Positions 1 to 64,000 of a stretch of 64,000 nucleotides of DNA are shown piece after piece. Source of the stretch: Vreelandella subglaciescola (GTDB lineage: Bacteria > Pseudomonadota > Gammaproteobacteria > Pseudomonadales > Halomonadaceae); the NCBI GenBank assembly GCA_030454225.1, contig JAKDRW010000001.1:1-64000 (forward strand), read 5' to 3'. Numbering within the stretch: the first letter of the stretch is position 1; each line of letters begins with the position of its first letter. The translations under genes were made by a program, and so were the position numbers. A model generated the notes under the pieces. That model was not told the DNA's origin, searched no databases, and was given only the letters and a program-made list of their open reading frames with translations.

Positions 1-2288
1 TGCCCGACTTTGACGTCGATTTCTGCATGGAAAAGCGCGACCGCGTCATCGAGTACGTCGCCCGCCGCTACGGGCGCGACGCCGTTTCGCAGATCGTCAC
101 CTTCGGCACCATGGCGGCCAAGGCCGTGGTGCGTGACGTCGCCCGCGCCCAGGGCAAACCGTATTCGCTGGGTGACAAGCTCTCCAAGCTGATCCCCTTT
201 GAAGTGGGCATGACGCTTGGGAAGGCCATCGAAGCCGAGTCCGCGCTGCAGGAATTTATCGCCGCCGATGAAGACGCCGAAGAAATCTGGGAGATGGCGT
301 TAAAGCTCGAAGGCACCACCCGGGGCACCGGCAAGCACGCCGGCGGGGTGGTGATCGCGCCCACCAAGCTGACCGATTTCTCGCCGCTGCTGTGCGACGA
401 AGACGGCTCCGGGCTGATGGTGCAGTTCGACAAGAACGATATCGAGGACGCCGGGCTGGTGAAGTTCGACTTTCTCGGCCTGCGCACCCTGACGATCATC
501 GACTGGGCGCTGGAGATGGTCGACAAGGTGCGCGCCGTGGAGGGCGAGGCGGGGCTTGATATCGCCGCCATCCCGCTGGACGACAAGCCCACCTTCGAGA
601 TGCTCAAGAAGGCCGAAACTACCGCGGTGTTCCAGCTTGAGTCGCGGGGCATGAAAGAGCTGATCAAGCGCCTGCAGCCGGACTCGCTCGACGACATGAT
701 CGCGCTGGTGGCGCTGTTTCGCCCCGGCCCCCTGCAGTCGGGCATGGTCGACGACTTTATCAACCGTAAGCACGGCCGCGCCGAAGTGTCTTATCCACAC
801 CCGGATTACCAGCACGAGGTGTTGAAACCCGTGCTCGCGCCGACCTACGGCATCATCCTGTATCAGGAGCAGGTGATGCAGATTGCCCAGGTCATGGCCG
901 GCTACAGCCTCGGCCAGGCGGACATGCTGCGCCGCGCGATGGGCAAGAAAAAGCCCGAAGAAATGGCCAAGCAGCGCGCCGGCTTCATGCAGGGTTGCGC
1001 GGACAACGGCATCGAAGAGAACCTGGCGGGCAACATCTTTGATCTGGTGGAAAAATTCGCCGGCTACGGCTTCAACAAGTCGCACTCGGCCGCCTACGCG
1101 CTGGTGTCGTACCAGACGGCTTGGCTCAAGGCGCATTATCCCGGGCCCTTTATGGCCGCGGTGATATCCACTGAAATGGATAACCTCGACAAGGTCGTGC
1201 CGCTGATCGAAGAGTGCCGCCATCTGGGGCTGACCGTCACGCCGCCGGACGTCAACGTCGGCGGCTACAAGTTCACCGTGGATACGCAGGCGCGCGTGGT
1301 CTACGGCCTGGGCGCGATCCGTGGGGTGGGCGAAGGCCCTATCGGCGCGATTGTGGAAGCGCGGGAAGACGGCGGGGCGTTCACCGACCTGTTTGATTTC
1401 TGCCGTCGACTGGACCCCAAGCGCATCAACAAGCGCACGCTGGACGCCTTGATCCGCGCCGGTGCGCTGGATCAGCTGGGCGATAATCGAGCGCTGCTGG
1501 CCGCCTCGACGGAAGATGCGCTCAAGGCCGCGGCGCAGAACCACAGCAACCGGAACCTGGGCATGGTCGACATGTTTGGCGAGGCGTTCGCGCCGGCAAA
1601 AGAGCGCGACGTCTACGCCGACTACCGCGGCGTGCGCGAATGGACCGACCGCGAGCGGCTGTCCGGCGAAAAAGATACCCTGGGGCTTTATCTGACCGGC
1701 CACCCGATCGACGAATACGAGCGCGAGCTCAAACGTTTTGTCTCCACCCGTATCAGCAGTTTATCCCCGTCGCGCGAGCCCCAGCGCGTGGCCGGGCTGG
1801 TAGTGGGCGTGCGCACGATGAAATCCAAACGCGGCGATACCATGGCATTCATTACCCTGGACGATCGCACCGGACGCATTGAGGCCTCGCTGTTTGGCGA
1901 GGCGTTCGAGGCGCTGCGCGGCCAGATCGAGACCGATCAAATCATTATCGTCGAAGGCGAAGTGTCCACCGACGACTACTCGGGCGGGCTCAAACTGCGC
2001 GGTCGCGACGTCACACCGATGGTTACCGCGCGGGTGCGCTACGGGCAGTCGGTGGACGTGGCGCTGGATGCCACCCGGGTCAACGGTCGTTTGGTAGGAA
2101 GCCTGCGTGATAGCCTGACGCCACACCGCGACGCCGGCGGTTTGCCGGTGCGCCTGCAGTACCGCCACCCCGAGGCCACGGCGTGGCTGGCGCTCGATGA
2201 AACGTGGCGGGTGGCGCCCAGCGACGATCTTTTGCTGGCGCTGCGCGACGTTCAGGGCCAGGCCGGCGTCAAGCTGCGTTACCGCTAA
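1..2288 (+). CDS. dnaE: DNA polymerase III alpha subunit, C-terminal part (5' end outside window)
   Basis: Catalytic subunit of the replicative DNA polymerase III. The reading frame is open from base 3 and begins inside the polymerase domain with [14 protein letters not shown], whose aspartates match the catalytic D401/D403 of the E. coli protein. The third catalytic region follows as [16 protein letters not shown]. About 761 residues are present, which matches the part of a roughly 1160-residue DnaE after residue 400. Finger, HhH and OB-fold regions are all intact up to the stop, so this is a normal gene cut by the window edge. accA follows on the same strand after 136 bases, as in many gammaproteobacteria. 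Confidence 0.98.
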
Positions 2289-2362
2289 GTCGCGCCGTGC
2301 GCCCGCCTTGCGTGGCGGGGCCAAGCTGCGATAATACTTCCCCATATAGGCTCGATCCGACC

Positions 2363-2417
2363 AGGCTTTTTTTTACAGGCTTTTTTACAGGCTTTTTTAC
2401 AGGCTTTTTTTACAGGC
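2363..2417 (+). repeat. Tandem array of about 12-base T-rich units upstream of accA
   Basis: Four head-to-tail copies of AGGC(T)6-8AC occupy 2363-2376, 2377-2388, 2389-2400 and 2401-2413, followed by a partial AGGC. The T-tract lengths are 8, 6, 6 and 7. The array ends 7 bases before the accA start, and no better Shine-Dalgarno sequence is visible than the AGG of the last partial unit. The number of copies could therefore change the accA leader. Nothing in the array resembles a hairpin, so it is not an intrinsic terminator for dnaE despite the T-tracts. Confidence 0.9.
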
Positions 2418-2424
2418 ACCGTCC

Positions 2425-3378
2425 ATGAATCCCAACTACCTCGATTTTGAACAGCCGATTGCCGAGTTACAGGCAAAAATTGAAGAACTGCGGTTGGTCA
2501 GTACCGACAGTCAGGTCAACCTCGCCGATGAAATCGAACGCCTGGAGACCAAGCGCCGCAAGCTGACCGAGTCCATCTTCAAGGACCTGACGCCCTGGCA
2601 GGTGACGCAGCTGGCGCGCCATCCCAAGCGGCCCTATACGCTCGACTACCTTGAGCACGTGTTTACCGATTTCGACGAGCTGCACGGCGATCGCCACTTT
2701 GCCGACGACGCCGCGCTGGTGGGCGGCGTGGCGCGGCTGAACGACAAGCCGGTGATGGTCATCGGCCATCAGAAAGGCCGCGACGTCAAAGAGAAAGTGC
2801 GGCGCAATTTCGGTATGCCGCGCCCCGAAGGCTACCGCAAGGCCTGCCGGCTGATGGAAATGGCCGAGCGCTTTCGCCTGCCGGTGTTCACCTTTATCGA
2901 CACGCCGGGCGCCTACCCGGGCATCGGCGCCGAAGAGCGCGGCCAGTCCGAGGCGATTGCCCACAACCTGGCGGTGATGTCGCGGCTGAAGACCCCGATT
3001 ATTTCCACCGTGGTCGGCGAAGGCGGCTCCGGCGGCGCGCTGGCGATTGGCGTGTGCGACGAGCTGGCCATGCTGCAGTACTCGACCTACGCGGTGATCT
3101 CGCCGGAAGGCTGCGCCTCGATCCTGTGGAAGAGTGCGACCAAAGCCTCCGAGGCGGCGCAGGCGATGGGTATTACCGCCGAGCGCCTGCAGGAGCTGGG
3201 CTTTGTCGACTCGCTGATCAAGGAGCCGCTGGGCGGCGCCCACTGCTGCTATACCCAAACGGCAGAGCGGGTGAAAGAAGCGCTCGGCCAAAGCCTCGAG
3301 CGGCTTGAAGGGCTGGATACCGAGGCGCTGCTGGCGCGACGCTACGAGCGGCTGATGAGCTATGGCGCGCCCGCATAA
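2425..3378 (+). CDS. accA: Acetyl-CoA carboxylase carboxyltransferase subunit alpha
   Basis: AccA forms the A2B2 carboxyltransferase with AccD and moves CO2 from biotin to acetyl-CoA, the first committed step of fatty acid synthesis. The protein has 317 residues (E. coli 319) and starts [20 protein letters not shown], a typical AccA N-terminus with a short coiled coil. The crotonase-like core is present, with the oxyanion-hole glycine stretch [12 protein letters not shown] near residues 200-210. Its position after dnaE is conserved in gammaproteobacteria. Its leader is unusual: a 12-base tandem repeat lies immediately upstream and the Shine-Dalgarno is weak. Confidence 0.98.
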
Positions 3379-3428
3379 CGGCTCCGTTGATGCAGTACGC
3401 AGCGGCCTGTTGCGTCCGGGAGCGGTAG

Positions 3429-4742
3429 ATGCCCCTGCAGCGCTTGCTTGAGCGCGCCCTGGCGGAGATCCCGCCGGGGCGCGGCGTTTGGGTGGCGCTG
3501 TCCGGCGGGATGGATTCTTCTTTGCTGCTGACGCTTGCCGCCGACGTTTGCCGCGCGCAGGGTCGCCCGCTGAAGGCGCTGCACGTCAATCACGGCCTGC
3601 AGGCTGGCGCCACGACGTTTGAGCACCACTGCCGTGCGCTGTGCCAGCGGCATGGCGTTGCGCTGACGGTGGCGCGAGTGGCCGTTAGCGCCCAAGGCAA
3701 GGGCGTAGAAGGTGCTGCTCGCGAAGCGCGCTACGCGGCCTTTGCCGAGCACGTGCCAAACGGCGATACGCTGTGGCTGGCCCAGCACCTTACCGATCAG
3801 GCCGAGACCTGGCTGCTGGCCGCGCTGCGCGGCAGCGGGACGCGCGGGCTTGGCGCCATGCCCGCGCGTCGCGAAAACGCCGGCATGGCGCTGGTGCGCC
3901 CGTGGCTGGAAGTGCCGCACCGCGCTCTGATGGATGTGGCCTGCGCGCTCGAGCGCGCGGGCAAACTTGCCTGGTGCGACGACCCGACCAACGCCGACAC
4001 CTATTTTGAGCGCAACTACCTGCGCCACCGGGTGCTCCCCGTATTGGCCGAGCGCTGGCCCCACGCCGAACGTGCACTTAGCGCCGCCGCCGGGCACATG
4101 CAGGACGCCGACGCGCTGCTTGAGGCCTACGCGACCGACGAGCTCGCCACGCTCACGCTCGCTTTCGATCAGCTCGACGCCGCCGCGCTTGCCACGCGCT
4201 CGCGAGCGCGAAAGCGGCTTTTGGTGCGCACCTTTTGCCGCCAGCTCGGGCTTGCCACGCCGCCCGCGCGGCGGCTTGAAACCCTGCTCGAGCAGCTGAA
4301 TGCCGGCGCCGATGCCCAGGTGCACGTGGCCTGGCCGGGCGCCTGCGCGCGGCTGTGGCGCGGACGGCTGTACCTGCTAAAGGAAACCTTATCCGCTGAG
4401 TACACCGCGTCACTTGAGTGGCGCACGCGCTGGGACGGCCGCGCGCCGCTTAAAACGCCGCGGGGAGAAGTGTTGATAGAATGGCTTGGTACGCCATCTG
4501 ACGCATCGCAGCCGCTGACGGCTACCTGGCGGCGCGGCGGCGAAGTTATCCGCCTGGCCGGGCGCGGCCGGCGCGATCTCAAGCGGCTGCTGGCCGAGGC
4601 CGGCGTACCGCCGTGGGAGCGCAGTGCGGTGATCCTGGTGTGGGCGGGTGAGGCTTGCGTTGCAGTGCTCAAGGCCCCCGACACGCTGCTCTATCAGGCG
4701 TCGGGGTGGGCCTTTGCGCCTAGCCGTCAGGCGTCGCGTTGA
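3429..4742 (+). CDS. tilS: tRNA(Ile)-lysidine synthetase
   Basis: TilS converts C34 of the CAU-anticodon tRNA-Ile to lysidine using ATP and lysine, switching the tRNA from Met to Ile decoding. The PP-loop ATPase signature SGGMDSS lies at residues 25-31. An N-type ATPase domain is followed by the TilS linker and C-terminal domains, and the 437-residue length is normal. A GGGAG Shine-Dalgarno precedes the ATG. It lies 50 bases after accA and is probably cotranscribed. Its last 23 bases overlap the convergent end of ppx. Confidence 0.96.
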   Translation: MPLQRLLERALAEIPPGRGVWVALSGGMDSSLLLTLAADVCRAQGRPLKALHVNHGLQAGATTFEHHCRALCQRHGVALTVARVAVSAQGKGVEGAAREARYAAFAEHVPNGDTLWLAQHLTDQAETWLLAALRGSGTRGLGAMPARRENAGMALVRPWLEVPHRALMDVACALERAGKLAWCDDPTNADTYFERNYLRHRVLPVLAERWPHAERALSAAAGHMQDADALLEAYATDELATLTLAFDQLDAAALATRSRARKRLLVRTFCRQLGLATPPARRLETLLEQLNAGADAQVHVAWPGACARLWRGRLYLLKETLSAEYTASLEWRTRWDGRAPLKTPRGEVLIEWLGTPSDASQPLTATWRRGGEVIRLAGRGRRDLKRLLAEAGVPPWERSAVILVWAGEACVAVLKAPDTLLYQASGWAFAPSRQASR

Positions 4743-5733
4743 GCATGTCATAGAGTATGCCTTCGCGCAGGGCGCCGTCGACAAAGCGGATTTGCTCAAT
4801 CTCAAAGGTCGCAAAGATGGCGCAGACGATGGCTACGCCGGCGGGGAAAATACCCGCGCGGTTGGCTTTGAGCCCTTTGAGCGCCAGGGCATCCAGGTGG
4901 GAATAGCGCAGTACCCGTGCGCGCAGCCGTTGAACGCCTGCGCGGGTGATCACGCCGTTGGCCGGCGTATCGCCGTAAGCGTTGAGTACCCGGGCCACCG
5001 CGTTGAACGTGCCGCTGGTGCCGACGACTTCATCCCAGCCGCTTTCCCGGTAGTGCTGGAGGCGCGAAAGCTGGGCAAGGGCTGCCTGCTCGGCGGCGCG
5101 CATGCGCGTTTCATCGAGCGCACCGTCGGGGAAAAAACGTCGTGAGAACGTTACGCAGCCCAGCGGCAGGCTTTCCAGCAGCCGGGGGGTCAGGCGCTCG
5201 CCAATCACGCACTCGCTGGAGCCTCCGCCGATATCCAGCACGAAACGTCGGCCGTTGACGGCGCGCGCCTGGGCGGCGCCCAGATAAATTAAGCGGGCCT
5301 CTTCGCGCCCGGGAATCACCTCAATGGGATAGCCAAGCAGCGCCTCGGCGCGCTGGAGAAAGACGTGGCGGTTGTTGGCATCGCGCAGCGCGTTGGTGCC
5401 CACAATACGCCGCCGGGCGCGGGGCATACTGCCCATCATTACGGCAAACTGGCCCAGGCATTTGAGCCCGCGCTGCATCGCGGCCTCGTCGAGATTGCCG
5501 TCGGCGTCGAGGCCGGCCGCCAGCTGAACCTTGACGCCGCGTCGGGTAACGATGCGCAGGCGTCCGTTAATGACGTTGGCCACCAGCAGGTGAAAGCTGT
5601 TGGATCCCAGATCAATGGCGGCGATACGCGCGGTGTTTTCAGCAAATAGCGCTCTGCGGCGGGCAGGTAGCCGGCCACGAGGGGCAGAAGCGGCGGCGGT
5701 CTCGGCGGCTAAGGGCAGAGGATCCTTGGGCAT
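4720..5733 (-). CDS. ppx: Exopolyphosphatase / guanosine pentaphosphatase family protein (short form)
   Basis: Ppx/GppA enzymes cleave terminal phosphate from polyphosphate or convert pppGpp to ppGpp. The actin-like ATPase fold is clear from IAAIDLGSNSFHLLVA near the N-terminus and VLDIGGGSSECVIG further on. The ATG at 5733 gives 337 residues and has a good GGAAGGA ribosome site. The frame extends upstream to 5946, but that extension has no family character. At 337 residues it corresponds to the two-lobe Ppx/GppA core and lacks the C-terminal HD-like domain of the about 500-residue E. coli Ppx. The family does not settle which substrate is used. It converges on tilS with a 23-base overlap and sits upstream of rho, as in Pseudomonas. 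Confidence 0.9.
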   Translation of the reverse strand: MPKDPLPLAAETAAASAPRGRLPARRRALFAENTARIAAIDLGSNSFHLLVANVINGRLRIVTRRGVKVQLAAGLDADGNLDEAAMQRGLKCLGQFAVMMGSMPRARRRIVGTNALRDANNRHVFLQRAEALLGYPIEVIPGREEARLIYLGAAQARAVNGRRFVLDIGGGSSECVIGERLTPRLLESLPLGCVTFSRRFFPDGALDETRMRAAEQAALAQLSRLQHYRESGWDEVVGTSGTFNAVARVLNAYGDTPANGVITRAGVQRLRARVLRYSHLDALALKGLKANRAGIFPAGVAIVCAIFATFEIEQIRFVDGALREGILYDMLNATPDG

Positions 5734-6319
5734 GAGCTGTCCTTCCGATTGGCTAGGGCAAGGTTGCGGGGCCCCTGCATAATTGTCAATCGTCAAAGGC
5801 TTGCGTTTGCCGCGGGGCTTGACTACCATCGAGTGACTGGTTTGAGCCGAAGGGCGCATCGCAATCGTACTTTGATAACGTGCTTTGATAACGTACCTTG
5901 TCGATCGTACCGCCGCGTTACTTCGACCATCCCTAGCTCTACCCAACCTCCCGACGATGTAGCCCAGACGTTTTTCGTAAGTTTTCGACTGTGTGTGCGA
6001 TGATTTTACGTGAGGCGACTTTATGCGAGATGAAGTTGCGCAGGCGTGGGGTTCGCCGCGGGAGGAGAGCTAGCCAGCTGCCCAAGTCGTCAGATGACCC
6101 GTTGATCCAGCTTTCCCAACGCTGGGTGTACGCAACATACGTATTTAGCAGGCGTTAACCTTACAAGCTGAAACCCGATGTTATCGGTTCAGCCTGGTCC
6201 CTTTCATATTGAATACGCGCCTTCTCGGGATCTGAACGCATCATACCGGCGATTTTTCACGCCCCTTTCTTCTTGGCGCCTAGCGCCTTGCTTCCATGAG
6301 CAATGTTCTAATCACACCG
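5734..6319. other. 586-base region between divergent ppx and rho; rho leader, no thioredoxin gene
   Basis: No open frame here resembles a protein; in particular no WCGPC-type thioredoxin frame exists on either strand. The region must hold the ppx promoter (minus strand) and a long rho leader. A 12-base sequence is repeated with a period of 13 at 5870-5894. A tiny ORF at 6023-6073 (16 codons, GAGG ribosome site 7 bases before its ATG) could act like the E. coli rho leader peptide, but I have no sequence support beyond its position. The last 140 bases are pyrimidine-rich. Confidence 0.5.
5870..5894 (+). repeat. Two-copy tandem repeat, period 13, in the rho leader region
   Basis: CTTTGATAACGT occurs at 5870-5881 and again at 5883-5894. 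The two copies are identical and separated by one base. Its function is unknown. It resembles the other 12-13-base tandem duplications in this window in size. Confidence 0.8.
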
Positions 6320-7579
6320 ATGAATCTTACCGAACTCAAGCAAAAAACTGTTCCCGAGCTGCTCAAGATCGCCCGCGAAATGGGGATTGATAATCTGGCT
6401 CGTTCGCGCAAACAGGACATCATTTTCGCTATCCTCAAAAAGCACGCCAAAAGCGGCGAGGATATTTACGGCGACGGTGTGCTGGAAATCCTTCAGGATG
6501 GCTTCGGCTTTCTGCGCAGCGCTGACAGCTCGTACCTCGCCGGCCCGGACGATATCTACGTCTCGCCGTCACAAATCCGTCGCTTTAACCTGCGCAAGGG
6601 TGACTGCATTGCCGGCAAGATTCGTCCGCCCAAAGACGGCGAACGCTATTTTGCCCTGCTCAAGGTCAGCCAGATCAACTTCGATCGGCCGGAAAATGCC
6701 AAGCACAAGATTCTGTTCGAGAATCTGACGCCGCTATTTCCCGACGAGCGGATGCGCATGGAAATCGGCAACGGCTCGACGGAGGACCTGACCGCACGGA
6801 TCATTGACCTCACCGCACCGATCGGCAAAGGCCAGCGCGGCCTGTTAGTGTCGCCGCCCAAGGCGGGCAAGACGCTGATGCTGCAGAATATCGCCACCTC
6901 GATCACACGCAATAATCCCGAGTGTCACCTGATCGTTTTGCTGATCGACGAGCGTCCGGAAGAAGTCACCGAAATGTCGCGCACCGTGCGCGGCGAAGTG
7001 GTGGCCTCGACCTTTGACGAGCCGCCGGCGCGCCACGTGCAGGTCGCCGAGATGGTCATCGAAAAGGCCAAGCGGCTGGTCGAGCACAAAAAGGACGTGG
7101 TGATTCTGCTCGACTCCATCACCCGTCTGGCCCGGGCCTACAACACCGTGGTGCCAAGCTCGGGCAAGGTGCTGACCGGCGGCGTTGACGCTCACGCGCT
7201 GGAAAAGCCCAAGCGCTTTTTCGGCGCGGCGCGTAATATCGAAGAGGGCGGCAGCCTGACGATTATCGCCACGGCGCTGGTCGACACCGGCTCGAAGATG
7301 GACGAAGTCATCTTTGAAGAGTTCAAGGGCACCGGCAACATGGAAGCCCACCTGGACCGCAAGCTGGCCGAGAAACGCGTGTTCCCCGCGTTCAACATTC
7401 GCCGCAGCGGCACCCGCCGGGAAGACCTGATCGCCTCGGAAGACGAAATGCAGCGCATGTGGATTCTGCGTAAATTATTGAATCCGATGGACGATACCGG
7501 CGCGACCGAGTTCTTGATCGACCGCTTGAAAGATACCAAGACCAACCTGGAATTCTTCGAGGCGATGAAGCGCCGCTAA
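6320..7579 (+). CDS. rho: Transcription termination factor Rho
   Basis: Hexameric RNA-dependent ATPase that ends transcription at Rho-dependent terminators. The ATG at 6320 gives [15 protein letters not shown] and 419 residues, exactly the E. coli length. An ATG 24 bases upstream (6296) is in frame but adds residues the family lacks, and neither has a clear Shine-Dalgarno. Visible are the N-terminal Rho helix bundle, the OB-fold RNA site [15 protein letters not shown], Walker A PPKAGKT, Walker [15 protein letters not shown] and the secondary RNA-binding Q/R loops. The long leader suggests autoregulation, as known for E. coli rho. Confidence 0.98.
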
Positions 7580-7664
7580 ACCGGACACTGATTCGCCGGC
7601 AAGCGCTGTACCCATCGGCAACGCTGCCGCCGTCGGCAATGCTTTAGAGCACAGGAGCCCCGTC

Positions 7665-9161
7665 GTGAAATACCGCGATCTGCGCGACTTTATCGAGGCG
7701 CTTGAAGCGCAAGGCGAACTCAAGCGCATCAGCGCCGAGGTGGATCCTTACCTCGAAATCACCGAAATTTGCGATCGCACCCTGCGTGCCGGCGGTCCGG
7801 CGCTGCTGTTTGAAAACGTCAAAGGCCACGCTATGCCGCTGCTGGGCAACCTGTTCGGAACCCCCGAACGGGTGGCGTTGGGCATGGGCGAAGACTCGGT
7901 CGAGGCGCTGGGTGAAGTCGGCAAGCTGCTGGCGTTTTTGAAAGAGCCGGATCCGCCCAAGGGGCTCAAGGACGCCTGGCAAAAGCTGCCGATCTTCAAG
8001 CAGGTGCTGAGCATGGGGCCGAAAATGGTCAAGCGTGCGCCGGTGCAGGAAGTGATCTACGAAGGCGATGACGTGGACCTTGACCGCCTGCCTATCCAGC
8101 ACTGCTGGCCGGGGGACGCAGCCCCGCTGGTGACCTGGTCGCTGGTGGTGACCCGCGGGCCGCACAAGGAACGCCAGAACCTGGGGATTTATCGCCAGCA
8201 GAAAATCGGCAAAAATCGCCTGATCATGCGCTGGCTGTCGCACCGCGGCGGCGCGCTGGATTTCCAGGAATTTCAGCAGACCCACCCAGGCGAGCCGTTC
8301 CCCGTGGCGGTGGCGCTGGGCGCCGACCCGGCCACCATTCTTGGCGCGGTCACGCCGGTGCCGGATACGCTCTCGGAGTACGCCTTTGCCGGACTGCTGC
8401 GCGGTTCGCGCACCGAGCTTGTCAAGTGCGGCCACGCCGAGCTCGACGTGCCGGCGTCGGCGGAGATCATTCTCGAAGGCTTTATCTACCCCGATGACAT
8501 GGCGCCCGAAGGCCCGTTTGGCGATCACACCGGCTACTACAACGAAGTGGAGTCATTTCCGGTATTTACGGTGACGCGCATCACCCAGCGTCGCGACGCC
8601 ATCTATCATTCGACCTATACCGGCCGGCCGCCCGACGAGCCGGCGATTTTAGGCGTGGCGCTCAACGAAGTGTTCGTGCCCATCCTGCGCAAGCAGTTTC
8701 CCGAAATTGTGGATTTTTACCTGCCGCCCGAGGGCTGCTCTTACCGCATGGCGATAGTGACCATGAAAAAGCAGTACCCGGGGCATGCCAAGCGGGTGAT
8801 GATGGGGGTGTGGAGTTTTCTACGCCAGTTCATGTACACCAAGTTTGTGGTGGTGCTCGACGACGACGTCGACGCGCGCCGCTGGGAAGACGTGATCTGG
8901 GCGATGACCACGCGTATGGACCCCGCGCGCGATACCACTATCGTGGAAAATACCCCCATCGACTACCTGGATTTTGCCTCGCCGGTATCGGGGCTGGGCT
9001 CCAAGATGGGCTTTGATGCCACCAACAAATGGCCCGGCGAAACCACCCGCGAGTGGGGCGAGCCCATCGCCATGGACGCCGAGATCAAGGCCCGGGTAGA
9101 CGAGCGCTGGGAGTCGCTGGGCATTGGCATTCCGCTGCCGCCTGCGCGCAGCGGCTGCTAA
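7665..9161 (+). CDS. ubiD: 4-hydroxy-3-polyprenylbenzoate decarboxylase
   Basis: UbiD is the prenylated-FMN-dependent decarboxylase of ubiquinone synthesis and needs the UbiX flavin prenyltransferase, which is not in this window. It starts at GTG (7665) behind CAGGAGC. At 498 residues it matches E. coli UbiD (497). Typical blocks include [19 protein letters not shown] and [12 protein letters not shown]. It follows rho by 85 bases and precedes a flavin reductase gene, an order shared with Pseudomonas. Confidence 0.97.
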
Positions 9162-9241
9162 ATGATTGTTTTGTACGCCTGATTATTTCTATACATCTGA
9201 CTGTCGCATCGCCTGGATGAGACGCTGGACAAGAGGTTTGC

Positions 9242-9985
9242 ATGAGCGCAAGGACGATGACCTGCCAGGTCACCGAAGTGGAAAGTCTGACGCCCGACGT
9301 GTTTGGCGTCACCCTTGAGGGGCGCGTGGAAGCCCTGACGCACGCCCCGGGGCAGTATCTGGAGCTTTTGCTGAATGAGTCTACCTGGGTGCCGTTTTCG
9401 ATCGCCAGCGCCGCGAGCGGCGACGGTCGGCTGGAGCTGCACGTTCAGCACTGGCCAGAGCGTAGCAACTCGGCGCGCCTGCGCGAGCTGCTGCTGGAGG
9501 CTCGCCAGCTTACCGTGCGCCTGCCCGGCGGCGACTGCGTGCTGGATGACGCCAGCGCCCGCCCGCTTTTGCTGATTGCCGCGGGCACCGGCTTTGCTCA
9601 AATGAAAGCAATTATCGAAGCCGCATTGAACAAAAACCCCGAGCGCCGCATTGAGCTGTGGTGGGCCGCCCGTGAGCATCGTGAGCTGTATCTGGAAACG
9701 CTGGCTACGCGCTGGGCGCAGACCTATGCGCAGTTTATCTTTCAGGCGGTCACCGAGTTTCCGCTCGACGAGCCGCTGGCGCCAGGCGAGCGTATTCGTC
9801 ACCGTCAGGGGCGCATCGACGAGGCGCTGGAAGACGCAGCGCTGACGCCCGCCGAGTATGATATTTACCTCTCTGGCTCGCCTGGCATGGTTTATGCCTG
9901 CCTGGATGTGCTGGAAGAGAAGGGCATCGATCAGGCGCGGGTATTTTCCGACGTGTTTTCCTACGCGCCGCGAAATAAAGCCTGA
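9242..9985 (+). CDS. NAD(P)H-flavin reductase-like FAD/NAD-binding oxidoreductase
   Basis: The 247-residue protein has the ferredoxin-NADP reductase fold. An N-terminal flavin-binding barrel contains VPFSIAS (RxxS-like, with PFS here), and the NAD(P)-binding half contains LLLIAAGTGFAQMKAI near residue 115. E. coli Fre has the same architecture and reduces free flavins with NAD(P)H. It is probably an operon partner of ubiD (80 bases apart) and could supply reduced FMN for UbiX/UbiD chemistry; that link is inferred from neighbourhood. The symbol fre is plausible but not proven. Confidence 0.85.
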   Translation: MSARTMTCQVTEVESLTPDVFGVTLEGRVEALTHAPGQYLELLLNESTWVPFSIASAASGDGRLELHVQHWPERSNSARLRELLLEARQLTVRLPGGDCVLDDASARPLLLIAAGTGFAQMKAIIEAALNKNPERRIELWWAAREHRELYLETLATRWAQTYAQFIFQAVTEFPLDEPLAPGERIRHRQGRIDEALEDAALTPAEYDIYLSGSPGMVYACLDVLEEKGIDQARVFSDVFSYAPRNKA

Positions 9986-10068
9986 AACGCCGGCCAGGAA
10001 TTTGCTAAGCTAGGCGTTACACGCGGATGGTCGTCCGCAACACGGGTGTCAACATCAAGGAGGCTGGT

Positions 10069-10194
10069 ATGGCCCAAAACGAAAATTACCACGATACGTC
10101 CGGCTTTTTTTCCATCCTGATGACGCTGGTCGTGCTGGTCAGCATGAGCTGCCTGCCGGCGACCATTGGCTGGATTCAAGTGTTTGCCAGCTAG
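10069..10194 (+). CDS. 41-residue single-span membrane protein of unknown function
   Basis: A short ORF with a very strong ribosome site (AAGGAGG, 5 bases before the ATG) encodes a polar N-terminus MAQNENYHDTSG and then one hydrophobic segment of about 25 residues. I do not recognise the family. The strong ribosome site and the clean hydrophobic profile argue that it is real. It lies 83 bases after the flavin reductase gene and may be read from the same transcript. Confidence 0.65.
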   Translation: MAQNENYHDTSGFFSILMTLVVLVSMSCLPATIGWIQVFAS

Positions 10195-10308
10195 CCTGCA
10201 AACAGGCTACTCTGGCGTTTCAGGCGTTGGCTTTCGCAGGCGAAATCCGCTAATTCAGACACTTGTGCACAGGCACGGGTGACACCCATTAATCCAGGCA
10301 GACAGGCT
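10195..10308 (+). promoter_or_regulatory. Probable promoter region of the DAHP synthase leader
   Basis: This 114-base gap separates the 41-residue membrane protein from the first leader ORF and should carry the promoter for the leader and aroF transcript. I could not identify a convincing -35/-10 pair. No other gene is visible. Confidence 0.35.
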
Positions 10309-10416
10309 ATGAACGCAGTCAGCTTCGTTACACTAGCGTTTTCCCCGACGGCGAATGCCGCCGCGTCTGCCTATGGGTATTGGTTTAGCCAAGGGGTGGC
10401 CGTGGCCGACGGTTGA
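10309..10416 (+). CDS. Aromatic-rich leader peptide of the DAHP synthase operon
   Basis: A 35-codon ORF with a weak AGG ribosome site 10 bases upstream contains the run A-Y-G-Y-W-F at residues 21-26. Tyr, Tyr, Trp and Phe codons thus fall within five codons (22-26). Such clusters are the mark of attenuation leader peptides, where a ribosome stalled for lack of charged tRNA changes RNA folding. The ORF ends 39 bases before an intrinsic terminator and lies upstream of a DAHP synthase, whose pathway makes exactly these three amino acids. The call rests on codon content and position; the peptide is not expected to have a function of its own. Confidence 0.8.
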   Translation: MNAVSFVTLAFSPTANAAASAYGYWFSQGVAVADG

Positions 10417-10455
10417 GTCGCGCCAACGGGCATCCCCTACGGGTTGCCTGCCGCG

Positions 10456-10491
10456 AAAACCCCGGTGGGTAATCCCCAGCCGGGGTTTTTT
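10456..10491 (+). terminator. Intrinsic terminator (attenuator) ahead of the DAHP synthase operon
   Basis: AAAACCCCGG (10456-10465) pairs with CCGGGGTTTT (10480-10489), leaving a 14-base loop, and the run of T continues to 10491. It lies 40 bases after the leader stop and about 300 bases before aroF, so it should stop transcription unless antitermination occurs. A competing pairing, GGGTT at 10441-10445 with AACCC at 10458-10462, would break the 5' arm. Confidence 0.85.
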
Positions 10492-10616
10492 GCGTCTATA
10501 CGAAGGCCCGGCGAGGCGCCAACCGTTAGCATACCCGCAGCGGATACCCCCACAAGACAGCCACTAAAGAAAGCCACACAAGACACCCATACAGGTTAAC
10601 CACCAGGAGCTGCACC

Positions 10617-10784
10617 ATGAGTCACCGCGCACCGGCTAATATCGAATCTCCCGTTCTGTACGGCTATCCGGCGTACGACACCGGGTGGCGATTTAGCCCC
10701 GCGCGGCCGGCAGCAGCTGCCACCTCCGACCGTGTGCACTCGGGTGGCGAAAGCCTACGATGTCCTTTGCCTACGGAGCGTTAA
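10617..10784 (+). CDS. Second aromatic-rich short ORF, coupled to aroF
   Basis: A 55-codon ORF starts behind CAGGAGC and ends at TAA only 3 bases before the aroF ATG, so the two are probably translationally coupled. Residues 15-26 read YGYPAYDTGWRF: three Tyr, one Trp and one Phe codon in twelve. The rest is low complexity with several Ala and Pro. The sequence CGGGTGGCGA occurs twice (10682-10691 and 10741-10750), and GCCACC between them (10719-10724) could pair with either copy. It could be a second, translation-level leader peptide or a small protein of unknown role. The ORF itself is well supported; the regulatory reading is inference. Confidence 0.65.
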   Translation: MSHRAPANIESPVLYGYPAYDTGWRFSPARPAAAATSDRVHSGGESLRCPLPTER

Positions 10785-10787
10785 CCG

Positions 10788-11843
10788 ATGAATGCCACTG
10801 TGTCTGCTGTTAAACCTGCTACCGCCGTTAGCGCGCCTGCCACGGCCTTGCCGACGCCCGACGCGCTTCGCGTCGCCTACCCCTTGAACCGCGCGCTAAG
10901 CGCGCAAATTAGCGCCCAGCGCGCGGCGGTAAAGCGTATTTTATCGGGCGAGGATTCGCGTCTGCTGGTCGTGGTGGGGCCGTGCTCGGCGCACGACCCC
11001 CGCGCCGTGCTTGAATACGCCGAGCGGCTGGCCGCGCTTGCCGACGACGTCGCCGGACAAATTCTGCCGGTAATGCGCGTATATGTGGAAAAGCCGCGCA
11101 CCACGGTGGGCTGGAAGGGCCTTGCCTACGACCCCGGCCTTGACGGCAGCGGCGATATCGCCCGGGGGCTTGAGCTTTCCCGCGAGCTGATGGGTGAGGT
11201 GGCCGAACGCGGTTTGCCCGTAGCCACCGAGCTTTTGCAGCCTATGCTGGCGCCGTATCTGCAGGATTTGCTCAGCTGGGTGGCGATCGGCGCCCGCACC
11301 ACCGAATCCCAGTTGCACCGCGAGCTGGCAAGCGACCTGGGCGCGGCGGTGGGGTTCAAAAACGCCACCGGCGGCGGTGTGCAGGTCGCGGTTGACGCCA
11401 TGGCCGCGGCTGCGCACCCGCACCAGCGCTTCGCCATGGACGTCGATGGTCGTCCGGTCATGCAGCAAACGCCGGGCAATCCGCACACCCACCTGGTGCT
11501 GCGCGGCGGCAGCGGCGAGCCCAACTATCAGGCCACGCACGTACGCGCAGCGACGGCCGCGCTTGAGGGCGCCGGGAAAAATCCGCGGCTGATGGTGGAC
11601 TGCAGCCATGCCAACGCGCGCAAGGATCACCGCCGTCAGAGCGAAGTGATGCTCGACGTGCTCGCCCAGCGCGAGGCGGGCAACCTCAACCTGGCGGCGC
11701 TGATGCTCGAAAGCCACCTCTACGAAGGCAAGCAGTCGCTCGACGGCGTGCTGCGCTACGGCGTATCGGTGACCGACGCCTGCATCGACTGGAATACCAC
11801 CGAACGCCTGCTGAAGATCGCCGCCGAACGGCTGGCCCGATGA
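10788..11843 (+). CDS. aroF: 3-deoxy-7-phosphoheptulonate synthase (DAHP synthase, AroFGH class)
   Basis: The enzyme condenses phosphoenolpyruvate and erythrose 4-phosphate in the first step of the shikimate pathway. The protein has 351 residues. It shows the type I-alpha signatures VVVGPCSAHDP, MRVYVEKPRTTVGWKGL and LMVDCSHANARKDH, the last two supplying substrate and metal ligands. The N-terminal region before residue 25 is Ala/Thr-rich and probably disordered. The end, GVSVTDACIDWNTTERLL, is typical of this class; feedback specificity (Tyr, Phe or Trp) cannot be read reliably. Regulation is suggested by two upstream aromatic-rich ORFs and a terminator. The aroF symbol is a family label only. 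Confidence 0.95.
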   Translation: MNATVSAVKPATAVSAPATALPTPDALRVAYPLNRALSAQISAQRAAVKRILSGEDSRLLVVVGPCSAHDPRAVLEYAERLAALADDVAGQILPVMRVYVEKPRTTVGWKGLAYDPGLDGSGDIARGLELSRELMGEVAERGLPVATELLQPMLAPYLQDLLSWVAIGARTTESQLHRELASDLGAAVGFKNATGGGVQVAVDAMAAAAHPHQRFAMDVDGRPVMQQTPGNPHTHLVLRGGSGEPNYQATHVRAATAALEGAGKNPRLMVDCSHANARKDHRRQSEVMLDVLAQREAGNLNLAALMLESHLYEGKQSLDGVLRYGVSVTDACIDWNTTERLLKIAAERLAR

Positions 11844-11934
11844 GACGCCGGGCAAAAAAACGCTCAACGGTCTCGGCCATGCGGTAGCCGTAGGCGGGGA
11901 GTAGCGGCATGAACTTTACCGAAAGTGAGTCACG

Positions 11935-12945
11935 ATGATTTACATAGACAATGAAGGCGTTACCGACCCGGTCGTCAACCTGGCCATTGAGGAGCACTGC
12001 ATTCGCCACCTCCCCGTGGGCAAAGACTACCTGCTTTTCTATATCAACGAGCCTTCCATTATTATTGGCCGCAACCAGAACACCCTGGAAGAAATCAACC
12101 AGGCGTATATCGAAGAGCACGGCATCAAGGTGGTACGTCGGATTTCGGGGGGAGGCGCCGTTTATCACGATGCCGGCAACCTCAACTTCAGTTTTATGAC
12201 CGATTTTTCGAGCAGCAAGCTGAACAACTTCAAGCAGTTTGCCACCCCGATTATCGATGCGTTGAATGACATGGGCGTCCCTGCGGAAATGCAGGGGCGC
12301 AATGATATCGTGGTGAATGACAAGAAAATATCGGGAAATGCCCAGTTTTCGTCGGTAAAACGCATGTTCAACCACGGCACGCTGTTGCTGGATTGCGACC
12401 TGTCCCAGGTGAGCAAGGCGCTCGACGTTAAAATGACCAAAATAACTTCGAAGGGGCACAAATCTGCCCGCGCCCGGGTCGCGAATATCGCCGAATTTTT
12501 GGATCAGGCGCTGACTACCGACGCGTTTAAAGCAAAAATATTAAGCACGATCCATCAGGGCAGCGAGCCGTTTGAAACCTATCGGCTGACGGATGACGAT
12601 TGGCAGGCTATTAACCGGCTGATAGAGCAAAAATACGGCACCTGGGACTGGAACTACGGAAAGTCACCCGATTTCGATATCCACAGAACCCAGCACTTTA
12701 CCTCGGGCATCGTTGATTTTCGGATTAAGGTCAAGAAAGGCGGGGCGATAGAGAATGTCAAAATTTATGGGGATTTCTTTGGCAAAGAGCCGGTTGAAGA
12801 CATCGAAGAGGCGCTGGTTGGGGTGCGCTATGTCAAAGAAGCGATTGAAGACGCGCTGAAGGATTTTGATTTATACGCCTACTTTGGAACCATTGATCGC
12901 GATGAGTTCATCAACTTAATCTATGGGCCAGACGAGCTGGCATAG
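11935..12945 (+). CDS. lplA: Lipoate-protein ligase A
   Basis: The ligase activates lipoate (as lipoyl-AMP) and attaches it to lysine of lipoyl domains in E2 and GcvH proteins. The catalytic-core motif RRISGGGAVYHDAGNLNFSF, the lysine of NDKKISGNAQ and the C-terminal accessory domain are all present in 336 residues. The layout resembles Gram-positive LplA/LplJ proteins. The gene uses more A/T-ending codons (for example ATA, TTA, AAA, TTT) than its neighbours, which hints at acquisition by transfer. It stands 91 bases after aroF with a GTGAG ribosome site and is not functionally linked to it. Confidence 0.93.
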   Translation: MIYIDNEGVTDPVVNLAIEEHCIRHLPVGKDYLLFYINEPSIIIGRNQNTLEEINQAYIEEHGIKVVRRISGGGAVYHDAGNLNFSFMTDFSSSKLNNFKQFATPIIDALNDMGVPAEMQGRNDIVVNDKKISGNAQFSSVKRMFNHGTLLLDCDLSQVSKALDVKMTKITSKGHKSARARVANIAEFLDQALTTDAFKAKILSTIHQGSEPFETYRLTDDDWQAINRLIEQKYGTWDWNYGKSPDFDIHRTQHFTSGIVDFRIKVKKGGAIENVKIYGDFFGKEPVEDIEEALVGVRYVKEAIEDALKDFDLYAYFGTIDRDEFINLIYGPDELA

Positions 12946-12994
12946 CCGCTGGGGCAGAGGGCGTGCGCGCCAGCATGCAGGGGTAAAAGGCCAC

Positions 12995-13018
12995 CCCCGG
13001 CCGGACGAAATGCCGGGG
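12995..13018 (+). terminator. GC-rich hairpin after lplA
   Basis: CCCCGGC (12995-13001) can pair with GCCGGGG (13012-13018) across a 10-base loop. It has no T-run, so it is at best a weak or Rho-assisted terminator for lplA. Confidence 0.35.
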
Positions 13019-13110
13019 TACTGCTTGTCTGTGCCGGCAGGCGCCGTATGATGGGCGCCTCTGTCTATCCAGACGGCGTATCAAAATCGTTGATCACCGA
13101 GAGGCCGGCC

Positions 13111-13626
13111 ATGGCACGTTTTATACTGCAACACCAGGATGCCCACGCGTATCGCCGCAAATCGCGGATTATCAGCCTGGTGATGGCGGGCCAATTCCTC
13201 GTGCTGGGCATGCTGTTTGCCATGCTGCTGACCGCGGCGTTTGGCAGCACCCTAACGTTGAACGCGCTGGGCGTGCTGCTGGGGCTGTTGGCTACCAGCG
13301 CGATGTTTGCCGTCCTCAAGGACCGCCCGTGGATGGCCGAGGTGCGCTACACCTGGCAGCTCAAACACCACCTGGGGCAAGTCAGCGGATATCTGCTGCC
13401 CCTGCGGCGCGAAATGGAGAACGACAGCCGTACGGCGCTGGATATTGTCACGTTTTACCATCAGGGCATGGCGCAGCTGGCCGAGCTTAACGGCCGCACC
13501 ACCGACGATGACGCCGAGCGCCTGGCGGAAAAAATGCAGGTTAAGCTCAAGCGCGAAACTCTCCAGCTGCCCGAGCACGTTGAAAGTTTTAACCCCGATG
13601 ACCTGCAGGCGTTCAAGCGCCCATAA
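13111..13626 (+). CDS. DUF3087 family membrane protein
   Basis: The ATG at 13111 follows GAGAGG at a good distance and gives 171 residues; an earlier in-frame ATG at 13048 adds an unconvincing N-terminus. After a basic start come two hydrophobic helices (about residues 25-45 and 50-68), then a soluble helical domain containing YTWQLKHHLGQVSGYLLPL and the motif ALDIVTFYHQGMAQL. This fits the uncharacterised DUF3087 family of marine and halophilic gammaproteobacteria. Function is unknown. Confidence 0.75.
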   Translation: MARFILQHQDAHAYRRKSRIISLVMAGQFLVLGMLFAMLLTAAFGSTLTLNALGVLLGLLATSAMFAVLKDRPWMAEVRYTWQLKHHLGQVSGYLLPLRREMENDSRTALDIVTFYHQGMAQLAELNGRTTDDDAERLAEKMQVKLKRETLQLPEHVESFNPDDLQAFKRP

Positions 13627-13707
13627 AGGCGCTAACCGCCTTGTTCGCGCGATACTAACAAGGCGATAAACGCGCTTAAGCACGACATAATAAGCAAGGG
13701 AGAATCC

Positions 13708-14478
13708 ATGCCAACCCCCCATTACATCGCCCGGCTCGGCGGCGTAGTGTCGCTCGGCGCCGCTGCGCTTTTAATCAGCGGCTGTGCGACCCAGGGCGCA
13801 GGCCATTCATCTGCCGGCCCGCTCACTGATGGCCCGTCGCAGGCGTCAACGGGCGAGTCGGCGGTGTCGTCGGCACCGCTGTTGCCGCCAATGTTGTTTC
13901 CCGGCGAGGCCGGGCGCTTTGAAGCCTGGCGCTGCACGCCGGCTAAGCAGAATCTGGTCACCGCGTTTGGCGATGAAGCGCTCAGACTGTGGTCGCTCCA
14001 CGGCGCCTGGCGCCTGCCCCAGGCGGTGGTCGCCAGCGGTGCGCGCTATCAGGACGGCGAGCTCAGCTTCTGGAATCGCGGTGACAAGGCCCAGGTCGAA
14101 ACCCCGCGTGGCCAGCTGCAGTGCCAGGCCGGCCAACAACGCGCTGCGCGCACTCGCGATGACCACCCCGGCGTGATGTTTGTGGCCCACGGCAACGAGC
14201 CCGGCTGGACGGTCGAGCTGGAGGCTCACGCGCCCACGCTGACGCTGTCGACCGACTATGGCGAGACGACCGAAACGCTGCCTTACATGATGAGCGTGAT
14301 GGATAACGCCGCCGGCCGCGTCGTGTTGGAAAACGCTGATGCTGCGCGCTTTTTTCGCGTGCGCATCGAATCGGGCGCCTGCTTTGACGACATGAGCGGC
14401 AACCCGCATCCTGCACGGGTCACGCTGTCGATCGACGGCGACCAGTACAGCGGCTGTGGCGAAGGCATTGCGCCTTAG
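13708..14478 (+). CDS. Lipoprotein with MliC-like and COG3650-like domains
   Basis: The signal peptide ends in a lipobox, LLISGC with Cys at residue 26, so the protein should be lipid-anchored and periplasm-facing. A Ser/Pro/Ala linker follows. The middle part (about residues 70-135) has the F-x-AWRCTP and C-Q-x-Q pattern of the MliC lysozyme-inhibitor fold. The C-terminal 110 residues, with PGVMFVAHGNEPGWTVEL and ending YSGCGEGIAP, resemble the COG3650 domain. Binding of lysozyme is possible but inferred from fold likeness only. Confidence 0.7.
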   Translation: MPTPHYIARLGGVVSLGAAALLISGCATQGAGHSSAGPLTDGPSQASTGESAVSSAPLLPPMLFPGEAGRFEAWRCTPAKQNLVTAFGDEALRLWSLHGAWRLPQAVVASGARYQDGELSFWNRGDKAQVETPRGQLQCQAGQQRAARTRDDHPGVMFVAHGNEPGWTVELEAHAPTLTLSTDYGETTETLPYMMSVMDNAAGRVVLENADAARFFRVRIESGACFDDMSGNPHPARVTLSIDGDQYSGCGEGIAP

Positions 14479-14535
14479 CGGTGCGCAGATAAGCAATACG
14501 TTTGAACGTATATCTCTTACTCTAGAGGCGGGTTT

Positions 14536-15918
14536 ATGCAGAAATGGCTATTACGCATCGGTGCCGTCGTGGCGTTGGGGCTGGTGCTAGCGTTTGCGCT
14601 AGGCAAGCTGCTGCCCCATTGGCGCACCAGCAGCAGCGATATTGAAGTGGATATCAGCGATCAGGATGCCATCGAGTCGGGCAAATATATTGCGCGGACC
14701 GCTGACTGCGTTGCCTGTCATACCACTCTTGACGGCAAGGATTATGCCGGCGGTTTGCCCATGCTGACTCCGCTGGGGGCAATATATTCGACCAATATTA
14801 CCCCGGACCCCGACACCGGTATCGGCAACTACACGTTCGATGACTTCAAAAATGCCGTCAAGCACGGCGTGCGCAAGGATAATAGCGCGCTGTATCCGGC
14901 CATGCCGTACCCGTCCTACCAGATCATGCCGGATGACGACATCGCAGCCCTGTACGCCTACTTCATGTCCGCGGTCGAGCCGGTTAACCAACCCAATCGT
15001 GACAGCGACCTGCCGCCCGTGCTCAGCTGGCGCTGGCCGCTGGCCTACTGGCAAACGCTGTTCGCCTCGGGGCGCAGCTTCGAGCCGGAAACCGACGATG
15101 AGCCGCTAGCGCGCGGCCAGTATCTGATTGAGGGGCCTGGCCACTGCGGCTCCTGTCATACCGAACGGGGTGTTGGTTTTCAGGAAGTTGCCCTGTCTAA
15201 CAGCGGTTCGGAGGCCTTTTTGGCCGGCGCGACCATTGATGGCTGGCGGGCAAAAAGCCTGCGCGGCGAGCACGGCGGGCTGGGAACCTGGGAGGCCGAC
15301 GAGCTGAGTGAGTTTTTCCGCACCGGGCGTACCGACACCAGCGCAGCCTTCGGCGCGATGGCCGACGTGGTGGAGCATAGTACCCAGTACATGACGGACG
15401 CCGACATCGACGCCATGTCTCACTACCTGAAATCGCTGAGCCCCGCCGCGGGTAAGGAGACGGCGCCTGATAGCAAAGAGGATGTGACGACGCAAAAGCT
15501 GCTCGACGGCGATTACGACTCGCGCGGCGCGATCTTGTATGCAGAATACTGCCAGGTCTGCCACCGCGCCGACGGCAAGGGGGTCGCGCGTATCTTCCCG
15601 GCGCTTGACGGCAATAGCGCGGTTTACTCAACCGATGCCGACTCGGTACTCCAGATCACCCTGAACGGCGGCCGGATGCCCGATACGTCCCACGATCGCA
15701 TGGCTTTCACCATGCCCGAGTTCATCAATCTGAGCGATCATGACGTGGCTGAAGTGGTTAACTATGTCCGCAACAGCTGGACCAACGAAGCCAGCGAGGT
15801 CGATGTGAACGATGTGGTGAAAATGCGTGACTTCCTCAATAAAAAGCCCAAAACCGCGACGGAGTTTCCTCCCGACCTTGGCGTAAGCGCCGCAGCACAA
15901 GGAGAGCCGCGTGAATAA
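14536..15918 (+). CDS. Membrane-anchored triheme cytochrome c (alcohol/gluconate dehydrogenase subunit type)
   Basis: The 460-residue protein has one N-terminal membrane helix (residues 7-25), followed by three c-type heme sites: CVACH at 58-62, CGSCH at 204-208 and CQVCH at 339-343. Spacing and surrounding sequence (YAGGLPMLTPLGAIYSTNIT after heme 1) match the cytochrome subunit of membrane alcohol, gluconate and sorbitol dehydrogenases. No such dehydrogenase is adjacent. Its 3' end overlaps the next cytochrome gene by 8 bases, so it is more likely the electron acceptor for that enzyme. Confidence 0.88.
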   Translation: MQKWLLRIGAVVALGLVLAFALGKLLPHWRTSSSDIEVDISDQDAIESGKYIARTADCVACHTTLDGKDYAGGLPMLTPLGAIYSTNITPDPDTGIGNYTFDDFKNAVKHGVRKDNSALYPAMPYPSYQIMPDDDIAALYAYFMSAVEPVNQPNRDSDLPPVLSWRWPLAYWQTLFASGRSFEPETDDEPLARGQYLIEGPGHCGSCHTERGVGFQEVALSNSGSEAFLAGATIDGWRAKSLRGEHGGLGTWEADELSEFFRTGRTDTSAAFGAMADVVEHSTQYMTDADIDAMSHYLKSLSPAAGKETAPDSKEDVTTQKLLDGDYDSRGAILYAEYCQVCHRADGKGVARIFPALDGNSAVYSTDADSVLQITLNGGRMPDTSHDRMAFTMPEFINLSDHDVAEVVNYVRNSWTNEASEVDVNDVVKMRDFLNKKPKTATEFPPDLGVSAAAQGEPRE

Positions 15919-16858
15919 ACCACTCTGTGAACGGCCCGCCGTTGTCCGCTTTAGTCCTTGCCGGATGCCGCTTTTGGCCTTGACCGCGGCGCTATGCGCG
16001 ATCGGTATCAGCGGCTGCTCCGACCCCGAGCCGGTCGAGCGCAATGCCCCCGAGTTTGACCTGGTTAGCGCCGATGATGCCAACGAAGATATCGACACCT
16101 ATGTATTGCCGCAGGATACGGCCATCCTGGATGAGGATAACGCCGACGAGATCTTCTACGGCAAGCGGCTGCTCAATGAAACCAAGCGGCTGCTGCCCGA
16201 TAACGTGGGCGCTGCGATGAACTGCAATAGCTGCCATATCGCGCAGGGCAAAATCCCGCTTGGCGACCCCTACATCAATAGCTATAACCACTACCCGCGC
16301 GTAATGCCGCGCTCGGGTACCGAGGTTGACCTGGAAGCCCGGATTAACGGCTGTTTTCAGCGTTCGATGAACGGCAAGGTGCTAGAGCGCGACTCGCCCG
16401 AGATGCTGGCGATGATGGCGTATATGCAGTGGCTTTCCCAGAAAACGCCCGAGACGCACAAAGTCGACATCAGCAACGCCGGCGAGGTTGACACCTCACT
16501 GACCCCCGACACCGACCGCGGCGAGCAAATTTACCAGGCTCAATGCGCCACTTGTCACGGCGATAACGGCGAGGGCCTCAAGGATAGCCGTGGCGACGTC
16601 GTCTTTCCCCCGCTTTGGGGAGAGGAATCGTTCAACATCGGCGCCGGTATGGCGCGGACCTACAAGGCCGCCGCCTTTATCAAATACAATATGCCGATGG
16701 GGATTCAAACCCAGGGGCTATGGGGGCACGGCAACGTCTTGAGCGATCAGGACGCCGTCGACGTGGCGGAGTTTTTCACCCATCAGCCGCGCCCCGACTT
16801 TGCTGACAAGGTGAATGACTGGCCGTCGGGTAAAAAGCCCCCGGATGCCCGCTATTGA
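15911..16858 (+). CDS. tsdA: Diheme thiosulfate dehydrogenase TsdA-like cytochrome c
   Basis: TsdA enzymes interconvert thiosulfate and tetrathionate in the periplasm. Two heme sites are seen, CNSCH (105-109) and CATCH (212-216). Between them is INGCFQRSMNG, whose Cys148 lies 39 residues after His109. This matches the unusual axial cysteine of Allochromatium TsdA (His57, Cys96). A leader ending GISGC (Cys36) suggests a lipoprotein. The gene begins inside the triheme cytochrome gene (8-base overlap), which points to a two-subunit enzyme and acceptor pair. Direction of catalysis is not predictable from sequence. Confidence 0.85.
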   Translation: MNKPLCERPAVVRFSPCRMPLLALTAALCAIGISGCSDPEPVERNAPEFDLVSADDANEDIDTYVLPQDTAILDEDNADEIFYGKRLLNETKRLLPDNVGAAMNCNSCHIAQGKIPLGDPYINSYNHYPRVMPRSGTEVDLEARINGCFQRSMNGKVLERDSPEMLAMMAYMQWLSQKTPETHKVDISNAGEVDTSLTPDTDRGEQIYQAQCATCHGDNGEGLKDSRGDVVFPPLWGEESFNIGAGMARTYKAAAFIKYNMPMGIQTQGLWGHGNVLSDQDAVDVAEFFTHQPRPDFADKVNDWPSGKKPPDARY

Positions 16859-16876
16859 GCGTCAATCAACCCATGC

Positions 16877-16894
16877 CTCAGGGGCGCCCCTGAG
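16877..16894. other. Perfect 18-base palindrome between tsdA and gloA
   Basis: CTCAGGGGCGCCCCTGAG is fully self-complementary and is followed by CTTATAAG, a second palindrome. No T-run follows, so termination is doubtful. It sits 21 bases before the gloA start and could be an operator or an RNA hairpin near the gloA ribosome site. Confidence 0.5.
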
Positions 16895-16914
16895 CTTATA
16901 AGCGAAGGATTCGT

Positions 16915-17355
16915 ATGCAATATTTACACACCATGGTACGCGTAAGCGACCTGGATGCCGCGCTGCATTTCTACTGCGACCTGCTGGGACTTGCCGAGGT
17001 GCGCCGCAAGGACAACGAGAAAGGCCGCTTTACGCTGGTATTTCTGGCCGCCCCGGACGACGAAACCCGCTCGGCAGAAAAGCAGGCGCCGGAGATCGAG
17101 CTGACGCACAACTGGGACCCGGAAACCTACGCCGGCGGGCGCAATTTCGGCCATTTGGCCTACCGCGTGGACGATATTTACGCGCTGTGCCAGCATTTTT
17201 ACGACAACGGCGTGACCATTAACCGCCCGCCCCGAGATGGCCGCATGGCCTTTGTGCGCTCGCCCGACGGCATTTCGGTTGAGCTTTTACAACGCGGCGA
17301 GCCGCTTGACCCTGCCGAGCCTTGGGCGTCCATGGAAAACACCGGCACCTGGTAG
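16915..17355 (+). CDS. gloA: Lactoylglutathione lyase (glyoxalase I)
   Basis: Isomerises the hemithioacetal of methylglyoxal and glutathione to S-lactoylglutathione. This single VOC-fold protein of 146 residues carries the metal ligands of E. coli GloA in order: His5 in [10 protein letters not shown], Glu in EIELTHNWD, His in [11 protein letters not shown] and Glu in ISVELLQ. The lack of an insertion between domains fits the Ni/Co-type bacterial enzyme. An AAGGA ribosome site precedes the ATG. Confidence 0.93.
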
Positions 17356-17383
17356 CCGGCCGCGCCACAACGAGGAAACCCGT

Positions 17384-17878
17384 ATGACACAAGGTGCTCA
17401 AGATAAGCGCGCTAGCCGCATCAAACTATGCTTGCTGGCCGGCGTGGTGGCGTCAATAATGCTACTGGCCGCCTGTTCCAGCGCGCCGCCGGCGACAGAC
17501 GGCGCCGATGACGCTGACGCGGCCGATCCGCCAACGCTGAGCGGCGAGGTGATCGATCAGCGCTTTAACCTTTTGCTGCTCGGCACCCACGAGCGCATTA
17601 AGCTGCCCGAGGCGGCGCATTTTCGCATTGCGCCGGACGGCAGCGTCAGCGGCAGCGACGGCTGCAACCGATTTACCGGCAAGGTAAGCCTTGGCGACAA
17701 GGAGCGCATCGACTTTGACGAGCTGGCCACCACGCGCAAAGCCTGCCCCGCGCTTGACGACGCCAAGCGCGTCACCGATATGTTGGAAAACGCCTACCGC
17801 TACCTGATCGACCACGACCGGCTGGTGTTTTTTGGCCCCGATAGCCGGGTGATCGGCGGCTGGCAAAAAGTGCACTAG
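17384..17878 (+). CDS. META-domain (DUF306/HslJ-like) lipoprotein
   Basis: The ATG at 17384 has a GAGGAA ribosome site; longer frames reach into gloA and are unlikely. The leader ends LLAACS (lipobox Cys about residue 30). The following about 110 residues contain the META-domain hallmark GSVSGSDGCNRFTGKV and the paired cysteine in TTRKACPALD. HslJ of this fold is linked to heat and novobiocin resistance in E. coli; a specific role here is unknown. The gene faces the end of the next operon across 15 bases. Confidence 0.85.
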   Translation: MTQGAQDKRASRIKLCLLAGVVASIMLLAACSSAPPATDGADDADAADPPTLSGEVIDQRFNLLLLGTHERIKLPEAAHFRIAPDGSVSGSDGCNRFTGKVSLGDKERIDFDELATTRKACPALDDAKRVTDMLENAYRYLIDHDRLVFFGPDSRVIGGWQKVH

Positions 17879-17893
17879 GCAGACGCCAAGTAT

Positions 17894-19090
17894 CTAGATG
17901 CGGTCAAACGGCGGGTTGAAGCGTGAGATAAAGCGCGCATCGATGCGTTTTTTGGCCCGCCATAGCCACTTGCCCGAGGCGCCGAGCGCGCCGTAGCTGG
18001 CAATGGCGCGGCCGTCGCCGGTGCCAATCAGCGAAAGCACCCGCCGAGGCGGCTGCCACGAAGCTAACGGCTCGTGGCGGCAGGCGCGGCGCAGGTTGGC
18101 GGCCAGCTGCGGCCCCATGCGCACGGCGTACACGCCGGCCTTGGGCAGCGCCGGCGTAAAGGCGGCGCAGTCGCCGGCGGCAAAAATCCCCCGCTGGCCG
18201 CGCGCTTCAAGCGTTGGCGCTACCTTGATAAAGCCCCGCTGATCCAGCGCCAGATCGCTTTTGGCAAGCCAGTCATGGCCCACCGCACCGGTGGCCCAGA
18301 GCACGATATCCGCCGCTATGCATTCGCCTTGCCGGGTCAGCACGCCGCCGCCGAGCGCCTCGCCGCGCACATCGGTTTGGACGCGCACGCCGGCGCGGCG
18401 CAGCGCACGCCGCAGCAGCGTTCGCGGCAGCGTTCCCGCGCCGGGCAGCAGCGCGCCGTCGGCGCTTAAAAGCTGCCCTACAAAGCCAACGTCGGGGCGG
18501 CGCGCGCGCAGCGCGGCGAGCACGGCCAGCAGCGTTTCGCTCCCCGCCGCACCGCCGCCGACGCTAACCACCCGCTGCACGCTTTCACGGGGCAGCTTAT
18601 CGACCTGCGTGCACAGCGTCTGCCAGCGCGGGGCAAGCGCTGCCAGCGGGCGCATAGCGAGCAGAAAGGGCAGAGCTTCGCTGCCCTGTTGTGGAGGCTG
18701 GCGCAGCGTCGCGCCGACGTTGATGCAGGCCAGGTCAAAGCTCAGGCGCTCGCCGTTTTCTAAGGTAATGCAGCGTTCCAGGGCGTTAACGTGGACGGCG
18801 CGCTGCTCGACCAGCCGTGCGCCGGCGCGCCGGCAAAGCCCGGCGACGTCGATTTGCGTCTCGCGCAGTCGGCACTGGCCGGCAAGCCAGGCGGGGACGC
18901 TGCCCGAATAGGCCGCCAGCCGGCTTTCGCTGATGACCGTCAGGCTGACGCCGGGCTCGGGCGTGCGGGCAAAGGCCTCGAGCACAAAGGCGTGGGCGTG
19001 CCCCGCGCCGATCAGTACAAGCTCTTTTTTCAGCCCTTTTTTCAGCCCTTTCTTTGGCCCTTTCTTTGGCCCTTTTCTTAGCGCCATCAT
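17894..19090 (-). CDS. FAD-dependent NAD(P) oxidoreductase resembling the SelD N-terminal domain
   Basis: The 398-residue pyridine nucleotide-disulfide-type flavoprotein has dinucleotide motifs LVLIGAGHAHAF at the start, VVSVGGGAAGSETL in the middle and IFAAGDCAAF before the C-terminus. The block VISESRLAAYSGSVPAWLAG is typical of the flavoprotein domain fused in front of SelD (selenophosphate synthetase) in many bacteria; the SelD part itself is absent. Its first residues are a repeat, with the KGPK and KGLK types each twice, encoded by four 12-base units. It starts by ATGA overlap with the upstream fusion gene and is the last gene of a seven-gene operon. Substrate unknown. Confidence 0.8.
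   Translation of the reverse strand: MMALRKGPKKGPKKGLKKGLKKELVLIGAGHAHAFVLEAFARTPEPGVSLTVISESRLAAYSGSVPAWLAGQCRLRETQIDVAGLCRRAGARLVEQRAVHVNALERCITLENGERLSFDLACINVGATLRQPPQQGSEALPFLLAMRPLAALAPRWQTLCTQVDKLPRESVQRVVSVGGGAAGSETLLAVLAALRARRPDVGFVGQLLSADGALLPGAGTLPRTLLRRALRRAGVRVQTDVRGEALGGGVLTRQGECIAADIVLWATGAVGHDWLAKSDLALDQRGFIKVAPTLEARGQRGIFAAGDCAAFTPALPKAGVYAVRMGPQLAANLRRACRHEPLASWQPPRRVLSLIGTGDGRAIASYGALGASGKWLWRAKKRIDARFISRFNPPFDRI
19028..19075 (-). repeat. Four 12-base tandem units in the 5' coding end of the flavoprotein gene
   Basis: Read on the minus strand, two copies of AAAGGGCCAAAG are followed by two of AAAGGGCTGAAA. Each adds four residues (KGPK or KGLK) between the start codon and the conserved LVLIGAG motif. 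The length is a multiple of three, so copy number can vary without a frameshift. Family members do not need this basic extension. Confidence 0.9.
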
Positions 19091-21228
19091 GTGCCGCGCC
19101 GAAAGCGAAAGTAGCGCTCAAGCAGGGCCAGCACGCGCTCGGGCTTGTGGGCATTTTTCCATACGCCGGCGGTGGCCTTGGCGGCTTCGCTAAGCGTGGG
19201 GTAGGGATGTACCGTGCCCAGCAGCTTGTTGAGCCCCAGGCCGTGCTTCATCGCCAGGCTGAACTCGCCCAGCCACTCGCCGGCGTTTTCGGCAACGATG
19301 GTCGCGCCCAGAATCTTGTCGCGGCCGGGGACCGTCAGCACCTTGATAAAGCCGCCGGTGGCGCCTTCGGCAATGGCGCGGTCGCTCTCGCTCATGGCGT
19401 AGCGGGTCAGCTCAAAGGCGATACCCCGGGCGCGGGCATCGCGCTCGTTGAGCCCCACCCGCGCTATTTCGGGCTGGGTATAGACCACCGCGGGAATCAA
19501 GCGGTAGTCGACGTTAAAGCGCTTTATTTCGCCGAATAGCGCGTTGACCGCGGCGTGCCAGGCCTGGTGCGCGGCGGCGTGGGTCAGCTGGTAGGGGCCT
19601 GCCACGTCGCCGCAGGCCCAGACGTTGGGCAGCCGGGTTTGCAGCTGGCGGCTGAGCGCCAGGGTGCCGTTGTCTTTCGTGGTGATGCCCAGCGCCTCGA
19701 GCCCCAGTCCTTCGACGTTGGCCTGCCTGCCTACGCAGACCAGCAGGTAGTCGAACGCAACGTTGTCTTCGCCTTCGCCGCCGGCGGTGCTTAGGTGCAG
19801 GCGTTGGCCGTCGTGGTGGGTGATCTTACGCGCCTGCGCGCGAGTCAGCACCGTCACGCCTTCCGCTTCAAGGGTGCGCGTCATATGCTCGCCCACTTCG
19901 CTGTCTTCGCGTCCGAGCAGCTGCTCGCCGCCTTCCACCAGCGTGACCTGGCTGCCCAGCCGAGCAAAGCTTTGTCCCAGTTCGCAGCCGATGGCGCCGC
20001 CGCCGAGCACCGCTAGCCGCTTGGGCAGCTCGTCTAGCGCCCAGAGGTTTTCCGAAGTCAGCACGCGGGCTTCATCAATGCCGGGCAGCGGCGGAATCAC
20101 CGGGCGCGCGCCGGTGGCGATGACGATGTGCCGAGCGCTGAGCGTTTGCCCGCCGACGTCGACTTCCCAGGGCGTTTTCAGCCGGGCGTGGGCCTGATGC
20201 ACGTCAACGCCAAGCTGCGTATAGCGCTCGACGCTGTCGTGGGGTTCTACCGCGGCAATGGCCCGGTGGACATGCCCCATCACCCGGGAGAAATCGATCG
20301 TTGGCTCGCCGGCGCTGACGCCAAAGCGCTGGGCGGTGCGCACCTCATGAGCGGCGCGGGCGGCGCGAATCAACGCCTTGGAAGGTACGCAGCCGGTATT
20401 GAGGCAGTCGCCGCCCATGGCGCTTGCTTCCACCAGCGCGACCCTGGCCTTCACCGCGCGGCCGATATAGGCGCTGACCAGCCCCGCCGAACCTGCGCCA
20501 ATCACCAGCATGTCGTAGTCAAAGCGTTGGGGGCGGGTAAAGCCGCGGTAGGCCTTGCGCCGCTGGGCGCCGCGCATGATCTTTCGCGCGACCCATGGGA
20601 ACACTGCCAGCAGCGCAAAGGAGGCCACAAGCCCGGGGGAGATCACGTCGCTCAGGCGTTCGATTTCGCCCAGCTGGCCGCCGGCGTTGACGAACACCAG
20701 GGTGCCGGGAAGCATGCCCGCCTGGCTGACCCAGTAAAACGTCCACGTTTTCAACCGCGTCAGCCCCATACCTAGGTTAATGACGAAAAACGGAAACGCC
20801 GGCACCAGCCGCAGTGTGAACAGATAAAACGCGCCGTCGCGGGTGACGCCGCGATTGATGACGGCCAGCCGGTGGGGAAAGCGCTTTTCGATCGGCCGGC
20901 GCAGCAGGTAGCGCGAGATCAAAAAAGACAGCGTGGCACCGATGGCGCTGGCAAAAGACACCATCACGAGCCCCACACCCAGCCCGAACAGCGCGCCGCC
21001 GAGCAGGGTGAGAATCGCCGCGCCGGGCAGCGACATTGTGGTGACTAATACATAGAGGGCAAAAAAGACCCCGGCGATCTGCCACGGGCGGCGCTCAAAG
21101 GCCGACTGGAAATCGCTTTGGTAGGCTTTGAGCGTCTCCAGGCTGAACCATTGGTAAGCGCCGCTGAAGAAAAAGGCGCCAATGGCGATCAGCAACAGGA
21201 CGACGAGCAGCAGGCGGTAGCGTTTCAC
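19087..21228 (-). CDS. Fusion of TVP38/TMEM64 (DedA-like) membrane domain and mercuric-reductase-type flavoprotein
   Basis: In this 713-residue protein, residues 1-220 are a SNARE-associated/TVP38 domain with about six hydrophobic segments and the family block RLVPAFPFFVINLGMG (140-155). From residue 238 comes a complete class I pyridine nucleotide-disulfide reductase: FAD motif IGAGSAG (243-249), redox pair CLNTGC (Cys275, Cys280), NAD motif LGGGAIGCELG, GDVAG, and the C-terminal HPYPTLSEAAK with the catalytic His. The mercury-binding C-terminal cysteines of MerA are absent, as is an HMA domain. It is a membrane-tethered disulfide or thiol reductase with unknown substrate. It overlaps both neighbours by 4 bases. 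Confidence 0.88.
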   Translation of the reverse strand: MKRYRLLLVVLLLIAIGAFFFSGAYQWFSLETLKAYQSDFQSAFERRPWQIAGVFFALYVLVTTMSLPGAAILTLLGGALFGLGVGLVMVSFASAIGATLSFLISRYLLRRPIEKRFPHRLAVINRGVTRDGAFYLFTLRLVPAFPFFVINLGMGLTRLKTWTFYWVSQAGMLPGTLVFVNAGGQLGEIERLSDVISPGLVASFALLAVFPWVARKIMRGAQRRKAYRGFTRPQRFDYDMLVIGAGSAGLVSAYIGRAVKARVALVEASAMGGDCLNTGCVPSKALIRAARAAHEVRTAQRFGVSAGEPTIDFSRVMGHVHRAIAAVEPHDSVERYTQLGVDVHQAHARLKTPWEVDVGGQTLSARHIVIATGARPVIPPLPGIDEARVLTSENLWALDELPKRLAVLGGGAIGCELGQSFARLGSQVTLVEGGEQLLGREDSEVGEHMTRTLEAEGVTVLTRAQARKITHHDGQRLHLSTAGGEGEDNVAFDYLLVCVGRQANVEGLGLEALGITTKDNGTLALSRQLQTRLPNVWACGDVAGPYQLTHAAAHQAWHAAVNALFGEIKRFNVDYRLIPAVVYTQPEIARVGLNERDARARGIAFELTRYAMSESDRAIAEGATGGFIKVLTVPGRDKILGATIVAENAGEWLGEFSLAMKHGLGLNKLLGTVHPYPTLSEAAKATAGVWKNAHKPERVLALLERYFRFRRGT

Positions 21229-21920
21229 GAAAGTCTCCGGCGCAGGGTAAGAGAGGCGTCGTCGCGCTGGAGGTGCCGCTGGCGACGTTCATGCTGAAAG
21301 CGCTGCCAGTCGGCGGGGCGGTCAACGTCCCAGACGGTAGCGGGAAAGGCGGCGTCAAGCTTAAGCGTTGAAAGCCGTTCGCGGGTGGTGGCCAATACGT
21401 CGCCGCTGCCCCAGGGAATGTCGGCAAACAGCGCCTGGGTATCGGCGGGGGGGATGGAGTGAATGCCGATCAGCCCGTAGCCTCCGTCTTCGGCGGGCAG
21501 AATTACCACCGGGTGGCTAGCCAGCTGCGCCGCGCAGGTGGCGATCAACGCGGGGGTAATGCTCGGGCAGTCGCTGCCCATGATCATCGCCGGCCCTGCG
21601 CTGCCGGTTAGCGCGTGGCGGATGCGTGTGCCCAGATCGCCGTCGGGCTGGGGCGCAAGTTGGATGCCAAAGCGTGCCTGCAAGGCGGCAAACAGTGGGT
21701 GGGCGTGGTCGAGCGCGGTCCACAGCGTAACGTGCGCGGCGGGTAGCGCACGGCAAGCGTTGGCCACGCACTGGGTGACCAGCTCGGCGTGGGCGCTTGC
21801 CGCCCCCTGGGCGCCGAGCCTTGGCATCAGCCGCGTCTTGGCGCGCCCAGCTAGCGGGGCCTTGGCCAGCAGGTGAAGCTCGAGCGGTGGTTCAAAAGCG
21901 GCGGCGTTATCAGCGGGCAT
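21225..21920 (-). CDS. Glycosyltransferase, TIGR04282 (rSAM/selenodomain-associated transferase 1) type
   Basis: This is a small nucleotide-transferase-like glycosyltransferase. LHLLAKAPLAGRAKTRLMP near the start is the sugar-nucleotide loop, and MIMGSDCPSI supplies the metal-binding Asp; VILPAEDGGYGLIG follows. These features define the CofC-like family TIGR04282, annotated as rSAM/selenodomain-associated or arsenosugar-related. I chose the ATG at 21920 (GGGAG ahead; 231 residues); a GTG at 21956 would add 12 residues. It overlaps the gene on either side. The sugar and acceptor are unknown. Confidence 0.85.
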   Translation of the reverse strand: MPADNAAAFEPPLELHLLAKAPLAGRAKTRLMPRLGAQGAASAHAELVTQCVANACRALPAAHVTLWTALDHAHPLFAALQARFGIQLAPQPDGDLGTRIRHALTGSAGPAMIMGSDCPSITPALIATCAAQLASHPVVILPAEDGGYGLIGIHSIPPADTQALFADIPWGSGDVLATTRERLSTLKLDAAFPATVWDVDRPADWQRFQHERRQRHLQRDDASLTLRRRLS

Positions 21921-22629
21921 CGCGATACTCCCGGGCCAGCTGAGCGGGGCTTTCACCGCGCCAGTAGCGCCAGCGCAGCCGCCACATCAGGCGCACGGTG
22001 GGCCACACGCCGTGGCTATCCCAGCGCCTTGCCGAGCTTGTTACCCGGGCTTTCAGGCAGGCGGGTTTGCCGTGCTTTTTCAACTGCCGGCTGAGCGCTA
22101 CGTCTTCCATCAACGGCTGCTCGGGAAAGCCGCCGGCGGCGGCAAACGCTGCGCGAGTCATAAACATGGCCTGATCCCCGGTGGCAATGCCGGTGAACCG
22201 CGAGCGGGCGTTCATCAGCGCCGCAATCACGCCAAGCCAGCGGCTTTGCCCCTTTAGCGTCACGTCAAAGCGCCCCCAGCGACGGCCGGCAAGCGCTTGG
22301 CTTATGGATTCGAGCGCGCCTTCGGGCAGGCGCGTATCGGCGTGCAAAAACGCCAGCGCGTCGCCGTCGGCCGCGCTGGCGCCGAGGTTCATCTGGGCGG
22401 CGCGCCCCGGCCCGCTAGTGAGCACGGTGTCGGCCAGCGGCAGGGCCAGCACGGCGCTTTTATCGCGGCTTTCGCCGTCGACCACAATCAGCTCGACCCC
22501 GCGCCGGCGCAGCGGCTGCAGCGCCTCGAGGGCGGCGACAAGCGTCGCGGCTTCATTAAATACCGGCATTACGATACTGATGCGCGCCGGTGTTGTTACC
22601 GGCAGATCAGAAATAACAGTCTCAGCCAC
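21910..22629 (-). CDS. Family 2 glycosyltransferase, TIGR04283 (rSAM/selenodomain-associated transferase 2) type
   Basis: This 239-residue GT-A enzyme has the N-terminal block ISIVMPVFNEAATLVAAL, ELIVVDGESRDKS (first Asp cluster), ALAFLHADTRLPEGAL (DxD-like HADT) and FMTRAAFAAAGGFPEQPLMEDVALSRQLKK, all typical of TIGR04283. The family commonly sits beside TIGR04282, as here, where the two overlap. It shares 8 bases with the permease gene upstream. No hydrophobic anchor is seen, so it should be cytosolic or membrane-associated through partners. Confidence 0.87.
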   Translation of the reverse strand: MAETVISDLPVTTPARISIVMPVFNEAATLVAALEALQPLRRRGVELIVVDGESRDKSAVLALPLADTVLTSGPGRAAQMNLGASAADGDALAFLHADTRLPEGALESISQALAGRRWGRFDVTLKGQSRWLGVIAALMNARSRFTGIATGDQAMFMTRAAFAAAGGFPEQPLMEDVALSRQLKKHGKPACLKARVTSSARRWDSHGVWPTVRLMWRLRWRYWRGESPAQLAREYRDAR

Positions 22630-24346
22630 GCGTGGATTCCTCTGTGGAAAGGGCAGGTGAGGTGTAGGACAGCGCTTTGGGCATTATGCGCCCGGGCGAG
22701 GCCAAAATTCGCGGTAGCGCGGCGGCAAGCATGAAGCCTGCCAGCGGCAGGGCGGCCTGGGTTAGCGCCCACACGCTGATGAGTCGGCGGTTGCCGCCCG
22801 CGGCCAGCGCCACGGCCTCGGTGGTGATGGTATTGACCCGTCCGGCGCCGAGCAGCTGGGTCGGCAGGTACTGGCCGATGCTGATGGCAAGCCCCACGGC
22901 AAACGCGGTGCAAAGCGGCGCGGCCAAAAGCGCCAGGCGCACCCGCCAGAAAGCAGCGTTGCGCGAGACGCCAAGCGAGCGCGCGATTTCCAGCCAGCGC
23001 GGGTCGAACCGGCGGTACGCCTCAGCTAGCGACAGGTACACGTAGGGCAGCACAAACAACAGGTGCCCGGCTATCAGCAGGCCGATCTGCGGCGCTACGC
23101 CGAAGCTTTCGGCGGCCACCACCAGGCCGAACAGGAAAGCGATTTGCGGCACGATCAGCGGCACGTAGAGAAGCCACAGCGCGCGCGCGGGGCGAATATT
23201 GCGCCGGTGTTCGTTTTCCAGCACGGCGAGTATCAGCGCGGTGGCCATCGCGGTGGCGGCCAGGGCGATAAGCGCGGTATTGCCCAGCGCGCCGGAAAGC
23301 ATCGGCGCGACGCGCTGCCAGTGGTCGAGCGTCCAGGTGTGCGGCAGAGCAGCGGGAAAACGCCAGAACCCCGCCAGCGAAAACATCGCCAGGCCGGCCA
23401 GCGAGGCAATGGCCGCTAGGCTGGCGCCGGCCAGCCCGGTGCGCCCCAGGCGGCGCAAGCTGGCTTCGCCGCGCCGCCGGCCGCCGCCGGTGAGCCAGGG
23501 GCGTAGGCACCACGCCACCAGCCGCTCACCCAGCCACCATGTCAAAAGCGTGGCAAGCGTGACGCCAAGCTGCAGCACGGCCGCCGCCGAGGCCATGAAG
23601 CGCCGGTTGAGGTCGGGGTCGTTGAACCATTCAAGGGTCGAGACGGCGAGCGTGGGCGGCAGCGTCGGGCCTAAAATCAGCGCCATATCCACCACCGAGG
23701 TGGCGTAGGCGATCACCGCGTACACCGGCAGGCGAATTAGCGGGTAGAGCACGGGGAGCACCGTTTTCAGCCAGCCGACGGTAGGGGCATAGCCGAGCGA
23801 ACGGGCAATTTCTATGCGCCGGTCGGGCTGCAGCTGAGCAAGCGCGGCGAGGCTCATCAGCAGCAGGAAGGGGATCTCCTTGAGAATCAGCCCCGCCATT
23901 AGCGCAAGCCCCAGCGGATCGTTGACGATCAGCGCGTCGGGCGGATGGTGGACGCCGTTTAGCCAGGGCGATACCAGTCGCATGATTAGCCCCGAGGGGG
24001 CAATCAGGAACGCTAGCCCAAAGGCCATCGCGGCGTGGGGCACCGCCAAAAGCGGTGAGACCAGCCGGCGAACGCCGCGATCGAGCCGGCCGCCGCGTCC
24101 GGCGGCCAAAAACAGCATGACCACGCCAAGCGCGATAAACGCCGTGACCAGCCCGCTTGTCATGCTCAGCGCGGCCGAGCGCCAAAGCCCCGGCTGGCTT
24201 GCAAGCTCGCGCCAGGGCGCCAGGCTTAACGCGTCGCCGTCGAGCGCCGGCAGGTAGCCAAAGGCGGGTAGCAGGATCATGGTAAGCCCGGCCGCTACGG
24301 GTAGCGTCAGCAGGGCGATAACCAGCGGCGGGGCCAGCCGTAGCAC
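22622..24346 (-). CDS. ynjC: ABC transporter permease, YnjC-like (two fused permease halves)
   Basis: A 574-residue integral membrane protein holds two copies of the binding-protein-dependent permease fold. Each has an EAA loop: EIARSLGYAPTVGWLKTVLP in the first half and EIARSLGVSRNAAFWRVRLA in the second. About twelve hydrophobic segments are visible. Size and fused arrangement match E. coli YnjC, part of the uncharacterised YnjBCD importer. It starts 2 bases after the substrate-binding protein gene. The ATPase (YnjD) is not present in this operon or elsewhere in the window. Confidence 0.87.
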   Translation of the reverse strand: MLRLAPPLVIALLTLPVAAGLTMILLPAFGYLPALDGDALSLAPWRELASQPGLWRSAALSMTSGLVTAFIALGVVMLFLAAGRGGRLDRGVRRLVSPLLAVPHAAMAFGLAFLIAPSGLIMRLVSPWLNGVHHPPDALIVNDPLGLALMAGLILKEIPFLLLMSLAALAQLQPDRRIEIARSLGYAPTVGWLKTVLPVLYPLIRLPVYAVIAYATSVVDMALILGPTLPPTLAVSTLEWFNDPDLNRRFMASAAAVLQLGVTLATLLTWWLGERLVAWCLRPWLTGGGRRRGEASLRRLGRTGLAGASLAAIASLAGLAMFSLAGFWRFPAALPHTWTLDHWQRVAPMLSGALGNTALIALAATAMATALILAVLENEHRRNIRPARALWLLYVPLIVPQIAFLFGLVVAAESFGVAPQIGLLIAGHLLFVLPYVYLSLAEAYRRFDPRWLEIARSLGVSRNAAFWRVRLALLAAPLCTAFAVGLAISIGQYLPTQLLGAGRVNTITTEAVALAAGGNRRLISVWALTQAALPLAGFMLAAALPRILASPGRIMPKALSYTSPALSTEESTRG

Positions 24347-24348
24347 GA

Positions 24349-25626
24349 TCAGTTCACCCCGTAGCGCTTAAGCCAGGCGTCCTGCAGCGCGCCCATCCAG
24401 CTGGGGTGCGGCTCGGCAAGCGTGTGGCTGAAGGCGTTCGCCGGCGGCAGCGCGGGATTGTCGGCGGGCGTGTCAAACAGCGCCCGCTGCGCGTCGCTCA
24501 GGTGGGCCGCGTCGAGCACGGTACGATCCCCCCAGTAGTCCAGCGACTGCTTTTGCGCCTGCGCAACCGGTGAGAGGAGAAAGTTGGCCAACACCATGGC
24601 GCCGGCCTTGTGCGGCGAGTTGTAGGGAATGGCGACGAAATGCACGTTGCCCAGCGTCCCGCCGTCGAGCACGTAGCTGCGTACGCTTTGCGGCAGCTGG
24701 TATTCCTGTACCGCCACGGCGGCGTCGGTGGGGTAGAACGAAAACGCCAGCGACAGCTCGTCGTCGGCCATTAGCGAGCGCAGGCGCGGGCCGGAGGCGG
24801 GGAAGCTTTCGCCACGCCGCCACAGGTGTGGATGCAGCGCGTCGAGGTAGTCCCACAGCGGCGCGGTGACGGCGTCAAAGTCGCTGTCTGACACCGGCCG
24901 GTATAGCGCAGCGTCTTGTTCGGTCAGCTCGATCAGCGCCTGCTTGAGAAAAGTGCTGCCGGTAAAGTCGGGAATGCGCGGGTAAGTAAAACGCCCGGGG
25001 TGCGCGCGCGCCCACTCGAGCAGCGCGGCCATGCTGCGCGGCGGCGTGCTGGCGGCGGCGCTGTCCAACGCGTCACTGTCCAGAATGTTGCTCTCCAGAA
25101 CGTCACTATCATAGTAGAAGGTGATTTGCGCTTTGCCCCAGGGCGACTCATAGCCCTCAACGGGCAGGGTGAAGTCGGTGACCATCTCGGGATTGTCGGC
25201 GGGTCGCGTCAGCGCAAAGTGGGGAAGCGCCTCGGCAAAGGGTCCAAACAATAGGTCGCGGCTGCGCATGGCGGCAAAGTTCTCGCCGTTAATCCATAGC
25301 AGATCGACGCTTCCGTCGGCGTCGTTGCCCGCCTGCTTTTCCGCCAGCACCCGCGCCACGGCGCTGCTGGTGTCGTTGAGTTTGACGTGCTCGACGTCGA
25401 CGCCGTAGCGCTTGTTCATTTGCCGCGCCACCCAGTCGATATAGCGGTTGGTGCGCGAATCGCCACCCCAGGCGTTCCAGTACACCGTTTGGCCGTCGGC
25501 GCGCTCAAGCACCGCGTCCCAGTCGTCGGGGGCCGGCGCTTTTTGCGCAGCGGCAAGGGCAGGCAGCGCTAGCGCGGCGCACAGCCCGGCAATTAATCGT
25601 GAGCGAAAGGGGCGGCGGTTGGGCAT
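24349..25626 (-). CDS. ynjB: ABC transporter substrate-binding protein, YnjB-like
   Basis: A 425-residue periplasmic binding protein has the Sec signal peptide SRLIAGLCAALALPALAAAQ. The mature part begins with the family block VYWNAWGGDSRTNRYIDWVA and later has DLLWINGENFAAMR and PYNSPHKAGAMVLANFLLSP. This is the YnjB type of group 1/6 binding protein. It is translated just ahead of the permease (2-base gap), so the two form an importer. The ligand is unknown; E. coli YnjB has no proven substrate. Confidence 0.88.
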   Translation of the reverse strand: MPNRRPFRSRLIAGLCAALALPALAAAQKAPAPDDWDAVLERADGQTVYWNAWGGDSRTNRYIDWVARQMNKRYGVDVEHVKLNDTSSAVARVLAEKQAGNDADGSVDLLWINGENFAAMRSRDLLFGPFAEALPHFALTRPADNPEMVTDFTLPVEGYESPWGKAQITFYYDSDVLESNILDSDALDSAAASTPPRSMAALLEWARAHPGRFTYPRIPDFTGSTFLKQALIELTEQDAALYRPVSDSDFDAVTAPLWDYLDALHPHLWRRGESFPASGPRLRSLMADDELSLAFSFYPTDAAVAVQEYQLPQSVRSYVLDGGTLGNVHFVAIPYNSPHKAGAMVLANFLLSPVAQAQKQSLDYWGDRTVLDAAHLSDAQRALFDTPADNPALPPANAFSHTLAEPHPSWMGALQDAWLKRYGVN

Positions 25627-25656
25627 CGTATCGTTCCTTGTATCAGCAGGTGAGGC

Positions 25657-26691
25657 CTAGTCAAGCACCTCGTCCAGGTGGTCCAGCTCGTTTTCAACGC
25701 CATTCATGGCCGACAGCGAAAGATAATGCTCCACGCGCTCGCGGACGTGTGCAATCAGCGCGGGGTCGCTCAGCTCGGCGGACCAGTCTTCGCCGCGGCG
25801 TTTGGCATCGCGTGCCTGTAAATGCTGGGCGCGCCACTTGGCACACCAGGTCAGCGACCACAGCCAGGTCGCGCGGCGGCAGGCAAGCAGCGTCTCGGTA
25901 CTGGGCGAGGGGCCGCCCAAGGCGCTGTGCCAGCGCTGATAAAACAGGGCGACGTCGTCCGGGGCCAGCAAGGCGTGGCTGTTAACATCCCACGTGGTTG
26001 AGGTATACAGGCTGGCGTGGGCCAGGTCGATACCGGCAAGCCCGTAGCGGCATTTTTCCAGGTCGACGAGAACCGCGCGGCCTTGTTCATCGATCAGAAA
26101 ATTGCCCGGGTGGGCGTCAAAGCTGATCAGGCAGGCAGCGGTGTCGTCCAGGCGCGTGGGCAGCGCGTTGAGCTCGGCATGAATATGCCGGCTGACGGCG
26201 TCCGGCAGCTGGGCGGCTTCGACAAACTGCGCCTGTTCGGTCACCTCATTGCACAGTGCGCGCCAGGGGTTGATCGGGGCAAGCAGCGGCGCGCGGCTAT
26301 CCGGCGCGGGAAGCGACAGGCCGTGCAGGCTGGCAAGCGCTGCGGCAATGCGAAATAAATCGTCGGGCAGCACGGCCGGCCGGCCGCGTACCGCATCGAC
26401 GACCAGCCCGCCGCGGGGCAGATCGGCGCTGGGGGGCAGTATGGCGTGCAGGCGCGGCGTGTGTCCGCCTTCGGCGGCTCGCCGGTAGCACGCCGCTTGA
26501 TAGGCAAGGTTGGTGTCGGGCGCGAGGTTCATCTGGCTTTGTTTGGGCAGCCGTGCCACCCAGTCGCCGCCGTCGCGGTGAATCCAGACGTGGTCGTGCG
26601 CCAGGCCAGTGTCGGGCATCGGCTCAAGCGCGCGAAAGGCGATGCCGGCGCGTTTGAGCGCCGCCTCAAGCGGTGTGATGGCAATAGACAT
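25657..26691 (-). CDS. Aminoglycoside/choline-kinase-like phosphotransferase
   Basis: This first gene of the seven-gene operon encodes 344 residues with the APH/ChoK fold. The N-lobe is VWIHRDGGDWVARLPKQS, the catalytic loop LISFDAHPGNFLIDEQG (Brenner-type HxxxxN, with D at the catalytic position) and the metal-binding Asp lies in AVLVDLEKCRYG. Such enzymes phosphorylate small hydroxylated compounds. With an importer and two sugar transferases downstream, a role in phosphorylating an imported substrate is plausible but inferred. The family includes choline/ethanolamine kinases and thiamine kinase. Confidence 0.8.
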   Translation of the reverse strand: MSIAITPLEAALKRAGIAFRALEPMPDTGLAHDHVWIHRDGGDWVARLPKQSQMNLAPDTNLAYQAACYRRAAEGGHTPRLHAILPPSADLPRGGLVVDAVRGRPAVLPDDLFRIAAALASLHGLSLPAPDSRAPLLAPINPWRALCNEVTEQAQFVEAAQLPDAVSRHIHAELNALPTRLDDTAACLISFDAHPGNFLIDEQGRAVLVDLEKCRYGLAGIDLAHASLYTSTTWDVNSHALLAPDDVALFYQRWHSALGGPSPSTETLLACRRATWLWSLTWCAKWRAQHLQARDAKRRGEDWSAELSDPALIAHVRERVEHYLSLSAMNGVENELDHLDEVLD

Positions 26692-26758
26692 AAGCGCTTC
26701 CCTGTTGATCCGGCGTCAATCGATGCGAGGCCAGAAATGCGTGGCAGATCTTACCCGT

Positions 26759-26764
26759 ATTATA
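26759..26764 (-). promoter_or_regulatory. -10 element of the kinase-ynjBC-glycosyltransferase operon
   Basis: On the minus strand a perfect TATAAT lies 68-73 bases before the kinase start. The -35 region 17-18 bases upstream is weak (CAATCC), suggesting activator dependence or a poor promoter. No other -10 of this quality lies between valS and the kinase gene. Confidence 0.55.
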
Positions 26765-26822
26765 GTCCAGGAATAGTGCGCGGATTGACGGCGCCAAGGG
26801 TAAAGTACGCGCGTCTTAACGC

Positions 26823-26849
26823 GAAACGCCCGCGCGGGGCGGGCGTTTC
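26823..26849 (-). terminator. Hairpin terminator after valS
   Basis: GAAACGCCCG (26823-26832) and CGGGCGTTTC (26840-26849) form a perfect 10-pair stem with a 7-base loop, starting 21 bases beyond the valS stop. There is only a short T-run. It separates valS from the next minus-strand operon. Confidence 0.65.
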
Positions 26850-26869
26850 AGCAGGCGTTGCGGCGCGCG

Positions 26870-29755
<2,886 letters not shown>

Positions 29756-29862
29756 GGATTAGCTCACAGCAGAGACGCCGCGCCGAGGCGGGGCATCGAA
29801 TTCATGTCATTGGGCGGTAGCGTAAAAATGCTGCCGAGTATAGCGCGTGATGCGGGGGTGCG

Positions 29863-31048
29863 TCAGGCCTTGTCGACGCCGGCGACCTGGCGCATGGCGA
29901 TGAGCCCCAGCGCCGGCCCCGGCAATAGCCACCACAGCACCGCGAGCTCGTGGTCGCCCCATTGGCTGGTCACCAGCGCAATCGCGGGGATGGTCAGCGC
30001 AAAGCCGATGGCGTTCATGCCGGCAAGCGCGGCGCCCAGCCGCGCCGGCGGCGCGTAGGTGGAGGCCAGCGCGGAAAACTGCGCCGAATCGGCAATCACG
30101 CTGACGCCCCATACCAGCAGCAGCGCGATGAGTAGCAGCGCCGGCGCGCTGCCCAGCAGCGGGTAGAGTAGGCACAGGCCGCCCGACGTCGCCAGCGCCA
30201 CGCGCGCCACCGAAGCGCTGCCGTAGCGCCGGCTGGCCTTGCCGGCGAGCACGCAGCCCGGCGCGCCCACCGCCATCACCGCAAAGCTGAGCCAGGCCAC
30301 GACGTCGAGACGAAACGTCAAGACGCGTTAGCTCGCGCGTCACTAGCAGCGGCACCAGCGCCCAGAACGCGTAAAGCTCCCACGAATGGCCGAAATACCC
30401 CAGCGCAGCGGCGCGAAAATGGCGTTGTTTGAACGCGCGCGCCACGGCCCAGGGCGGACCGGGAGGCGGCGTGTGGGGAAGGTGCGGGCCGACGCCCAGC
30501 AGGTAAATCAGCGCGGCGGCGACCAGTGCTAACAGCGAGGCCAGCACCAGCGGCCATTGCCACGGCAGCGCAAGCGTCAGCCCGCGCAGCAGGTGCGGCG
30601 AAGCGGTGCCCAGCGTGAGCATGCCCACCAGCCAGCCGAGGGCGGCGCCGGCCTGGCGGGGCGTCCAGCTGACTACCAGCTTCATGCCCAGCGGGTAGAT
30701 GCCCGCCAGACACAGCCCGGTAAGAAAACGCAGCAGCGCGCCGGCGGCCAGCTGGTCGGCGGCGAGGATAAACGCGACGTTGACCACCGCACCGGCCATC
30801 GCTGCGCCGGCAAACAGACGGCTGGCGCGGACGCGGTCGGCAAGCCCGGTGGTGGCAATGGTCAGGGTGCCGGTAATAAACCCCGCCTGAACGGCAATGG
30901 TCAGAAGCCCCAAATCGCTTTCGCTCAGCCCCACGGCCTGCTGCAGCGCCTGGCCCACGCCGTTGACGCTGAACCACAGCGAGGTGCCGAACAGCTGGGC
31001 GATAACGATCGTGGCTAACGGGAAACGCGCGAGCGCTGAGCGCAGCAT
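29863..31048 (-). pseudogene. MFS transporter gene broken by a 13-base tandem duplication
   Basis: The 5' part (31048 down to about 30326) encodes an MFS N-terminus, LATIVIAQLFGTSLWFSVNGVG, with six or more membrane segments. The frame then turns into arginine-rich nonsense. The missing C-terminal half continues in another frame to 29863 (LDVVAWLSFAVMAVGAPG, five more segments). At the junction, plus-strand bases 30300-30312 and 30313-30325 are an imperfect tandem repeat (10 of 13 identical). Removing one copy restores one continuous frame. The gene is probably inactive unless a short N-terminal product functions. Sequencing error is less likely because a whole 13-base unit with differences is involved. 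Confidence 0.85.
30300..30325. repeat. Imperfect 13-base tandem duplication at the MFS frameshift
   Basis: CGACGTCGAGACG (30300-30312) is followed by AAACGTCAAGACG (30313-30325). Three differences between the copies suggest an older event. The 13-base length gives a +1 frameshift in the minus-strand gene. Confidence 0.8.
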
Positions 31049-31091
31049 AAATCCACCGTAGCGAAAGCGGTATGGAGGGCGTAGCGCTTAG

Positions 31092-31526
31092 CTAAGCGCC
31101 AAGTTTGTGGGGCACCACGGCGTGGCCGAGCGCCTTGTAGCGCTGCCAGCAGGCGCGCTTGGCCATCAATACGTCCTGGTGCTGGTTGATGATCTCGGCC
31201 ACCCGGGCGTAGCGCTCAAAGCCTGCCGGAATTTCGGGGTGCAGGTTCAACAGCGCAGTTTCGCCTTGGGGCTCGGGCAGCTCGCCGAAACCCAGCGTCA
31301 CGGGGACGTCTGTGGCCATCTCGCTGCCCTCGATGGCGTGGGGCAGGTAGGCATCGGAGCGAAAGTTCCACAGCGCCGCGTCGGCCTGTTCGGCAAGCGC
31401 TTGGTCTGCGCAGTGCAGGTGCAGGCGGTAGCCCTTGCGCCAGATGGTCTCGGCAAGCTTGCAGGCAAAGGCCAGACGCGCGTCGAGGGTGGTGTCTTGC
31501 AGAATATAAAAGTCGATGCGCGCCAT
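31092..31526 (-). CDS. holC: DNA polymerase III chi subunit
   Basis: Clamp-loader accessory subunit that links the holoenzyme to single-strand-binding protein. The protein has 144 residues and begins with the family start MARIDFYILQD. LAETIWRKGYRLHLHCAD, ALWNFRSDAYLPHA and the C-terminal RYKALGH match HolC. The conserved order valS-holC-pepA is kept apart from two inserted genes: the MFS remnant downstream and ilvE upstream. It lies 29 bases after the ilvE stop. Confidence 0.95.
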   Translation of the reverse strand: MARIDFYILQDTTLDARLAFACKLAETIWRKGYRLHLHCADQALAEQADAALWNFRSDAYLPHAIEGSEMATDVPVTLGFGELPEPQGETALLNLHPEIPAGFERYARVAEIINQHQDVLMAKRACWQRYKALGHAVVPHKLGA

Positions 31527-31555
31527 AAAGGTCCCTGCAGCGTTGCTTTGAGCGT

Positions 31556-32656
31556 TTAAACCAGCCGCGTCAGCCAGCCGTGGGTGTCTTCGCTACGGCC
31601 GTACTGCAGGTCTAAAAGCTTGCGGCGCAGACGCTTGGCCACGGCGTTGTCGCTGCCGGCGGACAGGCGGATGCGCTCGTCTTCGGTGACCAGTTCGCTG
31701 ACCGGAGTGATGACCGCCGCCGTGCCGCAGGCAAAAACTTCGGTGATCTCGCCCGATTCGGCCCCTGCGCGCCATTCTTCGAGGCTGATGGGGCGCTCTT
31801 CGGGCGTCAGGCCTTCGTCTTTGGCGAGCGTCAGCACCGAATCCCGGGTGACGCCTTCGAGAATGGTGTCGGTCAGGCGCGGGGTGACCAGCCGGCCGTC
31901 GCTGAAGACGAAAAACAGGTTCATGCCGCCGAGCTCTTCAATCCAGCGGTTTTCCGCCGCGTCGAGAAAGGCCACCTGGCTGCAGCCCTGGGCCTCGGCC
32001 TGCTGCTGCGCGGCGAGCGAGGCGGCGTAGTTGCCGCCGCACTTGGCAAAGCCGGTGCCGCCGGGAGCGGCGCGCTTGAGGTGGCGGGAAAGCCAGATCG
32101 AGACCGGCTCGACGCCACCCTTGAAGTAGGCCGCCGCCGGGGAGGCGATGACGTAGAAATCCACCTCGTGAGACGGGCGAACGCCCAAAAACGCCTCGGT
32201 GGCGATCATGAACGGGCGCAGGTAGAGGCTGCACTCGTCGGCTGCGTCAGCGGGCGTCGGCACCCAGCCGTGATCCTGCGCCAGCAGCGCTTTCAGCGCG
32301 CCAATAAAGTCGTCGTCGGAAAGCTCGGGCAGGGCAAGGCGGCGGGCACTTTTGCGAAAGCGCTCGGCGTTTTTCTCGGGGCGAAATGTCCATACCGAGC
32401 CGTCGGCGTGGCGGTACGCTTTGACGCCTTCGAAAATCTCCTGGCCGTAGTGCAGCACCGCGGCGGCCGGGTCGAGCGTTAGCGGGCCGTAGGGGCGTAC
32501 GCCGTGCGCGTGCCAGCCGGCATCCAGCGTCCAGCGGATATGCACCATGTGGTCGCTGAAGTGGATGCCAAACCCGGGGGCTTTGAGAATATTGGCGCGG
32601 ATGTGGTCGGCCGTCGGCTGGTTGGACGGCAACAGTTGAAACGAATCTGAGGGCAC
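31556..32656 (-). CDS. ilvE: Branched-chain amino acid aminotransferase (long, BCAT group II type)
   Basis: PLP-dependent fold type IV enzyme for the last step of Leu, Ile and Val synthesis or the first of their breakdown. With 366 residues it is longer than E. coli IlvE (309) and matches the eukaryote-like group: LHYGQEIFEGVKAYRHADGSVWTFRPEKNAERF, then the PLP lysine in GGTGFAKCGGNYAASL and EEWRAGAESGEITEVFACGTAAVITPV at the C-terminus. It interrupts the usual pepA-holC adjacency, suggesting insertion in this lineage. Confidence 0.93.
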   Translation of the reverse strand: MPSDSFQLLPSNQPTADHIRANILKAPGFGIHFSDHMVHIRWTLDAGWHAHGVRPYGPLTLDPAAAVLHYGQEIFEGVKAYRHADGSVWTFRPEKNAERFRKSARRLALPELSDDDFIGALKALLAQDHGWVPTPADAADECSLYLRPFMIATEAFLGVRPSHEVDFYVIASPAAAYFKGGVEPVSIWLSRHLKRAAPGGTGFAKCGGNYAASLAAQQQAEAQGCSQVAFLDAAENRWIEELGGMNLFFVFSDGRLVTPRLTDTILEGVTRDSVLTLAKDEGLTPEERPISLEEWRAGAESGEITEVFACGTAAVITPVSELVTEDERIRLSAGSDNAVAKRLRRKLLDLQYGRSEDTHGWLTRLV

Positions 32657-32676
32657 GGGCGTATTCTCCGCTAAAA

Positions 32677-32694
32677 CCGGCGCCGCGGCGCCGG
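32677..32694. other. Perfect GC palindrome upstream of ilvE
   Basis: CCGGCGCCGCGGCGCCGG lies 21-38 bases before the ilvE start, between pepA and ilvE. It could end pepA transcription or fold in the ilvE leader. No T-run is attached. Confidence 0.45.
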
Positions 32695-32780
32695 CGTGAA
32701 AAGACTGACAGAAAAAGGGTGGCTGCTGGAAGATGACAATGCCAGCAACGGGCGCCGCGTAAGACGCCCAGCTGTCTATA

Positions 32781-34301
32781 TTAGCGCTCGCCGTGTTCTA
32801 CGTCAGCATCGTTTTGCCGATCCAGCAGATACTGGGTCAAAAGCCCCACCGGCCGGCCGGTGGCGCCTTTCTGCTTGCCCGAGTGCCAGGCGGTGCCGGC
32901 GATATCGAGGTGCGCCCAGGGAAAGCGGTCGGCAAAGTGCGACAAAAAGCACGCCGCGGTAATGCTGCCCGCGGGCGCGCCGCCGATGTTGGCCAGGTCG
33001 GCAAAGTTGGAATCCAGCTGCTCTTGGTATTCGTCCCACAGCGGCAGGTGCCAGGCGCGGTCCCAGGCGGTTTCGCCGGCATCGAGCACGTCCAGCGCAA
33101 TATCGTCGTCGTTGGACAAAAGCCCGCTGGCGTGGTGGCCAAGGCCGGTGATCACGGCCCCGGTGAGCGTCGCGATATCCACCACGCTTGCCGGCTCAAA
33201 GCGTTCGGCGTAGGTCAGCGCGTCGCACAGTGCCAGGCGGCCTTCGGCGTCGGTGTTGAGCACCTCGACGGTCAGCCCCTTGAGCGTGGTGATGATGTCG
33301 CCGGGCTTGGTAGCGGCGCTGCCGGGCATGTTCTCCGCCGCGGCGACGATAAACACCAGGTTCAGGCGGGGGCGAATGCCGAGTACCGCCTTGGCCGTGC
33401 CGAAGACGCTGGCGGCGCCGCCCATGTCGAACTTCATTTCGTCCATGCCGGGGCCGGGCTTGAGCGAAATGCCGCCCGAGTCAAAGGTGATACCTTTACC
33501 CACCAGCACGTGGGGCGCCTCGTCGGGATTGTCGGCGCCGCGATAGTGCATCACGATCAGCCGGGTGGGCTCGACGCTGCCGCGCCCCACGGACAAAAGC
33601 GAGCCCGCGCCGAGGGCTTCCAGCGCGTCTTCGTCGAGGATTTTGGCGGTTAGCGCGCCGCCGGACTGCGCCGCCAGCGCTTCGGCCTCGGCGGCTAAAT
33701 AGCGCGGGGTACAGACGTTGCCGGGCAGGTTGGCAAGCGTGCGGGTAGCGTTGACGCCCTCGCCGATGGCGCGGCCAATGCGCGCGCCGTCTTCGATGCG
33801 CTTGGCGTCGTCGCTATCGCGCGCGGTCAGCGTGATATGTTTGAGGCTGGGGGGCGGCGCCGGGGTCGACTTGAACTGGTCAAAGCGATAGCCGGCGCGG
33901 GCGATGGCCTCAAGGGTTTTGCGTGCTTTCCAGGCGCTGTCGCGTTCGTCGAGCGGAACGTCGGCGAAAGCCATCACGGCGTCGTCGGCGGGCAGCTTGA
34001 TCAGCGCCTCACAGGCGGCGTCGAGCGCTTTGAGAAACGCGGCTTCGCGGCATTTTTCCCGTTCGCCAAGGCCCACCAGCAGCAAACGCTCGGTGCAAAG
34101 CCCCGGCGCAAAGGGCACCATCAGCACGTTGCCCAACGCGGCGTCAAAGTCGCCGCGCTCCATCAGCTGGCCAATCAAGCGCTCGCTGGCATCATCCAGC
34201 TTTTCGGCGGCGGGCATAAGCCCCGCGTCCTTGAATACGGGTACAACCACGCAGGCGGTTTCGGCTTTGGCGGGGTTGGCCGTCTGAACGGAAAATTGCA
34301 T
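32781..34301 (-). CDS. pepA: Leucyl aminopeptidase (M17)
   Basis: Hexameric two-zinc aminopeptidase that in E. coli also binds DNA. The ATG at 34301 has TGGAGA ahead and gives 506 residues (E. coli 503); the frame extends to 34379 without family likeness. Catalytic blocks are VGKGITFDSGGISLKPGPGM with the zinc-binding residues and NTDAEGRLALCDAL, the M17 signature. It is divergent from lptF, sharing a 108-base promoter region, as in other gammaproteobacteria. Confidence 0.97.
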   Translation of the reverse strand: MQFSVQTANPAKAETACVVVPVFKDAGLMPAAEKLDDASERLIGQLMERGDFDAALGNVLMVPFAPGLCTERLLLVGLGEREKCREAAFLKALDAACEALIKLPADDAVMAFADVPLDERDSAWKARKTLEAIARAGYRFDQFKSTPAPPPSLKHITLTARDSDDAKRIEDGARIGRAIGEGVNATRTLANLPGNVCTPRYLAAEAEALAAQSGGALTAKILDEDALEALGAGSLLSVGRGSVEPTRLIVMHYRGADNPDEAPHVLVGKGITFDSGGISLKPGPGMDEMKFDMGGAASVFGTAKAVLGIRPRLNLVFIVAAAENMPGSAATKPGDIITTLKGLTVEVLNTDAEGRLALCDALTYAERFEPASVVDIATLTGAVITGLGHHASGLLSNDDDIALDVLDAGETAWDRAWHLPLWDEYQEQLDSNFADLANIGGAPAGSITAACFLSHFADRFPWAHLDIAGTAWHSGKQKGATGRPVGLLTQYLLDRQNDADVEHGER

Positions 34302-34409
34302 GGCGTCTCCAAACAAGACAAGCATTGTGAGAATCAGGATAATGCCCGCCAGTGTACCCAAGCCATGGGTGCATTGCATGGCAACCTGCGAGACTGGCCG
34401 GAGACCGCG

Positions 34410-35486
34410 TTGATTTTATTTCGCTACCTAACCCGCGAAGTGCTGCTCACCATGTCGGCGGTGGCCGGCATCCTGCTGCTGGTGATTATGGGTGGGCGCT
34501 TTATCCGTTATTTTTCTAAAGTAGCGGAAGGTGATTTCCCCGTGACGGTCCTCGGCAACCTGATGCTTTTTCACCTGCCGGGGTTTATCGAGCTGGTGCT
34601 GCCGCTGGCATTTTTTCTGGGTATTTTGCTGGCCTATGGTCAGCTTTATATGAACAGCGAAATTACCGTGATGGTCGCCTGCGGCATCAGCCCGCTGAAG
34701 CTTTTGCACATTACACTGCTGCCCTCGATCGTGGTCGCCGTGCTGGTCGGCGTGTGCAGCATCTGGCTGACGCCCTGGGGCAGCATGCTGAATGAAGAGC
34801 TTATCCAGGAGCAGCGCAGCCGGCTGGATGCATCAATACTGACGCCCGGACGATTTCAGTCGTTTGGCCAGGGGCGCACGGCGTATATTGGCGGCTTTTC
34901 GGGTGATGGCAAGCAGATGCAGGACGTCTTTGTCCATGAGCTTGGCGACCGTGACGAAGGCGTACCCAACTACGTCACCCGCGCCGCGTCCGGCTATCAA
35001 GCAATTCGTGACAAGACCGGCAGCCGGTTTCTGGTGCTGGAGAACGGCGACCGCTTCGGGGTGACGCCGGGCGAGCACCGCGCTGAGCACCTGGCGTTTG
35101 AGCGCTATACCATTCGCCTGGGGCTAAGCGAGATGCGTGGTGACGTGGAGTCCGCTGAATACCAGAATACCGCAGTACTCTGGGGAAGCGACGACCCCGC
35201 CGCCAAAGCGCAGTGGCAGTGGCGGGTTGGGATGCCGCTAATGGTGTTTGTGCTGGGGCTGGTGGCGCAGCCGCTGTCGCGGGTGAATCCACGCCAGGGG
35301 CGCTTTGCCAAGCTGCTGCCCGCGGTGTTTTTGTACGTGGCGTATTTAAGCCTGCTGCTGGCCGGGGTGGATGCTATCGGCGCCGGGACGCTGCCCGCCA
35401 CGCTCGGTCTGTGGCCGATCCACGGCGTCTTTCTGGCGCTGGGCATGGTGCTACTATGGCGCTCGCAGCGTAAGGGGATGCGCTAA
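34410..35486 (+). CDS. lptF: LPS export ABC transporter permease LptF
   Basis: One of two permeases of the LptB2FG complex that extracts LPS from the inner membrane. TTG at 34410 is chosen: GGAGA lies 7 bases before it and the product starts MILFRYLTREVL, the usual LptF N-terminus, giving 358 residues. No in-frame ATG fits; the frame is open far upstream only as antisense of pepA. Three hydrophobic helices precede and three follow a periplasmic jellyroll domain (about residues 120-260). It overlaps lptG at TAATG. Confidence 0.95.
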   Translation: MILFRYLTREVLLTMSAVAGILLLVIMGGRFIRYFSKVAEGDFPVTVLGNLMLFHLPGFIELVLPLAFFLGILLAYGQLYMNSEITVMVACGISPLKLLHITLLPSIVVAVLVGVCSIWLTPWGSMLNEELIQEQRSRLDASILTPGRFQSFGQGRTAYIGGFSGDGKQMQDVFVHELGDRDEGVPNYVTRAASGYQAIRDKTGSRFLVLENGDRFGVTPGEHRAEHLAFERYTIRLGLSEMRGDVESAEYQNTAVLWGSDDPAAKAQWQWRVGMPLMVFVLGLVAQPLSRVNPRQGRFAKLLPAVFLYVAYLSLLLAGVDAIGAGTLPATLGLWPIHGVFLALGMVLLWRSQRKGMR

Positions 35487-36550
35487 TGCTGATGGATCGT
35501 TTAGACCGCTATATTGCGCGCAACGTGCTTGCGTCAATCATCGTTGTGCAGGCCGTGCTGCTGGGGCTGGATATGATTTTCGGCTACCTCGACGACCTCG
35601 GCGACGTCAAGGGGGCTTACAACAGCCTGGACGTATTGATGTATCTGGGCATGCGGTTGCCGTGGCGATTTTATCAGTACGCCCCCGTGGCCGTGCTGAT
35701 CGGCGCGCTGATCGGGCTTGGCAGCATGGCTTCAAGCAACGAGCTGACGGTGATGCGCGCGGCGGGGCGCTCGCTTCCCCGCATTGTTTGGGGGGTGATG
35801 AAACCCGTGCTGCTCGTCGTGGTAGCGGTGCTTTTTGTGGCGGAGTTTGTCAGCCCGCGTACCGAGCAGTTCGCTGAAGCCTGGCGCTTTGAGCAGCGCA
35901 TGGGCGAGGGCGCCCTGCTGACCAGCCGCAGCGCTTGGCAGATCGAAGGTGACCGGATGTATCGCTTTGGCGCTATTCGCGCCGATGACGTGGTACTTGA
36001 CCTGTTGCGCTACCGCTTTGACGACCGCCAGCTGGTGGAGGCGACGTCTGCCGAACGCGCCTACTGGGAAGACGGCGAGTGGCGTTTGGCCAACGTCTCG
36101 ACCACGCGCTTTTACCCCGAACATACCGAGACCGAGTACCACTCAAGCGAAGCCTGGAAGACGGCGTTAACGCCCACCCAGCTTGAGCGGTTGCTGCGCG
36201 ATATCGAGACCCAGTCGCCCAGCGAGCTTTATGCCTACGCCCGGTTTCTTGAGACGCAGGGGCGCAATGCCGAAGAGCCGCTGCTGTATTTTTGGCAGAA
36301 GATGCTGCTGCCGCTGACCATGGGCTCGCTGGTGTTGATTGCCGCCTCGTTTGTGTTCGGGCCGCTGCGCACCGTAGCCGCCGGCACGCGGGTGTTTTAC
36401 GGGGTAATCACCGGGCTATTATTCAAGTACACCCAGGATTTACTCGCGCCGGCGTCGACCATTTTCGGCTTTTCGCCGGTGTGGGCGGTGCTGGTGCCCA
36501 CCCTTGTCTGCGCGGCGGCGGGGCTTTTGCTGCTACGCCGCAACGGCTGA
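35486..36550 (+). CDS. lptG: LPS export ABC transporter permease LptG
   Basis: Partner permease of LptF, 354 residues with six membrane helices and a periplasmic domain. The start LDRYIARNVLASII is the family pattern (IDRYIxR). GLGSMASSNELTVMRAAGRS is the coupling-helix region contacting LptB. It begins on the A of the lptF stop codon, so translation is coupled. lptB and the LptC/A genes are not in the window. Confidence 0.96.
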   Translation: MLMDRLDRYIARNVLASIIVVQAVLLGLDMIFGYLDDLGDVKGAYNSLDVLMYLGMRLPWRFYQYAPVAVLIGALIGLGSMASSNELTVMRAAGRSLPRIVWGVMKPVLLVVVAVLFVAEFVSPRTEQFAEAWRFEQRMGEGALLTSRSAWQIEGDRMYRFGAIRADDVVLDLLRYRFDDRQLVEATSAERAYWEDGEWRLANVSTTRFYPEHTETEYHSSEAWKTALTPTQLERLLRDIETQSPSELYAYARFLETQGRNAEEPLLYFWQKMLLPLTMGSLVLIAASFVFGPLRTVAAGTRVFYGVITGLLFKYTQDLLAPASTIFGFSPVWAVLVPTLVCAAAGLLLLRRNG

Positions 36551-36577
36551 GACCCGGCCTTTTTTTCAGAGATACTC

Positions 36578-37063
36578 ATGATTCAACGACGTTTTACCCA
36601 GCTGGATAGCGTAACCCCGGCGGCGTTGCCCCGGCGCCTGGCAGCGATGCTTTATGACGGCTTTTTGGTGCTGGCCATTTGGCTGGTAGTAACGGTGGCG
36701 CACCTGGCGTTCATGCGCTTTGTGCTGGGCCACAGCGCCGAGAGCATCGGTACCGGGAGTCTGGAAGTTGCCACCTTGCGCCTGCTGCTGGTGTGCTCGG
36801 CGGCGGCCTTCTTTGCCTACTGCTGGGGCCGCGCGGGGATGACGCTGGGGATGCAGGCGTGGCGGCTGCGCGTGCAAACCACCGACGGCGGCCCGCTTAG
36901 CCTGTTTCAAAGCCTGGCGCGCTGCCTAACGGCCTGGGTGTCGCTGGCCGCGCTGGGGCTGGGCTACTGGTGGGTGATGTTTGACCCGGAAAAGCGCAGC
37001 TGGCCGGATATCGTCTCGGATACGCGGACCGTGGTACTGCCCAAGGCAGAAAAATCCAAATAG
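36578..37063 (+). CDS. RDD family membrane protein
   Basis: A 161-residue protein with three hydrophobic segments. The RDD pattern begins with PAALPRRLAAMLYDGFLVLAIW: here the usual R-D-D is R..YDG, with the Asp at residue 27. GMTLGMQAWRLRVQTTDGG is the conserved loop, and the last membrane segment contains YWWVMFDPEKRSW. Family function is not settled. It lies 27 bases after lptG and may share its transcript. Confidence 0.85.
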   Translation: MIQRRFTQLDSVTPAALPRRLAAMLYDGFLVLAIWLVVTVAHLAFMRFVLGHSAESIGTGSLEVATLRLLLVCSAAAFFAYCWGRAGMTLGMQAWRLRVQTTDGGPLSLFQSLARCLTAWVSLAALGLGYWWVMFDPEKRSWPDIVSDTRTVVLPKAEKSK

Positions 37064-37107
37064 GTGTCGTTATCACTTGCGAGGAGGTATGGGAATCATT
37101 TACATTA

Positions 37108-37128
37108 ACCTCATGTCCTGAATGAGGT
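37108..37128 (+). promoter_or_regulatory. Hairpin that covers the bfd ribosome site
   Basis: ACCTCAT (37108-37114) and ATGAGGT (37122-37128) form a perfect seven-pair stem with a seven-base loop. The 3' arm contains GAGGT, the only Shine-Dalgarno for bfd, whose ATG is at 37136. Folding would hide it. A weak Fur-like sequence (AATCATT core at 37094-37100) lies just upstream. Confidence 0.6.
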
Positions 37129-37135
37129 GTTGGCC

Positions 37136-37342
37136 ATGTACGTCTGCGTGTGCAAAGGAGTTACCGATCATCAGATTCGCCGGCAAGTTGACGATGGAGC
37201 GCGCAGCTTTCGCGACGTCCAGGCGTTGACCGGGTGTTCTACCCAGTGCGGCAAGTGCGCTTGCCTGGCGAAGTCCGTCACCCGCGAAGCGCTCAGTGAG
37301 GCCCGCGCCGAGGCTAGTATGGGGCTTGCCTATGCCGTCTGA
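37136..37342 (+). CDS. bfd: Bacterioferritin-associated ferredoxin
   Basis: A small [2Fe-2S] protein that passes electrons to bacterioferritin for iron release. It has 68 residues with cysteines at 4, 6, 38 and 41, exactly the ligands of known Bfd proteins. Extra cysteines at 34 and 43 flank the second pair. The ATG at 37136 is preferred over a GTG at 37127 because family members begin MYVCVC. bfr lies 309 bases downstream, consistent with the functional pair. Confidence 0.95.
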   Translation: MYVCVCKGVTDHQIRRQVDDGARSFRDVQALTGCSTQCGKCACLAKSVTREALSEARAEASMGLAYAV

Positions 37343-37389
37343 CGCGAATCTCTCTTGTTTTATTTAGCGTTAGCAACTTTATGATTTGG

Positions 37390-37417
37390 TTGAATTTTTA
37401 ATGGCTTCGCCTATACT
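37390..37417 (+). promoter_or_regulatory. bfr: Sigma-70 promoter for bfr
   Basis: TTGAAT (37390-37395) and TATACT (37412-37417) are separated by 16 bases, downstream of bfd and about 235 bases before bfr. This implies a separate bfr transcript with a long leader. The region to 37651 contains no ORF of note. Confidence 0.65.
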
Positions 37418-37541
37418 CCCAAACACTCGGGGGAGGCCGCTTTTGCGGCCGTACCCGCGGTTGAGCTAGTTTTGCACAGCCCGTTTTGATAGAAAGAACG
37501 GACGTAAGCAAGCAAGGTTAGTCGAGCAAGCTAGTAGAAAG

Positions 37542-37580
37542 CGTTGTTAGAAAACGTTGTTAGAAAACGTGAGTAAAGAA
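37542..37580 (+). repeat. Three 13-base tandem units in the bfr leader
   Basis: CGTTGTTAGAAAA is present twice exactly (37542-37554, 37555-37567) and a third, diverged copy follows (37568-37580). Similar AGTAGAAAG sequence lies just before. A hairpin, GGCATTG (37613-37619) with CAATGCC (37627-37633), comes next and ends 9 bases before the AAAGGTGG ribosome site. Confidence 0.8.
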
Positions 37581-37651
37581 CGCTCGTAGCAAGGTTTGGT
37601 AGAACCGTTTTCGGCATTGTCGTGGGCAATGCCTAACCTAAAGGTGGTGTC

Positions 37652-38137
37652 ATGAAAGGCGATCCGAAAGTTATCGAACACCTGAACATTGCGCTGGGCA
37701 ACGAGCTGGTGGCGATCAATCAATATTTTTTGCACGCCAAAATGTACAAGGACTGGGGCCTCAAGGCGCTGGCCAAGTGGGAATACGACGAATCCATCGA
37801 AGAAATGCAGCACGCTGACAGGCTGATCGAGCGCATTTTGTTCCTGGAGGGCATTCCCAACCTGCAGGATCTGGGCAAGCTTTACATCGGCGAGAACGTC
37901 AAGGAAATGCTCGAGTCGGACCTTAAAATCGAGCACGACGGCCGCGCGGACTACATCGAAGCCGTGACCTACGCCGAAAGCGTCAAGGACTACGTCACGC
38001 GCGATTTGCTGCGCGACCTGCTGGCCGAGGAAGAAGACCACATCGACCACATCGAAACCGAGCTGGGGCTGATCGAAAAGGTAGGCATCCAGAACTACAT
38101 GCAGCGCCAGATGCAAATGGCCGGCGACGAAGGCTAA
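37652..38137 (+). CDS. bfr: Bacterioferritin
   Basis: The 24-subunit heme-containing iron-storage protein; 161 residues. It starts [31 protein letters not shown], which includes the first ferroxidase Glu. [17 protein letters not shown] carries the heme-binding Met and the ferroxidase Glu and His, and [16 protein letters not shown] carries the remaining ferroxidase ligands. The conserved diiron ligands indicate an active ferroxidase centre. The upstream leader is long and repetitive. Confidence 0.97.
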
Positions 38138-38180
38138 CGCGCCGCCGCGCAAAGAAGCACAGGAACGACGCTTTTACGCT

Positions 38181-38213
38181 AAAACGGGCAGGCCTTGAGG
38201 GCCTGCCCGTTTT
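38181..38213. terminator. Strong bidirectional intrinsic terminator between bfr and sodC
   Basis: AAAACGGGCAGGCC (38181-38194) and GGCCTGCCCGTTTT (38200-38213) form a 14-pair stem with a 5-base loop. T-runs flank both ends, so it serves bfr on the plus strand and sodC on the minus strand. Confidence 0.92.
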
Positions 38214-38244
38214 GCTTTTCACGCCGTTTTTAGCGTGCTTTTCT

Positions 38245-38778
38245 TTAGCCGTCTACAACGCCGCAGGCCACGCGCGAGCCGCCGCCGCCCAGGTGCGGAT
38301 CGTCGGAGTAGTTATCGCCGCCGGCGTGAATCATCAGGCTGCGGCCGTCCATGTCGTCAAGGCTCAGGCGCGGCGCCAGCGTCGGCAGGTTGGCTTCGCC
38401 GTTGTCGTTGACCGTGAGGGCCGGCAGGTCGCCGAGGTGGCCGTCGCCGTAGGGCCCCTGGTGGGTCTCGGCAGACTCGGGGTCGTAGTGGCCGCCGGCC
38501 GCCAGGGCCGCGACGGTTTCGCCGCTGTCGTCTTCATCCGTTTCACAGCTGGCGTTCTGATGAACGTGGAAGCCGTGGATGCCGCTTTCAAGGCCTTCGA
38601 GCGAAGGGGTTAGCAGCAGGCCGTTATCGGTCTGCTCAAGGGTAATGGTGCCCAGAGAATCGCCGACGCCATTGGCGCTTACGCTGTGTACGTCAACGTC
38701 CAGCGTATCGGCGGCGTGAGCCGACGCGGCGAGCAGCAGCGAGGCGGCAATACCGGTAAGCGGTGCTGTGTAGCGCAT
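38245..38778 (-). CDS. sodC: Periplasmic Cu,Zn superoxide dismutase
   Basis: Converts periplasmic superoxide to peroxide and oxygen. The 177-residue precursor has a signal peptide ending ASAHA. Copper and zinc ligands appear in order: [27 protein letters not shown] and SLMIHAGGD. The Cys pair is in NASCETD and SRVACGVV, and the active-site Arg lies in [10 protein letters not shown]. It converges on bfr with a shared terminator, which fits a linked oxidative-stress and iron theme. Confidence 0.95.
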
Positions 38779-38981
38779 AGTGATCTCTCCTTGCGGACTT
38801 GAAACGACCCGTTACGGGCCGGTGAGGTTGTTACAACCTGCGTTTGAGACTAACAACATTGTGCGCCGCGGCTCAATGACGCAGCGGGATTTAATCCCAT
38901 GTTCATAAAGCGTTCTTTATTGCCGCCGGCGAAATAGCGAGGCGCTGGCTGTCGGGGCAGCGCTCAGGAGAAGGTCGCGTC
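38779..38981. promoter_or_regulatory. Shared divergent promoter region of sodC and the esterase gene
   Basis: The 203 bases separate divergent starts. The sodC ribosome site (AAGGAGA on the minus strand) and the esterase site (GGAGAAGG before 38982) are clear. I could not assign -35/-10 pairs with confidence. No small ORF stands out. Confidence 0.4.
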
Positions 38982-40046
38982 ATGGTGTGGATTATTGTTG
39001 CCCTGCTGGGGGGGTTCGTTCTTGCAATGCTTATCGCGGTACCGGCGTGGAGCCTGTGGCGGCTGGACGATTTGTCGGCGCTTGATCAAGCGGCGTATGC
39101 CGTTCGGGAAGGCCCGCCCAGCGCTGAAAACAAGACGGTGCTGGCGCTGATCGGGGGCATCGGCGAAGTGACTCGGGGGCTTTATGGCAAGGCGCGGCTG
39201 ACGGCGCTAAGAAAGCATATGGACGGCCTTGGTGACGGGGTGGAGCTGCGTTCGAAGCTTAAGCGCTGCGAGTTGCCGAAAGGGGAGTGGGTTATTGCGC
39301 CTGGGGCCGATACCCGGCGGCGGGTGCTCTATATTCACGGCGGTGCCTGGACGGCCGGAAGCCCGCGCAGCCACCGGGCGATTACCGACCGTCTGGCGCA
39401 GGTAGCCAACGCCGCGGTATTTGCCGTGGACTACCGGCTGATGCCCGAGCACCGCTTTATGGACGGCGTGCGCGATTGCCGCGACGCCTACCGCTGGCTG
39501 CTCGAGAATGGCCCCAGCGGCGCCTGCGAAGCCGACTTTATGTTGATCGCGGGGGATTCCGCGGGCGGCAGCCACACCCTGGGCCTGCTCGCCTGGCTGC
39601 GCGATAGCGGCCTGCGTCAAGCCGATGGCGCGGTGGCGTTCTCACCGTCGACTGACCTGACGCTGACCGCCCCGAGTAATCGCCGCAACATTGCCAGCGA
39701 CGCGATGCTGGGGCCGATGTTTGGCCGTTTGGCGAAGCTTCCCCGAGCGCTAGTCTGGTGGGGCGTGCGGGTGATCTTTCGCGCCTCTCCAGCCAGCGCC
39801 GTGGTCTCGCCGCTGCGAGGCAGTCTGGCCGATTTGCCCCCGACGCTGATTCAGGCAAGCGCCGCCGAAATGCTGGTGGATAACGCCCGGCGATACGCCT
39901 CAAAGGCCACCGCCGTAGGCTCTTCGGTGACGCTGCACCTCTGGCCCGGCATGGTGCACGCCTGGCAGATTTTCACGCCGCTGCTGCCCGAAGCCGAAGA
40001 GGCGTTTGCCGACGTAGCAGCATTTATCGCCGAACTTGACGCCTGA
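38982..40046 (+). CDS. Alpha/beta hydrolase, hormone-sensitive-lipase (HSL) family esterase
   Basis: A 354-residue carboxylesterase with an N-terminal membrane anchor (residues 1-22). LYIHGGAWTAGS provides the HGG oxyanion hole, LIAGDSAGGSHTLGL the nucleophile Ser (GDSAG), and MVHAWQIF the catalytic His of the HSL family; the acid lies near LIQASAAEMLVDNA. It probably acts on short acyl esters at the inner membrane. Natural substrate unknown. Confidence 0.88.
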   Translation: MVWIIVALLGGFVLAMLIAVPAWSLWRLDDLSALDQAAYAVREGPPSAENKTVLALIGGIGEVTRGLYGKARLTALRKHMDGLGDGVELRSKLKRCELPKGEWVIAPGADTRRRVLYIHGGAWTAGSPRSHRAITDRLAQVANAAVFAVDYRLMPEHRFMDGVRDCRDAYRWLLENGPSGACEADFMLIAGDSAGGSHTLGLLAWLRDSGLRQADGAVAFSPSTDLTLTAPSNRRNIASDAMLGPMFGRLAKLPRALVWWGVRVIFRASPASAVVSPLRGSLADLPPTLIQASAAEMLVDNARRYASKATAVGSSVTLHLWPGMVHAWQIFTPLLPEAEEAFADVAAFIAELDA

Positions 40047-40114
40047 CGCCACGGCGCGGATGACATCTTGTCGCCAAGCCGCGACAATAGCGCCATGTTT
40101 TGCAGGAGGCGCCC

Positions 40115-40870
40115 ATGCCGCCATTGACACTCCTTTATCGCGATGAGCATCTGGTTGCGGTGCACAAGCCCGCGGGGCTTTTAGTGCACCGCTCGGCGCT
40201 GGCGCGCGGGGAGACCGAGTTTTTGCTCCAGCGGCTGCGCGACCAGATCGGCCAGCGTGTCTATCCGGTGCATCGGCTTGACCGGCCCACCTCCGGCGTG
40301 GTGGTGTTCGCGCTATCGTCGGCGGTGGCCGCCCGCCTGTGCGAGGCGTTCAGCGAGCAGCGGGTCGATAAGCGCTATCTGGCGGTAGTGCGCGGCGTCG
40401 CCCCCGAGCACGAATGGCTGGACTACGCGCTGCGCGAAGAAGACGGCGTGCGGCCCAAGGCCGAAATGCCGGCGCTGCCGGCGACAACCGAGATTACCCG
40501 GCTGGATAGCGTCGAGCTGCCGGTGCAGGTCGATCGCTACCCCAAGGCGCGCTATTCGCTGGTTGAGGCGCGGCCGCTGACCGGACGGCGCCACCAGATC
40601 CGCCGCCACCTGTCGCGGCGCGGCTACCCGATCATCGGTGACGCCCGACACGGCAGAGGCGTGCACAATCGCTTTTTTGCCCAGCGTCTCGAGACGCCGC
40701 GGCTGCTGCTGGCGGCCACGCACTTGGCCTTTGAGCATCCGCTGCTGGGTCAGCGCATAGAGCTTGAGTGCTCGCTGGACGCGCCCATGCAGGCCCTGTT
40801 CCAGCGTTTTGGCTGGGCCGGCCATCTGCCGCTTGACCGCCAGCGCGTCTTGGCGCCCGCGCCCGCCTGA
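40115..40870 (+). CDS. truC: tRNA pseudouridine(65) synthase
   Basis: RluA-family pseudouridine synthase; TruC modifies U65 of tRNA-Ile and tRNA-Asp. ATG at 40115 follows AGGAGG by 7 bases and gives 251 residues. LYRDEHLVAVHKPAGLLVHRS and the catalytic block VHRLDRPTSGVVVFALS (Asp in HRLDR) are present. GRRHQIRRHLSRRGYPIIGDARHG is the TruC-type C-terminal signature. Confidence 0.92.
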   Translation: MPPLTLLYRDEHLVAVHKPAGLLVHRSALARGETEFLLQRLRDQIGQRVYPVHRLDRPTSGVVVFALSSAVAARLCEAFSEQRVDKRYLAVVRGVAPEHEWLDYALREEDGVRPKAEMPALPATTEITRLDSVELPVQVDRYPKARYSLVEARPLTGRRHQIRRHLSRRGYPIIGDARHGRGVHNRFFAQRLETPRLLLAATHLAFEHPLLGQRIELECSLDAPMQALFQRFGWAGHLPLDRQRVLAPAPA

Positions 40871-40920
40871 CGCGACGCGTCTGCTGCAAGTGAGCCCTTT
40901 AAACAAACCGCGAGTGTGAT

Positions 40921-41790
40921 ATGACTCATCCCTCTGCTGATAGCGACACCCCTTCGAGCGATTACGCCCTGCGCTTTGGCGGCATTCGCCGGCTTTACGG
41001 CGCGCGCGCCGCCGAAGCGTTTCGCCACGCGCACGTGGTGGTGGTGGGCGTGGGCGGCGTGGGCAGCTGGACGGTCGAGGCGCTTGCGCGCTCGGGGATA
41101 GGCAAGCTGACCTTGATCGATCTGGATGACGTCTGTATCTCCAACGTCAACCGCCAGCTGCATGCCCTCGACGGCACCGTAGGGCGCCCCAAGGTTGAGG
41201 TGCTGGCCGAGCGCTGCCGGCTGATAGCCCCCGAGATCAAGACCGTCGCCGATGCCGCCTTCGCTACGCCCACCAACCTTGATCAGCGCATCCCGTTGGA
41301 TGCCACTCATGTGGTCGACGCCATCGACAGCGTGGTGGCCAAGGCGGCGCTGATTGCCTGGTGCAAGCGTCACAAAATGCCGATTACCGTTACCGGCGCG
41401 GCGGGCGGTCAAACCGACCCCACGCGCATTCAGGTAGCCGATTTGACCCGCACCCAGCACGACCCGCTGCTATCGCGCACCCGCGCGCGATTACGCCGCG
41501 ACTTCGGCTTTTCGCGCAACCTCAAGCGCCGTTTTGCCGTGGAGTGCGTGTATTCCGACGAGCAGCTGACCTATCCGGCTCCGGGCGGCGAGGTATGCCA
41601 GCAAAAGCCGGCCAACGGCGAGCCCACGCGGCTGGACTGCGAAAGCGGCTTTGGCGCCGCGACGTTTGTGACCGGCACCTTCGGCTTTGTCGCCGCCTCT
41701 CAGGTGCTTGCGCGCCTGGCCAAGAACGCCCGGGCGCAGAACGCTGCGCCATCGGCAGACTCTTCAATCCCGTCAGGAGAATCAATGTGA
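40921..41790 (+). CDS. tcdA: tRNA threonylcarbamoyladenosine dehydratase
   Basis: An E1-like ATP-dependent enzyme (CsdL/YgdL) that cyclises t6A37 to ct6A in tRNA. The 289-residue protein opens with the family start YALRFGGIRRLYG. The ATP-binding loop is VVVVGVGGVGSWTVEALARSGIG, then LIDLDDVCISNVNRQLHA and a C-terminal TFVTGTFGFVAAS. Its stop overlaps the GTG of the DUF1653 gene by four bases. Confidence 0.95.
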   Translation: MTHPSADSDTPSSDYALRFGGIRRLYGARAAEAFRHAHVVVVGVGGVGSWTVEALARSGIGKLTLIDLDDVCISNVNRQLHALDGTVGRPKVEVLAERCRLIAPEIKTVADAAFATPTNLDQRIPLDATHVVDAIDSVVAKAALIAWCKRHKMPITVTGAAGGQTDPTRIQVADLTRTQHDPLLSRTRARLRRDFGFSRNLKRRFAVECVYSDEQLTYPAPGGEVCQQKPANGEPTRLDCESGFGAATFVTGTFGFVAASQVLARLAKNARAQNAAPSADSSIPSGESM

Positions 41791-42020
41791 CGCAATCGCT
41801 GGTGACGCCCCCCGCTGCGGGTATTTATCGCCACTATAAAGGCGCGCTGTATGAAGTGCAGGGCACCGCCCAGCACAGCGAAAACGGTGATGCGCTGGTG
41901 GTCTACCGCGCGCTTTACGGCGAGTACGGCCTGTGGGTACGCCCACTTGCGATGTTTAATGAAACGGTTGAGCAAGACGGAAAAACCCGGCCGCGCTTTG
42001 CTCTGGAAAAGGCCTTTTAA
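41787..42020 (+). CDS. DUF1653 family protein
   Basis: A GTG start at 41787, with CAGGAG 9 bases before, gives 77 residues; the start overlaps the tcdA stop (GTGA), so translation is coupled. The core GIYRHYKGALYEVQGTAQHS with LVVYRALYGEYGLWVRPLAMF is the DUF1653 fold, a small barrel of unknown role common in proteobacteria. Coupling to tcdA may be chance proximity; other genomes would show whether it is conserved. Confidence 0.85.
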   Translation: MTQSLVTPPAAGIYRHYKGALYEVQGTAQHSENGDALVVYRALYGEYGLWVRPLAMFNETVEQDGKTRPRFALEKAF

Positions 42021-42095
42021 CCGCCGTTCGCCCGCTCGCCTGAGGCAGGGCAGAACAATGCCGTGCCTCGTTTTCTTCCGATCAAGGACTCTCCT

Positions 42096-42248
42096 ATGAA
42101 AATCAGTTTCTGGAAGCGTCTTGCCATCTACTTCGTGCTGTCGATTATCGTGATGGCGCTGATGAGCTTCTTTGCCGACGACAGCGCCGACGAGGCCGTC
42201 GGCGCAGCGCCCGACGTGGCCGCGCCGCCTGTTGATGGCAGGGCGTAG
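42096..42248 (+). CDS. 50-residue single-span membrane protein
   Basis: An ATG at 42096 with AAGGA upstream begins MKISFWKRLAIYFV, followed by one hydrophobic segment and an acidic, Ala/Pro-rich tail (DDSADEAVGAAPDV). Family not recognised. The longer frame from 42063 lacks a ribosome site. Confidence 0.6.
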   Translation: MKISFWKRLAIYFVLSIIVMALMSFFADDSADEAVGAAPDVAAPPVDGRA

Positions 42249-42258
42249 ACGTACGGAT

Positions 42259-42288
42259 AAAAAAATGCCCCGCGATAAAGCGGGGCAT
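42259..42288 (-). terminator. Intrinsic terminator of the porin gene
   Basis: ATGCCCCGC (42265-42273) pairs with GCGGGGCAT (42280-42288). On the minus strand the stem is followed by a run of T, so it ends the porin transcript; it may also slow the plus-strand transcript. Confidence 0.9.
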
Positions 42289-42336
42289 TGCACTACCTGG
42301 GCGGTGATCGGCAAGGCCGATCCCGGGGCTGAGTAC

Positions 42337-43482
42337 TTAGAAGTTGTACTGGGTAGCGAAGAGTATGCGGTTGGCTTCGGTGGTGTCGCCGCCCTTGGTT
42401 TCCTGGTTAAAGTAGCCGTATTCAACGCCAACCATGACGTTTTCAACCGGCGTCATCTGGTAGTTGAGCATGACGTTCTGGTTGGTTTCGGCGTCGGCGT
42501 TGGTCATGGCACCGTCTTTCACCGCGTCGTCCAGGTCAAGCTTGGTCATGCCGTAGCCCAGGTTGATGCTGTTGCCGTTGCCCAGGTCCAGGCTGGTACC
42601 CAGCGAGCCGCCGTAGCCCTTGATGGTTTCCAGATCGCCATCTTTGACGTAGGCGCTGGTGCCGTAGAAGTCGTTGCCCGAGCGGTAAAGATAGTCGTTG
42701 GCGCCGTCGGTGTAGTTAACTGCGCCGTGCACGGCGAACATGTCGGTCAGGTTAATCGTGGTCGCGCCGAAGACGCCGTAACCCATGGCGCTGTCGTCAC
42801 TCACACCGTCATCGGCGCTGATGCGGTTGATCAGACCCGCAGCGGAGTAGGACACGATACCGGCGGAGTCTTCGATGCGCGCGGTCAGCACCGGCGCCGA
42901 CTGGCGAGTGTCAAGGTCGTCTGTGAGCGGAGTGTCGGCGATATTGGGCCCTTTAACCGTGTCCTCGACGGAGAATGACAGCGCGCCGGTGGTAAAGCGC
43001 ACCTGGTCGGTGCGGTCTTGGAGACCGGGAACCCCCGCCAGGCTGTCAAAGTCCAGCGTCGGCGTGGCGCCGACAAAGCTGTTGTAGTTGGACCAGGTTT
43101 TACCCGCGAGGAAGCCGCGGTACTCGCCGAAGGCGTGGCGCAGGCGCAGGTCACCGCCGCCGCCGCCGCGAAAGTCACCTTCGACGGTGACGGCAACGCC
43201 GGAGGCGTGCTTGACCTTGAAGCCCAGGCGGCTCTGGTAGGCGTCGGCGCCGAAGTAGCCCTTGTCGTTATCACCGTCCATGGCGAAAGTGCCCGCACGG
43301 GTACTGGATGCGTTGTCGCCGTTGAAGTCATAGCTCATGTTCAGGCGAGCAAAGCCGTAAAGGCTAGCTTCAACGTCGTCTGTAACGTTCAGTTCAACGG
43401 CGCTGGCCTGGCCGGCAATACCCAGCGCGGTTGCCGCCGCGGCGCACTGAATGGCAAGCTTAAGCGTGTTTTTTGTAGACAT
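42337..43482 (-). CDS. General porin, Gram-negative OmpC/Porin_4 type
   Basis: Outer-membrane trimeric channel for small solutes. The 381-residue precursor has a signal peptide ending GQASA. The mature protein alternates beta strands and Gly/Asp/Asn-rich loops (ASLYGFARLNMSYDF, YFGADAYQSRLGFKV, EYRGFLAGKTWSNYNSF) and ends in the C-terminal Phe strand LFATQYNF required for BAM insertion. Highly acidic loops fit a halophile or marine lifestyle. It has its own terminator and an AT-rich upstream region. Confidence 0.92.
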   Translation of the reverse strand: MSTKNTLKLAIQCAAAATALGIAGQASAVELNVTDDVEASLYGFARLNMSYDFNGDNASSTRAGTFAMDGDNDKGYFGADAYQSRLGFKVKHASGVAVTVEGDFRGGGGGDLRLRHAFGEYRGFLAGKTWSNYNSFVGATPTLDFDSLAGVPGLQDRTDQVRFTTGALSFSVEDTVKGPNIADTPLTDDLDTRQSAPVLTARIEDSAGIVSYSAAGLINRISADDGVSDDSAMGYGVFGATTINLTDMFAVHGAVNYTDGANDYLYRSGNDFYGTSAYVKDGDLETIKGYGGSLGTSLDLGNGNSINLGYGMTKLDLDDAVKDGAMTNADAETNQNVMLNYQMTPVENVMVGVEYGYFNQETKGGDTTEANRILFATQYNF

Positions 43483-43717
43483 GGATAGTCGTTCCCTTGG
43501 TGTTTTTTTGGGTGGCTATTGTGGTTCTATTTTGTAGTGCACATTAGCTAACAAGGCTGCACAATTCAAAGCCTACTTCAGTAGCGTTAGACTAAAGTAT
43601 AGTGCGATGTCTGCCTATTTGCATCTCCAGCGGTATTAAGGTAAAGCGTTGTTTAGCCTGCTTTGTTTTTTATTATTAGCTTTCTTTTATTAGTTTTTTG
43701 CCATAGAGCGCTTGCCC
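43483..43717 (-). promoter_or_regulatory. AT-rich promoter and leader region of the porin gene
   Basis: The 235-base gap is far richer in A/T than its surroundings, as usual upstream of porin genes. A -10 TATACT lies on the minus strand at 43601-43596, giving a leader of about 105 bases. A -35 is not convincing. No ORF is visible. Confidence 0.5.
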
Positions 43718-44350
43718 TTAGGGCGTTGCCGGCGCTTGCTTGGCCGCAATAAGCGCACGAAACAGCGACCCCATCAGTACCGCTTTATCGCTGCGTACGC
43801 TAAAGCCTGCGGCGTTGAGCAGCGGTGTAGCCTGGCGGGTAATGTCGGTGGCAATGGCCGATGTAGCGACGTTAAGCAGGCGGCGTCCGGTGCCGGCGGG
43901 GCGATGGTCGGGCTGGAACTTGTCCAGCAGGCACAGCTGGCCGTCGGGCTTGAGAACGCGGTGCGCCTCGGCCAGCCCGCGCGCCGGGTCGGGCATCACC
44001 GCCACGATAAAGTGCATTACCACCACGTCGAAATGCGCGTCGGGGTAGTCAAGCGCTTCGGCGTCCATCACGCGGCAGTCGGCGTCGCGGCGCAGGCGGG
44101 CCGCGCGTTTGGCGGTGCGCTTGACCATCGCCGGCGACAGGTCGGTGGCGTGCAGCTCGATACTGCACGGCAGAAAGGGCAGGTCGAGCCCGGTGCCGGC
44201 GCCCACCAGCAGCACGCGCATGCCCGGCTCCCAGTCCACCCGGGAAAGCGCTATTTCGCGCGGGCGGCTCAGTACGCGCGCGGCCACCGCGTCGTAAAGC
44301 GGCGCGTAGGCGGTGTAGCGCAGGCGATTCCACGCGGTGGTGTTAAACAT
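43718..44350 (-). CDS. Class I SAM-dependent methyltransferase
   Basis: ATG at 44350 (GGGAG ahead) gives 210 residues. Motif I VLLVGAGTGLDLPFLP is followed by HATDLSPAMVKRTAKRA, the post-I DAEALDYPDAHFDVVV and HRVLKPDGQLCLLDKF. Overall pattern and length resemble phospholipid N-methyltransferases of the PmtA type, but ubiquinone- or small-molecule methylases share these blocks, so the substrate is open. Confidence 0.8.
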   Translation of the reverse strand: MFNTTAWNRLRYTAYAPLYDAVAARVLSRPREIALSRVDWEPGMRVLLVGAGTGLDLPFLPCSIELHATDLSPAMVKRTAKRAARLRRDADCRVMDAEALDYPDAHFDVVVMHFIVAVMPDPARGLAEAHRVLKPDGQLCLLDKFQPDHRPAGTGRRLLNVATSAIATDITRQATPLLNAAGFSVRSDKAVLMGSLFRALIAAKQAPATP

Positions 44351-44457
44351 GACGGACTCCCGGTAGCGCACGAGGGTATGGGCTTAGCGTGACCCACCGC
44401 CCGCGTCTCGTCTAGCATGTGGGGCACCTCTTGAACGGCGCTGGCCAAGGAGCTTTT

Positions 44458-44973
44458 ATGCGCGTGCTGGGTTTTACCCACCTCAATGCCGGTGAGGCCC
44501 GTGCCGAGGCACGGCGCTGGTACGCGGTGAACGACGGCGTTATGGGCGGCGTATCGCAAAGCGGCTTTGACATTGCAAAGGGCGAAGGGCGTTTTGCCGG
44601 CGACACCTCGCTTGCCAACGGCGGCGGGTTTGCCTCGGTGCGCCGCGAGCCGGACGCGTTTGAAGGCACGCTGGCCGCTGCCGGCGGTATTGCACTGCGC
44701 GTGTGCGGAGACGGGCGCACGTATCAACTGCGCCTGAAAAGCCGAGCGCTTGACGAGGGCAGCGCTTACCGCGTGGCGTTTACGCCCCGTGCGGATGAAC
44801 GGCAGACCCTGCGCTTTGGGTGGAGCGAATTTGAAGCCGTGCGCCGTGGGCAGCGCTTGTCCCAAGCGCCGGTGCTTTTACCCGAGTCGGTTTATCAGCT
44901 TGGCCTGCTCATCGCTGACCGTCAGGCGGGCGCTTTTTGCCTGCGTCTGGGGTGGGTACAAGCGCTGCCCTGA
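44458..44973 (+). CDS. CIA30 family protein
   Basis: ATG at 44458 has an ideal AAGGAG site and gives 171 residues. RWYAVNDGVMGGVSQSGFDIA and RFAGDTSLANGGGFASVR are the NDUFAF1/CIA30 (complex I assembly factor) signatures, a jelly-roll carbohydrate-binding-like fold. In bacteria its role is not established; complex I assembly is an inference from the mitochondrial homologue. Confidence 0.85.
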   Translation: MRVLGFTHLNAGEARAEARRWYAVNDGVMGGVSQSGFDIAKGEGRFAGDTSLANGGGFASVRREPDAFEGTLAAAGGIALRVCGDGRTYQLRLKSRALDEGSAYRVAFTPRADERQTLRFGWSEFEAVRRGQRLSQAPVLLPESVYQLGLLIADRQAGAFCLRLGWVQALP

Positions 44974-45079
44974 GCCGTGGGTTAATTGATTAGCGCTGCC
45001 ACTTTTTATAAACTGGGCGGTTTATCAGGCTGTGTCCCAAGCCTCAACCCGTTCCGATCGTTGCAGGAGTGACCCGTCA

Positions 45080-45979
45080 ATGGGCCCCATTATTCTTGTC
45101 ATTTTCATCCTCTGCGCCGTTTACGTGCAGAACCGCGGTAAGCGCCACCACGAAAAACTGTCGCGCAAGATCACGGATCATTCCAACCTGCTGGCGCCGG
45201 TCAACTGCCTGTTCTATGCGTTTTCCGGCGTGGGCAACAAGCCCTACATCGACACCGAGCGCTTTCCCCAGCTCAAGGTGTTTGACGATAGCTGGGAGGA
45301 AATCCGCGATGAAGCGATCAACCTCAATGCGCAAACCCACATCAAAGCCTCCGACGAGCTGGATGATCTGGCGTTTAACTCTTTTTTCAAAACGGGCTGG
45401 AAGCGGTTTTATTTGAAGTGGTACGGCGCCAGCCTGCCGTCGGCAAACGCGCTTTGCCCGCGTACGGTCGAGCTGATCGAAAGCGTGCCCGAAGTCAAAG
45501 GCGCCATGTTTGCCATGCTGCCTCCGGGTGCCAAGCTGGTGAAGCACCGCGACCCTTACGCGGGCTCGCTGCGCTATCACATGGGCCTGGTGACGCCCAA
45601 CTCGGATGACTGCTACATCAACGTGGACGGCGAAGCGTACTCGTGGCGCGACGGCGAAGCCGTGATGTTTGATGAAACCTACCTGCACTACGCGGCCAAT
45701 AATACCGATGACAACCGCATCATCTTGTTTCTCGACGTCAAGCGCCCCGTCACGTTTGCCCCCGTTGACTGGTTCAACCGGGGGTTTTCACGCGTGGTTC
45801 TGGCAGCGTCGGCGACCAAAAATGCCGACGGCGATAAAGTCGGCGTGCTCAACCGCCTGTTTGGCAGCGTACAAAAAGTACGGCTGTTGGGCAAAAAGCT
45901 GAAACGCTTCAGCCGCCCGCTTTATTATCTTGTGCAGTACGCCATGTATCTATTGCTCATCTACTGGATATTTTTCTAA
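45080..45979 (+). CDS. lpxO: Lipid A hydroxylase LpxO-like aspartyl/asparaginyl beta-hydroxylase
   Basis: Fe(II)/2-oxoglutarate dioxygenase that 2-hydroxylates an acyl chain of lipid A. ATG at 45080 (AGGAG upstream) gives 299 residues with an N-terminal membrane helix (3-20) and a C-terminal hydrophobic tail. VKHRDPYAGSLRYHMGL holds the first metal His, ETYLHYAANNTDDNRIILFLDV the second, with the Arg for 2-oxoglutarate. Membrane anchoring at both ends supports LpxO over soluble relatives. Confidence 0.88.
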   Translation: MGPIILVIFILCAVYVQNRGKRHHEKLSRKITDHSNLLAPVNCLFYAFSGVGNKPYIDTERFPQLKVFDDSWEEIRDEAINLNAQTHIKASDELDDLAFNSFFKTGWKRFYLKWYGASLPSANALCPRTVELIESVPEVKGAMFAMLPPGAKLVKHRDPYAGSLRYHMGLVTPNSDDCYINVDGEAYSWRDGEAVMFDETYLHYAANNTDDNRIILFLDVKRPVTFAPVDWFNRGFSRVVLAASATKNADGDKVGVLNRLFGSVQKVRLLGKKLKRFSRPLYYLVQYAMYLLLIYWIFF

Positions 45980-46053
45980 GCCTTACACCAAAGGTCGTCT
46001 CGCGCGTTGCGCCGGGTTCGGCGAGGCTGGGTGAAACGGATCAGGAGACGCCC

Positions 46054-47796
46054 GTGAAACTTTCTGCCGCCGATCGCCTTGCCGCCACGGTACTCCACGG
46101 TTTCGATGAATATCGTACGCGCTTTCAGGCGATTACCCGCGACGCCCCCCGGCGCTTTGGCGCTGCTGCCTGGCAGGAAACCCAGCAGGCCAGCGCCTTG
46201 CGTATCAACCTGTATAAAACAAAAGTTGATGTCACCTTGGAGCGCCTGCGGCGCACTTTCAGCCAGGACGTGCTGGCTCACTGCGGCTATTGGCGCGAGG
46301 CGCGCACCCGCTACGCGGAGCTGATCAGCCAGCGGCTGGACTTCGAGCTGGCCGAGACGTTTTTTAACTCGCTGTTTTGCTCGATTTTTCATCACCGCCA
46401 CATCCGCAACGACTGGATGTTTGTGTACAGCTCGCGGGAAGGCGCCGTACGGCGCTCAGGGATTGATCTGTGCAGGCGCCAATCGGTCAATGATGACTGG
46501 CAAGCAGCGCTTGTCTGGGCACTAACGCAGGCGCCGCTGGACCTCCCCTTTGTTGACGTGGAAAGCGACGCCGCGCTGGGGGCGGCGTTTTTACGCGACT
46601 CGCTGCCCGAGGCCATCCTGCGCGCCGATGACGCCGACGTTGAGCTGTTGCACAGCGTGTTCTATCGCAATAAGGGTGCCTACCTGGTGGGGCGCATTCG
46701 CGGCGGCGGCGAGCAGGTGCCGCTGGTGCTGCCGGTGTTGCACGGCGAGGGCGTCCAGCTACAGCTGGATACCGTGCTGATCGAGCCGGACGAAGTCTCG
46801 ATTTTGTTCTCGTTTACCCGCGCCTATTTTCAGGTTGACGTGCCGGTGCCCAGCGAGTTCGTGGGCTACTTGCAGGAATTGATGCCGCAAAAGGCCGAAA
46901 GCGAACTGTACGCCGCCATCGGCTTTTTCAAACACGGCAAGACCGCGTTTTTCCGCGCGCTCAACCATCAGGTGGCCAAGCGCGAAGACCGCTTTATCAT
47001 CGCGCCGGGGGTGCGCGGCATGGTCATGGCAGTGTTTGTGCTGCCGTCGCACCAGACGGCGTTCAAGATCATCAAGGACAGGTTTGATCCGGCCAAGGAC
47101 GTGACCCACGACGAGGTGCGCGAAAAGTATCGCCTGGTCAAACGCCACGACCGCGTGGGGCGCATGGCCGATACCCAGGAGTTTTCCAACTTTATTGCCC
47201 GCCAGGATCACTTTGACCCCGACTGCCTGGCGCACCTGCTCGAAGTTGCGCCCTCCACGGTGGCGCTCAAAGGCGACAAGGTGATTATCCGCCACTGCTA
47301 TACCGAACGCATGATGACGCCGCTCAATATCTACCTGAAAGACTGCGATGAGGCCGAGCAGCTGACCGTGCTCAAGGACTACGGTAACGCCATCAAACAG
47401 CTGGCGGCGGCCAATATTTTCCCCGGTGACATGCTGCTGAAAAACTTTGGCGTGACCCGCCACGGGCGGGTGATTTTCTACGACTACGACGAAATCAGCT
47501 ACCTGACCGACTGCCATTTTCGCGCGATTCCCAAACCGCGCTATCCCGAGCAGGAGCTCGCCGGCGAGCCGTGGTTCTCGATTGGCCCCGACGATATTTT
47601 TCCCGAAGAGTTCGGGCCGTTCCTGATCGCCAATCCCACCCGCCGCGAGCAGTTTTATCGCCTCCACCCGGAAATCTTCGACCCGGCCTACTGGCAGGGC
47701 CTGCAGCAGGATATTCGCGCCGGCCGGGTAATCGACGTCTACCCCTACCGTAACAAACAGCGGTTTAACGGCGCCCGGGCGGCGCTGATACACTGA
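46054..47796 (+). CDS. aceK: Isocitrate dehydrogenase kinase/phosphatase
   Basis: A bifunctional enzyme that switches isocitrate dehydrogenase off and on, directing carbon between the TCA cycle and the glyoxylate bypass. GTG start at 46054 behind AGGAG; 580 residues (E. coli 578). APGVRGMVMAVFVLPS is the ATP-binding region; FPGDMLLKNFGVTRHGRVIFYDYDEISYLTDC contains the catalytic loop and metal ligand. aceBA are not adjacent, so it stands alone. Confidence 0.97.
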   Translation: MKLSAADRLAATVLHGFDEYRTRFQAITRDAPRRFGAAAWQETQQASALRINLYKTKVDVTLERLRRTFSQDVLAHCGYWREARTRYAELISQRLDFELAETFFNSLFCSIFHHRHIRNDWMFVYSSREGAVRRSGIDLCRRQSVNDDWQAALVWALTQAPLDLPFVDVESDAALGAAFLRDSLPEAILRADDADVELLHSVFYRNKGAYLVGRIRGGGEQVPLVLPVLHGEGVQLQLDTVLIEPDEVSILFSFTRAYFQVDVPVPSEFVGYLQELMPQKAESELYAAIGFFKHGKTAFFRALNHQVAKREDRFIIAPGVRGMVMAVFVLPSHQTAFKIIKDRFDPAKDVTHDEVREKYRLVKRHDRVGRMADTQEFSNFIARQDHFDPDCLAHLLEVAPSTVALKGDKVIIRHCYTERMMTPLNIYLKDCDEAEQLTVLKDYGNAIKQLAAANIFPGDMLLKNFGVTRHGRVIFYDYDEISYLTDCHFRAIPKPRYPEQELAGEPWFSIGPDDIFPEEFGPFLIANPTRREQFYRLHPEIFDPAYWQGLQQDIRAGRVIDVYPYRNKQRFNGARAALIH

Positions 47797-47823
47797 ATAT
47801 TTTGCTAGCCAAGCGAGGATGAC

Positions 47824-48552
47824 ATGACCCAAACGCCGCATCTGGTGGTGTTCAGCGGCTCGGGCATCAGCGCCGAAAGCGGCCTCGAGACGTTTCGCGC
47901 CGGCGACGGCCTGTGGGACAACCACGCCGTTGAAGACGTGGCCACCCCCGAGGGTTTTCGCCGCGACCCCGGCCGCGTGCTCGAATTTTACAACCGCCGC
48001 CGCGAGCAGGTGCGCCGTGCCCGGCCCAACGCGGCGCACAAGGCGCTTTCCGGACTTGAGAAAGCCGGCTTTCGCGTCAGCATCATCACCCAGAACATCG
48101 ACGACCTGCACGAGCGCGCCGGCTCGCAGGAGGTGCTGCATCTGCACGGCGAGATTTTAACCGCGCGTTCAAGCGTGGATGCGCGAATGCGCTACCCGCT
48201 GCCCAAAGGCGGCATTGCGCTGGGCGACCTTTGCGACAAGGGCAGCCAGCTGCGCCCGGACGTGGTGTGGTTCGGCGAGCCCGTGCCGCTGTTTGACGAC
48301 GCCTGCGCGCTGGTCGCCGAGGCGGACTTCCTGCTGGTGGTGGGCACTTCGCTTGCCGTTGTTCCGGCGGCGCTGCTGCTTGATCACCTCAGTCTGGATG
48401 TTCCCTGTGCGCTGGTAGACCCCAACGCCCGCGCGTTAAGCACGTCCGGCATGCAGCCGGTCAGTACGCGTGCCGGTGAGGGCGTGCCGGCGTTGGTTGA
48501 ACAATGGCAGCGCGCGGGAAGCCTCGCGCTGCCAACAGCAGACGGGAAGTAG
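47824..48552 (+). CDS. cobB: Sirtuin NAD-dependent protein deacylase, CobB/SIRT5-like without the zinc cysteine set
   Basis: A 242-residue SIR2 enzyme. GSGISAESGLETFR is the NAD loop, TQNIDDLHERAG the Asn/Asp site and His108 in LHLHGE the catalytic base. Tyr56 and Arg59 (FYNRR) match the YxxR acidic-acyl pocket of SIRT5 and CobB, predicting removal of succinyl or malonyl groups. The usual four zinc cysteines are missing: only Cys in LGDLCDKGSQLRPDVVWFGE is found in that region. This is a recognised variant type rather than damage. It lies 27 bases after aceK. Confidence 0.9.
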   Translation: MTQTPHLVVFSGSGISAESGLETFRAGDGLWDNHAVEDVATPEGFRRDPGRVLEFYNRRREQVRRARPNAAHKALSGLEKAGFRVSIITQNIDDLHERAGSQEVLHLHGEILTARSSVDARMRYPLPKGGIALGDLCDKGSQLRPDVVWFGEPVPLFDDACALVAEADFLLVVGTSLAVVPAALLLDHLSLDVPCALVDPNARALSTSGMQPVSTRAGEGVPALVEQWQRAGSLALPTADGK

Positions 48553-48574
48553 CACGCCCTTTACCAGGGCGTGC
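48552..48574. terminator. Hairpin between convergent cobB and torA
   Basis: GCACGCCCT (48552-48560) and AGGGCGTGC (48566-48574) form a nine-pair stem with a five-base loop. T-runs are lacking on both sides, so termination would be weak or Rho-aided. Confidence 0.55.
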
Positions 48575-48579
48575 CGGGG

Positions 48580-51045
48580 TCAGGCCGCGCCGGTCGGCGG
48601 GTCGAAGGCGGTAAGCTCAGGCGCGGTCCCGGTGAATTTTTCGAACTCCACCAGCGCGGTATAGCCGCAGGTACCCTGGGCGAGCTTGGACGTGCCGCGG
48701 TCGACGACCAGCACGTTCATGTTGCCGTTCTTGCACAGCGCGTTGTCGCTGTTGTCGGCGGGGTCGTACCAGGCGCCTTCGTGGATCGCGATCACGCTAC
48801 GCTTGATGCCTTCGTCGAGCACCGCGCCGCACAGAATTTGACCGCGGTCGTTGTACACCCGCACCAGGTCGCCGTCGGCGATACCGCGTTCGGCGGCGTC
48901 GGCCGGGTGGAGGAATGCCGGCTCGCGGTTGGCCACGGCGTACTCGTCGCGCAGGCGCGTGTAGTTGAGCTGCGAATGTAGACGGTAGGCCAGGTGCGGC
49001 GTCATCAGGTGCACCGGATGCTCCGGCGTGGCATTGCCCAGATATTCCACCGGCTCGAGCCATGAGGCGTGGCCCAGGCAGTCGTCGTAGTTCATGGCGT
49101 CGATGGTCTGGGAGAAGATCTCGATCTTGCCCGACGGCGTGCCCAGCGGGTTGAGAACGGGATCCTCGCGGAAATCGGCGTGGCGCACCCAGTCACTGCG
49201 GCTCGAATCGACCGGGTTCTTGATAATCGCGTTCTCATCCCAGAACTGCTGGAAGCGCGGCATGCGCACGCGCTGGGCGCGGGCAACGTCTGCCGCCTGT
49301 TCATAGAAGTGCTTGACCCAGCCAATTTGCGTCCGGCCTTCGCTATATTCCTGCTCGACGCCGAACCGCGCGGAAAGCTCGCGGAACACCTCGTAGTCGT
49401 CACGGGCCTCGTGCTGGGGCTCGACCACCTTTTTCATCGGCACGATGTGCATGTTGGAGAAATCACCGGTCATGGTGATGTCGTCGCGCTCGTAGCTGGT
49501 GGTGATCGGCAGCACGATGTCGGCGTGCTTGGCGGTGGCGGTCCAGTAGGGCTCGGAGACGATGACGACCTCGGGCTTTTGCCAGGCCTGGCGCAGGCGG
49601 TTGGTGTCCTGGTGGTGGTGGAAGGGGTTGCCGCCGCACCACCAGATCAGCCGGAGGTCGGGCAGGGTCACCTTGCCGCCGTTGTAGTCCATCTGCTCGC
49701 CGGGGTTTTCCAGGGCGTGAACAATGCGCGCCACCGGCAGCGTGTATTCGCTGGTGTCTTCGATCTGGTCGGCCAGGTGCGGCGCGTCGGGCGTGGCGCT
49801 GATGCCCGGCACAACGATGGCTTCGTGGGGCGGGACGCCGCCGTTGGAATAGTGGTAGCTGAAGCCGAAGCCGCCGCCGGGCAGGCCGATCTGGCCGAGC
49901 ATGGCGGCAAGCGTCACCAGCGTCCAGTGGGGCTGCTCGCCCTTGTCGGCGCGCTGCATCGCCCAGCCGGCCATGAGCATGGTGCGGTTGTCGGCAAACA
50001 GCGCGGCCAGCTCGCGGATCTTGTCGGCCGGCACGTCGCAGATGGCCGCGGCCCATTCCGGCGTTTTCTCGGTGTCGTCGTCCTCACCGCGGAGGTAAGC
50101 GGCGAAGCGCTCGAAGCCCACGGTGTACTGATCGAGGAAGGCCGGGTCGTGGCGCTCGGTGGTCAAAAGCTCGTGGGCGATGCCCAGCATCAGCGGTACG
50201 TCGGTGGTCGGGTTGGGGGCTATCCATTCGGCGCGGTCGCCGAAAAAGCGCGCGGTTTCCGAGTACATGGGGTCGACGATGATGATGCGCTTGCCGCTGT
50301 CGCGCAGCTTCTCGAAATACAGCCGGCCTTTCTCGTCGGAGCTGGTCCAGGCGATCTCGAGGGTGTTCATCGGGTTGGCGCTCATGATCATGACCACGTC
50401 CGAATGCTCGAGGATCACCGGCCAGGTGGTTTGCGGCACGGTGGTCTCGGCGTTGCCCATCACGTGCGGCATGATCACGCTGATCGCGCCGGTGGAGTAG
50501 GAGTTGACGCGGTCGACGTAGCCGCCGGTGAGCCGCAGAAAACGCTGCAGGAGCGTTTGGGCGGCGTGCAGGCTGCCCGACGAATACCAGCCGTAGGAGC
50601 CGCCCCAGATCGATTTGGCGCCGTGCTCCTGGCGCACGCGCCGCAGCTGCTGTTCGACAAGGTCGTAGGCGCGCTCCCAGCTCACGGCCACGAATTCATC
50701 CTTGCCGCGTTTGCCGTCGGGGTTTTCGATGTCGTCGAGGCCGTCGAGAAAGCCCTTGCGCACCATGGGCTGCTTGACGCGCACGCGGTGGTGGACCTGG
50801 TCGGCGACCACGCTCTGCAGGTAGTTTTCCCGGCGATCAGCCAGCGCCGGGCCCGACTCGGTGATCCGCCCGTTTTCGACGGTGACTTTAAGCGGCCCCC
50901 AGTGGGCGGCGGTGATGACGGTTTTTGCCGGCTCCTGGGCAAAGGCGCGCAGCGCGCTGGCCGGCGATACGAGAGCGGCCGCGGCGACGAAGCTGCTGCC
51001 GCCCTTGAGAAAAGTGCGGCGCTTCATGTTCCAGAGGGTATTCAT
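48580..51045 (-). CDS. torA: Trimethylamine-N-oxide reductase, molybdopterin catalytic subunit
   Basis: Periplasmic DMSO-reductase-family enzyme using TMAO as electron acceptor. 821 residues. A twin-arginine signal, MKRRTFLKGG (Arg9-Arg10), directs folded export with its cofactor. NSYSTGAI supplies the Ser molybdenum ligand of TorA/DmsA-type enzymes. IWWCGGNPFHHHQD and DIVLPITTSYERDDI are cofactor-binding blocks. The start ATG at 51045 (AGGAG ahead) overlaps the torC stop as TGATG. No torD chaperone or torSTR genes are in the window. Confidence 0.95.
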   Translation of the reverse strand: MNTLWNMKRRTFLKGGSSFVAAAALVSPASALRAFAQEPAKTVITAAHWGPLKVTVENGRITESGPALADRRENYLQSVVADQVHHRVRVKQPMVRKGFLDGLDDIENPDGKRGKDEFVAVSWERAYDLVEQQLRRVRQEHGAKSIWGGSYGWYSSGSLHAAQTLLQRFLRLTGGYVDRVNSYSTGAISVIMPHVMGNAETTVPQTTWPVILEHSDVVMIMSANPMNTLEIAWTSSDEKGRLYFEKLRDSGKRIIIVDPMYSETARFFGDRAEWIAPNPTTDVPLMLGIAHELLTTERHDPAFLDQYTVGFERFAAYLRGEDDDTEKTPEWAAAICDVPADKIRELAALFADNRTMLMAGWAMQRADKGEQPHWTLVTLAAMLGQIGLPGGGFGFSYHYSNGGVPPHEAIVVPGISATPDAPHLADQIEDTSEYTLPVARIVHALENPGEQMDYNGGKVTLPDLRLIWWCGGNPFHHHQDTNRLRQAWQKPEVVIVSEPYWTATAKHADIVLPITTSYERDDITMTGDFSNMHIVPMKKVVEPQHEARDDYEVFRELSARFGVEQEYSEGRTQIGWVKHFYEQAADVARAQRVRMPRFQQFWDENAIIKNPVDSSRSDWVRHADFREDPVLNPLGTPSGKIEIFSQTIDAMNYDDCLGHASWLEPVEYLGNATPEHPVHLMTPHLAYRLHSQLNYTRLRDEYAVANREPAFLHPADAAERGIADGDLVRVYNDRGQILCGAVLDEGIKRSVIAIHEGAWYDPADNSDNALCKNGNMNVLVVDRGTSKLAQGTCGYTALVEFEKFTGTAPELTAFDPPTGAA

Positions 51046-52184
51046 CAGTGTGTCTCCTGCTTGGGCATGTCGTTGGCATGGATTTGCAGATAGAACGTCA
51101 ACAGGGCTTTGTCGTCGTCGCTGATCGAGGTGCGATCGGCGTAGGCGTCAACCATGCTCGGCCACTGGTTGGCGGTGTAGTCCTTGGGCCCCTTGACGGA
51201 GTGGCAGCTGCCGCAGTAGGCGTTGTTGAGCTCTTCGCCGTAGTCCCAGATCGCCTGAGCGTCCGCGACCATGGCGTCGGCCTGGACCCAGCCCGTCAGC
51301 TGCGCGTGCTTCCAACCGGCGTCGTTGTCATCCGCCTCAACGCTCAGGCGCTGCTGGCCGGCATCGGCGATGGAGGCCGAGAGAATGCGCTTGCCGGGGT
51401 GGCGATAAAGAACCCGGGCGGCGTCCGGCGGCTGATAGCCGGCGACGCGTACCCGTCGCCAGTCGCCGTCCTGCTCGATGATGTCAAGCGGCGTGCTCGG
51501 CAGGATGCGGGCCATCGGCGCGTTGTCATCGCGGTGCTCGAACAGCGCGTGCTGGCGGATGGGGTAGAGCGTATCCGGGCTTTTCGGCAGGTTGGCGGCC
51601 AGCTGGCTGAGCTTGCCCGATGCCGCCTTGGCTTCGTCGCCCAGATCCGGCGGAAAATGCGCGATGCCGCGGTGGCAGCTGATGCAGGTGTCGCCGCTGT
51701 CCGCCATCGAGCGGTGTTCGCTTGCCGCCTTGGGGCTCTGCTCGTAGAGATCCCAGTGCTCGCTGTTGTGACAGCTGCGGCAGGTGCGCGAATCGTTGTC
51801 CTCCATCTCGGCCCACACCTTTTTCGCCATCTCGGCGCGCTTTTCTTCAAAGGCGTCGGCATCGGGAATACCGCCTCGCATTTCGGCGATCACGTCGCTG
51901 ATGCCGCTGGTCATCTTCTTTTCCAGATAGGCGAAGCCCTCGTGGGGAATGTGGCAATCGGCGCAGCCGGCCTGGATGCCCTTGGCGTTGGCAAAGTGGT
52001 TGGTGCCTTGCCACTCCTCGTAGGGAATATCCATGGAGTGGCAGCTGACGCAGAACTCGTTGGTCGAGGTCGCCTTGAGCGACCACTGCGTGCCGTAAAG
52101 GGCTGCCGCACCGATGCAGGCGCCGATGACGAGCAGGCCGGCCCCCCAGACGAGGCTCTTGCGGCGGGGTTTTTTTTCTTTCAT
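51045..52184 (-). CDS. torC: Pentaheme cytochrome c, TorC/TorY type
   Basis: Quinol-oxidising membrane cytochrome that feeds TorA. ATG at 52184 (AAGGAA upstream) gives 379 residues. An N-terminal membrane helix (11-30) leads into a NapC/NirT tetraheme domain with CVSCH (45), CADCH (74), CRSCH (135) and CISCH (167). The C-terminal part carries a fifth heme, CGSCH (324-328), as in TorC. Between them a stretch around residues 227-300 looks like small SH3-type repeats. Cotranscribed with torA. Confidence 0.94.
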   Translation of the reverse strand: MKEKKPRRKSLVWGAGLLVIGACIGAAALYGTQWSLKATSTNEFCVSCHSMDIPYEEWQGTNHFANAKGIQAGCADCHIPHEGFAYLEKKMTSGISDVIAEMRGGIPDADAFEEKRAEMAKKVWAEMEDNDSRTCRSCHNSEHWDLYEQSPKAASEHRSMADSGDTCISCHRGIAHFPPDLGDEAKAASGKLSQLAANLPKSPDTLYPIRQHALFEHRDDNAPMARILPSTPLDIIEQDGDWRRVRVAGYQPPDAARVLYRHPGKRILSASIADAGQQRLSVEADDNDAGWKHAQLTGWVQADAMVADAQAIWDYGEELNNAYCGSCHSVKGPKDYTANQWPSMVDAYADRTSISDDDKALLTFYLQIHANDMPKQETH

Positions 52185-52229
52185 GTGTTTTCCTTCATGC
52201 TGTGCCACGGACTGACTTTGCTTACTGCC

Positions 52230-52271
52230 AATATATCAGGGGATATGAAAATAGGGATTGATTTATGTCAG
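52230..52271 (-). promoter_or_regulatory. torCA promoter with FNR/Anr-type site at -41.5
   Basis: TTGATTTATGTCAG (52258-52271) matches 8 of 10 specified bases of the FNR consensus TTGAT-N4-ATCAA. On the minus strand, TATATT at 52235-52230 is a -10 element. If transcription starts 7 bases later (about 52223), the site is centred exactly 41.5 bases upstream, the class II activator position. This predicts anaerobic induction of torCA. Confidence 0.7.
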
Positions 52272-52404
52272 ACTTGCGTCGTAACAAGGCTTATTCCCGA
52301 CGTTAAAAGCGTTTAGACGCGCTTTCCCGGGATATTTTTTCACGCTAACTTTGCCATCGGCGGGTTGAATATCGTTTTATTGCGGCCGCAACCGGAGACA
52401 GTCC

Positions 52405-53301
52405 ATGCAAAATATTGCCGCCACCTGGCAGGCGTCGCGTCCCAGCTTTCTTGTATTGGCCCCGCTGTGCGTGCTGCTGGGAATCGTCGTGGCGGTGGCC
52501 CAGGGTGCGTCCCCCGCCGGGCAGGAGATCGCGCTGGTGATGCTGGGCGGGCTGCTGGGCCATGCCGCCGTCAATTGGCTCAACGAGTACGACGACTATC
52601 GTTCGGGGCTTGACTTCGCCACCGCGCGCACGCCGTTTTCCGGGGGCAGCGGGACCCTGCCGGCGATGCCGTCAGCGGCCGTCTGGGTGCTGGCGGCCGG
52701 CGCGCTGAGCCTGCTTGGCGTGGTGCTGATCGGCGCCTATTTCATCTGGCTGCGCGGGGCGGTATTGCTCTATCCGGGGGTGCTGGGTATTGCGCTGGTG
52801 GTGGCCTATACCCGCTGGCTGACGCGCTCGCCCGCGCTGTGCCTGCTGGCGCCGGGGCTGGGCTTCGGCCCGGTCATGGTGGCGGGCACCGTGCTGGCGC
52901 TGGGCGGGCATCTCGACGCGGCGGTTATCAGTGTGTCGCTGGTGGCCTGGCTGCTTACCAGCGAGCTGCTGTTGGTCAACCAGTTTCCCGATGTTGAAGC
53001 TGATGCCCAGCACGGGCGCTACCATTTGCCCATTCAAATTGGCCGCCGGCGCGCCGCGCGCTGGGCGGTAGCCATGCTCCTGGGTAGCTACGCAGTTCTC
53101 GCACTGGCGCTATGGGTTGGCTGGCTACCGCTGTGGGCTGGCGTGGCGCTGATGCCACTTCCAGTGGCCGTATGGCTGGGCCGCGGTATTGTCGCCCACT
53201 GCGACGCGCCGGATCGCCTGCCGGTGTGGATGGGCATCAATGTGGCCACGCTGCTGGGTACGTTGGCGCTGCTTAATCTGGGCGTTGTACTCGGCTATTG
53301 A
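52405..53301 (+). CDS. UbiA-superfamily prenyltransferase, MenA-like
   Basis: A 298-residue membrane enzyme with about eight helices. NEYDDYRSGLDF at residues 60-71 is the first Asp-rich prenyl-diphosphate motif; the second is around NQFPDVEADAQHGR (195-208). Size and motif spacing resemble MenA (DHNA prenyltransferase) and similar UbiA proteins. It is divergent from torC, so it could provide a quinone for TMAO respiration. That is inference; a UbiA paralogue or another aromatic acceptor is possible. Confidence 0.75.
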   Translation: MQNIAATWQASRPSFLVLAPLCVLLGIVVAVAQGASPAGQEIALVMLGGLLGHAAVNWLNEYDDYRSGLDFATARTPFSGGSGTLPAMPSAAVWVLAAGALSLLGVVLIGAYFIWLRGAVLLYPGVLGIALVVAYTRWLTRSPALCLLAPGLGFGPVMVAGTVLALGGHLDAAVISVSLVAWLLTSELLLVNQFPDVEADAQHGRYHLPIQIGRRRAARWAVAMLLGSYAVLALALWVGWLPLWAGVALMPLPVAVWLGRGIVAHCDAPDRLPVWMGINVATLLGTLALLNLGVVLGY

Positions 53302-53319
53302 GCCATGCCGGTGGGGCGC

Positions 53320-54498
53320 TCAGCGCATCAGTTCGCGCATGGCATCTTCCAGCCCCGCCGGGGTCATCGGGTACATGCGCTCGTGGATCAGCTCGCGTAT
53401 CAGCTGGGTCGAGTGGGTAACTTCCCAGCGGCCTTGCGGCGTGGGGTTGATCCACACCAGCTTCGGGAAGGCCTCGACCAGGCGCTTGAGCCAGACGCCG
53501 CCGGCCTCGCGGTTGAGGTGCTCGACGCTGCCCCCGGGGTGGGTGATCTCGTAGGGCGACATGGCGGCGTCGCCGACCACGACGACTTTATAGTCGGCGC
53601 CGTAGGTGTGCAGTACGTCCAGGGTCGGAATCGGGCGCTGGCGGCGGCGGGCGTTGTCGCGCCACAATCCCTCATAAACACAGTTGTGAAAGTAGTAATG
53701 CTCCAGATGCTTGAACTCGGAGCGTGCCGCCGAGAACAGCTCCTCGCAGGTGCGGATGTGATCGTCCATGGAGCCACCGACGTCGAGCAGCAGCAGTACC
53801 TTGACTGCGTTATGCCGCTCCGGGCGCATTTGCACGTTAAGCAGACCGGCATCGCGTGCGGTTTCGCGGATGGTGGCGTCGAGATCGAGCTCGTCGGTAG
53901 TGCCCTGACGGGCAAACTGGCGCAGCCGGCGCAGTGCCAGCTTGATGTTGCGGGTGCCCAGCTGCCGGTCGTCGTCATAGTCGCGAAAGCGCCGTTCATC
54001 CCACACCTTCACCGCCCGGCGGTGGCGCGAGCCGTCCTGACCAATGCGTATGCCCTCGGGGTTGTAGCCGTAGGCACCGAACGGGCTGGTGCCGCCGGTA
54101 CCGATCCACTTGTTGCCGCCGGCGTGGCGTTCATCCTGCTCCTCGAGACGTTTCTTGAAGGTCTCGATCAGGTTTTCCAGGCCGCCCAACGACTCGATCT
54201 GGGCCTTTTCCTCATTGCTTAACTGCTTGTCGAACTCGCGGCGCAGCCAGTCGTCAGGAATCAGCGCGTCGATGGCGGCATCCATGTCCTCGATGCCCTC
54301 AAGCCAGCTGGAAAAGGCGCGATCAAAGCGGTCGAAATGTCGCTCGTCCTTGACCATCAGCGTGCGCGCTACCTGGTAGAATGCCTGGATGTCGGCGAAT
54401 ACCACACCGCGCTCCACCGCTGCATGCAGGTCGAGCAGCTCACGCAGCGACACCGGGACTTCATGGCGACGTAGTGTCTCGAACAGGCTGATAAACAT
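53320..54498 (-). CDS. VWA-domain protein, CoxE-like partner of a MoxR ATPase
   Basis: 392 residues. The N-terminal half is charged and helical (EEKAQIESLGGLENLIETF). The C-terminal half is a von Willebrand A domain with MIDAS motif DVGGSMDDH and a later GDAAMSPYE. Such proteins work with MoxR ATPases in metal insertion or complex assembly. Starts 3 bases after the MoxR gene stop. Ends facing the prenyltransferase gene with an 18-base gap. Target unknown. Confidence 0.87.
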   Translation of the reverse strand: MFISLFETLRRHEVPVSLRELLDLHAAVERGVVFADIQAFYQVARTLMVKDERHFDRFDRAFSSWLEGIEDMDAAIDALIPDDWLRREFDKQLSNEEKAQIESLGGLENLIETFKKRLEEQDERHAGGNKWIGTGGTSPFGAYGYNPEGIRIGQDGSRHRRAVKVWDERRFRDYDDDRQLGTRNIKLALRRLRQFARQGTTDELDLDATIRETARDAGLLNVQMRPERHNAVKVLLLLDVGGSMDDHIRTCEELFSAARSEFKHLEHYYFHNCVYEGLWRDNARRRQRPIPTLDVLHTYGADYKVVVVGDAAMSPYEITHPGGSVEHLNREAGGVWLKRLVEAFPKLVWINPTPQGRWEVTHSTQLIRELIHERMYPMTPAGLEDAMRELMR

Positions 54499-54501
54499 GG
54501 T

Positions 54502-55347
54502 TTAGCGCCCCTGGCGGCGGACCATGAAGGCCAGCCGCTGCAGCAGCTGGGTGTCCTGCTCGTTCTTGATCAGGGCACCGGCCAGCGGCGGCAGCGCCTT
54601 GCTGGGGTCGCGCTGATAGAGCGCCTCCAGGGCAAGCTCGTCGGCCATCAGCAGCTTCAGCCAATCCACCAGCTCGGAGGTGGAAGGCTTTTTCTTGAGA
54701 CCAGGGGCCTCGCGCAGCTCGAAAAACACCTGCAGCGCCTCGCTGGCAAGCCGGGGTGCGATGTCGGGGTAGTGCACATCGACAATCGCCTGCAGGGTCT
54801 CGTGGTCGGGAAATTCGATGTAGTGAAAGAAGCAGCGGCGCAGGAAGGCGTCCGGCAGCTCCTTTTCGTTGTTGGAGGTGATCACGATGATCGGCCGGTG
54901 CTGGGCGCTGATGATCTCGTTGGTTTCGTGAACGTGAAACGCCATGCGGTCGAGTTCCTGCAGCAGGTCGTTGGGGAACTCGATATCGGCCTTGTCGACT
55001 TCGTCGATCAGCAGTACTACGCGTTTGTCGGCGGTGAAGGCCTCCCACAGCTTGCCGGGCTTGATGTAGTTGGCGACGTTCTCGACGCCCTCAACGCCCA
55101 ACTGGGAGTCGCGCAGCCGGCTCACTGCGTCGTACTCGTACAGGCCCTGGGTGGCCCTGGTGGTCGATTTGATGTGCCAGGTGATCAGCTGGGTGTCCAT
55201 TGATGCGGCAAGCTCTTCGGCCAGACGCGTCTTGCCGGTGCCGGGCTCGCCCTTGATCAGCAGCGGTCGCTCCAGGATGACGGCCGCATCGACGGCCTGC
55301 TTGAGGGGTTCTGTAGCGACATAGGTGGAAGTGGAATCAAACGCCAT
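54502..55347 (-). CDS. MoxR-family AAA+ ATPase
   Basis: ATG at 55347 gives 281 residues beginning MAFDSTSTYVATEPL, the usual family start; a TTG at 55374 would add nine residues. Walker A GEPGTGKT, Walker B VVLLIDEVDKAD, sensor 1 IIVITSNNEKELPDAFLRRC and the MoxR lid are present. With the downstream VWA protein it forms a typical MoxR-VWA chaperone pair. Confidence 0.92.
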   Translation of the reverse strand: MAFDSTSTYVATEPLKQAVDAAVILERPLLIKGEPGTGKTRLAEELAASMDTQLITWHIKSTTRATQGLYEYDAVSRLRDSQLGVEGVENVANYIKPGKLWEAFTADKRVVLLIDEVDKADIEFPNDLLQELDRMAFHVHETNEIISAQHRPIIVITSNNEKELPDAFLRRCFFHYIEFPDHETLQAIVDVHYPDIAPRLASEALQVFFELREAPGLKKKPSTSELVDWLKLLMADELALEALYQRDPSKALPPLAGALIKNEQDTQLLQRLAFMVRRQGR

Positions 55348-55490
55348 GGGTCGTAATCTCGCTTGTTGGATCAACGGCTAACGGGAAGTCGCCATAATCA
55401 AACAAGTGTACGAAAATGGCACCACGGCGACAAATCATCCGGGGCGCGGGCGGTGGGTGTCTGCCGGGGTGTTGGGCAGTGTCCGGGATT

Positions 55491-56780
55491 TTATCGCGTG
55501 GACGTCACAAACCACGCCTTCATCACGTCGGTAATAGTGGTCATTTCGGCGTCGGTGGTGATGTAGGCGGGCATGGTGTACATCCAGCGGCCGAAGGCGC
55601 GCAGCCATACGCCGCGTTCGCGGGCGAAGTCGCGCACGCCGTCAAGAGCAGCGGCGTCGTGGACTTCGATTACCGCGGCGGCGCCGAGCACGCGCACGTC
55701 AGCCACCGCCTCACAGGCGTTAAGCGCGGCGTCTTCTCTCAACTCCCGGCTCAAAACAGCGCTCAGCCGGGCGATCTTGCCCAGGTAGTCGTCTTCCTCA
55801 AACACCGCCAGGCTCTCGAGTGCTACCCGGCAGGCCAGCGGGTTGCCCATGAAGGTAGGCCCGTGCATAAAGGCGTGGATGTCGCTGTCGCCGCGGAAGG
55901 CGTCGTGGACGCGATCGGTGGCAAGCGTGGCGGCGTGGCCCAAATAGCCGCCGGTCAGCCCCTTGGAGAGCACCATGATATCCGGCGTGACGTCGGCGTG
56001 GTTGGCGGCAAACAGCTTGCCGGTGCGGCCAAAGCCGGTGGCCACTTCGTCAAACACCAGCAGCACGTTGAACTCGTCGCACAGCGCGCGGGCGCCGCGC
56101 AGGTAGTGTGGCGAGGTCATGTTGAGCCCCCCGGCGGCCTGCAATAAAGGCTCCATCAGCAGCGCGGCGATCTCGTGATGGTGGTTTTCCAGTACCTCGC
56201 GCAGGGCGCGCAGGTCGGGCTCGACGGCCTCGGGCGCTGCGTCAAAAGGGGCGGTAGGCGCGGGGGCGAAGTGGTGCTGGGGCAGCAGCGGCGCAAATAG
56301 GCGATGCATGCCGTTATCCGGGTCGCACACCGCCATGCAGCCGCTGGTGTCGCCGTGGTAGCCGCGCTTGAGCGCCAGCATGCGGGTTTTTTCCGGACGA
56401 TGGGTGAGGATGTGATACTGCAGCGCCATTTTCATCGCGACTTCCATGCCCACCGAGCCGCTGTCGATGAAAAACACGTGCTTCAACCCCTCGGGCGTGA
56501 TCCGCACCAGTTCCCGGGCGAGCTGCTCGGCGGGGTCGTGGGTGAGCCCCGCGAGCATGACGTGGCACAGCGTCTGCGCCTGATCGGCAATGGCCTGTAC
56601 CAGCCGTGGGTGGCGGTAGCCGTGGATCATGCACCACCACGAACAACAGGCATCAATAAGCCATTCGCCGCCTTCAAGTTCGAACCAGGCGCCGTCGCCG
56701 CCGACCACTTTGGGCACCGGTGTGGGTGATTGGGCAGCATCGCTCAGGCGCTGATAGGGGTGCCAGACGGGGGAGGTCAT
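55491..56780 (-). CDS. bioA: Adenosylmethionine-8-amino-7-oxononanoate aminotransferase
   Basis: PLP enzyme that uses SAM as amino donor to make 7,8-diaminopelargonate. The 429 residues start SPVWHPYQRLSDA, a typical BioA substrate-pocket region. CCSWWCMIHGYRHP, FDEVATGFGRTGKLFAANH and the PLP lysine in MVLSKGLTGGYLGHA follow. It is the last gene of the biotin operon, overlapping bioD by 4 bases. The 143 bases beyond contain no gene. Confidence 0.96.
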   Translation of the reverse strand: MTSPVWHPYQRLSDAAQSPTPVPKVVGGDGAWFELEGGEWLIDACCSWWCMIHGYRHPRLVQAIADQAQTLCHVMLAGLTHDPAEQLARELVRITPEGLKHVFFIDSGSVGMEVAMKMALQYHILTHRPEKTRMLALKRGYHGDTSGCMAVCDPDNGMHRLFAPLLPQHHFAPAPTAPFDAAPEAVEPDLRALREVLENHHHEIAALLMEPLLQAAGGLNMTSPHYLRGARALCDEFNVLLVFDEVATGFGRTGKLFAANHADVTPDIMVLSKGLTGGYLGHAATLATDRVHDAFRGDSDIHAFMHGPTFMGNPLACRVALESLAVFEEDDYLGKIARLSAVLSRELREDAALNACEAVADVRVLGAAAVIEVHDAAALDGVRDFARERGVWLRAFGRWMYTMPAYITTDAEMTTITDVMKAWFVTSTR

Positions 56781-57469
56781 TGCAGTTCCTCTAATTTAAG
56801 ATACGTTGAGGCCACCTCGGCGGTGGGGCATTCGAGAGGCGGGATAACGCCCAGGCAGGGGGCGCCCAGCTTGCGTTCCAGCAGCTCAAGGTTGGCAGCA
56901 AAGCGCGGCGCGTCAGCGCTGAACGCGGGGTCGATTGCGCTGCCCACCCAGCCGGCCAGCCTGAGGCCGTCGGCGGCGATGGCCTCGGCGGTCAGCCGGG
57001 CGTGGTTCAAACAGCCAAGCGTCAGCCCTACGGTGAGGATGACCGGCAGCTTTAGCCCCGCGGCCAGATCAGAAAAATCTTCTTCATCATTGAGCGGGAC
57101 CCGCCAGCCGCCGGCGCCTTCCACCAGGGTGAAATCCCGCGGCGTCTGCTCAAGCGTTTGCCTGAGCGTAGCGATAATGGCGCTGGCGCTGAGCGGGCAG
57201 CCGGCCTCGTCCGCCGCCAGATGCGGGGCAATGGCCGGGGCAAAGGCAAACGGGTTGACGCTGGCATACGCCACCGGCGGAATGCTTTGCGCCTGCAGCG
57301 CCAGCGCGTCGGCGTTGCGCAGCCCGCGTTCGGTGGCGTCGCTGCCGGACGCCACGGGCTTTAGCCCAAGCGTGCTCAGGCCGCGGCGGCGTGCCGCGCA
57401 CAGCAGCGCGCTGGCCACCAGCGTTTTGCCGGCATCGGTGTTGGTGCCGGTGACAAAATAGGCGCTCAT
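56777..57469 (-). CDS. bioD: Dethiobiotin synthetase
   Basis: ATP-dependent ring closure of diaminopelargonate with CO2. 230 residues with P-loop variant GTNTDAGKTLVAS, KPVASGSD and VEGAGGWRVPL, the classic BioD blocks. Overlaps bioC (4 bases) and bioA (4 bases). Confidence 0.96.
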   Translation of the reverse strand: MSAYFVTGTNTDAGKTLVASALLCAARRRGLSTLGLKPVASGSDATERGLRNADALALQAQSIPPVAYASVNPFAFAPAIAPHLAADEAGCPLSASAIIATLRQTLEQTPRDFTLVEGAGGWRVPLNDEEDFSDLAAGLKLPVILTVGLTLGCLNHARLTAEAIAADGLRLAGWVGSAIDPAFSADAPRFAANLELLERKLGAPCLGVIPPLECPTAEVASTYLKLEELQ

Positions 57470-58302
57470 GGCAGTCGCTCCGGGGTTGGCCGTTGTTTCG
57501 ATGTTGGCCGTTGTTCAAGCGTTAGCGTCAGGCAGCGGTAGCTGACCGGCAGCCCCTGCGGGGTGCGGCGGGTTTCCAGCCGCGCGGCAGCGGCCTGCAC
57601 GTCGCGGCGGGTCAGCGCGGGGCGGGAAGCGGGCGGCGAGAGCTGCGCGCCCACGCCCTTGATCGAGGCCATTACCGCGGGCATGTCGGGGTAGTAAAAG
57701 CGCTCCAGGTGGGCTTCCTGCTGGACAATATCCAGCCCTGCAGCTTCCGCGGCGCAGCGGTAGTGCGCCGGGCTTTTATACGCCAGCAGCGCCTCGGGGC
57801 GGCGCCAGGCAAAGGCAATTTCTTCCAGCGTACCGTCCAGCAGCGTGGTGAAAATCGCACGTCCGTCGGGGGCGAGCACGCGGGAAAATTCCTGCATGAC
57901 GGCGTCAATATCGGGGCACCACTGCAGCGCGAGGTTGGAAAAAATCAGCCCGACGCTGGCGCGCTCAACGGGCAGCGCGCCGGCGTCGCCCTGGCGCCAG
58001 TCGATCCGGGACGGGTGCTGCTGTGCCTGAGCCAGCATGCCGGGGGCGATATCCACGCCGATAACGTCAGCGTCGGGGTAGCGTCCGGCCAGGCGCTGAG
58101 TCCAGTAGCCGGTGCCACAGCCCACGTCCAGCACGCTAGGCGTGCTGGCGGGGAGCGCTTGGCACAGCCCCTCGCCGATGCGCTGCTGGGCGGTCGCCAG
58201 CGCATCGTAGCGCGGCGCGGCGCGGGAAAATGCCCGGGCCACCCGCGCCTGCCAGTCGGCTGTCGGCGGAGTCTTCTCGTACTGCAAAGCGAGCGTAGTC
58301 AT
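57466..58302 (-). CDS. bioC: Malonyl-ACP O-methyltransferase
   Basis: Methylates malonyl-ACP to disguise it for fatty acid synthesis at the start of the pimelate route. ATG at 58302 (GGAGG ahead) gives 278 residues; the frame runs on upstream without likeness. VARAFSRAAPRYDALATAQQ is the BioC start, VLDVGCGTGYWTQRLA is motif I, and LIFSNLALQWCPD is typical of BioC. Overlaps bioH by 4 bases. Confidence 0.95.
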   Translation of the reverse strand: MTTLALQYEKTPPTADWQARVARAFSRAAPRYDALATAQQRIGEGLCQALPASTPSVLDVGCGTGYWTQRLAGRYPDADVIGVDIAPGMLAQAQQHPSRIDWRQGDAGALPVERASVGLIFSNLALQWCPDIDAVMQEFSRVLAPDGRAIFTTLLDGTLEEIAFAWRRPEALLAYKSPAHYRCAAEAAGLDIVQQEAHLERFYYPDMPAVMASIKGVGAQLSPPASRPALTRRDVQAAAARLETRRTPQGLPVSYRCLTLTLEQRPTSKQRPTPERLP

Positions 58303-59057
58303 GGTGCCTCCGCAGGACCTGTGGTCATATCGGTAGCGAGCCGGTGAAGCGCTTTGGCCAGTGCAGCGGGCTTTGACACCATCGGACAGTGCCCGGCATT
58401 GTCCAGCAGTGTGCTCCGGGTGAGCTGGTCTGCGCCCAGCAGCGGGTCGTGTTCCCCCGCCAGCTGCGTTACGGGGCATGCAAGCTCGGCCAGCCGCGCG
58501 CGGTTATCCAGCGTCTCAAGCCAGCCAAGCCCCGTTCGCAGCGTGGCCGTATCCGCCGGTGGAGTGCTGCCCAGCAGGGTGCTCAGCGCGCGAAACGCCG
58601 CGTTGGGCGCTGGCTCGCCGCGGGTCTGCCAGCGCAAAAAATGCCGCCAGGCGGCAGTGGGGGAGCGCTCAAAGGCGTGGATGAAGTCGGCAAGGGCGTC
58701 GGACGTGACGCCGCCGGGCGTGCAAAAACGCGCGCCGGCACCGAGCAAAATTAATCCTCGCGGGGCGGGCAGGTGCTCGGTCAAAGCGGTCGCCAGCAGC
58801 CCGCCGAGCGACCAGCCGACCCAGACGCTGTCGTTTGGCAGTCGATCGGCCATAACATTGGCCGTGGCCGCGAGCGTATTGCTGGCGAGCATATTGTTGG
58901 AAAGCGGGGGTGCGCTGCCAACCAGTGGTGAAGAGTAGCCCGGCCAGTCCGGCGTGGTAACGCTTGCGCCTTCCGGCCAGTGGGGGGCGAGCGGCTGCCA
59001 GATGCGCGCATCCACGCCCCAGCCGGAAAGCAGCGTCAAGCGTAGCGCCGTGCTCAT
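58299..59057 (-). CDS. bioH: Pimeloyl-ACP methyl ester carboxylesterase
   Basis: Removes the methyl group once pimeloyl-ACP is complete. 252 residues from the ATG at 59057 (GAGGTGG upstream). LTLLSGWGVDARIW, the nucleophile in VGWSLGGLLAT (GWSLGG) and the His in NAGHCPM form the esterase triad. Its presence inside the operon beside bioC makes the pathway complete. Confidence 0.94.
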   Translation of the reverse strand: MSTALRLTLLSGWGVDARIWQPLAPHWPEGASVTTPDWPGYSSPLVGSAPPLSNNMLASNTLAATANVMADRLPNDSVWVGWSLGGLLATALTEHLPAPRGLILLGAGARFCTPGGVTSDALADFIHAFERSPTAAWRHFLRWQTRGEPAPNAAFRALSTLLGSTPPADTATLRTGLGWLETLDNRARLAELACPVTQLAGEHDPLLGADQLTRSTLLDNAGHCPMVSKPAALAKALHRLATDMTTGPAEAP

Positions 59058-60265
59058 GGCGCCACCTCGTGCTGGCACGCCACCAGGCCGTCGAGCAGCC
59101 GTTCAATATCGGCGGGGGAATGCCGCGCGCTGAGCGTAATGCGCAGGCGCGCCTGCCCCTGGGGTACCGTGGGCGGGCGAATGGCACCCACGGCAATGCC
59201 CCGGCGCTCTAGCGCGGCGGCCCAGCGCAGGGTGCGCGCTTCATCATTGAGCATCAGCGGCTGAATCGGTGTGGCAGAGTCGGCGAGCGGCAGGCCCAGG
59301 CGCCGGGCTTCGCGACGAAACGTGCGGATATTGGCGTGCAGTCGTGCGCGGTGCTCGGGCTCGCGGCGCACGATGTCAAGCGCTTTAAGGCTGGCGCTGG
59401 CCACGGCCGGCGGCTGGGCGGTGGTGTACACGTAGCTGCGGGCAAACTGGATGATGTGCTCGATCAGCGCGGCGTCGCCGGCGACAAAGGCCCCGCCGGT
59501 GCCCAGCGCCTTGCCCAGCGTGCCGACCAGAACCGGCACGGCGGCGCTGCCCATGTCCTCCGTGCAGCCGCCGCCGTGCTCACCGAGCACGCCGCCGCCG
59601 TGCTCACCGAGCACGCCGATGCCGTGGGCGTCGTCGATCATCAGCCAGGCTCGATGCCGGCGGGCCGCGTCGGCCAGCGCGCTGACGTCGGCCACGTCGC
59701 CGTCCATGCTGAACACGCCGTCGCTGACGATCAGCCGATGGGCGGCACGGCTACGGGTGAGCAGGCGCTCCAGATCGTCGCTATCGCGGTGGTGAAAGCG
59801 CCGCGAGCGGGCGCCGGAAAGGGTGGCGCCGTCGATCAGCGACGCATGGTTGAGGCGGTCCTGAAATACCGCCGTCTCGCCGTCGGTCAGCGCCTGGAGC
59901 ACGCCCAGATTGGCCATGTAGCCGGTGGAAAACAGCAGTGCGCGTTCGCGGCCGAGCCACTCGGCGAGGGCGTTTTCCAGCGTTTCGTGGACGGCCAGAT
60001 GACCGCTGACCAGGTGCGAGGCGCCGGCGCCCGCACCAAAGCGCCGAGCGCCGTCGGCGGCAGCTTCGCGCACCCGCGAATCAAGCGCGAGCCCGAGGTA
60101 GTCGTTACCGGAACAATCCAGCGCCGCACCGTGATTCACCCGCCGGCGGCGCCAGCGGTGGGCGGCTTCGCGCTCACGGCGCGCGCCGGCCAGACGCGCG
60201 GGCCACGGCGTTGCTGGGAGGGCTGGTTCACGCACGGGGTCAGGTTGTGATTCAGGCACTGGCAT
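59054..60265 (-). CDS. bioF: 8-amino-7-oxononanoate synthase
   Basis: PLP enzyme condensing pimeloyl-ACP with alanine. ATG at 60265 gives 403 residues, somewhat longer than usual because of an N-terminal extension and an internal duplication. [42 protein letters not shown] and the PLP lysine in [18 protein letters not shown] are present. The segment VLGEHGGG occurs twice in a row, from a perfect 24-base repeat; family members have one copy. The ribosome site is weak; the start overlaps the bioB end by 14 bases, so coupling is likely. Confidence 0.95.
59567..59614 (-). repeat. Perfect two-copy 24-base tandem repeat inside bioF
   Basis: Bases 59567-59590 and 59591-59614 are identical. They add eight residues (VLGEHGGG twice) directly after the conserved DDAHGIG motif that contacts PLP. 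Frame is kept. The unit contains GTGCTC and GAGCAC, which can form a small hairpin and may promote slippage. Confidence 0.95.
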
Positions 60266-61304
60266 CGACCGCCAGCGCGTCGGCTTTGGCCGCATGCACC
60301 TGCCGGGCCAGGCGTTCGCTGTGCGCCGCTTCGCTTTCGCAGGTCTCACGGGTTTCCGGGTGCAGCCCAAGCTTGGCGAACAGCGCACGGTCGCGTTCGG
60401 CCTGGGGGTTGTCGGTGGTCAGCAATTTGTCGCCGTAAAAAATCGAGTTGGCCCCGGCCATGAACGCCAGCGCCTGGGTGGACTCGCTCATTTGCTCGCG
60501 TCCGGCAGACAGGCGCACGTGGCTGTGGGGCATCATGATGCGCGCCACGGCTATCGCGCGGATAAACTCGAGCGGGTCCATGTCCTCGACGTTTGCAAGC
60601 GGCGTGCCCGGCACCTTGACCAGCATGTTGATGGGCACGGATTCCGGATGCGGCGACAGGCTTGCCAGCTGCTGCAGCAGCGCGCTGCGGTCGCGCGCGC
60701 TTTCCCCCATGCCCAGAATGCCGCCGGTGCAGACCTTCATGCCGGCGTCGCGCACGTGGTCGAGGGTTTCCAGCCGCTCGCCGAAGGTGCGGGTGGTGAT
60801 GATCTCGCCGTAGTACTCCGGCGAGGTGTCGAGGTTGTGGTTGTAGTAGTCGAGCCCGGCCTTGGCCAGCTGCCCGGCCTGTGCGCCGCTGACGCTGCCC
60901 AGGGTCATGCAGGTTTCAAGCCCCAGCGCCTTCACCTGGCGAACCATCTCTTCGACTATCGGCATATCGCGCTCGCGAGGGCTTTTCCACGCCGCCCCCA
61001 TGCAAAAGCGGCTGGCGCCGGCTTCCTTGGCGGCGCGCGCCTGGGCCACCACCTTGTCGACCGCCATCAGCTTTTCTTTTTCCAGCTGGGTGTTGTAGTG
61101 GCCGGACTGGGGGCAGTACTTGCAGTCTTCCGGGCAGGCGCCGGTCTTGATCGATAGCAGCGTGGAAATTTGCACCGCGTTGGGTTCGAAGTGCTCGCGG
61201 TGCACCCGCTGGGCGTCAAACAGCAGGTCATTGAACGGTAGAGTGAAAAGCGCATTGATGTCGTCGAGGGACCAGTCGTGGCGCTGGGAGTCGGTTCCGG
61301 CCAT
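60252..61304 (-). CDS. bioB: Biotin synthase
   Basis: Radical SAM enzyme inserting sulfur into dethiobiotin. 350 residues with the 4Fe-4S motif CPEDCKYC (CxxxCxxC), [13 protein letters not shown] and an Arg/Cys set for the 2Fe-2S cluster. First gene of the six-gene operon. Its AAGG ribosome site lies within the proximal BirA-type operator. Confidence 0.97.
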
Positions 61305-61336
61305 GTGTCAACCTTATCTATTTTTTAAGTTGACGG
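61305..61336. promoter_or_regulatory. Proximal BirA-type operator at the bioB start
   Basis: GTGTCAACC (61305-61313), 14 bases, then AGTTGACGG (61328-61336) form an inverted repeat similar to the BirA box (TTGTAAACC-spacer-GGTTTACAA). It covers the bioB ribosome site and the likely transcription start. Confidence 0.75.
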
Positions 61337-61337
61337 G

Positions 61338-61367
61338 ACTTTAGCGACGCGGCGTATTTCGTGTCAA
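61338..61367 (-). promoter_or_regulatory. Sigma-70 promoter of the biotin operon
   Basis: On the minus strand, TTGACA (61367-61362) and TAAAGT (61343-61338) are 18 bases apart. The -35 is perfect and lies inside the distal operator; transcription should begin near 61331 inside the proximal one. Confidence 0.65.
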
Positions 61368-61392
61368 CCTTAAAAAATAAAATGGTTTACAT
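61361..61392. promoter_or_regulatory. Distal BirA-type operator over the bioB -35
   Basis: GTGTCAACC (61361-61369), 14 bases, then GGTTTACAT (61384-61392). The geometry is identical to the proximal operator and the right half matches the classic GGTTTACA. The two centres are 56 bases apart. Confidence 0.8.
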
Positions 61393-61496
61393 GGCGGGCG
61401 CTGAGACGGCGGGTGCGAGCAGGGCGCGTGCTAATAGCGTCGTCACGCCGGGGCGGCTGCTTTATACTGCGAGTCTTTTGCCGACTCGGAGGCCGT

Positions 61497-62222
61497 ATGA
61501 ATACGCCCGACGCCACCTTCACCCGGGGCGAATTCAAGGCGCGGGGGAGCTTTGTGGTGCGCTGCGAGGCGTGCAACCTGCCGGCGCTCAACTGCCTGTG
61601 CCCGTACCGGGTCAGCGCTAGCAGTGCCGCACAGGTGTGGTTGATTACCCACCGTATGGAGCACTACAAGCCGACCAATACCGGCCGGCTGATTGGCGAT
61701 GTGCTGGACAATACGCGGGTGTTTACCTGGCACCGCACCGATCCCGACCCGGCGCTTTTGGCGCTGCTCGGCGACTCGCGCTACGCGCCCTTTGTGGTGT
61801 TTCCCGACGACCAGCCGGACTACGATCACAGCCGGGTGGTGGGCAACGAGGCGGTAAGCCAGGCGCTGTCAGACGGCCGCGTGCCGGTGTACATCCTGCT
61901 CGACGGCACCTGGCGTCAGGCGCGGCGGATTTTTCGCAAAAGCCCCTACCTCGACCGCTTGCCGGTACTGCCGTTGCGCACCGCGCGGCAAAGCCGCTAC
62001 CGATTGCGCAAGCCGGCTTCTACCGAGCATTTATGCACCGCCGAAGTGGCCGCCGAGCTTTTGCGTCAGGGTGGCGACGCCAACGCCGCTGACGTGCTTG
62101 ATGATTACTTCGAGGCGTTCAACGAAAGCTACGCGGCCAGCCGCGGCCACCGTAAAATTGACGCGCCAAGCCCGGCCATGCAGCGGCTGCTGGCGTGGAA
62201 AAACCCTGCAAGGAGTGAATGA
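61497..62222 (+). CDS. tapT: DTW-domain tRNA-uridine aminocarboxypropyltransferase
   Basis: TapT/DTWD enzymes add an acp group from SAM to uridine (acp3U47) in tRNA. ATG at 61497 (GGAGG ahead) gives 241 residues. A zinc-type cysteine set, RCEACNLPALNCLCPYR, opens the domain, and LLDGTWRQARRIFRKSPYL contains the DTW-like D-G-T-W core. A TATACT -10 lies at 61463-61468. It is divergent from bioB but has no link to biotin. Confidence 0.87.
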   Translation: MNTPDATFTRGEFKARGSFVVRCEACNLPALNCLCPYRVSASSAAQVWLITHRMEHYKPTNTGRLIGDVLDNTRVFTWHRTDPDPALLALLGDSRYAPFVVFPDDQPDYDHSRVVGNEAVSQALSDGRVPVYILLDGTWRQARRIFRKSPYLDRLPVLPLRTARQSRYRLRKPASTEHLCTAEVAAELLRQGGDANAADVLDDYFEAFNESYAASRGHRKIDAPSPAMQRLLAWKNPARSE

Positions 62223-63175
62223 TAATGCGGTATTTCGAGCGTTTTAACCGGCTTTTCCCCGTCTGGGCCGTGCTGCTGGCCGGCGTGGCCGCGGTGGTGC
62301 CGGGCTGGTTTTCGGGCCTGGCCGGCCAGATTCAGCTGCTGCTGACGGTAATCATGTTTTCCATGGGGCTGACGCTGTCCGGGCGTGATTTTGCCCGCGT
62401 GGTGAAATCCCCCGCGCCGATTGCCGTTGGTGTGGCGCTGCAATTTTTGATTATGCCGCTGGCGGCGCTGCTGATTTCGCTGGCGCTGTCGCTGTCGCCC
62501 GAGCTGACGCTGGGCATGGTGCTGGTCGGCGCGACCGCTGGGGGAACTTCATCCAACGTCATGACGTGGCTGGCCGGCGGGCGCGTGGCGCTGTCGGTAT
62601 CGATGACGCTGACATCCACGCTGATCTCGGTGGTGGCCACTCCGCTGTTAACCTGGCTGCTGCTTGGGCAAAGCGTGGACGTGCCGACGTGGGGGATGCT
62701 TATGAGTATTGCCCAGCTGGTGGTGGTGCCGGTGGCTGCGGGGGTTGTGGTGCATCACTTTCTGGGAGAGCGCATTCAGCAAGTTGAGCCGGTGCTGGCG
62801 ACGCTTGCCATGCTTGCCATCGTGCTGATTATCGCCATCGTGGTGGCGCTGAACGTCGATCAGCTGCTGACGCTAGGACCGATTGTGGCGCTGGCTGTAG
62901 TGTTGCATAACGGCGTGGGGCTGGCCGGCGGCTATTGGATGGCACGAGCGGCGCATTTTGACCAGCGCACTGCCCGCACTATCGCTTTTGAGGTTGGGTT
63001 GCAGAACTCGGGGCTTGCGGTCAGTCTGGCCGGCCAGTTTTTCACCCCCGGCGCGGCGTTGCCCGGGGCCATTTTCTCGGTCTGGCACAACGTTTCGGGC
63101 TCTTTGCTCGCCGGCTGGTGGAAGCGCCGTGGGGTAGCGGACGATACCGCTATCCCGAGCTCCCCTGCCAAATAA
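62219..63175 (+). CDS. Bile acid:sodium symporter (BASS) family transporter
   Basis: 318 residues with nine or ten membrane helices. LTVIMFSMGLTLSGRDF, GATAGGTSSNVMTWLAGG (the crossover region) and AFEVGLQNSGLAVSLA are BASS hallmarks. It starts at ATG 62219 overlapping the previous stop; ATG 62225 is also possible behind the same AAGGAG. Likely sodium-coupled uptake of an organic anion; substrate unknown. Confidence 0.9.
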   Translation: MIMRYFERFNRLFPVWAVLLAGVAAVVPGWFSGLAGQIQLLLTVIMFSMGLTLSGRDFARVVKSPAPIAVGVALQFLIMPLAALLISLALSLSPELTLGMVLVGATAGGTSSNVMTWLAGGRVALSVSMTLTSTLISVVATPLLTWLLLGQSVDVPTWGMLMSIAQLVVVPVAAGVVVHHFLGERIQQVEPVLATLAMLAIVLIIAIVVALNVDQLLTLGPIVALAVVLHNGVGLAGGYWMARAAHFDQRTARTIAFEVGLQNSGLAVSLAGQFFTPGAALPGAIFSVWHNVSGSLLAGWWKRRGVADDTAIPSSPAK

Positions 63176-63185
63176 GCCGGCAGCG

Positions 63186-64000
63186 TTATCGCCGCCTGCG
63201 GCGCAGGGCGGCGGCGATCCACTGCCAGCGGTTGATCAGCAGGGCTAAAAAGATCAGCCCGCAGCCGCAAAGCTGAAGCGCGGTCATGGTTTCGCCGTAC
63301 CACAGGGCGGCGAACAGCGCCGTCCACACCGCTTCGAGCATTAAAATCACCGAGGCGTGGCTGGGGGTGGTCAGGCTTTGGCCCTTGATCTGCAGGAAAA
63401 AACGCAGCGCGCTGGCGAGGATGGCGCTGGCCAGAAACCAGCCCCAAATCGAAGGGGTGAGGGCATAGGCGCCGTGCTCAAAGGCCAACGAGGCCGGCGT
63501 CAGCACAAGGCCGACCACCAGCAGCTGCAGGGCGGTGAGCGGCAGCGCCGGCAGGTGGCGCACCACGCGGATATTGACGTTGATCAACAGCGCAAAGCAC
63601 GCCGCCGAGCAAAGCATGAACAGCTGGCCTGCCTCGAGCCGAAAACCGGCGTTGAGCGACAGCAGCGCAAAGCCGAACAGCGCGACCGGCATGGCCACCC
63701 AGGTGGTGCGCGGCGGCGTTTCGCCGAACAGCAGGCGCGCCACAACCGGCACCATCAGAATACCCAGGCTATTGATAAAGGCGCTTTCACCCAGATGGTG
63801 CGAGTGCGCCAGCCCCAGCACCCAGAAGGCGATGGCGGCGCTGAACAACAGGCCTACCAAAAGCCCGCGGCGCAGTGCAGCAGCGGAGAGCCGGCGCAGC
63901 CCCGGCCAGGCAAAACCCGCCAGCAATACCCCCGCGAGCAAAAAGCGCGTGCCGATAAAACCGATGGGCGGCATGCCCGCCAGCGTTTCCTTGGAGAAAA
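63186..64000 (-). CDS. EamA/DMT superfamily transporter (5' end outside window)
   Basis: The frame is open to the window edge, with SKETLAGMPPIGFIGTRF before an internal ATG at 63974, so the true start lies beyond base 64000. About nine hydrophobic helices are seen. Two EamA repeats are visible, the second starting at LFMLCSAACFALLINVNIR. The C-terminus is a basic tail, LRRRRR. Probable metabolite exporter; substrate unknown. Confidence 0.88.
   Translation of the reverse strand, partial: FSKETLAGMPPIGFIGTRFLLAGVLLAGFAWPGLRRLSAAALRRGLLVGLLFSAAIAFWVLGLAHSHHLGESAFINSLGILMVPVVARLLFGETPPRTTWVAMPVALFGFALLSLNAGFRLEAGQLFMLCSAACFALLINVNIRVVRHLPALPLTALQLLVVGLVLTPASLAFEHGAYALTPSIWGWFLASAILASALRFFLQIKGQSLTTPSHASVILMLEAVWTALFAALWYGETMTALQLCGCGLIFLALLINRWQWIAAALRRRRR

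Follow-up and report, generated by a model that had tools for sequence, protein, structure and literature searches.

The window analysed here, a stretch of 64,000 nucleotides from an incomplete genome of Vreelandella subglaciescola (72% complete), carries the aroF gene for a class I DAHP synthase, whose product scored 422.2 bits against TIGR00034 (aroFGH; cut-off 173.2). Two short ORFs with clustered aromatic codons, designated here ORF1 and ORF2, lie one after the other upstream of aroF, and the stem of an intrinsic terminator begins about 40 nt past the ORF1 stop codon and ends in TTTTTT at 10486-10491. Both ORFs, the terminator, the spacing and the coordinates of the GGTGGC, GCCACC, CTCCG and CGGAG elements had been given in a preliminary description of this DNA, and all of them hold in the window. 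The features of the locus are as follows.

10309..10416, + strand: leader ORF1, 35 codons, MNAVSFVTLAFSPTANAAASAYGYWFSQGVAVADG, with the aromatic cluster Y-G-Y-W-F (SAYGYWFSQG); counterpart in 208 of 212 distinct loci
10371..10486, + strand: sub-threshold match to Rfam P15 (RF00627), 20.0 bits against a gathering score of 70
10393..10401, + strand: putative attenuator segment A, in ORF1 past the aromatic codons; placed in the window by reading, A:B covarying in relatives
10428..10437, + strand: putative attenuator segment B, partner of A or of C; A:B contains two mismatches in the window (by reading)
10441..10448, + strand: putative attenuator segment C, GGGTTGCC, antiterminator partner of the terminator inner strand (columns 258-298)
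10457..10491, + strand: intrinsic terminator with U-run, segments D and E, from the terminator-site listing; column pair 284-314 in relatives
10617..10784, + strand: leader ORF2, 55 codons, MSHRAPANIESPVLYGYPAYDTGWRFSPARPAAAATSDRVHSGGESLRCPLPTER, with YGYPAYDTGWRF; its stop codon ends 3 nt before the aroF ATG (10788)
10684-10689, + strand: GGTGGC over the Trp codon, read in the sequence
10686..10695, + strand: nucleotide-invariant block TGGCGATTTA, comprising Trp, Arg CGA, Phe TTT and the first base of the next codon
10702..10710, + strand: 5' strand of helix S1 (RNAalifold, comparative pairing counts)
10719..10724, + strand: 5' strand of helix S2, GCCACC, inside the S1 loop (comparative pairing counts)
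10724-10728, + strand: CTCCG, read in the sequence
10726..10734, + strand: 3' strand of S1; eight of nine pairs in the window, C-A mismatch 10707-10729 (by reading)
10743..10748, + strand: 3' strand of S2, GGTGGC (comparative pairing counts); its alternative partner is the invariant block (10688-10693), around S1
10774..10778, + strand: putative aroF Shine-Dalgarno (SD) sequence CGGAG, inside ORF2, read in the sequence
10788..11843, + strand: aroF, class I DAHP synthase, 351 aa (TIGR00034 aroFGH)

Just upstream of these features, at 10069-10194, lies a further ORF of 41 codons (MAQNENYHDTSGFFSILMTLVVLVSMSCLPATIGWIQVFAS) for a small, probably membrane protein with no NCBIfam match; close relatives of it occupy the same place in, e.g., loci L014, L023, L032, L048 and L051. 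The stretch around ORF1 (10290-10500) folded more stably than 200 of 200 shuffled versions (z -4.1), while the folding stability of the ORF2 stretch (10600-10800) was not unusual (z -1.1; 29 of 200 shuffles were as stable).

The locus was compared with the upstream regions of aroF relatives drawn from genomes of the genus, of the family and of named species. The named records closest to the aroF of the window are from Halomonas and Vreelandella, and the window was accordingly treated as Halomonadaceae. As the loci were picked by aroF similarity, close relatives dominate all counts, and one list of aroF relatives comprised the best 80 of 587. The family contributed 127 genomes with an aroF match, less one at a contig end (G172); 24 genomes without a match stand outside the sample. 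Sampling is thin in other families, where upstream DNA came from 5 of 21 genomes (G039, G042, G046, G055 and G056). Duplicates were removed by two crude rules, which reduced 237 loci to 233 and then to 212; the counts on aromatic codons, terminators, composition, sequence elements and access to the aroF start refer to the set of 233 or to parts of it, in which near-identical loci were retained. The groups called Pseudomonas-type include L038, L230, L233 and L234 (not named Pseudomonas relatives) and two to three gammaproteobacterial records.

The preliminary description had made its reading depend on the recurrence of the ORFs in related genomes, and they do recur. Both ORFs precede an aroF-type DAHP synthase gene in 183 of the 212 distinct loci, ORF1 stands alone in 25 and neither is present in 4, in a tally for which six ORF2s (WRFI, WRYS and WRFK variants) were accepted, and one false ORF1 (L043) discarded, by hand. 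ORF2 without ORF1 was found in none of the 212. The four loci devoid of both have aroF products of 47-51% identity and probably belong to other paralogue groups. The pair occurs in Pseudomonas, Stutzerimonas, Halopseudomonas, Chromohalobacter, Cobetia and Halotalea, among others. ORF1 alone was seen in Salinicola (L058, L060, L062, L064), in a foursome of loci (L165, L171, L175, L181) and in L034, and the distance from the ORF1 stop to aroF in these three sets is 107-133 nt, in comparison to 248-328 nt in ten loci of the same list with an intact, broken or divergent ORF2. The shorter gap indicates that ORF2 was lost as a module. The loci counted as having ORF1 only also include L232, L236 and L237, with divergent short ORFs at the place of ORF2, and L147, in which ORF2 is apparently broken near the WRF block; the similar locus L146 is intact.

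The leader elements were also looked for before other genes in nine genomes. Eight of these have TATTGGTTTAGC a single time, always at aroF, and TGGCGATTTANC was found at aroF in all nine, with 21 other sites as compared to 14 for the reversed control. No comparable leader pair was detected upstream of the second DAHP synthase paralogue in six loci, five of which have short ORFs with some aromatic codons and one of which (L276) has a terminator-like site. A search of ORF2 against a plasmid collection gave no match.

ORF1 shows the three attributes of a transcription attenuator, namely a cluster of aromatic codons, an intrinsic terminator before the gene and mutually exclusive helices that covary. 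At least five aromatic residues fall within 11 codons in 212 of 230 loci. The letters TGGTTTA are retained in 195 of 208 ORF1s even though the next residue varies (Ser, Arg, Thr, Ile and others), which points to conservation of the nucleotides and not of the peptide. A terminator-like hairpin followed by a run of four or more T lies past ORF1 in 165 of 230 loci and one with three T in 41 more (206/230); a slightly different rule returned 170 of 230. Covariation was scanned with our own script and a tree-aware null (40 nulls) in 127 non-Pseudomonas-type sequences, two of them from outside the family (L039, L043). The three top pairs, with E of 0.025 or less, comprised two in helix A:B (columns 146-239, TA in 62 sequences and CG in 51; columns 148-237, TA in 88 and CG in 28) and one in the terminator (columns 284-314; CG 78, GC 33, AT 8). 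The antiterminator pairing C:D was weaker (columns 258-298; TA 78, CG 28; E 0.35), and columns 162-267 and 291-307 ranked high as well. The same scan of 52 Pseudomonas-type sequences revealed no significant pair, none having E below 0.9. The terminators of the relatives and the covarying alternative helices thus give strong support, at the level of sequence comparison, to ORF1 as a ribosome-mediated transcription attenuator, which the preliminary description had also proposed.

The his, trp and phe operons of enterobacteria are controlled by ribosome-mediated attenuators, and ORF1 resembles these, the his type included, in the cluster of codons for the pathway products, the alternative helices and the intrinsic terminator. 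The aroF leader differs from them in that Tyr, Trp and Phe codons share one cluster and a second leader ORF follows. With the ribosome footprints established for attenuators, ORF1 can be read as follows. Under shortage of aromatic amino acids, a ribosome held at the Tyr/Trp codons would leave segment A free to form A:B, upon which C would engage the inner terminator strand and RNA polymerase would read through. Under plenty, the ribosome finishing ORF1 would cover A while at the stop codon, so that B:C and the terminator would form.

The region of ORF1 is not entirely new to the databases. The Rfam model P15 spans the leader from the YWFS codons of ORF1 through the terminator, and of the 20 loci searched it matched 10 at or above its gathering threshold, namely all 10 Pseudomonas-type loci and none of the 10 from Halomonadaceae; L076 (1121-1238) reached it as well. 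The window, with 20.0 bits where 70 are required, is not a P15 member by the Rfam rule despite an alignment over the whole model. P15 is filed as an sRNA, and PMC2527527 suggests that it may be a riboswitch. In the Pseudomonas-type loci, P15 is probably the terminated aroF leader and not a trans-acting RNA. A catalogued Pseudomonas 'sRNA' would thereby acquire a likely function, that of an attenuated aroF leader.

ORF2 appears to be under selection as a second aromatic leader, an idea put forward in the preliminary description and supported by the conservation of the ORF, by the gathering of its aromatic codons in one cluster and by the lack of an intrinsic terminator behind it. Aromatic residues amount to 0.294 per codon in the 12 codons before Trp and to 0.0043 after WRF, with none after WRF in 166 of 189 ORF2s; Tyr alone averages 3.0 in the 12 codons before Trp and is present there at least twice in 181 of 189 loci. 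For 189 of 191 loci the start of ORF2 could be assigned to an ATG with an SD-like sequence, starts having been chosen to maximise the SD match. The block TGGCGATTTA is invariant in 176 of the 177 ORF2s scored, a count slightly favoured by the preference given to this anchor where several were possible and one that does not cover the six ORF2s found by hand. Since the residue following WRF is Ser, Thr or Asn (Ile in the hand-found cases), here too the nucleotides rather than the peptide seem to be conserved. The motif TGG..TTTA is common to both leaders (in the window, TGG-TTT-A at 10381-10387 and TGG-CGA-TTT-A at 10686-10695).

Under the rule applied to ORF1, an intrinsic terminator-like site separates ORF2 from aroF in 1 of 188 loci, which rules out a second intrinsic terminator and leaves translation, Rho or RNA stability as the output of ORF2; of the three, translation is the likeliest. 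In 95 of 131 Halomonadaceae loci (called abutting below) the ORF2 stop lies at most 8 nt from the aroF start or overlaps it. Elsewhere ORF2 mostly ends about 25-50 nt before aroF, in Pseudomonas mostly about 39-50 nt, so direct occlusion of the SD sequence cannot explain everything. In the sequences read from Chromohalobacter, Cobetia and Pseudomonas, the gap behind ORF2 is occupied by a hairpin.

Two helices can be recognised within ORF2. With the T of TGG taken as position 1 (window 10686), S1 joins positions 17-25 with 41-49 and S2 joins 34-39 with 58-63; as the two cross, they would together make an H-type pseudoknot. Among 92 Halomonadaceae sequences, 800 of 828 cells are paired in S1 and 541 of 552 in S2. 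Changed cells still pair in 118 of 146 cases in S1 and in 26 of 37 in S2, compared with means of 0.31 and 0.29 in a null that ignores column conservation, and neither figure was reached by any of 300 nulls. Slid versions of the helices retained pairing far less. Double changes were counted in 58 cells of S1, a number reached by 11 of the 300 nulls, and in 5 cells of S2, below the null mean of 22. RNAalifold returned S1 unprompted in the abutting Halomonadaceae and most of S1 in the fluorescens/putida-type set. Neither S1 nor S2 reached significance in an unbiased covariation scan of ORF2 (best such pair, E 7.4), and no pair reached E 0.1 in a further scan. Columns 104-133, outside S1/S2, were the only pair with E below 0.05 and were rejected as a helix because their neighbours are unpaired. 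In individual sequences, as read, S2 is altered on both strands in L032 and L053, and in L032 this replaces both of the residues encoded there, Thr by Ile and Gly by Asp. The Cobetia-type sequences retain S2 through a different pair, and L059 also has an S1 that differs in sequence. The 27 distinct sequences of the fluorescens/putida type have an unbroken S2 that includes a G-U pair, and two of the nine S1 pairs are broken in 26 of them. The ORF2s of the aeruginosa/stutzeri type have neither helix. Like the two ORFs, the terminator and the alternative helices of ORF1, the pairing in S1 and S2 is shown by sequence comparison, its pairs being kept through change.

The invariant block offers a further partner. 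RNAalifold also paired it, in the abutting set, with the 3' strand of S2 in a helix that encloses S1; positions 3, 4, 6, 7 and 8 can pair with 63, 62, 60, 59 and 58 in 89-92 of the 92 Halomonadaceae sequences and in 27 of 27 fluorescens/putida-type ones. This alternative contains a constant G-G mismatch (5-61) and two G-U pairs, L053 breaks one of its pairs, and because the block never varies it receives no compensatory support. If the pairing is real, GGTGGC could be taken by either the block or the 5' strand of S2, and the choice would rest with a ribosome at the Trp-Arg-Phe codons. A shorter alternative, TGGC:GCCA, fits nearly all sequences but is itself invariant and so proves nothing.

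These helices differ in part from the switch first proposed for ORF2. In the preliminary description, GCCACC was to pair with either of two GGTGGC copies. Its pairing with the copy at 10743 is recovered as S2, but the competing copy over the Trp codon occurs in only 5 of 191 loci (5/133 in Halomonadaceae, 0/36 and 0/22 in the two Pseudomonas-type groups) and, judged by this distribution, is a local accident. The second part of the proposal, a lock formed by CTCCG with the CGGAG of the aroF ribosome site, fared little better. CTCCG is found in 112 of 133 Halomonadaceae and 36 of 36 fluorescens/putida-type loci. A CGGAG close to the aroF start is common in the abutting Halomonadaceae (77 of 95 loci); among the non-abutting ones it was seen in 1 of 36, and the Pseudomonas-type loci lack it. 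Of the 131 Halomonadaceae loci for which an aroF start was called, 70 have both elements. Such coexistence is no evidence of pairing, as S1/S2 account for CTCC and the ribosome site for GGAG.

Folding with a ribosome mask, suggested as a check in the same description, gave a divided answer. In pseudoknot-free folding of the 95 abutting loci, CCUCCG (bins 36-47) was the favourite predicted partner of the SD sequence, with a pairing probability of 0.22 per SD base out of 0.59 paired, and this shifted with the mask, to 0.17 when it extended to W+12 and to 0.26 when it extended to W+30. Access to the aroF start, computed in the same pseudoknot-free way, changed little: its mean was 0.44 in 131 Halomonadaceae loci and 0.545 in 36 fluorescens/putida-type loci, and became 0.50 and 0.564, respectively, with a ribosome at Trp. 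The folding models thus make an SD lock possible in one branch, and it cannot be general; SD sequestration as a general mechanism was rejected since access is nearly constant and CGGAG is mostly confined to the abutting Halomonadaceae.

We lean slightly towards the view that aroF is governed by two serial leader ORFs that respond to the same supply signal, ORF1 acting on transcription and ORF2 on translation, with starvation switching the gene on. Transcripts that escape the first stage would carry ORF2. When aromatic amino acids are short, a ribosome held at its Tyr/Trp/Phe cluster would mask the invariant block at the Trp-Arg-Phe codons, and the RNA further downstream would be free to fold into the crossing helices S1 and S2, which would tie up CCUCC and leave the aroF ribosome site clear. 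When they are plentiful, ribosomes would translate ORF2 to its end, opening S1/S2 on their way, and would finish on or beside the aroF ribosome site, and aroF would be translated less freely. That S1 and S2 coexist and that the second stage acts on translation we infer, as we do its direction, for which the need of the pathway is the reason. A more detailed version can be offered only tentatively, as somewhat doubtful: the leader might be an ancient serial sensor that joins transcription attenuation to a later control of translation, both by way of ribosomes at aromatic codons, and in which TGGCGATTTA competes with the 5' strand of S2 for GGTGGC and a ribosome stalled on the block favours a coding-region H-type pseudoknot that opens the aroF start. 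Such a sensor would be common to Halomonadaceae and Pseudomonadaceae and cleanly lost in, e.g., Salinicola.

The main rival to translation as the output follows from the C-rich, G-poor start of aroF, where an untranslated message could be terminated by Rho; the position of the ribosome on ORF2 would then decide whether aroF is translated, making ORF2 a second attenuator of the Rho type. Windows covering the first 100 nt of aroF (10788-10887) show an excess of C over G of 0.16-0.24 in all three groups of loci; by this measure the stretch is the highest of the leader bar one upstream window of the fluorescens/putida type (+0.19 at -200), and aroF ranks second of the 45 genes of the window in this measure (0.14). 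The near absence of intrinsic terminators behind ORF2 (no such site in 187 of 188 loci) would suit Rho as well. However, Ala/Pro/Thr-rich N-terminal codons yield the same composition, from which a Rho site is not establishable, and ribosomes stalled by starvation would expose the RNA to Rho, which is the wrong direction unless S1/S2 or initiation at aroF prevents it. We regard this alternative as unlikely. ORF2 could also do nothing but feed ribosomes to aroF, its aromatic codons being a by-product of descent from ORF1 that senses nothing. The shared TGG..TTTA would fit such a descent, and simple coupling is suggested by the closeness of the ORF2 stop to the aroF start in most Halomonadaceae loci and by the hairpin in the gap of the other sequences read. 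The recurrence of two or more Tyr codons before Trp amid freely varying sequence, and the near absence of aromatic codons after it, make pure coupling improbable.

Two further alternatives concern the RNA structure itself. The original switch, in which GGTGGC at the Trp codon pairs with GCCACC unless covered by a ribosome, CTCCG in turn blocking or releasing the aroF SD sequence, draws on CCUCCG as the favourite SD partner in the 95 abutting loci and on the joint occurrence of CTCCG and CGGAG (70/131). Its first arm is restricted to 5 of 191 loci, CGGAG is present in a single one of the 36 Halomonadaceae loci with aroF set apart and in none of the Pseudomonas-type loci, and CTCC and GGAG are each already accounted for otherwise; we consider this switch quite improbable. 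That the S1/S2 pseudoknot is a ligand-binding riboswitch within ORF2 seems very improbable: the 121 sequences that align without a gap over 80 nt from the Trp codon would be in keeping with an aptamer (two Cobetia-type sequences, as read, have a longer S1-S2 spacing), but the loop sequences vary, no Rfam family scored above its gathering threshold on ORF2, and the aeruginosa/stutzeri-type loci keep ORF2 without S1/S2.

The serial control that we favour has partial precedents. The preliminary description knew of no two-stage arrangement, a statement that needs narrowing in view of the tandem attenuators of Salmonella mgtCBR, called a singular example in PMC3641672. According to the same source, the mRNA leader of mgtCBR likewise has two leader ORFs (mgtM and mgtP), the second rich in the codons of one amino acid, but there both control transcription and respond to different signals, whereas the signals in the aroF leader overlap and ORF2 lacks the intrinsic terminator (1 of 188 loci) that the mgtCBR type would call for. 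The mgtQ uORF before mgtB, with alternative stem-loops (PMC8092293), and the two leader peptides of ermB provide examples of a short ORF that controls translation of the next gene; their signals, Mg-related and macrolide, respectively, are unlike the amino-acid supply of a biosynthetic pathway. Control by a 5' RNA ahead of DAHP synthase has been predicted as well, as attenuation for the Acholeplasma uORFC-13-1 motif before aroF (PMC8632094) and as regulatory RNAs of Shewanella aroF and aroH (PMC2659441), and the passages on them do not mention a second leader ORF. No published description of the aroF leader pair was found in the open-licence literature; older comparative work on Pseudomonas aroF may hold one. 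Transcription attenuation by a leader peptide is classic and tandem attenuators are known, and we found no description of the pair at aroF, which is what appears to be new.

The leader would represent a natural and widespread case in which a single signal apparently checks one gene twice. Lineages with ORF1 but no longer ORF2 are ready-made controls for the effect of the second layer on gain, noise or threshold. Since DAHP synthase opens the route to aromatic products, the leader may also be useful for metabolic engineering in Halomonas and Pseudomonas putida.

Some further features of ORF2 deserve mention. Programmed frameshifting at TGGCGATTTA was considered and rejected, as there is no slippery heptamer and the frame between ORF2 and aroF is inconstant (offsets -2, -3, -4, +4 and others), and so was an RNA polymerase pause at GGCGATTTAGCG, the +1 G of which, by eye, is present neither in Pseudomonas nor in the window. 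The ORF2 tails are unusual in their use of CGA, which makes up 235 of 366 Arg codons there compared with 27 of 508 in the N-terminal region of aroF. On reading, CGATGT (window 10758-10763) is frequent in the tails of Halomonadaceae and CGAACAC in those of Pseudomonas loci. The stop codon of ORF2 is TAG in 54 of 58 Pseudomonas-type loci and in 3 of the 133 others.
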